From Cycloclasticus sp. symbiont of Poecilosclerida sp. M (lineage in GTDB: Bacteria; Pseudomonadota; Gammaproteobacteria; Methylococcales; Cycloclasticaceae): a stretch of 33,906 nucleotides of DNA. Positions 1 through 33,906 of the stretch are shown here, in pieces (the stretch's first letter is position 1; every line of letters begins with the position of its first letter). Under the pieces are notes generated by a model. The model was not told where the DNA came from. It saw only the letters and a program-made list of their open reading frames with translations, and ran no database searches. Position numbers and translations under genes: made by a program. Where the stretch lies: assembly GCA_002101225.1 (NCBI GenBank), contig LWTN01000228.1, positions 1-33,906 of the forward strand, given 5' to 3'.

Positions 1-86
1 TTAGATTGTAGATATTGGTAAAGCCAAGTTTAGTGAGTGTTTTACAGGCTTCATCTCCACGTGTGAGTATTGATTTATATAAAATC

Positions 87-143
87 GCATAACAAATCAT
101 TCCAGCCGACCGCTAACGCGGCCGCTGAATTTAAGCGTTAGGT
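87..143 (+). other. Integron attC-like recombination site
   Basis: The 57-base element begins with GCATAAC (87-93), an imperfect match to the inverse core RYYYAAC, and ends with GTTAGGT (137-143), an exact match to the core GTTRRRY. Between them the arms are imperfectly complementary: CAGC near 103-106 pairs with GCTG, and CCGC TAAC GCGG forms a central hairpin. This is the folded architecture of attC sites, and the overall look (TAACAA..TTC..AGCCGA near the left, AAGCGTTAG at the right) is close to the attC of the aadA-type cassettes. IntI would cut after G137, so a cassette would end there and another begin. No integrase gene is visible in the window. Confidence 0.75.
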
Positions 144-241
144 AGTGTTGGTGGTTTGTAGTAAAGCATCATCATAGTTTTTGGGATAGTGTAAAAAATC
201 CTACTTATAAAGTACCAACATGATTCGACATTAATTAGTCA

Positions 242-253
242 ACCCTTAAAAAC
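242..253. repeat. IS terminal inverted repeat, left
   Basis: ACCCTTAAAAAC is the exact reverse complement of 1784-1795. Beyond these 12 bases the two ends agree only partly. Confidence 0.65.
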
Positions 254-359
254 ACCATAACAACTTGATTTATAATAATAAAACCAACAAAAACCATAGA
301 CAAATCAACCAGTATTTGGTAAAATAACACCTATTTCCTGGTCGTTTTGCTTAAAAAAT

Positions 360-1748
360 ATGCTAACAAAATCAACCCCAAATACAGGGCAACTAAACCT
401 CTTTCATTCAGAGTTATTTTCCCAATTAGACACCAAAGACCCTTTAATACAGCTAGCCAACACTATTAACTGGACAGTCTTTGATAATGCTTTTGAGAAG
501 TATTATTGCCAAGACAATGGCAGACCCTCAAAACCCATTAGACTGATGGTGGGTTTGCTTCTTCTTAAACAGCTTGAGAATCTATCTGATGAGCGTGTTG
601 TTTTGCAGTTCAAACGCAATCCTTATTATCAATACTTCTACCTCTCAAGGGGGTACTGAAAATAGTGTGGATATCCCAACTACACACCAGATGTACCTTG
701 TAATGCGACCGAGTTGGTACACTTTAGAAACCGCATTGGCATTGAAGGTTTTAATCTTATTTTTAAAATGAGCGTAGCCCTACATGGCAAGACTGCACAA
801 GAGTCAACGGTGCTCATTGATACTACCGTACAAGAGAAGAACATCACCTATCCTACCGATGCTAAGTTAGCCATTAAAATCATCAATCGTCTTAATAAAC
901 TGGCAAAACATCACGCAGTCAAACAGCGTAGAACTTATATCAAAGAAGTTAAAAATTGCCGTTTGGCAATCAGGCACTTCCGTCATGTTAAAAAGCGCAC
1001 TAAAGCTAAAAAAGCACTAACAAGACTGAGGACGATTGCCAATAAGCTCATCAGAGAATTACAACGCAAACTGCCTACCCATTTAGTGTTTGAGACCTAC
1101 CAAAAAGACTTCTTATTTTATCAGCGCGTATTAGCTCAACAACCCAAAGACAAAAACAAAATCTATTCACTGCATGAGCCTAATGTTTATGTCATTGCCA
1201 AAGGCAAGGATCATAAGCAATATGAATACGGCAACAAAGTATCCATTGTCTCTACCAAAGACAATAACATTATTGTTGGGGTGGTTAGTCATGATAAAAA
1301 CATTCATGATTCAAAAACCTTAGAGTCTGCCATTGCTCATGGAAATAGCAACCGAGATAGGCAAAAGCCTATCAAGCAAGCAGTATGCGACAGAGGCTAT
1401 GTTGGTGCTAAAGAAGTGTTAGGTGCAAAAATCATTTTGCCTAAAAAGGCACTCAAAAAGGATAATCGCTATCAACGCGATAAAAAGCGCAAACTGTGTA
1501 AAAGACGAGCAGCCATAGAGCCTATCATTGGACATCTTAAGTCAGACTTTAGATTATCCAGAAACCTGCTTAAAGGGCAGGTTGGCGATGAAATTAATGT
1601 GCTGATGGCTGCGAAGTGCCTGGAATTTGAGAAAGTGGCTAGTAATGGCTGGTATTTTTTATTTTTTGCAAAAAATACGCTATTTTTTTATAAAAAACCA
1701 TGGTTTTTTGTTGTGCCATATAAAAACTTAAAATCAAATAGAATTTAG
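360..1748 (+). pseudogene. DDE transposase, disrupted
   Basis: This is the transposase of the insertion sequence. Motifs visible include the N-terminal 'RPSKPIRLMVGLLLLKQLE', the first catalytic Asp in 'LIDTTVQEKNITYPTD', the second in 'QAVCDRGYVGA' and the Glu in 'RRAAIEPIIGHLKSDFRLSR'. The frame from 360 stops at TGA 657-659. The same frame resumes as 'CGYPNYTPDVPCNATELVHF' from 666. Related transposases read ..YYQxFCG.., so bases 639-665 (27 bases, containing TGA and TAG) look like an insertion. Near the 3' end one extra A at 1614/1615 shifts the frame. Without it the reading continues as 'SAWNLRKWLVMAGIFYFLQK', as in relatives, to TAA 1729-1731. The intact protein would be about 450 residues. 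It is almost certainly inactive. Confidence 0.85.
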
Positions 1749-1783
1749 CTGTTTTTAGGCTGATAGGGTGGTTTTTGGTTTGG

Positions 1784-1795
1784 GTTTTTAAGGGT
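1784..1795. repeat. IS terminal inverted repeat, right
   Basis: GTTTTTAAGGGT is the exact reverse complement of the left end at 242-253 and marks the right boundary of the insertion sequence. Confidence 0.65.
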
Positions 1796-1971
1796 GTATA
1801 AGTTCAGAAAGATATTGCACTATAGCGCAGGAGAATAGCGGCTTCTAAAATAATAGTTTTTTTAAACTGAATTTATCAAACGTTAGTATTACTGTTTAAA
1901 TCGTTCGGAAATATGCCCTGCTGAAAAGCTAGCTTTGGTATTAGGTCTTGTTGCCTTGGATTTTTCTTAAG

Positions 1972-1999
1972 CTTGAAATTTATGTCGGCGTCCCCATTA
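1972..1999 (+). promoter_or_regulatory. Sigma-32 heat-shock promoter of htpG
   Basis: CTTGAAA (1972-1978), a 13-base spacer and CCCCATTA (1992-1999) agree almost perfectly with the RpoH consensus CTTGAAA-N13/14-CCCCATNT. Transcription would begin near 2005-2010, giving a leader of about 25-30 bases before the htpG ATG, with the ribosome binding site AAAGGA at 2022-2027. The promoter lies well outside the insertion sequence and looks intact. Confidence 0.9.
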
Positions 2000-2033
2000 C
2001 TATATATTACGAAACTTTAACAAAGGAAATAGC

Positions 2034-3935
2034 ATGGCAACAAAGAGTAAAACATCTGATAAGGAAACACTGGGCTTTGAGACGGAAGTAAAACAAATCT
2101 TGGATTTGATGATTCATTCCTTGTATGGCAATAAAGAGATATTCCTCAGAGAGCTTATTTCTAATGCATCGGATGCAGCTGGTAAGTTGCGTTTTTCTGC
2201 TCTCTCCAATGAAGGGCTTTACGAAGGTGATGGTGATTTAAAAATTCGAATTGCGATTGATAAGAAAGCAAAAACACTGACAATTTCTGATAACGGCATC
2301 GGCATGACGATGGATGAAGTAAAGAAAAATATCGGTACGATTGCGCATTCCGGCACTAAGAAGTTTTTTAATAAGTTAACGGGCGACGAAAGCAAAGATA
2401 GCCAGCTTATTGGTCAGTTTGGCGTAGGTTTTTACTCGAGCTACATTGTTGCCGATAAAGTGACGCTAACCACTAGAAAAGCAGGTGAAGCAAAAGGTGC
2501 TGCGGTTCGTTGGGAGTCAGCCGGTGCCGGTGAATATACCGTTGAAACGGTAAAAAAAGAAACTCGTGGTACTGAGATTACGCTGCATTTAAAGAAGGGC
2601 GAAGAAGAGTTTTTAGAAAGCTATCGCGTACAGGAAATCGTGCACAAGTTTTCTGAACACCTCGATATCCCTATCGTGATGAAGAATGAGCACAAAGAAA
2701 AGGGCAGTGATGATCCAGATGAAACGACGGTCAATAGTGCAACGGCGTTGTGGGTAAAGGCGCGAAAAGACCTGAGCGACGAAGACTACAATGGTTTTTA
2801 CAAGCAAGTGTCACATGACTTCCAAGACCCGATGGCGCATTTGCACAGTAAAGTTGAAGGAACTAATGAATACACCTTGCTGCTTTATATTCCAGCTTCT
2901 GCACCATTTGATATGTGGGACAGAGAATCAAAACACGGTGTAAAACTATACGTTAAACGCACGTTTATTATGGAAGGTAACGAATTAATGCCGCGTTATC
3001 TGCGGTTTGTTCGGGGTGTTATCGACTCAGACAGCTTGCCACTGAATGTATCACGAGAAATTTTGCAACAAAGCAAACAGCTAAAGAGCTTGCGTTCAGG
3101 CGCTGTAAAAAAAGTATTGAGCTTAATTACAGGTATGGCGAAGAAAGAGCCAGAAAAGTTTGAAAAATTCTGGGCTGAATTTGGTGCGGTTATTAAAGAA
3201 GGCGTTATTAAGGACGAAAAAAACAAAGATAAAGTGATTAAGTTAATTCGTCTCGCTTCAACCAAAACAGATGGGAAGCAAACACAAACTTTGGCTGATT
3301 ACGTTAAGGAAATGCAAGAAGGCCAAGAGAAAATTTATTATTTAACGGGTGATAACTATGCGAGCATTAAGAACAGCCCACACTTAGAAATTTTCAAAAA
3401 GAAAGGCATAGAAGTCTTATTAATGACAGACCACGTGGATGAGTGGCTCGTGCAGCATATGCCTGAATTTGAGGGCAAACAATTACAGTCTGCGGCAAAA
3501 GGTGATATCGATCTTGATGCAAGTAAAGATGATGCTAAGAGCGATAAGAAAGAGAGCAAAAAGGAAGAAGGTGAGCTAGATAGCACGGTTGAACAAATTA
3601 AAAAAGCGCTTGAGGGGAAAGTGAGTGAAGTTCGTCTAAGTACCCGTTTAGTTGATTCACCTGCCTGTTTGGTTTCGGAAGAAAATGCGATGGGCGTGCA
3701 TATGGAACGCATTATGAAAGCAGCTGGGAAAGAAATGCCCGTTAGTCTTCCAATATTTGAAGTGAATGCGGAGCACCCACTGATTCAGCGTTTAAAAGAT
3801 GAAGCTGATGATGATCGCTTTGCGGACTTATCTGGTTTGTTGTTTGAGCAAGCGGTGTTAAGTGAAGGTGGGCAGCTTGATGACCCAGCAAGTTTTGTGC
3901 AACGTTTAAATAAATTATTGCAAAGTTTGCTGTAG
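2034..3935 (+). CDS. htpG: Hsp90-family chaperone HtpG
   Basis: This is the cytosolic ATP-dependent chaperone of the Hsp90 family, 633 residues, the usual size. The N-terminal GHKL ATPase domain shows 'ELISNASDAAGKLRF' (ATP-contacting Asn/Asp; the common form is DAADKLRF), 'ISDNGIGMT' and the lid and glycine motif 'GQFGVGFYSSYIVADKV'. The middle domain carries 'LPLNVSREILQQ' with the Arg that senses ATP. A Lys/Asp/Glu-rich linker around residues 500-520 leads to the C-terminal dimerisation domain, which lacks the eukaryotic MEEVD tail as expected. The start is set by AAAGGA seven bases upstream. The gene is monocistronic, with a sigma-32 promoter in front and a strong terminator behind, so it is presumably heat-induced. 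Confidence 0.98.
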   Translation: MATKSKTSDKETLGFETEVKQILDLMIHSLYGNKEIFLRELISNASDAAGKLRFSALSNEGLYEGDGDLKIRIAIDKKAKTLTISDNGIGMTMDEVKKNIGTIAHSGTKKFFNKLTGDESKDSQLIGQFGVGFYSSYIVADKVTLTTRKAGEAKGAAVRWESAGAGEYTVETVKKETRGTEITLHLKKGEEEFLESYRVQEIVHKFSEHLDIPIVMKNEHKEKGSDDPDETTVNSATALWVKARKDLSDEDYNGFYKQVSHDFQDPMAHLHSKVEGTNEYTLLLYIPASAPFDMWDRESKHGVKLYVKRTFIMEGNELMPRYLRFVRGVIDSDSLPLNVSREILQQSKQLKSLRSGAVKKVLSLITGMAKKEPEKFEKFWAEFGAVIKEGVIKDEKNKDKVIKLIRLASTKTDGKQTQTLADYVKEMQEGQEKIYYLTGDNYASIKNSPHLEIFKKKGIEVLLMTDHVDEWLVQHMPEFEGKQLQSAAKGDIDLDASKDDAKSDKKESKKEEGELDSTVEQIKKALEGKVSEVRLSTRLVDSPACLVSEENAMGVHMERIMKAAGKEMPVSLPIFEVNAEHPLIQRLKDEADDDRFADLSGLLFEQAVLSEGGQLDDPASFVQRLNKLLQSLL

Positions 3936-3975
3936 ATGTAATTCGTTTAAAACTCTTTTGTAAGAGGCAAAAAAG

Positions 3976-3999
3976 AAGGCGGACAGTGTCCGCCTTTTT
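3976..3999. terminator. Intrinsic terminator after htpG, probably two-way
   Basis: AAGGCGGAC (3976-3984) and GTCCGCCTT (3988-3996) form a perfect 9-base stem with a 3-base loop, followed by T's to 3999. On the minus strand a T-rich run (complement of the A run at 3969-3974) also follows the stem, so it can also end transcripts of the convergent His-rich gene. Confidence 0.88.
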
Positions 4000-4036
4000 A
4001 GCGTGAGAAGATAAATCTCACGGGGAGGGAGTCTTT

Positions 4037-4462
4037 CTAAAATCCAAAAAACAAATTTAAGCCGTGGTGTGGGCGAATATGCGCGTACCTATACTGAGGC
4101 GTGTAATAGTGCTTGTAATGCTTGCGGGCCACGTATTTAGGGTAGTAATGTTTATAGCCATGGTTCGCTACGTAGTGGCGACCATAATGATTGTGATCAT
4201 GGCGTGATGAGTGACCAGTATGCTTGCCAGAGTGGCTATAGTGCTTATTATGTTTGTAGTGTTTATACGCGTGACGTTTAGCATATTTTTTGTCATATTT
4301 TGAATGCGAATAATGATGACGCGCCGATTTGTGTTGTTCGCTATATTTATTGTGCTCGTGCTGCTCATGAGTCGAGCCATGGGGTTTAGCGATTGCAGTT
4401 CCACATAAAAGCAAAAGCGAAGCTGCCGCCAAAAAAGTTGTTAAAATTGTTTGCTTAGTCAT
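4037..4462 (-). CDS. Small secreted histidine/tyrosine-rich protein, unknown function
   Basis: The 141-residue product has a clear Sec signal peptide (MTKQ, a hydrophobic stretch rich in Leu/Ala, ending ..GTAIA before KPHG, cleavage near residue 25). The mature part, about 116 residues, has 26 His and about 18 Tyr plus many Lys/Arg, arranged in irregular motifs such as HxH, KHYKH, HYSHSGKH and RHDHNHYGRHY. It has no Cys and ends in the hydrophobic 'GLNLFFGF'. I recognise no family. The composition suggests binding of divalent metal ions in the periplasm or outside the cell, but this is inference. A ribosome site AAGGA precedes the ATG. The reading frame is favoured over overlapping frames by the signal peptide and ribosome site. 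The gene stands alone between the htpG terminator and queF. Confidence 0.7.
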   Translation of the reverse strand: MTKQTILTTFLAAASLLLLCGTAIAKPHGSTHEQHEHNKYSEQHKSARHHYSHSKYDKKYAKRHAYKHYKHNKHYSHSGKHTGHSSRHDHNHYGRHYVANHGYKHYYPKYVARKHYKHYYTPQYRYAHIRPHHGLNLFFGF

Positions 4463-4546
4463 GTCGATGTCCTTACTGCCACTGCAGTTTTGTTAATGTG
4501 CAGTGAAAGGATAAGCGCTGACGATGAATCTAAACTGAATGGAATT

Positions 4547-4590
4547 AAACTTTTATTTAAAAGTTTAAAGAACTCCTTTTTATGGGAGTT
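4547..4590 (-). terminator. Possible weak terminator after queF
   Basis: Read on the minus strand, AACTCC..GGAGTT (4590-4571) forms a short stem across the queF stop. It is followed by a second perfect 8-base hairpin, AAACTTTT..AAAAGTTT (4566-4547), in very AT-rich sequence. The stems are weak, so termination here is uncertain and read-through into the His-rich gene is possible. Confidence 0.35.
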
Positions 4591-4969
4591 GAACGGGTGT
4601 GGATGAGTTCCAGTCTACTTTTTTGTGTTCGACTACAACAGATGTATATACCCCGCCACGAACATTAAACTCGGCTGTTAAGCGCATAAAGCGTGGCTGG
4701 CAAACGGCAACCAAGTCATCGAGAATTTGATTTGTAACTGCTTCATGAAAAGCATCTTGCTCTCTATAAGACCATATATAGAGTTTAAACGACTTTAATT
4801 CGACGCAAACTTCGTCAGGTACGTATTCAAGTGTTAATGAGGCAAAGTCGGGCTGCCCAGTTTTAGGGCAAAGGCAGGTGAATTCTGGCGTGTCGATGCG
4901 AATGGTGTAATCGCGATTTGAATTAGGGTTGTCAAAGGTTTCTAGATTTGTACTAGCGTGTGTGCTCAT
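4580..4969 (-). CDS. queF: NADPH-dependent 7-cyano-7-deazaguanine reductase, short type
   Basis: QueF reduces preQ0 to preQ1 with NADPH in the synthesis of the tRNA base queuosine. The protein has 129 residues, the single-domain (YkvM-like) form of the tunnelling-fold family, and not the ~280-residue two-domain form of E. coli. '[14 protein letters not shown]' contains the catalytic Cys34 and Asp41. '[13 protein letters not shown]' (58-70) is the QueF motif that binds NADPH and separates the family from GTP cyclohydrolase FolE, and 'FHE' follows. The gene is read away from smc. The ribosome site in front of the ATG is poor, but no better in-frame start is visible. No other queuosine genes are nearby. 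Confidence 0.93.
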
Positions 4970-5070
4970 TGTGTTGCCGAAAGTTATATTTGAATGCGAT
5001 TATTTTAAATGACCTGAGCATTTTAAAGTGAGAACTTTTTCATATTTGAGGAAGTTTTAACTTTATAAAC

Positions 5071-5164
5071 CATAAGTCTCACTCAAACGAAAAGATGTTT
5101 GGTTCGGCTTTACACCACAGGGCATAAGTCTCACTCAAACGAAAAGATGTTTGGTTCGGCTTTA
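5071..5164 (+). repeat. Exact 42-base direct repeat upstream of smc
   Basis: Bases 5071-5112 are repeated without a mismatch at 5123-5164, with a 10-base gap (period 52). The second copy ends 31 bases before the smc start. Each copy contains ATG TTT GGT TCG GCT TTA, which opens a tiny frame: 5095-5127 (MFGSALHHRA, stop) in copy 1 and 5147-5167 (MFGSAL, stop) in copy 2. CGAA and TTCG inside each copy can pair weakly. The repeat has no recognisable ends of a mobile element. It probably lies in the smc leader or promoter. Confidence 0.9.
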
Positions 5165-5195
5165 TGAGAAACGCACAATAATGTATGGTTACTAG

Positions 5196-8100
5196 ATGCG
5201 TTTGGAAAAAATAAAACTCTCTGGTTTTAAGTCATTTGTCGATACAACAATCATTCCGTTGCCGAGTAATTTGGCAGGAATTGTCGGGCCAAATGGTTGT
5301 GGAAAATCTAATGTTATTGATGCGGTTAGGTGGGTTATGGGTGAAAGCTCAGCTAAGCACCTGCGTGGTGAGTCGATGTCTGATGTTATTTTTAATGGTT
5401 CAGCCTCTAGAAAGCCTGTCGGCCAAGCCTTCGTCGAATTGTTGTTTGATAATAGTGACGGCACTATTACGGGTGAGTACGCGGCATATCGTGAAATTTC
5501 TCTCAAACGATCAATTAATAGAGAAGGGCAGTCGACGTATTTTTTAAATGGCACCCGTTGTCGCCGAAAAGATATTACGGATTTGTTTTTAGGTACAGGC
5601 TTAGGTTCAAGAAGCTATGCTATTATTGAGCAAGGTACGATTTCTCGTTTGGTCGAGGCAAAACCCGAAGAATTACGCGTGTACATCGAAGAAGCTGCAG
5701 GCATTTCTAAATACAAAGAACGCCGTCGTGACACTGAAAACCGTATCCGCCGTACTAGAGAAAATTTAGATAGAATCGCCGATTTATGTGAGGAAATTGG
5801 CAAGCAATGCCGTCACCTTAAGCGTCAAGCGGGTGTGGCAGAAAAGTACAAATCTTTAAAGGCTGAAGATCGTGAGTTAAAGTCTCGGTTGCTTGCATTG
5901 CGCTGGAAAGAACTCGATACAGCCGACTTTGGGGAACAGCAAAAACTCGACGCGTTACAAACAAAGGTGGACGAGGTTTTGGCCGAGCAGCGTGGGTGTG
6001 AAAAGAAGATAGAAGTGGAACGCGATGCCTATAATCAGCAAAGAGAGAAATGGACGGCCGTTCAAGCAAATTTTTATGCAATTGGGTCTGAGATTGCCAA
6101 AGTTGAACAGTCTTTGCAGCAGCATAAAGGTCAATTAGAGCAGCAAAAACGCGAGTTATCTCAAGCTGAGGGAACTCTGAATGAGTCACAGTTAGAGCAA
6201 GCAGAGGGTAAGCAAAGACTTGAGGGCTCACAAACGTTGCTACAAGAGGCTGAGGCAGCATTAACGGCGACGGAAAAGGATGAAGTATCACTTAAAGAAG
6301 CTTTACTTGCCGCTGAGTTGGCGATGACAGAAGGCCAAAAAAACTGGGATGAGTTTACCCACCAGGTGGCTGAGCCTAAAAGGCAAATTGACGTCGAGAA
6401 AGTTAAAATAGACCAGCTAGAGCGACATTTAGTGCAGTTGGGCCAACGTATTGAAAGTGCGAGCAAAGAGCGAACGCAACATCAACAGCTACTTGAAAAC
6501 GAAGGGTTCTCGCAACTACAAGAAGAGCACGGTGTGTTGCATCAACAGCATCATGCTGAAATGTTGACTAGCCAAGCGGCACAAAAAGAGTTGGCAGAAC
6601 TAGGGCAACAAATTCACGAGAAAAATGAAGCGCTGGCAAAGTTGCGGGCCGGCCATGCACAAGGCGCAGGGCGCCTAGCATCGATTGAGGTGTTGCAGCA
6701 ATCAGGTGTTAGTCAGTGGCAAGAAAACGTGCAGTCTTGGCTTGAAAATCAAGGGCTACAGCAACTACCTAGTTTGATTGAGAACCTGAATGTGCAGGCC
6801 GGTTGGGAAAAGGCATTTGAAGCCGTGTTGGGTGGGTATATAAAAGCGCTTTGCCTCGATGATTTATCAAATATTTATCCGAAGCTCGACGAATTACCTG
6901 AGGGTAATTTGGTTTTGTTAAGCTTGCAGGAGGCGTCCAATGATGCCGCGTTCGCTAAAACGTCTATTGTTAATTTGGTGACCTCTAGCCAGTTGCCTTT
7001 GTCGCTGTTGAGACATGTTCATTTTGCAGAGACTTTGCAGGATGCGCAGCAGTTATTAGCAAGCTTAGATGGTAACGAGTCTGTAGTGACCAAAAATGGT
7101 GTTTGGTTGAATTCAAACTTTATTTTTGTCAGCAATCTTAAAGATGGCATAAGTGCTTTGTCACTGGAAAAAGAAAAACAAGAACTGACGGTGCAGTTGA
7201 ACAGCTTGTCAACGCAGACTGCAACGTCAGAACAAGCTATTTTTTTATGTAGAGAGAGATTGTCTGTGATTGAAAATGCACGTCAGGTGGCGCAGCAAAG
7301 CGAAGTTAATCGTTCAAAAGAGCTTGTAGAACTGGCTAATAAGCTGAATGAGAAAAGCGCTAAATCTGAACACGCAAAACAGCGCCTAGTGCAGCTAAAA
7401 ATTGAGTTATCTGATGCGATTAGGCAACAAGAAGGCGACAAGAGCGCATTAGCCTTATCACGTAAATCGAAAGATGAGTCCATCGAATTATCAGAGAACG
7501 TCGAATCAAAAAGGGCGTCTATTCAACAGCAACTCAGCGAGCAGAAGACTCTACTTGAAGCGGCGAGACTTAACTCCCATGCCGCACGTGAGCAGGTGCA
7601 TAGCTACATGCTCAAAATTGAGTCACAGCGTTCTGCTTGTGCGTTGATAAGTCAAAACGAGCAAAATGTGGTGCAAAGAATAGAAGCCGCGTCGAAAAAA
7701 ATAAAAGAGCTAGGTGATGTATTAGCGCTCGGTTCGCAGCCGCTTGAGGTGAAAGAAAAGGAGTTGGCCGAGCTATTAGGCGAGCGATTAAAAGTTGAAG
7801 CGTCATTATCCAGCGAACGGTTACGAGTTGAAAAATTTGAGCAAACTATCCGTGAAACTGAAAAACAGCGCCATCAACTTGAGCAGCGTGTGCAGGTAGA
7901 AAGAGAAGATGTCTCTACGGCTAAAATCAGTCATCAAGAAGTATTGGTTAGAAAGCAGACGCTTGTTGAGCAACTACAGGCTTCTGGCTTAAAGCTCGAA
8001 GAAGCGATAAATGATTTACCTGAGGGCAGTAACGAGGGAGCGTGTCAGTCCCAAATTGATAATTTGACTAAGCGTATTGATAGACTAGGCCCCATCAATC

Positions 8101-8699
8101 TAACGGCTATTGAAGAGTACGACACGCAGTTGGAAAGAAAAACATACCTAGACAGCCAGCAAGAAGATTTGAACGAATCGTTGTTGACCTTGGAAAAGGC
8201 GATTGAGAAAATTGATATAGAAAGCCGTGCTTTGTTTAAAGCAACCTTTACAAAGGTCAATGAAGGTTTTGCAAAAAGATTCCCCAAATTATTTGGTGGT
8301 GGCAAAGCTTACCTTCAGCAGCTCGGGGATGATATGTTGGAGTCAGGGATTACTGTCATGGCCCAGCCGCCAGGGAAGAGAAACACGTCAATCCACCTGT
8401 TGTCGGGTGGTGAAAAAGCGCTCACAGCGGTTGCGTTAGTGTTTGCAATTTTTGATTTGAACCCGTCACCATTTTGTATGCTTGATGAGGTCGATGCGCC
8501 ATTAGATGAGGCGAATGTTGAGCGGTTTGGTGAGTTGGTAAAAGAAATGTCAGAATATGTTCAAATGATACTGATAACACATAATAAAGCGACAATGGAA
8601 ATTGTGCAGCAGTTAGCGGGCGTTACGATGAAAGAACCTGGTGTCTCTAGGTTGGTTGCTGTGGATCTTGAGGAAGCGGCTAAAATGGCCGTGGCATAA
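5196..8699 (+). CDS. smc: Chromosome partition protein SMC
   Basis: SMC is an ATPase of the condensin type that organises and segregates the chromosome. At 1167 residues it has the full architecture: N-terminal Walker A 'GIVGPNGCGKSNVIDAV' (GPNGCGKSN at 31-39), a long Gln/Glu/Lys-rich coiled coil (about 170-500), a globular hinge (about 515-650), a returning coiled coil to about 1000, and a C-terminal head with the ABC signature 'LLSGGEKALTAVAL' (about 1068) and Walker B 'PFCMLDEVDAPLDEANV' (about 1091). The start MRLEKIKLSGFKSF is typical, although the ribosome site is weak. zipA follows after 32 bases, so the two are probably cotranscribed. ScpA and ScpB are not in the window. Confidence 0.98.
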   Translation: MRLEKIKLSGFKSFVDTTIIPLPSNLAGIVGPNGCGKSNVIDAVRWVMGESSAKHLRGESMSDVIFNGSASRKPVGQAFVELLFDNSDGTITGEYAAYREISLKRSINREGQSTYFLNGTRCRRKDITDLFLGTGLGSRSYAIIEQGTISRLVEAKPEELRVYIEEAAGISKYKERRRDTENRIRRTRENLDRIADLCEEIGKQCRHLKRQAGVAEKYKSLKAEDRELKSRLLALRWKELDTADFGEQQKLDALQTKVDEVLAEQRGCEKKIEVERDAYNQQREKWTAVQANFYAIGSEIAKVEQSLQQHKGQLEQQKRELSQAEGTLNESQLEQAEGKQRLEGSQTLLQEAEAALTATEKDEVSLKEALLAAELAMTEGQKNWDEFTHQVAEPKRQIDVEKVKIDQLERHLVQLGQRIESASKERTQHQQLLENEGFSQLQEEHGVLHQQHHAEMLTSQAAQKELAELGQQIHEKNEALAKLRAGHAQGAGRLASIEVLQQSGVSQWQENVQSWLENQGLQQLPSLIENLNVQAGWEKAFEAVLGGYIKALCLDDLSNIYPKLDELPEGNLVLLSLQEASNDAAFAKTSIVNLVTSSQLPLSLLRHVHFAETLQDAQQLLASLDGNESVVTKNGVWLNSNFIFVSNLKDGISALSLEKEKQELTVQLNSLSTQTATSEQAIFLCRERLSVIENARQVAQQSEVNRSKELVELANKLNEKSAKSEHAKQRLVQLKIELSDAIRQQEGDKSALALSRKSKDESIELSENVESKRASIQQQLSEQKTLLEAARLNSHAAREQVHSYMLKIESQRSACALISQNEQNVVQRIEAASKKIKELGDVLALGSQPLEVKEKELAELLGERLKVEASLSSERLRVEKFEQTIRETEKQRHQLEQRVQVEREDVSTAKISHQEVLVRKQTLVEQLQASGLKLEEAINDLPEGSNEGACQSQIDNLTKRIDRLGPINLTAIEEYDTQLERKTYLDSQQEDLNESLLTLEKAIEKIDIESRALFKATFTKVNEGFAKRFPKLFGGGKAYLQQLGDDMLESGITVMAQPPGKRNTSIHLLSGGEKALTAVALVFAIFDLNPSPFCMLDEVDAPLDEANVERFGELVKEMSEYVQMILITHNKATMEIVQQLAGVTMKEPGVSRLVAVDLEEAAKMAVA

Positions 8700-8731
8700 T
8701 GCTTTTAATTCGGACTTAAAGGAAGGAAGGC

Positions 8732-11574
<2,843 letters not shown>

Positions 11575-11882
11575 TTTTTTAAAAATTCTTTTTAAGCTAT
11601 AAAACTCAAATAAATCAATGTGTTAATGATTTTTCTCTCCCACCATCCCTTACTGTTTTTTGTCAGTTGTAGCTGAATTGTATGTGCGCTCAAATGAGGT
11701 GCCATTGCCGTCAAATAAAGTTAGCGGCAAGGTGACTTTTAGAGTATAATTTCAGGCTTATTTTGATGCGATTTTTGGGCTTTTAAAGCAGCGATATTGA
11801 GCTGCTAAAAAACGCACTATGGGTCGTGTTTACGAATCATAATTTTTTGTAAACTCTTGGTGTTTTTGGGAGATACCAGCAC
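11575..11882 (+). promoter_or_regulatory. gyrA promoter and leader region
   Basis: These 308 bases hold no gene. A consensus -10 box TATAAT lies at 11745-11750 (GAGTATAATTT), but its -35 is not recognisable. Just upstream, TTGCCG (11705-11710) and CGGCAA (11725-11730) form a 6-base inverted repeat across the expected -35, a possible operator. In the presumed leader of about 125 bases, AGCAGC (11787-11792) and GCTGCT (11801-11806) form a hairpin followed by AAAAAA. gyrA promoters are supercoiling-sensitive in other bacteria; whether these repeats matter here is unknown. Confidence 0.55.
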
Positions 11883-14486
11883 ATGGCAGAGCTTGGAAAA
11901 GAAACAATACCCGTCAATATAGAAGACGAAATGCGTCAGTCCTATTTGGACTATGCAATGAGTGTGATTGTGGGTCGTGCGCTACCCGATGTTCGTGACG
12001 GGCTTAAGCCGGTGCACAGACGCGTTTTATACGCGATGAATGTGCTGGGCAACGATTGGAACAAAGCTTACAAAAAATCTGCCCGTATCGTGGGTGACGT
12101 GATTGGTAAATATCACCCGCATGGCGATACGGCGGTTTACGATACGATTGTTCGTTTGGCTCAGCCTTTCTCTATGCGCTACATGTTGGTAGATGGGCAG
12201 GGTAACTTTGGTTCAGTTGACGGCGATTCGGCCGCTGCGATGCGTTACACCGAAATTAGGATGTCGAAGTTGTCGCACGAGCTATTGGCTGACCTTGATA
12301 AGGAAACCGTCGATTTCAGAGCTAACTATGATGAGTCAGAATATGAACCAATGGTTTTCCCATCGCGCGTACCGATGTTGTTGGTTAATGGTTCATCAGG
12401 TATCGCTGTGGGCATGGCAACGAATATCCCTCCACATAATTTGTCAGAAGTTACCTCGGCTTGCTTGCGGTTAATTGATCAGCCGGAATCTACAATTGAT
12501 GAGTTGATGGAGTGTATCCCAGGGCCTGATTTCCCAACGGCAGGTATTATTAATGGGGCGAAAGGCATTCGCGAGGCCTATTATACGGGTCGTGGCAAGA
12601 TTTATTTGCGCGCGCGTTATCACGTTGAAGGCGAGGAAACGTCGAGTAGCAAGCTGTCGATTGTTGTTACGGAGCTGCCTTATCAAGTTAACAAAGCGCG
12701 CCTGCTCGAAAAAATAGCTCATCTCGTAAAGGATGCGAAGTTAGAAGGTATCTCTGGTTTGCGTGATGAGTCTGATAAAGACGGCATGCGGATGGTTATA
12801 GAGTTGAAGCGCGGCGAAGTGCCAGAAGTTATCATCAATAACCTCTACCAGCACACGCAACTGCAAAACGTATTTGGCATTAACATGGTGGCCCTGATTG
12901 ATGGGCGGCCTAAGTGTTTAAATCTTAAGCAAATTTTAGACGCCTTTATTGACCATCGCCGTGAAGTGGTTACGCGTAGAACGCTGTTTAACTTACGTAA
13001 AGCACGTGACCGCGCGCATATCTTAGAAGGACTTGCTGTCGCGTTATCAAATATCGATGAAATGATCGTGATGATAAAAGCAGCGCGCAGCCCAGCTGAT
13101 GCGAAAGAGGCGTTGTTGGCGAAAGGTTGGCCACCAGGTTTGGTCGCGGATATGCTGTCAAAAGCAGATTCAAGCCGCTCACGTCCGGATAGTTTAGGAG
13201 AAGAGTTTGGCTTGCAGGGTAAAGAATATCACTTGTCGCCGACGCAGGCGCAGGCAATACTTGAATTGCGCTTGCACCGTTTAACGGGGCTTGAGCAAGA
13301 TAAGATTATTCAGGAATACAAAGAGTTGTTGATTTCGATTGATGACTTCTTGGATATTTTGGGAAACCGCGATCGTTTGATGTCCGTTATACGTGAAGAG
13401 TTGGTTCAGTTGGTCGAGGCGTTTAAAGATGATCGGCGTACTGAAATAGTTGAGCAGTTCCTGAACTTGACCGCTGAAGATTTAATCACCGAAGAAGATA
13501 TGGTGGTGACGCTTTCTCATGAAGGTTATGTTAAATCACAACCACTTACTGCATATTCTGCTCAACGTAGGGGTGGAAAAGGTAAAACGGCAGCGAACAC
13601 CAAGAACGAAGACTTTATCGAGAACTTGTTTATTGCCAATACGCACGATACTGTGCTGTGCTTTTCTAATCGTGGCAAAGTTTACTGGTTGCGCGTATTC
13701 AATTTACCGGTGGCGAGTCGTATTGCGCAGGGTAAGCCTATTGTTAATTTATTGCCGCTCGAAGCCGATGAGCGTATTAATGCTATTTTGCCCATTCGAG
13801 AATTTAAAGATGACGAGTATGTGTTGATGGCAACAATGTCAGGTACGGTTAAAAAGACATTAATTAAGGAATTTGAAAAACCACGTTCAAGTGGCAAAAT
13901 TGCTATCGACCTAAGAGGTGATGACACGCTTGTTGGGGTGGATATAACAGACGGTAAAAAACAGGTTATGTTGTTTGCCAGTTCAGGTAAGGTGGCGAGC
14001 TTTAACGAGAGCGATGTTCGCCCAATGGGCCGTACAGCGGGTGGCGTTAGAGGGATGAAGATAAAAGAAGGTGAGAAAATTATCTCATTGATTATCTCCA
14101 AGCCCGGTACGGTATTTTCATTGACCGAAAATGGTTTTGGCAAGCGTACCAAGATTGAAGAGTACCCGATTCATAAACGCGGCGGACAAGGCGTTATAGC
14201 CATGCAAACCAGCGATAGAAATGGCGCTTTAGTGGGTGCTGTTTTGGTCGATGATAATGACGAGTTAATGCTAATTACAGATGGTGGCACCTTGGTAAGA
14301 ACACGAACGCATGAAATATCTGTGCTTGGAAGAAACACACAAGGTGTACGTGTTATTCGCCCTAATAAAAATGAAAAAGTGATTGGGCTTGACCGTATTG
14401 CGATGCTCGAAAGCGAAGATGCTGATGAAGAGCTAGAAGTTGAAGCTGATGTTGATAGTTCTGTTATCGAGTTGGATGAAGAATAA
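11883..14486 (+). CDS. gyrA: DNA gyrase subunit A
   Basis: GyrA is the DNA-cutting and -rejoining subunit of gyrase. The 867-residue product has the winged-helix and tower domains and the active Tyr122 in '[13 protein letters not shown]'. The quinolone-resistance region reads '[20 protein letters not shown]', with Thr83 and Asp87 in E. coli numbering. Thr83 is the normal residue in Pseudomonas-like bacteria, so this is not by itself a resistance change. The C-terminal beta-pinwheel begins with the GyrA box 'QRRGGKG' (about 561-567), and the protein ends in an acidic tail ([16 protein letters not shown]..). serC follows after 29 bases, and the gene heads the serC-aroA-cmk series. Confidence 0.98.
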
Positions 14487-14515
14487 ACGTAGACGATTAA
14501 TTTAAAGGAGATTGA

Positions 14516-15598
14516 GTGTCCCGAATATATAATTTTAGCGCTGGGCCTGCGGCTGTGTCCGAGTCCGTATTAGAGAAAGCGCGCGATGAAATGCTTGATT
14601 GGAATGGTTCGGGTATGTCTGTAATGGAGATGAGCCATAGAGGTAAAGAGTTCGTTTCAATTGCAGAAAAAGCCGAAGCAGACGTTCGCGAATTAATGGG
14701 TATTTCGGATCAATACAAAGTCTTGTTTTTACAAGGTGGTGCGACGTCGCAATTTTCGATGGTGCCGATGAACCTGCTTCAGGGTAAACAGAAGGCGTGT
14801 TACGTCAATACGGGTGCGTGGTCTAAAAAGGCGATTAAAGAAGCAAAAACACACTGCGACGTTCATCTATCTGCGAGTTCAGAAGGCGATAACTTTACTT
14901 CTATACCGGCAGTTGACAGTTGGGATATTGCACAAGACGCCGCGTATCTTCACTACACCAGCAATGAAACAATTGGTGGTGTTGAATTTCAAAGTATTCC
15001 AGATGTTGGTGGATTAGAATTGGTCGCTGATATGTCGTCGAATATCTTATCCAGAGAGATTGACGTAAATAAGTTTGGCGTTATCTATGCGGGTGGGCAA
15101 AAGAATATGGGCCCATCAGGTATTGCCTTAGTGATTGTGCGTGAAGATTTGATTGGCAATGTAGTTGCAGGTGCGCCGAGCATGTTCGACTATAAGAACC
15201 ACGCCGATGCAGGTTCTATGTTTAATACACCGCCGACCTACAGTTGGTATTTAATGGGTTTGGTGTTTGAGTGGATTAAAGAGCAAGGTGGTGTAGCCGC
15301 TATTGAAGCGCAAAATATTCGTAAAGCAAGCAAACTGTATGAAGCTATTGATAGCTCAAGCTTTTATGCCAACCCAGTCGAAGTGGCGTCACGCTCACGA
15401 ATGAATGTTCCGTTCACACTTGCCGATAGTGCCTTAGACGCTGAGTTTTTAAGCGGAACGAAGCAGGCTGGCCTAGTGACCTTAAAGGGGCATCGTTCAG
15501 TAGGCGGTATGCGCGCGAGTATTTATAATGCGATGCCGGAGCAGGCAATAGACGCACTTATTTCCTTTATGGTTGAGTTTGAGAAAACAAAGGCTTAA
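14516..15598 (+). CDS. serC: Phosphoserine aminotransferase SerC
   Basis: SerC transfers an amino group from glutamate to 3-phosphohydroxypyruvate in serine synthesis and also serves pyridoxal phosphate synthesis. It is a class V PLP enzyme of 360 residues. The start is a GTG placed five bases after AAAGGAG (14504-14510) and gives MSRIYNFSAGPAA, the conserved N-terminus. 'LHYTSNETIGGVEF' is a conserved substrate-pocket segment, and Lys196 in 'YAGGQKNMGPSG' binds PLP. 'GHRSVGGMRASIYNAMP' near the C-terminus binds the phosphate. It lies between gyrA and a SerA-like gene, so the first two steps of serine synthesis are adjacent here. Confidence 0.97.
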   Translation: MSRIYNFSAGPAAVSESVLEKARDEMLDWNGSGMSVMEMSHRGKEFVSIAEKAEADVRELMGISDQYKVLFLQGGATSQFSMVPMNLLQGKQKACYVNTGAWSKKAIKEAKTHCDVHLSASSEGDNFTSIPAVDSWDIAQDAAYLHYTSNETIGGVEFQSIPDVGGLELVADMSSNILSREIDVNKFGVIYAGGQKNMGPSGIALVIVREDLIGNVVAGAPSMFDYKNHADAGSMFNTPPTYSWYLMGLVFEWIKEQGGVAAIEAQNIRKASKLYEAIDSSSFYANPVEVASRSRMNVPFTLADSALDAEFLSGTKQAGLVTLKGHRSVGGMRASIYNAMPEQAIDALISFMVEFEKTKA

Positions 15599-15646
15599 AT
15601 TAAACCGAATACAATCAATAACTTAAAAATTAGGTAATCAAGAAAG

Positions 15647-16813
15647 ATGTTTAAAATACAAACGCTAAATAATATTTCTACAAAGGGTTTAGATAAATTC
15701 CCAAGCGATCAATACGAAGTGTCATCTGACATGCAGACTCCGGACGCTTATATGTTGCGTTCATTAAAATTGCACGGTGTAGAGATTCCGAAAAGTGTAT
15801 TAGCCATTGGCCGTGCTGGTGCAGGGGTTAATAATATTCCGGTCGAAAAAATGAGCGAAGCCGGTATTCCTGTATTTAATGCGCCGGGCGCTAATGCAAA
15901 TGCGGTGAAAGAACTTGTTTTAACCGGTATGTTGCTGGCCTGCCGAAATATTTGTCAAGCTTGGGATTGTGCAACGAACCTTAAAGGCGAAGACGATGCA
16001 ATCGGCAAAGAAGTGGAGCAAGTTAAAAAGAACTTTGTCGGGTTTGAACTGCCAGGAAGAACACTAGGTGTCATTGGCTTGGGTGCAATTGGTACCTCGG
16101 TTGCTAATGCTGCACAAGGTTTAGGGATGGGCGTGGTTGGTTTTGACCCTGCAATTACCGTCGAGCGCGCTTGGCAGCTATCATCTTCAATCAAGTCTGC
16201 TAATACGGTTGATGAATTATTGGCACAATCTGATTTTGTGACGGTGCACGTACCGCTCAATGAGGGTACAAAGAATCTTATTGACGCAAAGCGTATCAGT
16301 ACGATGAACGATAACTCAATCATTCTTAACTTTTCACGCGATGGCATCGTAAACAATGAAGACGTTGTGGCTGCGCTAGATTCTGGCAAGCTTTATGCGT
16401 ATGTGTGTGATTTCCCAAGTAATTTACTAAAAAACCATCCGCGGGTTATTACCTTGCCACACCTTGGAGCATCGACTACAGAGGCAGAAGAAAACTGCGC
16501 GATTATGATTGCTGATCAGTTAAAAGACTTTTTAGAGAATGGAAACATTGTTAATTCTGTTAACTTCCCTCAGGTCAAGATGCCAAGAGCAGGCGGATTT
16601 AGGCTGGCTATTGCGAACTCAAATGTACCTAATATGGTGGGGCAAATTTCAACCATTTTGGCGGAGCACAACTTGAATATCATTGACTTGCTTAACAAGT
16701 CACGCGGTGAGATTGCTTACACGTTATTGGATGTTGAAGAAAAAGTATCTGAAAAAATAATAACTGAACTTGAAAGTATCGACGGAGTATTGTCGGTTCG
16801 CGCACTGCACTAA
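15647..16813 (+). CDS. serA: D-3-phosphoglycerate dehydrogenase-like protein, C-terminal ACT domain
   Basis: This is probably the enzyme that oxidises 3-phosphoglycerate with NAD+ in the first step of serine synthesis. The 388 residues comprise an N-terminal substrate domain ('AIGRAGAGVNNIPVE'), the NAD fold ('RTLGVIGLGAIGTSVANAA'), and a C-terminal ACT domain from about 313 ('FRLAIANSNVPNMVGQISTI') that may sense serine. Arg231 (NFSRDGIV) and His272 (LPHLGAST) match catalytic residues of the family. The usual DVFxxEP segment, which carries the catalytic Glu, is replaced by 'CDFPSNLL' (Asp255). The enzyme is shorter than E. coli SerA and of a different subtype. It sits between serC and pheA. 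Other 2-hydroxyacid dehydrogenase roles are less likely given its neighbours. Confidence 0.88.
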   Translation: MFKIQTLNNISTKGLDKFPSDQYEVSSDMQTPDAYMLRSLKLHGVEIPKSVLAIGRAGAGVNNIPVEKMSEAGIPVFNAPGANANAVKELVLTGMLLACRNICQAWDCATNLKGEDDAIGKEVEQVKKNFVGFELPGRTLGVIGLGAIGTSVANAAQGLGMGVVGFDPAITVERAWQLSSSIKSANTVDELLAQSDFVTVHVPLNEGTKNLIDAKRISTMNDNSIILNFSRDGIVNNEDVVAALDSGKLYAYVCDFPSNLLKNHPRVITLPHLGASTTEAEENCAIMIADQLKDFLENGNIVNSVNFPQVKMPRAGGFRLAIANSNVPNMVGQISTILAEHNLNIIDLLNKSRGEIAYTLLDVEEKVSEKIITELESIDGVLSVRALH

Positions 16814-16819
16814 TCTAGC

Positions 16820-17905
16820 ATGAGCGCTAATAAATCATTGTCTGAACTACGCGAAGCAATTGATGCTTTAGATGGACACTTATTAGCCTTATTTAATGAA
16901 CGGGCGTGTCTTGCAAAAGACGTGGCTTCTGTAAAGATTGCGGAAGGAGAGGTAGGAGATTTTTATCGCCCAGACCGTGAAGCCACGATTTTAAGGCATA
17001 TTAAGCAGAGCAATCCCGGTCCATTAAAAGATGAACACGTTGTGCGGCTCTATCGTGAATTGATGTCCTCGTGTCTTGCGCTCCAAAAACCTTTAACGGT
17101 TTCATACCTTGGCCCGATAGGTACGTTTACACAAGAAGCTGCTTTAAAGCATTTTGGGCACGCTATTGATTCTGTTGCAGTAGGTGCTATCAGCGACATT
17201 TTTAATGAAGTTGAAAATGGTAAAGCAGATTATGGTGTCGTACCCGTAGAGAATTCAACTGAGGGTGTGATTACGCATACCTTAGATATGTTCATGAAAT
17301 CACCGTTACACATCTGTGGTGAAGTGGAGCTGCGTATTCATCACCATTTGTTGTCTAACGTTGAAATTCTAGAAGATGTAAAGATTATTTATTCGCACCA
17401 GCAATCATTAGGGCAGTGTCGCCAGTGGCTCGCTACGCATTTACCGCAAGTGAAAACGGTGTCTGTAACGAGTAATGCCGAAGCTGCGCGTCTTGCTGCA
17501 GAAGAGCTTGGTTCGGCTGCAATAGCGGGGGAAATAGCCTCAGAAATTTATAATTTAAAAAAGCTCGCGAGTCATATCGAAGATGAAGCGCATAATACAA
17601 CGCGGTTTTTAATTATAGGTGAGCGTATTGTGTCGGTGAGTGGTGAAGATAAAACCAGCCTAATGATTTCCACTAAAAATATTTCAGGTGCGTTGCACGA
17701 TGTTCTATCACCTTTTGCAGAAGCGAGTATTAGTTTGAATAAAATTGAGTCGCGACCATCAAGGAAAGGCGCGTGGGAATATGTGTTTTTCATTGATATT
17801 GATGGGCATAAAGATGATGAGCACGTAGTCAAAGTGCTGGACGCGCTTAAGTCGAAAGTAAGTCAATTAAAGGTGCTTGGCTCGTACCCCAAAGCCGTTA
17901 TTTAA
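16820..17905 (+). CDS. pheA: P-protein: chorismate mutase / prephenate dehydratase
   Basis: This bifunctional enzyme converts chorismate to prephenate and then to phenylpyruvate in phenylalanine synthesis. Its 361 residues contain an AroQ-type chorismate mutase domain (about 5-90, 'LSELREAIDALDGHLLALFN', 'RELMSSCLALQ'), the dehydratase domain (about 95-275, 'YLGPIGTFTQEAA', 'VPVENSTEGVI', 'TSNAEAARLAAEE', 'NTTRFLIIG'), and a C-terminal ACT domain with 'ESRPSRKGAWEYVFF'. ESRP is the known phenylalanine-binding motif, so feedback inhibition is expected. The ATG is only six bases after the serA-like stop, so the two are cotranscribed. Confidence 0.97.
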   Translation: MSANKSLSELREAIDALDGHLLALFNERACLAKDVASVKIAEGEVGDFYRPDREATILRHIKQSNPGPLKDEHVVRLYRELMSSCLALQKPLTVSYLGPIGTFTQEAALKHFGHAIDSVAVGAISDIFNEVENGKADYGVVPVENSTEGVITHTLDMFMKSPLHICGEVELRIHHHLLSNVEILEDVKIIYSHQQSLGQCRQWLATHLPQVKTVSVTSNAEAARLAAEELGSAAIAGEIASEIYNLKKLASHIEDEAHNTTRFLIIGERIVSVSGEDKTSLMISTKNISGALHDVLSPFAEASISLNKIESRPSRKGAWEYVFFIDIDGHKDDEHVVKVLDALKSKVSQLKVLGSYPKAVI

Positions 17906-17932
17906 GAAAGGCCTTCAAAGCAGGCCACACAA

Positions 17933-19063
17933 ATGCGTGAAAAAAATATGTTGTGTGACTTAGCCGTTGATGCGATAGCAGGCCTACGCTCTTATCAGCC
18001 AGGAAAGTCTATCGATGAGTTGCAACGTGAATTAGGCTTAGATGAAATTGTAAAGCTGGCGTCTAATGAAAATCCGTTAGGACCCAGTGAGGATGTTAAG
18101 GAAGCCATTGCAAAAGCGACAGCTGAAATATCTTTATATCCAGATGGCAATGGCTACTATCTCAAGCAAGCATTGGCCGACAAGTTAGCCGTTTCAACAG
18201 ACATGATTACTTTGGGCAATGGCTCAAATGACGTGCTAGATATGGTTGGCCGCGTGTTTTTAGAGCCTGAACGCGAAGTGATTTATTCCGAATATGCTTT
18301 TGTTGTGTATGCAATAACAACCCAGGCGGTGGGCGCTAAAGGGCGAGTAGCATCTGCTCTTTCAATAAACTCAGAACAACCTTATGGTCATGATTTGGCG
18401 GCAATGAAGGCACTGATAAATGGCCAAACATCAGTTATTTTTATCGCAAATCCAAATAATCCTACAGGGACTTACCTTGAGCTGGACATATTGGAGAGCT
18501 TCATCAAAAGCGTACCCAGTGACGTGGTAGTTGTTTTAGATGAGGCGTATTGCGAATACGGCGATAAGGGAGAGAGTAAAAAGACGATTCAGTGGTTAAA
18601 TAAATATCCGAATCTTATTATTACACGTACCTTCTCAAAAGCGTATGGCTTAGCCGGTTTGCGGGTTGGCTATTCCATAAGCCAGCCTGAAGTTGCAGAT
18701 TTGCTTAACAGGGTACGACAACCGTTTAATGTTAATTCTCTAGCCTTAGTAGCGGCGAAAGCCGCGTTAGACGATGAGGCTTACCTTGAAGAAACCCGAG
18801 TTTTAAACCAACAAGGGCTTAAGCAGTTAGTGGCAGGTTTTACTGCGCTTGAGTTAAACTATATTTCATCGGTTGGAAATTTTATTTGTGTCGAAGTGGG
18901 AGAAGCTGCAAGTAGGGTTTTTAATGATTTACTAAAAGAGGGTGTTATTGTCCGAGCGCTAGAACCCTACAAGATGCCGAGTTATCTAAGAGTTTCTGTG
19001 GGGACCCTTAAACAGAATGAAAAGTTTTTGAATGCATTAGCTAAGGTACTTAAGAATGTTTAA
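17933..19063 (+). CDS. hisC: Histidinol-phosphate / aromatic aminotransferase, HisC type
   Basis: This is a PLP aminotransferase of fold type I, 376 residues. 'KLASNENPLGPSEDV' is the HisC N-terminal signature, 'IFIANPNNPTGTYLE' lies in the cofactor pocket, and Lys236 in 'RTFSKAYGLAGLRVGYS' holds PLP. In Pseudomonas-like genomes a HisC2 in this position is assigned to phenylalanine/tyrosine transamination, histidine synthesis or both. The placement between pheA and tyrA favours an aromatic role (inference). The start is uncertain: ATG 17933 and ATG 17948 both lack a strong ribosome site. The 3' end overlaps tyrA by eight bases, which indicates translational coupling. Confidence 0.93.
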   Translation: MREKNMLCDLAVDAIAGLRSYQPGKSIDELQRELGLDEIVKLASNENPLGPSEDVKEAIAKATAEISLYPDGNGYYLKQALADKLAVSTDMITLGNGSNDVLDMVGRVFLEPEREVIYSEYAFVVYAITTQAVGAKGRVASALSINSEQPYGHDLAAMKALINGQTSVIFIANPNNPTGTYLELDILESFIKSVPSDVVVVLDEAYCEYGDKGESKKTIQWLNKYPNLIITRTFSKAYGLAGLRVGYSISQPEVADLLNRVRQPFNVNSLALVAAKAALDDEAYLEETRVLNQQGLKQLVAGFTALELNYISSVGNFICVEVGEAASRVFNDLLKEGVIVRALEPYKMPSYLRVSVGTLKQNEKFLNALAKVLKNV

Positions 19064-19916
19064 AAAAATATGCATTATCGGCGTGGGGCTTATGGGTGGC
19101 TCGATCGCCAAAGCGTCTCGTGAAAACGGCTTGTGCAATGAAATAGTTGGCGTAGGACGTAATCGTGAGAACCTGCAGTTAGCCTGTGATTTGGGTGTAA
19201 TTGATAAATTCACCAGTGATATTTTAGAAGGGGCGAGTGGGGCTGATTTGGTCGTTGTTTGCACGCCAGTAGGTTCGTTTAACGAGGTTCTTAAAGAGCT
19301 TAAAAAAACATGGGATAGTGAGTGTTTATATACCGACGTGGGTAGCACTAAGGCAAGTGTTGTGGATTCATTGAGTTCTGTATTTACAACTATCCCACAG
19401 AATTTTGTGCCGGCTCATCCTATTGCAGGGTCTGAGAAAAATGGTGTTGAAGCCTCTCAACTTGATTTATTTAAAGGTAAGCGCGTCATCCTTACGCCCG
19501 TGTCTGATACACAAATAGCAGCGCAAGAAAGGTGTTCCGCATGGTGGAACGCGATGGGCGCAAAAGTCTCTAGCATGAGCGTCGAGCATCACGATGAGGT
19601 GCTTGCAGCAACAAGTCACTTACCCCACGTGTTAGCTTTTTCTTTGGTGGAGTTATTGAAAAACAAAGAAGATGAAAAAGAAATTTTTAAATATGCAGCT
19701 GGTGGGTTTAAAGACTTTACTCGGATAGCGTCGAGTGACCCGCAAATGTGGGCAGATATTTGTCTGGCTAACAAAGCTCCGTTACTCAAGTTGATTGACG
19801 ACTATCAAAGTATGAACCAGAAAATAGCGCGGCTGATCGAAAAGGGAGATGAGCAAGGCTTGTTGTCGCTCTTTGAATCTGCCCGTATCGCACGTAATAA
19901 TTTTATGACTAAATAG
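19056..19916 (+). CDS. tyrA: Prephenate (cyclohexadienyl) dehydrogenase TyrA
   Basis: TyrA oxidatively decarboxylates prephenate (or arogenate) in tyrosine synthesis. The 286-residue protein begins with the dinucleotide-binding 'KICIIGVGLMGGSIAKAS'. 'HPIAGSEKNGVEAS' and 'AATSHLPHVLAFSLVE' contain the conserved catalytic and substrate His residues, and a helical dimerisation domain follows. There is no chorismate mutase domain (unlike E. coli TyrA) and no fused EPSP synthase (unlike Pseudomonas aeruginosa). It overlaps hisC by eight bases and is separated from aroA by 18 bases, so the unit is tightly coupled. Confidence 0.96.
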   Translation: MFKKICIIGVGLMGGSIAKASRENGLCNEIVGVGRNRENLQLACDLGVIDKFTSDILEGASGADLVVVCTPVGSFNEVLKELKKTWDSECLYTDVGSTKASVVDSLSSVFTTIPQNFVPAHPIAGSEKNGVEASQLDLFKGKRVILTPVSDTQIAAQERCSAWWNAMGAKVSSMSVEHHDEVLAATSHLPHVLAFSLVELLKNKEDEKEIFKYAAGGFKDFTRIASSDPQMWADICLANKAPLLKLIDDYQSMNQKIARLIEKGDEQGLLSLFESARIARNNFMTK

Positions 19917-19934
19917 CGTCGTTTAAACTTTCAC

Positions 19935-21236
19935 ATGAATACATTTTTTATTAAAAAAAGCACGGGGCTGGCTGGACGATATAGAGTGCCGGGCGATAAA
20001 TCGATCTCTCACCGTTCTATTATGTTGGGGAGTATTGCTGAGGGCGTGACAGAGGTTAGTGGGCTGCTTGAAGCTGAAGATGTGCTCGCCACTTTGGCAA
20101 CATTCGAAAGTATGGGCGTGAATATAGAGCGGCTAGGCGATGGGTGTCTGCGAATACATGGCGTCGGCTTGCATGGCTTAAAAGCGCCATCAAATGACCT
20201 TTATGTCGGTAATTCTGGTACTTCAATGCGTTTATTGGTCGGATTGCTGGCTGGACAAGCATTCGATGCTACTTTGACAGGGGACGTGTCTTTATCTAAA
20301 CGTCCGATGCGCCGTGTTTTGGATCCGCTCGTTTTAATGGGGGCAAAAGTTCAAAGTAATGAAAATGGTTTTTCACCCTTAAAAATCAGCGGGGGGCGTT
20401 CGTTGACAGCGATTGATTACGTTATGCCGATGGGTAGCGCGCAAGTTAAATCATGCTTGTTACTTGCAGGGCTCTACGCAGCAGGAACAACTCGGGTTAC
20501 TGAGCCTGCAGTTACTCGTGATCATACGGAGAGAATGTTAGAAGGCTTTGGTTATGTGGTTGAGAAAACAGGCAATACCATTTCTGTTACTGGAGGTGGA
20601 ACGCTAACGGCTACCAAGGTAGACGTTCCTACAGATATTTCATCAGCTGCATTTATGCTGGTTGCCGCATTGATAACGTCAAACTCAGATATAACCTTAG
20701 AGCACGTTGGCATTAACCCAACAAGAACCGGGATTATTGATATTCTGAAAGCGATGGGTGCAGATTTGACGCTTGAAAACAATCGCATAATAGGTGGAGA
20801 GGAAGTTGCCGATATACGCGTGAAAAGTAGCCCGTTAAAGGGCATACATATTCCAGAAAAATTCGTCGGGCTGGCGATTGATGAATTCCCCGTGATTTTT
20901 GTAGCGGCTGCTTGTGCGGAAGGAGAAACGGTATTAACAGGCGCTGCAGAGTTGAGAGTTAAAGAAAGCGACAGGATTCAATCGATGGCGGAAGGTTTAC
21001 AGGCAGTTGGCGTTGATGCGCAAGCGAGCGACGATGGGATGATTATACAAGGTGGCTCAATTAAAGGAGGTATTGTCGAAAGCTATGACGATCACCGTAT
21101 AGCGATGTCCTTTGCTGTTGCGGGCTTGCGTTCAGAACAAGGTATTCAAGTTAATAATTGTGAGAACGTGAAAACCTCTTTCCCAAGCTTCATGGCTTTG
21201 GCAAAAAAGTGTGGCTTTAATTTAACGGTTAGATAG
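19935..21236 (+). CDS. aroA: EPSP synthase (3-phosphoshikimate 1-carboxyvinyltransferase)
   Basis: AroA joins phosphoenolpyruvate to shikimate 3-phosphate in the shikimate pathway. Its 433 residues include the N-terminal 'PGDKSISHRSIML' (Lys22, Ser23, Arg27), 'YVGNSGTSMRLLVG' (92-101), 'GDVSLSKRPMRRVLDPL', 'PMGSAQVKSCLLLAGL', 'TRDHTERMLEGFGY', 'LRVKESDRIQSMAEGL' and 'YDDHRIAMSFAVAG'. Gly95 occupies the place of E. coli Gly96, which is Ala in the glyphosate-tolerant CP4 enzyme, so sensitivity would be guessed. Several motifs (SLSKRPM, SAQVKS, TRDHTE) resemble the CP4-like group more than the E. coli group. cmk begins three bases after the stop. Confidence 0.97.
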   Translation: MNTFFIKKSTGLAGRYRVPGDKSISHRSIMLGSIAEGVTEVSGLLEAEDVLATLATFESMGVNIERLGDGCLRIHGVGLHGLKAPSNDLYVGNSGTSMRLLVGLLAGQAFDATLTGDVSLSKRPMRRVLDPLVLMGAKVQSNENGFSPLKISGGRSLTAIDYVMPMGSAQVKSCLLLAGLYAAGTTRVTEPAVTRDHTERMLEGFGYVVEKTGNTISVTGGGTLTATKVDVPTDISSAAFMLVAALITSNSDITLEHVGINPTRTGIIDILKAMGADLTLENNRIIGGEEVADIRVKSSPLKGIHIPEKFVGLAIDEFPVIFVAAACAEGETVLTGAAELRVKESDRIQSMAEGLQAVGVDAQASDDGMIIQGGSIKGGIVESYDDHRIAMSFAVAGLRSEQGIQVNNCENVKTSFPSFMALAKKCGFNLTVR

Positions 21237-21239
21237 CTG

Positions 21240-21917
21240 ATGGATCCACGTGTTCCGGTGTTAACCATTGATGGCCCAAGCGGGGCAGGGAAAGGCACTA
21301 TTGCAAAGGCTGTGGCTGAAAAGCTCGGTTGGCATTATCTCGATAGCGGCGCGTTATACCGCGCCTTAGGCGTAGCTGCTATGAATGATGGTGTTGATTT
21401 GTCCGAGGAAACAGAATTAGTCGCGTTGGCAAATAAGATTAAGCTCGAATTTAAACAAATCCCAGCAGGTGAGTGGGGTGTATTCTTAGATGGTAAAGAG
21501 ATACAGCAACATTTGCAGACAGAGCAAGTGGGTGCGGTAGCGTCAAAGTTGGCAGTTTTCCCGGCTGTTCGTGACACATTAAAGCAAAAACAACGAGGTT
21601 TTCAGCATCATCCGGGTTTAGTGGCCGATGGAAGAGATATGGGTAGCGTCGTGTTCACAGAGGCTGAATATAAGGTTTATCTAACAGCTAGCGCGGAAAT
21701 ACGCGGGAAAAGGCGTTATAAGCAGTTGATAGAGAAAGGAATTAGTGCTAATCTTGCGCACGTTATCCAGGACATTGAGGAGCGCGATAGTCGAGATAAA
21801 AACCGATCAATCGCACCGTTGGTTATCCCTCAGGATGCGCTGTATTTAGACACATCAAATATGGCGGTGAAAGAGGTGTTAGAACAAGTACTAAATGTCG
21901 TAAACAACAAGACTTAA
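21240..21917 (+). CDS. cmk: Cytidylate kinase
   Basis: Cmk phosphorylates CMP and dCMP with ATP in pyrimidine nucleotide synthesis. The 225-residue protein has the P-loop 'TIDGPSGAGKGTIAK' (GPSGAGKGT at 12-20), the CMP-binding 'YLDSGALYRALGVAA', 'VADGRDMGSVVF' in the nucleotide-binding region, the Arg-rich lid 'RGKRRYKQLIEKG', and 'RDSRDKNRSIAPLV'. Length is normal. The start codon lies three bases after aroA, so both are on one transcript. A hairpin with a T-run follows before rpsA. The order aroA-cmk-rpsA-ihfB is common among gammaproteobacteria. Confidence 0.97.
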   Translation: MDPRVPVLTIDGPSGAGKGTIAKAVAEKLGWHYLDSGALYRALGVAAMNDGVDLSEETELVALANKIKLEFKQIPAGEWGVFLDGKEIQQHLQTEQVGAVASKLAVFPAVRDTLKQKQRGFQHHPGLVADGRDMGSVVFTEAEYKVYLTASAEIRGKRRYKQLIEKGISANLAHVIQDIEERDSRDKNRSIAPLVIPQDALYLDTSNMAVKEVLEQVLNVVNNKT

Positions 21918-21935
21918 AGATTTAGATGTATAGGT

Positions 21936-21967
21936 GGTTTGAGCCTCAGGGGTTCAAGCCTTTTTTT
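21936..21967 (+). terminator. Terminator or attenuator between cmk and rpsA
   Basis: GGTTTGAGCC (21936-21945) and GGTTCAAGCC (21951-21960) pair over 10 bases, with two G-T wobbles and a 5-base loop, and seven T's follow. This should end or reduce transcription from the upstream amino acid genes, so rpsA probably has a promoter of its own in 21968-22044; I cannot place it with confidence. Confidence 0.8.
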
Positions 21968-22044
21968 AACTTAACCCTTTTTATAGGCAGGGTGTTTTTA
22001 AACTCCCTCTTGCTGCTTATAAAAGACAAATAGAAGAGAAGAAA

Positions 22045-23712
22045 ATGAGCGAAAATTTCGCAGAAATGTTTGAAGAGAGCATCAAAACAGCAGAGCTTAC
22101 CCCTGGTACTTTAATTAAAGGTCAAATCATAGAGATTGGCTCTGATGTTGTCATAGTCAACGCGGGCTTAAAGTCAGAAGGAAACATCCCCCGCTGGCAG
22201 TTCCTTAGTGCAACCGGTGAGCTTGAAGCCGCGGTTGGTGATGAGGTTGAAGTTGTATTAGAGATGGTTGAAGACGGTCTTGGTTCAACATTACTATCAA
22301 GAGATAAAGCGAAGAAGGCAGCAGCCTGGCGCTTATTGGAAGTTGCATCTGAGAAGAACGAAACAGTAGTTGGTGTTATTACTGGAAAAGTTCGTGGTGG
22401 CTTTACAGTAGAAGTATCCGGTTTGAGCGGCTTCTTACCAGGTTCACTCGTCGATGTCCGTCCTATCAGAGACACAACTTTCCTAGAAGGCAAAGATATT
22501 GAGTTTAAAGTGATTAAACTCGATGAGAAGAGAAACAACGTTGTTGTATCACGCCGTGCTGTACTGGAAACAGAATATAGCGCCGAACGTGAAGCACTAC
22601 TTGAAAATCTAAAAGAAGGCGCGACCCTAAAAGGTATCGTTAAAAACTTAACCGATTACGGTGCGTTTATCGATTTAGGCGGTGTTGATGGTCTGCTGCA
22701 TATTACTGATATGGCGTGGAAGCGCGTTAAGCACCCATCAGAAGTTATCGAAATTGGACAAGAAATTGACGTGCTTGTTTTACGTTACGATGAAGAGAAT
22801 AAGCGTGTGTCACTTGGCTTGAAACAGTTAGGCGAAGATCCATGGGTCAACATCTTACAGCGCTACCCTGTGCAATCACGCTTGATTGGCCATGTAACTA
22901 ACCTAACGGATTATGGTTGTTTCATTGAAATTGAAGATGGCATTGAAGGCCTTGTGCACGTTTCAGAAATGGACTGGACTAACAAAAACGTTAACCCCGC
23001 AAAAGTTGTAGCACTAGGTGACGAAGTGGAAGTGATGGTGCTTGAAATTGATGACACGCGCCGTCGTATTTCATTAGGTATGAAGCAGTGTAAAGGCAAC
23101 CCATGGGAAGACTTCTCAGCCATTCATAAGAAAGGCGATAAGATTAAAGGCGTGATTAAATCAATTACAGATTTTGGTGTATTTATCGGCTTAGACGGCG
23201 AAATAGATGGCCTTGTTCACTTATCAGATATTTCGTGGGATGAGAAAGGTGAAGATGAAATTCATAGCTATAAGAAAGGTATGGAAATCGAAACAGTTAT
23301 CTTAGCAATTGACCCCGATCGCGAAAGAATATCATTGGGCATAAAACAGCTTGAGCAAGATCCATTCCAAGACTTCTTAGGTAAATACGATAAGAACAGC
23401 ATTGTTAAAGGAACAATTAAAGAAGTTGATGCTAAAGGTGCTGTAGTCTTATTAGCAGATGGTATCGAAGGGTACTTGAGAGCATCTGAAATACAGCGAG
23501 ATCGTGTTGATGACGCAAGAAACTTGCTAAATGAAGGCGATAAGGTTGAGGCGAAATTTATTGGTGTTGACCGTAAAGGTAAAGCAATCAATCTATCAAT
23601 AAAGGCTAAGGATGATGACGAAGAGAAATCAGTGTTAAGTGATTACTCGGCAACAAAGTCAGGTTCACCAACTTTAGGCGATATCTTCAAAAACTCAATG
23701 GATGAAAAATAA
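22045..23712 (+). CDS. rpsA: 30S ribosomal protein S1
   Basis: S1 binds mRNA on the small ribosomal subunit and is needed for translation of structured or leaderless-weak messages. The 555-residue protein has six S1 repeats at about 20-86, 104-170, 191-259, 276-346, 363-433 and 450-519. The later ones carry typical segments such as '[20 protein letters not shown]', '[20 protein letters not shown]' and '[20 protein letters not shown]'. The first two, which bind the ribosome, are more divergent, as usual. A purine-rich site (AGAAGAGAAG) precedes the ATG. S1 represses its own synthesis in E. coli through the leader; I see no decisive leader structure here. Confidence 0.98.
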
Positions 23713-23720
23713 AAACAAAA

Positions 23721-23757
23721 TAGACAAGGGCCTAGGGTTGCTTTGTCTAACTTTTTT
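23721..23757 (+). terminator. Probable terminator between rpsA and ihfB
   Basis: TAGACAA (23721-23727) pairs with TTGTCTA (23743-23749), and six T's follow at 23752-23757. The stem is only seven bases with a long loop, so termination may be partial. The ihfB ribosome site (GAGG at 23758-23761) starts right after the T-run. Confidence 0.45.
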
Positions 23758-23768
23758 GAGGTTATTTT

Positions 23769-24071
23769 GTGACAAAATCTGAATTAATTGAACAGTTAGC
23801 TGAGCTTCAGGTGCATCTTCTGCAAAAAGATGTTGAATTAGCGGTGAAGTGTATTTTAGAGAATATGAGCGCTGCTCTTGCATCGGGTGATCGCATTGAA
23901 ATAAGAGGGTTCGGCAGTTTTTCTTTGCACTATCGGCCTGCAAGAATGGGCCGAAATCCTAAAAACGGGGAGCCTGTTTCGTTAACAGGAAAGCATGTTC
24001 CGCATTTTAAACCAGGGAAAGAACTTCGAATTAGAGTCGACGAGGCTAAAAATAAACATAAAATTAAGTAA
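23769..24071 (+). CDS. ihfB: Integration host factor beta subunit
   Basis: IhfB pairs with IhfA to make a DNA-bending nucleoid protein used in transcription, replication and site-specific recombination. The product has 100 residues of the HU/IHF fold. '[14 protein letters not shown]' is the usual N-terminus, and '[28 protein letters not shown]' spans the family signature, with the Pro in GRNPKNG that intercalates DNA. The basic C-terminal end reads KNKHKIK. Translation starts at a GTG, with GAGG eight bases upstream; the family's conserved start supports this choice. A terminator follows directly. Confidence 0.96.
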
Positions 24072-24079
24072 GCAAGAAG

Positions 24080-24101
24080 CCCCGATTAAAGGGGTTTTTT
24101 T
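24080..24101 (+). terminator. Intrinsic terminator after ihfB
   Basis: CCCC (24080-24083) and GGGG (24091-24094) form the core of a hairpin extended by flanking AAG/TTT pairs, followed by seven T's. It lies just after the ihfB stop, so lapA-lapB are expected to have a separate promoter. Confidence 0.8.
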
Positions 24102-24153
24102 GTGTCAAAATAAACACTCATGTATTTAAAATATGAGTGTGAGAGAGTAAGTT

Positions 24154-24444
24154 ATGAAGTATTTATATTTGTTGTTCTTTGTTTTTATTTTGGCCGTGGG
24201 CTTTGTGTTATCGCTGTTAAATTCAGCGCCAATTAAGTTGGATTATTACTACGGCGCTGTCGATCTACCGCTTTCTTTTTGTATCGTAGTTGCATTTTTT
24301 ATTGGTGTTTTGTTTGGGTTTAGCACGGGTGTTTTGAGAAACATTAAATTGCATAATCGGTGTTCAAAGCTAGATAAAGAAGTTAGAAAAGCTAAAAAGG
24401 AAGTGTCCAATTTAAGGACGCTGCCTATTAAGAAAACAATTTAA
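24154..24444 (+). CDS. lapA: LapA-family membrane protein (DUF1049)
   Basis: This small inner-membrane protein works with LapB in control of lipopolysaccharide assembly and LpxC level. Its 96 residues contain two membrane segments ('YLYLLFFVFILAVGFVLSLL' at about 3-22 and 'SFCIVVAFFIGVLFGFSTGV' at about 41-60), the short loop 'NSAPIKLDYYYGAVDLPL' typical of the family, and a C-terminal cytoplasmic helix rich in Lys/Arg/Glu. lapB starts on the last base of the stop (TAATG), so translation is coupled. The same pair follows pyrF or ihfB in many gammaproteobacteria. Confidence 0.9.
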   Translation: MKYLYLLFFVFILAVGFVLSLLNSAPIKLDYYYGAVDLPLSFCIVVAFFIGVLFGFSTGVLRNIKLHNRCSKLDKEVRKAKKEVSNLRTLPIKKTI

Positions 24445-25622
24445 TGTTCGAGATTGCGGTATTGTTGCTACCCGTTGCCGCCGCATCAGGGTGGTATTTG
24501 GCTTCTAAAAGTCATAAGAAAAAAGCAAATACTGAGGGCCTAGACCACGCTGTTTATTTTAAAGGCTTGAATTTCTTACTAAACGAACAACCAGACAAGG
24601 CTATAGATGTTTTTGTTGATTTATTAGAAGTTGATGATGAGACAATTGAAGTACATCTCGCTCTTGGTGGTTTATTTAGGCAGCGTGGTGAAGTAGAAAA
24701 AGCGATTAGGTTACATCAAAATTTAATTGCACGTCCAGAGCTAAGTCAGGAATTAAGAGTAGACGTGCTAAATGAACTCGGCATGGATTATATGCGTGCT
24801 GGGTTACTGGATCGTGCGGAAAACATTTTTCTTGAACTAGAAAAAAAAGCTTCCCATCGTGCCAATGCTATTCGTCAGTTACTGTCTATATTCCAACAAG
24901 AAAAAGAGTGGCGGAAAGCAGTTGAGTATGGAAAGAAGTTAGAGCTATTGATGCATAAGACCTTACCCCCTCTTATGTCACACATGCATTGTGAAATAGC
25001 AGATGAGCATAAGAAAAACCATCAGGTCACTCAATCTAGAGGTGCTTATAGTCAAGCTTTGAAAGTGGATTCGAAGTGCATTCGTGCAAATGTTGGGCAG
25101 GCGGACCTTTTGATTGAAGCAAAAGATTTTAAAAAGGCCCTCAAGTACTTGCTAGTTATTAAGAAGCAAGACCCGCGTTTCATCTCGGTTTTTGTAGATA
25201 AAATTTTAGACTGTTTTGATAAATTAGATCAGCCTAAGGGAAAAATCAGTTTTTTGGCCGCCATGCACGCTGAAGTTGCCTCGGATGTTTTAGCTGAAAA
25301 ATACGTTAATGAACTCAAAAAACAACGCGGAGAAGTTGCGGCATTTGCGTTCGTTAAAGATAAACTAAAAGCCTCGCCAAGTTTGATGTACCTTGCGCTT
25401 TATTCAAATTTATCAGCAGAAAAACAAGCCCATGCTCACGAAAATATTTTGATGGAGGCGTTGGCTAAAATATATGCATTAAAATTTAATTTTCAGTGCC
25501 AACACTGTGGGTTCAATGCAAAAGAGCTTAACTGGAATTGCCCCAGTTGTAAGCAGTGGGGAACGGCGTTGCCTGTGCAAGGTAAATCGGTTTTTAGTTC
25601 TGCGCCAGAACTTTCTGAGTAA
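24444..25622 (+). CDS. lapB: LapB, TPR protein with rubredoxin-like metal site
   Basis: LapB (YciM) is an inner-membrane protein that brings LpxC to FtsH for degradation and so balances lipopolysaccharide and phospholipid synthesis. At 392 residues it has the usual length. A short N-terminal membrane helix ('FEIAVLLLPVAAASGWYLAS') is followed by tetratricopeptide repeats over about 35-330 ('AIDVFVDLLEVDDETIEVHL', 'ELGMDYMRAGLLDRAENIFL'). A C-terminal rubredoxin-like domain has Cys352, Cys355, Cys366 and Cys369 in 'CQHCGF' and 'NCPSCKQWG'. All four metal-binding Cys are present. Translation is coupled to lapA. Confidence 0.95.
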   Translation: MFEIAVLLLPVAAASGWYLASKSHKKKANTEGLDHAVYFKGLNFLLNEQPDKAIDVFVDLLEVDDETIEVHLALGGLFRQRGEVEKAIRLHQNLIARPELSQELRVDVLNELGMDYMRAGLLDRAENIFLELEKKASHRANAIRQLLSIFQQEKEWRKAVEYGKKLELLMHKTLPPLMSHMHCEIADEHKKNHQVTQSRGAYSQALKVDSKCIRANVGQADLLIEAKDFKKALKYLLVIKKQDPRFISVFVDKILDCFDKLDQPKGKISFLAAMHAEVASDVLAEKYVNELKKQRGEVAAFAFVKDKLKASPSLMYLALYSNLSAEKQAHAHENILMEALAKIYALKFNFQCQHCGFNAKELNWNCPSCKQWGTALPVQGKSVFSSAPELSE

Positions 25623-25754
25623 CCCATTTTCTATATTGTCAGTCACGTCTTACATCTAAATACATCAAGGCTTACGCCAGCGATAATTTCTTTATTTAAT
25701 ATTAACAGTGCTTGTTATAAGCATGGATTAATTAAAACTTGAATAAGGATATTT

Positions 25755-26018
25755 ATGAAAAATTTAATAATTGCAAAAATTGCTGCTCTATTACTCTGTA
25801 TGAGCTTCTCTTTTATGGCCTTTGCAGTGAATGTAAATAAGGCAAGTGCAGATGAGATATCGGAAGCGCTGAAAGGCATAGGGCCAGCAAAAGCTGCCGC
25901 GATTGTGGTTTATCGTGAAAAGAATGGCCCTTTTAAAAGTCTTAAGGGTTTAATAAATGTAAAAGGTATCGGTGCGGCTACCATCGATAAGAATCGAGAT
26001 AATATACAGTTAAAGTAA
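25755..26018 (+). CDS. Secreted ComEA-like helix-hairpin-helix protein
   Basis: The 87-residue product has a signal peptide (KNLIIAKIAALLLCMSFSFM, cleavage probably after AFA near residue 24) and then a single compact (HhH)2 domain: 'VNVNKASADEISEALKGIGP', 'AKAAAIVVYREKNGPFKSLK', 'INVKGIGAATIDKNRDNIQL'. This is the ComEA/YbaV type of periplasmic DNA-binding protein. In naturally competent gammaproteobacteria such a small ComEA holds incoming DNA in the periplasm; in many non-competent species the role is unknown. It stands alone, with AAGGA (25746-25750) before the ATG and a strong terminator behind. No other competence gene is in the window. Confidence 0.88.
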   Translation: MKNLIIAKIAALLLCMSFSFMAFAVNVNKASADEISEALKGIGPAKAAAIVVYREKNGPFKSLKGLINVKGIGAATIDKNRDNIQLK

Positions 26019-26029
26019 ATTAGTGTTTT

Positions 26030-26067
26030 GCAATAAAAAAGGTCCGAGAAAGGGCCTTTTTTATTGC
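26030..26067. terminator. Two-way intrinsic terminator
   Basis: The 16-base arms 26030-26045 and 26052-26067 pair throughout with one wobble and a 6-base loop (GAGAAA). The stem contains an A/T stretch, so on each strand the GC core (GGTCC/GGGCC) is followed by TTTTTTATTGC. It ends both the comEA-like gene and the convergent fad operon. Confidence 0.92.
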
Positions 26068-26080
26068 TGAGTAAACAAAG

Positions 26081-27865
26081 CTAAAATTGATCTTCATTTA
26101 AAGACATCGTGCTATGGCCGCCCGCCATGATTGAGGACAGTAAGCTGCCTGTTTGAGGGAGCAGTTTTTGCATAAAGAATAAGCCTGTTTTAAGTTTTGC
26201 ATCGTAAAAGTTTTTTGGCATGTTACCGCTGTTATTCAGTGCTTGGCCAGCCATTTTAGCCCACATATAGCCAAGTGCGACGAGGCCGAAAATATTGAGA
26301 TAATCGCGTGCAGCTGCCCCTGCTTCATCGGGGTTGGCTAACCCTTTTTGTGCGATAACTAAAGTTGCAGTCTGTAGTCTGAAAAAAGATTTTGTGAGTG
26401 GTTGTATATACGCTGACATAGACTCATTCTCAGCGTGTGATTCGAGAAAGTTTGATAAAGGGTGGAAGAAATAACGTAAATACCGCCCCATGTGTGTGGG
26501 TAGTTTTCGGCCGACTAAGTCCAAGGCTTGAATCCCATTGGTGCCTTCATAAATCTTACAGATTCTAGCGTCCCGCAGATATTGTTCCATACCGTTTTCA
26601 CGAATATAGCCGTGCCCACCATAAACCTGAATACCTAAACTGGTGACTGTTTCACCAATATCCGTAAGGAATGATTTAAATACCGGTGTGACTAATGAAA
26701 CTAATTCATCAGCTTCCTGACGTTGTTGTTTGGTTTTAGCGTGGTGTGATACATCTAGCTTAAAAGAGAGCCACGTGCTGAGTGCTCGAGCGCCTTCGGT
26801 ATAGGCTTTCATACTCATTAACATATGTCTAACGTTGGGGTGGACAATCAACGGGTCAGCCACTTTGTCTGGGTGTTTAATACCCGTAAGGGAGCGGCCT
26901 TGTAGGCGCTCCTTGGCGTAATCTACAGCACCTGAATAGGAGGCGTGTGCTTGTGCTAGGCCTTGAATTCCGACGTGTATGCGTGCGCCGTTCATCATGA
27001 TAAACATCGCTTTCATACCTTTATTCAGCTCACCTATAAGATAACCTTGAGACTCTTTGAATTCTATGGCGCAGGTTGATGAGGCCTTGATGCCCATTTT
27101 GTGCTCTATACCGCTGCAAGTGACGTTATTAGGTTCGTCTAATGAATCATCCTTATTGATTTTTATTTTTGGCACAATAAATAAACTGATGCCTTTAATG
27201 CCTGCTGGTGCACCGGGTGTTCGTGCGAGCACAAGGTGAAGAATGTTTTCAGTTAAATCGTGCTCGCCAGCGGAGATAAATATTTTGCTGCCGGTTATGT
27301 CGTAACTACCATCTGATAACGGTGTGGCAAGGGTTCTTATAAGCGCAAGATCAGTACCGCAATGTGGCTCGGTTAGGCACATGGTACCGCTCCACTTTCC
27401 CGAAACCATATTGGGTAAAAACTTCTGTTTTAATCCTTCGGAGGCAAATTTTTCGATAGCGTTATATGCGCCGATAGTGAGCCCCATATAGATGCTGAAA
27501 GACATATTGCTTGAAATAATCATTTCATCAACCGCGTTAGCGATGTAGTGGGGTAGGCCCTGTCCACCGTGTTGTTTGTTGCAAGTTAAATTACCCCAGC
27601 CCGACTTGGTCATTTCTGTGTAGGCTTCTTTAAAACCATCTGGCGTCGTAACTTTTCCATTATTAAAGCTGCACCCTTGTTCATCACCAGAGCGGTTGAG
27701 TGGAAACAATAAAGCCTCTGATATTTTTCCAGCTTCTTCAAATATCACATCGGTAAGATCGGGTGTCATTTCATCAAACATGGGAATGCCACTCAGCTCG
27801 GAGGTATCCAAGAATTCATTGTTCAAGTACTTAATATCTTCGACAGGTGCCTTAAAAGTTGCCAT
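26081..27865 (-). CDS. fadE: Acyl-CoA dehydrogenase, large FadE type
   Basis: This flavoprotein introduces the trans-2 double bond in the first step of beta-oxidation. The 594-residue protein has the N-terminal helical domain, the middle beta domain with 'GTMCLTEPHCGTDLALIRT' and 'ITGSKIFISAGEHD' (flavin and substrate contacts), the C-terminal helical domain with 'QVYGGHGYIRENGMEQYLRD', and 'ICKIYEGTNGIQALDLVGRK', where Glu440 is the expected catalytic base. An extra C-terminal region of about 120 residues marks the large bacterial class. It is the last gene of the operon, beginning two bases after the FadN-type stop, and ends before a two-way terminator. The symbol is by function; E. coli FadE is a longer, distant protein. 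Confidence 0.92.
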   Translation of the reverse strand: MATFKAPVEDIKYLNNEFLDTSELSGIPMFDEMTPDLTDVIFEEAGKISEALLFPLNRSGDEQGCSFNNGKVTTPDGFKEAYTEMTKSGWGNLTCNKQHGGQGLPHYIANAVDEMIISSNMSFSIYMGLTIGAYNAIEKFASEGLKQKFLPNMVSGKWSGTMCLTEPHCGTDLALIRTLATPLSDGSYDITGSKIFISAGEHDLTENILHLVLARTPGAPAGIKGISLFIVPKIKINKDDSLDEPNNVTCSGIEHKMGIKASSTCAIEFKESQGYLIGELNKGMKAMFIMMNGARIHVGIQGLAQAHASYSGAVDYAKERLQGRSLTGIKHPDKVADPLIVHPNVRHMLMSMKAYTEGARALSTWLSFKLDVSHHAKTKQQRQEADELVSLVTPVFKSFLTDIGETVTSLGIQVYGGHGYIRENGMEQYLRDARICKIYEGTNGIQALDLVGRKLPTHMGRYLRYFFHPLSNFLESHAENESMSAYIQPLTKSFFRLQTATLVIAQKGLANPDEAGAAARDYLNIFGLVALGYMWAKMAGQALNNSGNMPKNFYDAKLKTGLFFMQKLLPQTGSLLSSIMAGGHSTMSLNEDQF

Positions 27866-27867
27866 GT

Positions 27868-30192
27868 TTAATTCCTAAGTGGTTTACCCGCTTCCAACAT
27901 GTGTTGAACGCGATTCAATGTATTGTCTTTTTTGATAAGCGCCATAAAGGCTTTTCTTTCTAAGCTATATAAATCGTCTTCACTTTGAAGTTCAGAAATA
28001 TCAGTTTCACCACCGCTTAACACCATGGCCAGTTGGTCGGCTATAGTGCCGTCGTATTCAGTGGCTTTTCCAGATTGCACGAAACTGGTAGCGGCTAAAT
28101 TTAGTGCGGTTCGTGCAGTCGCTCCAGGTAAAGCTAATTGTATTTCTTCTTTTGGACTATACCCATTTACGAGAGATAGGGCCTTATCTTTAGCGTCAAA
28201 TAATAGGCGTTCTTTGTTCATTGTTATGCTGTCGGCTTCATTAATGAACAAGTAGTTTTGGGCCTCCGCTGCTGAGGTAGAAACAGTTGCTGTGCTGATG
28301 ATTTCGAAGGCTTTGCTAATAGCAGGCATGGGGCCTTTGGCGCGTTTCGGATTCGCCATCCATCGTGACAACATTTCTTTGCTGCCACCCCAAGCCGGAA
28401 TTAAGCCCACCCCCACTTCAACAAGGCCGATATAAGATTCAGCGTGCGCTTGTATAGCATCGCAGTGTAATAGGCTTTCGCAGCCCCCACCTAAGGCCAT
28501 ACCAGCGGGTGCGCCCACTACTGGGAAGGGTGCGTGCTTTAATGCTTTATAGGTGTCTTGGCCTGATCTCACCATGGCCTCAATTTGCGGCCAAGCGGCA
28601 ACGTTTGCAGCGAATAGTGCTAAGCCGATGTTAGCGCCAACGGAGAAATTTTCGCCTTCGTTATACAGAACTAATGTTTTGTAGTTATTGGGGATTATTT
28701 TAACGGCCGTATCAATCATGGCAAGGATGTCGGGGTCGATAGCGTTCATTTTGCTATGAAATTCTAAGCATAAGACGCCATCGCCAATATCCCACAAACT
28801 GGCCGAGGCATTCTTTTTGATTGGCCTGTTAGCTAATTTGATGTCCGCTAACAATAAGATGCCCTCATCGCGTTGGATAGGCTGGTATATACCCTTAATG
28901 TCTAAACGTTGACGTTGGCCATCTTCCACCTTGTAAAAGTGCTTATTTTGGGCTAACAACAATAGAGGCGGCACGCTTTGTTGCTCTGAAACTAATTTGT
29001 CTATAAACCAATCGGCGCCGATTTTATCAATCAGTTCGAAGGGGCCATATTTCCAGTTGTAGCCAAGTTTCATGGCTCGATCTATAGCGTCTATATTGTC
29101 GCCAATTTCTGGAATCAGTTGGGCTGAGTAACTCAGTGTCTTTGATAAAACAGACCATGCAAATTCACCGCCTTTGTCATCAAAACTGACTAGTTTTTGT
29201 AAATCTTTTACGATGTGGGGGGCTAATGACGCTAAGAGTGCTTTTTTACTGGGTGCATATTCGCCGTCACTTAGATTAATTGATTCTTTAATTTTTGCAC
29301 CCTGGGCCTTATTTATTCGGTAAAACCCTCCTTTCCCTTTGCGACCCGTATAGCCGTCACTAATCATTTTATGCACAAGTTTAGGGATAACGGCTTGTTC
29401 TTGAAAGGGGTCGTTCTTAGGTAAAGACTGAGTCATAGAGTTCATGACATGTGGCATGATGTCGATGCCTACTAAATCGAGAAGCCCAAAAACACCGGTT
29501 TTAGGGATGCCCATAGGTCTACCGCAAAGTGCGTCGGCCTCTTCAACCGTCAGCCCTAAGCGAAAGGCTTCGAGCATAGCTGTTTGCATCCAAAAGGCGC
29601 CAATCCTATTGGCTATAAATCCAGGCGTGTCGTTACATATAACGACACCTTTTCCCAATTGATGGTCGCAAAAGTCACGCAGTGTATCAACCGCGGCTGG
29701 CCGCGTCTTTTCCCCGACGACGATTTCCAACAAGCGCATATAGCGGGGTGGGTTGAAGAAATGAGTGATTAAAAAATCGTTTGCAAACTGCTCGCTTAAC
29801 CCAGCGGTCAAATCTGTAAGTGGAAGCGTTGATGTGTTTGATGAAACAATGCTGCCATGTTTGCGAACAGCATCAATTTTTTTATAGAGCTCTTGCTTTA
29901 AGTCTAAGCGCTCAATAATAACTTCGATAATCCAATCAATATGGGCTAGGTCGGCTAAATTATCCTCTAAGTTTCCAGCTGTAATAAGTTTAGCGTTGCG
30001 CTTATGCATCAACGCAGCCGGCTTAACTTTTATCAGCTTTTGTATGGCGGTTTCAGCAAGGATGTTTCTGTTGTCAGCGCCATCAGGGATAATATCCAAC
30101 AACAAAACCTTTTTCCCCGCATTGGCAATTTGCGCAGCAATGCCACTACCCATTACGCCAGCGCCAATGACGACAACTGTCTCAATTTTCAT
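27868..30192 (-). CDS. fadN: 3-hydroxyacyl-CoA dehydrogenase / enoyl-CoA hydratase, FadN type
   Basis: This bifunctional beta-oxidation enzyme hydrates enoyl-CoA and oxidises 3-hydroxyacyl-CoA with NAD+. Domain order is dehydrogenase first ('VVVIGAGVMGSGIAAQIANA' from residue 5, then 'SSNTSTLPL' and 'THFFNPPRYMRLLEIV' with the catalytic His/Glu) and hydratase last ('GGGCESLLHCD' with Glu572, 'GLVEVGVGLIPAWGG' with Glu592, the spacing expected for a working hydratase). This is the reverse of E. coli FadB and matches Bacillus FadN in order and size. I place the start at 30192 (MKIETVV; ATG shares one base with the thiolase TGA, with GGAG upstream). An in-frame ATG at 30240 would add 16 unlikely residues. 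The length is then 774 residues. Confidence 0.93.
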   Translation of the reverse strand: MKIETVVVIGAGVMGSGIAAQIANAGKKVLLLDIIPDGADNRNILAETAIQKLIKVKPAALMHKRNAKLITAGNLEDNLADLAHIDWIIEVIIERLDLKQELYKKIDAVRKHGSIVSSNTSTLPLTDLTAGLSEQFANDFLITHFFNPPRYMRLLEIVVGEKTRPAAVDTLRDFCDHQLGKGVVICNDTPGFIANRIGAFWMQTAMLEAFRLGLTVEEADALCGRPMGIPKTGVFGLLDLVGIDIMPHVMNSMTQSLPKNDPFQEQAVIPKLVHKMISDGYTGRKGKGGFYRINKAQGAKIKESINLSDGEYAPSKKALLASLAPHIVKDLQKLVSFDDKGGEFAWSVLSKTLSYSAQLIPEIGDNIDAIDRAMKLGYNWKYGPFELIDKIGADWFIDKLVSEQQSVPPLLLLAQNKHFYKVEDGQRQRLDIKGIYQPIQRDEGILLLADIKLANRPIKKNASASLWDIGDGVLCLEFHSKMNAIDPDILAMIDTAVKIIPNNYKTLVLYNEGENFSVGANIGLALFAANVAAWPQIEAMVRSGQDTYKALKHAPFPVVGAPAGMALGGGCESLLHCDAIQAHAESYIGLVEVGVGLIPAWGGSKEMLSRWMANPKRAKGPMPAISKAFEIISTATVSTSAAEAQNYLFINEADSITMNKERLLFDAKDKALSLVNGYSPKEEIQLALPGATARTALNLAATSFVQSGKATEYDGTIADQLAMVLSGGETDISELQSEDDLYSLERKAFMALIKKDNTLNRVQHMLEAGKPLRN

Positions 30193-31328
30193 CAAATTAA
30201 CTCCAATATAGTCGCTATTCCTTGACCACCACCTATGCATTGCGTTGCCAGTGCATATTTTTTATTTTCACGAGCTAAGAGTGATGCGGCCTTACCCGTT
30301 ATGCGGGCTCCTGTTGCACCAAGAGGGTGGCCTAAAGCGATTCCACCGCCGTCAATGTTAACGCGGTTCATAGAAATATCAAGGTCCTGGATGCAAGCTA
30401 TGGATTGGCTTGCAAATGCCTCGTTTATCTCAATGATGTCAATATCATCAATCTTTAATGAGGCGCGTTGTAATGCTTTGTTAGTCGCTACAATTGGGCC
30501 TAGACCCATGGTTTCGGGTGCGCAGCCAGCGACCGCTATACTTTTTATACGCGCAAGTGGCGTTAAGCCCAATTGCTTTGCGTAGTCTTCGCTACAGATT
30601 AGCGTAGCTGATGCGCCATCGGTAAGCGGCGACGCGCTCGCGGCTGTCACTGTGCCATCTGCTAAGAAAGCAGGCTTTAGTTCTGCTAGGTCATTAAGGG
30701 TTGTGTTAGGCCGCATGCAACCATCCTTATCAACAAGGCCGCTACTTGTTTTAATTGGAATGATTTCATCACTGAATTTTCCTTGTTGTTGAGCATCAGT
30801 TGCCTTTTGTTGGCTCAGTAGCGAAAATTCATCTTGTTGTTCTCGTGTTAGAGCGTATTGCTTGGCTACATTTTCCGCGGTCTCACCCATGCTCATATAT
30901 GCAGCGGGGAGGGCTTTGTACAACTCAGGGTTTGGCATTGGGTTGTAGCCACCCATTGGAATGCGACTCATCGATTCAACCCCAGCACAAATAAAAGCAT
31001 TGCCTGCATTCATTTGTATGGCGCCTGCAGCCATATGAATAGCTTGCATTGAGGAGCCACAGAAGCGATTAACTGTTACGCCCGCGACGGATTGAGGAAG
31101 TCCAGCCATTAAGCTTGATAACCTAGCGATATTAAAACCTTGCTCACCCTCGGGGAATGCGCAGCCCATTATCAGGTCTTCCAGTGTGGTGGGGTCGATG
31201 TTAAATTTTTCTACCAACCCTGCGATAACTTGTGCGGCCAAGTCATCAGGCCTTACTCTAGCTAGTTGGCCTTTATATGCAAAGGTTTGTGGGGATCTAG
31301 CGTATGCGGCTATAACGACATTGTTCAT
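30192..31328 (-). CDS. fadA: Acetyl-CoA C-acyltransferase (thiolase), FadA type
   Basis: This thiolase cleaves 3-ketoacyl-CoA in the last step of beta-oxidation. Its 378 residues contain the acyl-carrying Cys90 in 'GVTVNRFCGSSMQAI', 'INEAFASQ', 'GGGIALGHPLGATGAR' with the catalytic His, and the second catalytic Cys in 'YALATQCIGGGQGIA'. The ATG overlaps the end of the regulator by four bases (ATGA), and the stop shares one base with the FadN-type start, so the three are translated together. The order thiolase, FadN, acyl-CoA dehydrogenase holds the same gene set as the Bacillus subtilis fadNAE unit. Confidence 0.95.
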   Translation of the reverse strand: MNNVVIAAYARSPQTFAYKGQLARVRPDDLAAQVIAGLVEKFNIDPTTLEDLIMGCAFPEGEQGFNIARLSSLMAGLPQSVAGVTVNRFCGSSMQAIHMAAGAIQMNAGNAFICAGVESMSRIPMGGYNPMPNPELYKALPAAYMSMGETAENVAKQYALTREQQDEFSLLSQQKATDAQQQGKFSDEIIPIKTSSGLVDKDGCMRPNTTLNDLAELKPAFLADGTVTAASASPLTDGASATLICSEDYAKQLGLTPLARIKSIAVAGCAPETMGLGPIVATNKALQRASLKIDDIDIIEINEAFASQSIACIQDLDISMNRVNIDGGGIALGHPLGATGARITGKAASLLARENKKYALATQCIGGGQGIATILELI

Positions 31329-31729
31329 GAGTTACTCCATCGAATTTTAGGTTTATTTTTAAGGGTTTGCGCGGCAGCGGACTGGATTGCCTTTAATTCT
31401 TCTAAGGTGGTTTCAATATCGTTTTTTTGTTCTCTTAGTTGTTCAATACGCCCCGTCACTTTATTAAGCAATAAGTGAACTTGTTGGGATTGGTCGGCGT
31501 CATGATCATATAAATCTAAAAATTCTTTTATCTCATCGAGCGAAAAACCAATGCGTTTGCCACGCAATATCAACTTCATACGTGCATTGTCTTTGTAGTT
31601 ATAAATGCGTCTATTACCAATGCGAGCAGGGCTGATTAGCTGTTTCGTTTCGTAAAAGCGCAACGTACGAGATGAAACGCCTAATGTGTGCGCCAATTCA
31701 GTTGCCGTATATAAGTGAGTGTGATTCAT
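31325..31729 (-). CDS. MerR-family regulator, LiuR-like
   Basis: This is a DNA-binding regulator of 134 residues. The N-terminal winged helix-turn-helix reads 'YTATELAHTLGVSSRTLRFY', then 'ETKQLISPARIGNRRIYNYK' and 'ARMKLILRGKRIGFSLDEIK'. The second half is a dimerising coiled coil (about 75-120) with no Cys, so metal or redox sensing through Cys is excluded. The sequence resembles LiuR, a repressor of branched-chain amino acid and acyl-CoA degradation in proteobacteria, which supports an acyl-CoA-related ligand (inference). It is the first gene of the fad operon, overlaps the thiolase start by four bases, and has a palindrome in its own promoter, so autoregulation is likely. Confidence 0.88.
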   Translation of the reverse strand: MNHTHLYTATELAHTLGVSSRTLRFYETKQLISPARIGNRRIYNYKDNARMKLILRGKRIGFSLDEIKEFLDLYDHDADQSQQVHLLLNKVTGRIEQLREQKNDIETTLEELKAIQSAAAQTLKNKPKIRWSNS

Positions 31730-31747
31730 TTTCTTAATATGTTTAAC

Positions 31748-31778
31748 GTAATATGCTATTAATTTACGTTAACGTCAA
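31748..31778 (-). promoter_or_regulatory. Promoter with LiuR-like palindromic operator for the fad operon
   Basis: TTTACGTTAACGTCAA (31763-31778) is a near-perfect inverted repeat with a perfect 10-base core, ACGTTAACGT. Read on the minus strand, its outer part TTGACG (31778-31773) is a good -35. TATTAC (31753-31748) lies 19 bases downstream, the long spacing characteristic of MerR-family promoters; CATATT at 17 bases is an alternative -10. A further ACGT half-site lies at 31743-31751. The site overlaps the -35, which suggests repression. It resembles the ACGT-rich LiuR motif as I remember it. Confidence 0.7.
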
Positions 31779-31809
31779 CTTAAATTAGAAGTAAACTAAA
31801 AAAACATAA

Positions 31810-31824
31810 TTTAGTAGCGCTAAA
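31810..31824 (-). terminator. Weak hairpin at the end of fadD
   Basis: On the minus strand TTTAG..CTAAA forms a five-base stem across the fadD stop, followed after a few bases by a T-run (complement of 31798-31804). It is too weak to be sure of termination, so fadD transcripts may continue into the regulator operon. Confidence 0.3.
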
Positions 31825-33481
31825 GAGACCTTAGTTCGCGTCTTAAAACCTTGCCAACATTTGTTTTAGGAAGTTCTTGAATAAAGACGATTTTGTCGGG
31901 CGTTTTATAGCCGGTGAGGTTCTCTTTGCAAAAGCTCAGTAACTCAGCTTCGGTTAGGGAGTCATCTTTCCGTACCACAAAGGCTTTGACAGCTTCTCCA
32001 CGCTTCTCATCAGGCACACCAATGACGCCGCACTCTAATACGCCTTCGTGCTCGACAATGACGTTTTCGATCTCATTTGGATACACGTTAAAGCCGGAGA
32101 CCAAAATCATGTCTTTTATGCGGTCGACGATATAGAAGAATCCGTTATCGTCTATTTTGGCAATATCACCCGTTTTCAACCAGCCGTCTGCAGTGAACAC
32201 GTTGGCGGACTCTTCGGGTAAATTCCAATAACCTTGCATTACTTGGGGGCCCTTAATGCATAATTCACCTGGTTCTCTATTACTAACTTCATTGCCTTCA
32301 TCATTAATGAGTTTGCAGTAAGTCGATGGGATGGGTAATCCAATACTACCGTTGTATTCTTTTAAATTTAAGGGGTTAATACATACAGCTGGAGACGTCT
32401 CAGTTAGTCCAAATGCCTCTGAAAGTGTGCAGCCGGTAATTTGTTTCCATTGCGCTGCGACAGCCGGTTGCACAGACATACCGCCGCCTAGAGTAATTTT
32501 CAGATTTGAAAAATCAATGTCATTAAATCCATCTGTATTAATCAGGGCATTAAATAAGGTGTTAACGCCCGTCATTGCCGTAAATGGAATACTGCTTAAC
32601 TCTTTAACGAAGCCTTCGAAGTCGCGTGGGTTGGTAATTAAAATGTTTTTAGCACCCGCTTCCATAAATACAAGGCAATTGGCCGTTAGGGAAAAGATGT
32701 GATACAGAGGTAACGCAGTAATTACAATTTCTTTGCCTTGTACCACATCGTTTTTAATCCACTCAGCTGACTGCAACATATTGGCAACCATGTTCTTATG
32801 CGTGAGCATGGCGCCTTTTGCCACTCCAGTGGTTCCACCAGTGTATTGCAAAAAAGCAATGTCATCGTGGTTTAGTGACGTTGAAGACAAATTGAATTTT
32901 GAGCCTTCAGATAAAACCGTTTTAAAGTTAACTGCATTAGGTAGTGAAAATTCGGGCACCATTTTTTTAACGTACTTAACCACCAAATTGATAAGCATAG
33001 ACTTTGGGAAATCAAGCATATCGCCCATTTTGGTCACGATGATATGTTCAACATCCGTATCTCCAACAACTTCTTCAACGGTGCTTGCAAAATTCTCAAT
33101 GACAATAATTGCCCTAGCGCGAGAGTCTTTTAGTTGATGGCGAAGCTCGCGCGCAGTATACAAAGGGTTCGTGTTGACAACCGTTAAGCCAGCTCTTAGT
33201 ACGCCAAATATAGACACAGGGTTTTGCAATAAATTTGGTATCATAATCGCAACGCGATCGCCTTTTTTAAGCCCGAGCGTGTTTTGTAGATAAGCGGCTA
33301 CTGAGGTAGTGGCTTGAGCAAATTCGGAATAACTGAGGGTTTTACCGAAATTGCTAAAAGAGGGGTTGTCCGAGAACTCAGCAACACTTTTCTCGAAAAT
33401 TTCAACAACAGAAGAATATTTGTTAACGTCGATATCGGCACTAACGCCCTCTGGGTAGCTATTTAACCAAGGTCTGTCCAT
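31820..33481 (-). CDS. fadD: Long-chain fatty acid-CoA ligase FadD
   Basis: FadD activates free fatty acids to acyl-CoA with ATP at the inner face of the membrane. The 553-residue protein has the AMP-binding P-loop 'LQYTGGTTGVAKGAMLTHKN' (213-223 core), 'SEAFGLTETSPAVCINP', 'DGWLKTGDIAKIDDNGFFYI' and 'VDRIKDMILVSGFNVYPNEI', which together form the FACS/adenylate-forming signature. The C-terminal catalytic Lys lies in 'ELPKTNVGKVLRREL'. The ribosome site AAAGGAG lies six bases before the ATG. It lies upstream of the regulator-fadA-fadN-fadE operon in the same direction. The insertion-sequence end at 33585 lies close to its start and may have replaced upstream control sites. Confidence 0.96.
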   Translation of the reverse strand: MDRPWLNSYPEGVSADIDVNKYSSVVEIFEKSVAEFSDNPSFSNFGKTLSYSEFAQATTSVAAYLQNTLGLKKGDRVAIMIPNLLQNPVSIFGVLRAGLTVVNTNPLYTARELRHQLKDSRARAIIVIENFASTVEEVVGDTDVEHIIVTKMGDMLDFPKSMLINLVVKYVKKMVPEFSLPNAVNFKTVLSEGSKFNLSSTSLNHDDIAFLQYTGGTTGVAKGAMLTHKNMVANMLQSAEWIKNDVVQGKEIVITALPLYHIFSLTANCLVFMEAGAKNILITNPRDFEGFVKELSSIPFTAMTGVNTLFNALINTDGFNDIDFSNLKITLGGGMSVQPAVAAQWKQITGCTLSEAFGLTETSPAVCINPLNLKEYNGSIGLPIPSTYCKLINDEGNEVSNREPGELCIKGPQVMQGYWNLPEESANVFTADGWLKTGDIAKIDDNGFFYIVDRIKDMILVSGFNVYPNEIENVIVEHEGVLECGVIGVPDEKRGEAVKAFVVRKDDSLTEAELLSFCKENLTGYKTPDKIVFIQELPKTNVGKVLRRELRSL

Positions 33482-33584
33482 GTTGCTCTCCTTTGTTTAT
33501 CCGATGAGTAATCTTACATAAAATGTGTCATCAAGTGGTTTGATTTTCAGAAAATTGCCGATGGTGTTTTTTTAATTTTATTAA
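33482..33584 (-). promoter_or_regulatory. Remaining fadD upstream region
   Basis: Only 103 bases separate fadD from the insertion-sequence end. They are AT-rich. On the minus strand TTGATG (33536-33531 area) could be a -35, but no good -10 follows at 16-18 bases. I see no clear FadR, PsrA or ACGT-type operator here. The fadD promoter is therefore unresolved. Confidence 0.3.
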
Positions 33585-33724
33585 GAGACCTCAGCACAAC
33601 CAACAACTTTATCCATATTCATTAGGCTTCCCCTATTTTTTCGTCAATTACACTGAGACCTCAGCACAACCAACAACTTTATTCATATTCATTAGGCTTC
33701 CCCTATTTTTTCGTCAATTACACT
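33585..33724. repeat. Tandem duplication of 70 bases at the IS end
   Basis: Bases 33585-33654 and 33655-33724 are adjacent copies of one 70-base unit with a single difference (C at 33613, T at 33683). Each starts with GAGACCTCAGCACAAC and contains TTGACG on the minus strand. The copy at 33655 continues into the body of the element. Confidence 0.95.
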
Positions 33725-33799
33725 GTCCTTTAGGTCATTTAATACATTAAATCAATTTTATTCCTGTTTTTCAGTGGTTTTCCCCGATTTTTGACACAT

Positions 33800-33906
33800 T
33801 TACCCCGCATAACTTGGCTCTGGTATGCCGTAGAGCGTTAAAAACTTGGCTCCTTTGCGAATGTTCGCAGCCATGGCAGCTAAACCATAAACGGTTGCAT
33901 TTTTGG
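33800..33906 (-). CDS. IS5-type transposase, C-terminal fragment
   Basis: Reading the minus strand from the window edge gives 34 residues ending at TAA (33802-33800): KNATVYGLAAMAANIRKGAK, then FLTLYGIPEPSYAG. The pattern '(V/A)YGLAAMAANIRKGAKFL..YG' is the C-terminus of IS5-group DDE transposases, just after the region of the catalytic Glu. The rest of the gene lies outside the window, so whether it is intact cannot be judged. It is read in the same direction as fadD. Confidence 0.7.
   Translation of the reverse strand, partial: KNATVYGLAAMAANIRKGAKFLTLYGIPEPSYAG

Follow-up and report, generated by a model that had tools for sequence, protein, structure and literature searches.

OprH of Pseudomonas is a beta-barrel. 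Like the protein described here it is basic and belongs to the envelope, and an excerpt of PMC4244539 places it in the outer membrane, with PhoP/PhoQ control given in a title cited there. MucE, also of Pseudomonas, is likewise a small envelope protein, for which excerpts of PMC8545111 and PMC3819740 describe a functional C-terminal tail ending in F (WVF) and an AlgU-dependent promoter. Small, exported, His-rich proteins that are disordered are already known, an example being SilE (PMC5008109, in extract). SilE and PcoE resemble the present protein in being small, exported and His-rich, and the same extract describes SilE as linked to metal stress and as disordered in the metal-free state, binding via conserved His and Met motifs and gaining helix with Ag+.

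Exported proteins that are short and of low complexity tend to be set aside as unassignable. Here we describe one that is rich in histidine and tyrosine (H/Y), encoded in a Cycloclasticus contig of 33,906 nucleotides, the whole of which is referred to as the window. Conservation extends to its composition, C-terminal tail, promoter and genome position, each of which can be tested separately. We found no description, in the literature searched, of a loosely ordered composition, a fixed tail and a response-regulator box together. No open-access paper was found that joins Cycloclasticus with the term histidine-rich, and searches for His-rich periplasmic or disordered envelope proteins returned nothing similar among the matches listed.

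The gene, its product and its conservation

The open reading frame lies on the minus strand, on which the preliminary description was silent, with its ATG at 4462-4460 and a TAG at 4039-4037. The features of the gene and its surroundings are as follows.

4037-4462, minus strand: coding sequence (141 aa; the coordinates include the stop) for the exported H/Y-rich protein, from the reading frame, syntenic orthologs and dN/dS
4388-4462, minus strand: predicted signal peptide, residues 1-25, with Ala25 invariant in 14 members
4064-4387, minus strand: mature region rich in H/Y/K/R/N/S/Q, without predicted fold (composition, AlphaFold)
4040-4063, minus strand: C-terminal tail GLNLFFGF, fitting the pattern hydrophobic-x-hydrophobic-x-hydrophobic-x-F-end, as do 14/14 members
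4470-4474, minus strand: ribosome-binding site AAGGA, from the sequence
3976-3996, minus strand: terminator-like hairpin 3' of the gene, between it and the convergent htpG
4580-4969, minus strand: conserved upstream neighbour, which we take to be queF
2034-3935, plus strand: conserved convergent neighbour, which we take to be htpG

Because a ribosome-binding site, a terminator-like hairpin and orthologs at the same place across the genus accompany it, the frame is a true gene. The other loci inspected also show, by eye, such a hairpin 3' of the gene.

The mature part of 116 residues contains 26 His (22.4%) and 18 Tyr (15.5%), with 19% Lys+Arg, a net charge of +17 and neither Cys nor Met. These counts confirm the 26 His, about 18 Tyr and lack of Cys given in the preliminary description. 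Export, also claimed there, is borne out as a prediction, residues 1-25 being signal-peptide-like with A-I-A at the end, as judged by eye. Among 58 comparison ORFs of at least 250 aa, drawn from 12 further Cycloclasticus loci as well as the window and so forming largely orthologous sets, not 58 independent proteins, His averaged 2.0% (maximum 4.7%) and His+Tyr never exceeded 7.8%. In an AlphaFold model built with 13 sequences the mean pLDDT was 55.5, and a signal helix at residues 3-21 was both the sole secondary structure and the sole confident part; by this model the mature H/Y-rich chain is probably largely unstructured. A lipoprotein identity was considered and rejected: on inspection, by the lipobox rule, LLLLC-G of the window protein is no lipobox, its Cys position is not conserved, and Ala25 is.

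The gene stands alone in its genome, as had been noted before, and by eye no metal genes were seen adjoining it in the window. Elsewhere in the window, at 360-1748, transposase-like sequence extends over two consecutive ORFs (360-659 and 714-1748, by eye), perhaps an interrupted or frameshift-expressed insertion sequence.

Assignment to a known family had not been possible at first reading, and the profile libraries agree, with no Pfam or NCBIfam match near its cut-off. The window protein reached at best 12.6 of 27 bits in Pfam and 8 of 78 bits in NCBIfam, 13 members gave no Pfam match at E<=0.1 and NCBIfam matches far below cut-off, and a PDB sequence search with the protein and with the profile gave no match. 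Three weak NCBIfam resemblances, each in one or two of the 13 members, all begin in the signal peptide: the VPA0510 family (NF052668; E 0.0014 and 0.03, residues 1-49 and 3-49, 19.2 of 95 bits), the PtrA N-terminal domain (NF041599; E 0.011, residues 6-27, 15.7 of 31 bits) and OmpX (NF006917; E 0.0088, residues 7-83, 15.9 of 176 bits).

Ortholog loci were gathered via the queF neighbour (63 QueF loci); a single-sequence scan of the genome contigs with the H/Y protein itself gave no relative. The preliminary description had named absence from related genomes as evidence against its proposal, and this objection does not hold. An intact H/Y-rich ortholog is present between htpG and queF in 14 of the 18 genus genomes, convergent with htpG wherever the locus includes both; these 14 are the members referred to throughout. 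A fifteenth genome (G003) carries a diverged ortholog, L022, at the same place, with 9% His, 6% Tyr, 19% K+R, a net charge of +11 and L as its C-terminal residue. queF was found in 16/18 genomes, the two without it being 73% and 58% complete. At queF of G016 no H/Y-rich ORF was seen by eye; there queF has no normal end and a transposase-like ORF lies nearby. Among the H/Y-rich ORFs listed for 51 QueF loci outside the Cycloclasticus group (L033-L083), none was exported-looking like the window protein, again by eye. In G007 a small contig (C18; L020/L115/L117) bears a further copy of the gene with a broken frame, which adjoins a queF fragment, retains an intact promoter box and perhaps comes from another strain in the bin.

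The sole pair with unsaturated dS (L025/L027) gave a dN/dS of 0.21. The ten closest pairs include nine others, five with 0.16-0.28 at dS 1.5-1.9 and four with saturated dS. The gene is real, conserved and under purifying selection. That it is a low-complexity remnant evolving almost neutrally, for which nothing but export would be selected, is very improbable and already disfavoured: the middle sequence diverges fast, and the gene is decayed in G003 and not found at its place in G016, but dN/dS is about 0.2, tail and promoter are conserved, and 14/18 genomes have kept it.

Composition, residue order and the C-terminal tail

Members are 18-31% identical to the window protein. Their middle regions align above z=3 relative to shuffles in 42/91 pairs, and in 3 of the 13 pairs that involve the window protein. 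The residues H/Y/K/R/N/S/Q/G/P make up 76-85% of the mature part in 14/14 members, Cys is absent from all, and one Met occurs in total. Composition is thus conserved, and residue order partly so. Such a pattern is expected of composition-driven disordered proteins, and would suit a structural or adhesive surface polymer, whose H/Y/K-rich chain would form coacervates or cross-links within the matrix or envelope. We consider this doubtful. Neither a dedicated regulator-type promoter nor retention in a Bathymodiolus symbiont (L023) suggests an adhesive, and Gly is scarce, at 3.8% of mature residues, a composition from which known coacervating H/Y proteins differ.

Across the 14 mature parts His ranges over 11-23% (13 to 29 residues per protein), Tyr over 9-19%, Lys+Arg over 16-22% and net charge from +15 to +21. 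A check for conserved His spacing, proposed in the preliminary description, found none of the HxH type in the 14 members, which have 0 to 3 HxH each. Since His count and spacing vary, specific binding sites are unlikely on the sequences, which argues against SilE-like fixed sites and favours a loose sponge or else a polymer that responds to pH.

Net charge and Lys+Arg content vary less among the members (coefficients of variation 0.11 and 0.09) than His or Tyr (0.19 each), and the diverged L022 still has its 19% K+R and net +11. Both points speak for an outer-membrane stabiliser like OprH, a basic protein induced by a PhoP/PhoQ-like system that would fill divalent-cation sites of lipopolysaccharide, His and Tyr being secondary. 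OprH itself offers the precedent (PMC4244539, in extract). We rate such a role as unlikely, although it is the strongest of the competing explanations: the protein is no barrel, and low Lys/Arg variation may just mirror low-complexity drift.

The tail is the most conserved part apart from the signal peptide. Counted from the end, position -8 is G (12/14), -7 is L/F/I, -6 N/R/S, -5 V/L/I, -4 Y or H (12/14), -3 L/F, -2 R or K (11/14) and -1 F (14/14). The strict tail pattern fits 14/14 members, compared with 0/75 genus ORFs of at least 200 aa, 7/255 ORFs of other loci and 5/70000 random strings of the family's own composition. Among genus outer-membrane C-termini it fits 3/60 TonB/Toluene_X rows and 6/30 OMP_b-brl rows, where the termini were picked by script, some TonB/Toluene_X rows (e.g. 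L150, L161, L177, L180) lack overlap with the match, several of the OMP_b-brl rows are wrong ORFs or weak matches, and all rows were retained in the counts. An outer-membrane beta-signal was considered and given less weight: the canonical polar-x-G-x-x-hydrophobic-x-hydrophobic end, taken from an excerpt of PMC10945584, occurs in 0/14 members, and the shorter hydrophobic-x-hydrophobic end in 14/14. A published 10-residue regular expression for the beta-signal (PMC3582582, in extract) matches 7/14 members, 38/60 TonB/Toluene_X rows, 18/75 ordinary genus ORFs and 9757/70000 random strings. The tail resembles the ends of outer-membrane barrels, in sequence.

A second use for such a tail would be signalling. 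As in MucE, whose C-terminal peptide activates AlgW (excerpts of PMC8545111 and PMC3819740), the exposed, Phe-ending tail could engage the PDZ domain of a periplasmic HtrA-type protease (DegS/AlgW) and set off a sigma-E-type envelope response, with the H/Y chain as sensor or spacer. The conservation of the tail and its F in 14/14 members agree with this, but DegS recognises YxF (PMC3582582, in extract) and AlgW is activated by WVF, and position -3 here is L or F; moreover L022 ends in L, and a relative from outside the genus (G174, below) in D. We regard signalling of this kind as improbable.

Promoter, leader and two-component links

Upstream of the coding sequence, alignment of the leaders revealed three further features.

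4523-4540, minus strand: direct repeat ATTCAG-N5-ATTCATC, a box of the OmpR-family response-regulator type (aligned leaders)
4508-4513, minus strand: -10-like TATCCT, 10 bp past the second half-site, TTAT.CT being invariant in 14 leaders
4463-4507, minus strand: 5' leader with a weak form of an inverted repeat that is stronger in other members and there pairs with the ribosome-binding site

TTCAG-N6-TTCATC, with a period of 11 bp, is present in all 14 leaders; TTATCCT or TTATTCT follows at constant spacing, and each leader also has a ribosome-binding site. A direct repeat of this geometry close upstream of a -10 marks targets of the OmpR family, and the geometry and place of the box fit an OmpR-family response-regulator target. 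The cre/blr tag TTCAC-N6-TTCAC is similar to it (PMC3660660, in extract). When the box plus -10 was sought with <=3 mismatches in the 18 genus genomes, 15 of the 16 sites lay before an H/Y gene (14 intact, one the frame-broken copy) and the sole site elsewhere, in G004, had 3 mismatches. The gene has a dedicated promoter element of its own. No box within 3 mismatches precedes L022, whose H/Y richness is lost, so that box and H/Y composition go together in G003.

In the leader the -10 and early leader would pair with the ribosome-binding site through the inverted repeat. Folding of the full leader gave z of -6.6, -5.8, -4.8 and -7.0 in four members (L024, L028, L025, L021), and -2.1 in the window (4463-4513). 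A riboswitch or thermometer was rejected: the stem is lost when the leader is cut to the transcript start guessed from the -10 (z -0.7, -2.1 and -2.8 in three members), and covariation in the inverted repeat is no greater than in shuffles. The leaders of L023, L029 and L032 have roughly 50 nt extra, with hairpin-like repeats, just before the ribosome-binding site; Rfam gave no match on four loci, these three being covered.

Across 311 genomes of the order, the box plus -10 with <=2 mismatches occurred at 18 further sites, compared with 2 for a reversed control. At 11 of the 18 an exported or lipoprotein ORF, export being judged by eye, starts <=250 nt downstream; the remaining 7 are intragenic or lack an ORF of this kind downstream. 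A crude signal-peptide rule marks 80/255 background ORFs as exported, so that 11/18 is an enrichment, though the cases are not independent: three are one glycine-zipper lipoprotein (28-29 nt) and three one exported protein, with Ig-like and cytochrome domains in its G049 copy. Among six box-site target proteins compared with Pfam, two had no match. The glycine-zipper lipoprotein gene of other genera (L226, L227, L230, L239) has a near-match box 28-29 nt (three) or 189 nt upstream of its start. Near-matches of the box also lie, in L247 (G103) and L244 (G169), near a small exported cytochrome-like gene, sulfide-dehydrogenase-like flavoprotein genes and a possible multicopper oxidase (by eye); Pfam gave no match for the small cytochrome-like gene.

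Some box sites adjoin two-component genes. In G169 the box precedes an exported gene; a regulator of the OmpR type, with its kinase next in order, is transcribed divergently from this gene. In G290 the box has on one side a kinase that the contig end truncates and on the other, by eye, a TonB-receptor-like gene. Over 249 aa the G169 and G290 kinases share 53% identity.

A third case came from searching 251 order-level and 369 class-level genomes with the profile, genus members included in both. Outside the genus these matched 13 genomes of the order (E 1.8e-5 to 0.009) and 3 of the class (E 2.7e-8 to 7e-4), such matches being prone to compositional bias. The best order match, in G174 (L102; E 1.8e-5), was found without using the box. 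It is an exported protein of 122 aa, with a mature part of 96 residues containing 20 His (21%), 10 Tyr (10%), no Cys or Met and a net charge of +6, and its end, NFSFLLRD, resembles by eye LNLYLR(F) minus the final F. At +6 and ending in D, it indicates that the polycation and the terminal F do not extend beyond the genus. Its start is preceded, at a distance of about 68 nt, by TTCAGCTTTCATTCAG, which differs from the original box at 2 positions; among ORFs of loci selected independently of the box, 4/864 had a box with <=2 mismatches upstream, and 0/864 the reversed box. G174 is absent from the order-wide box list above, for which the pattern included the -10. The match behind its homology is compositionally biased.

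Downstream of the G174 gene, and in its orientation, come genes for an OmpR-type regulator (Pfam PF00072+PF00486) and then for a kinase with PhoQ as its best NCBIfam family. Regulators of G174 and G169 are 43% identical and their kinases 32%. Every NCBIfam score of these four proteins, those for PhoQ and PhoP included, is below the curated cut-off: in G174 the kinase reached 211.6 of 497 bits (PhoQ) and the regulator 211.1 of 336 for PhoP and, at best, 225.3 of 250 for RppA; in G169 the kinase reached 135.9 of 497 bits (PhoQ closest) and the regulator, closest to PmrA/QseB, 196 of 330 for PmrA. All two-component genes seen linked to the box or to an H/Y relative come from three genomes of other genera (G169, G290, G174). 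They suggest that a PhoQ-like system controls the H/Y gene through its OmpR-type regulator, the regulator in Cycloclasticus being inferred. The likeness of these kinases to PhoQ adds to the case for an OprH-like stabiliser, against which the G174 relative keeps His and Tyr, yet has a charge of only +6.

The class-level match in G437, a distant gammaproteobacterium, outscores G174 (E 2.7e-8; L240, 643-1008, minus strand) and is an exported H/Y/R-rich protein of 121 aa with 7% His, 12% Tyr, a Cys-containing C-terminal stretch and a tail that differs from those of the Cycloclasticus members. It has no box (5 mismatches), and no regulator match was obtained within the 2.5 kb examined. Reading through the class-level loci L240-L242 found the conserved tail in none. 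A filter for H/Y-rich ORFs was applied to the 14 loci (L102-L114 and L116, in 13 genomes) that the order contributed from beyond the genus. Besides L102, four (L106, L107, L111, L114) gave by eye Tyr/His-containing exported, short shadow, cytochrome-like and glycine-zipper-like ORFs instead, and the other 9 gave no ORF under the filter.

Proposed function and comparison with known systems

The reading that we tentatively prefer, as a fair possibility short of a probable one, is a disordered, H/Y-rich envelope protein that is induced by a response regulator and serves as a sponge for cations, either metal or proton. An OmpR/PhoP-type response regulator would turn the gene on via the gene's own promoter, where the box is observed and the regulator inferred. 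The predicted signal peptide would be removed, and the mature chain would stay largely unstructured. Its dense His/Tyr and Lys/Arg, without Cys or Met, could make a soft, high-capacity binder of transition metals (Zn, Ni or Cu(II)) or of protons at mildly acid pH, presumably at the periplasmic face of the outer membrane, where the conserved C-terminal strand may dock the protein on an envelope partner. The net role would be to soften cation stress in the envelope, as a cation sponge made on induction.

The residues that would do the work are pointed to in two directions: the H/Y-rich but weakly charged G174 relative favours His and Tyr, and the tight Lys/Arg content within Cycloclasticus favours charge. 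A bolder version of the sponge, which we think improbable as a whole, is a pH- and metal-responsive layer of a disordered H/Y polymer, self-made and conserved in composition, docked to the outer membrane by the single C-terminal strand and under two-component control. It would be an inducible organic cation buffer, replacing or standing beside lipopolysaccharide modification, and possibly a feedback ligand of its own PhoQ-like sensor, because the G174 relative is encoded just before that sensor system.

PhoQ-type sensors read cations and cationic peptides, and the regulatory element links the H/Y protein to a sensor system resembling PhoQ. If the proposal is true, an inducible disordered-protein layer would be added to the handling of envelope cation stress in Gram-negative marine hydrocarbon degraders and mussel symbionts, and the function of other H/Y-rich orphan proteins could be approached through their promoters.

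The family is set apart from each of the described systems. Unlike SilE, it has one Met in 14 mature regions, no conserved His positions and no Pfam or NCBIfam match. Unlike OprH, the H/Y protein is a chain without predicted fold and with one candidate strand. In contrast to the WVF end and AlgU-dependent promoter of MucE, its tail is mostly (Y/H)(L/F)(R/K)F and its gene lies behind an OmpR-type box.
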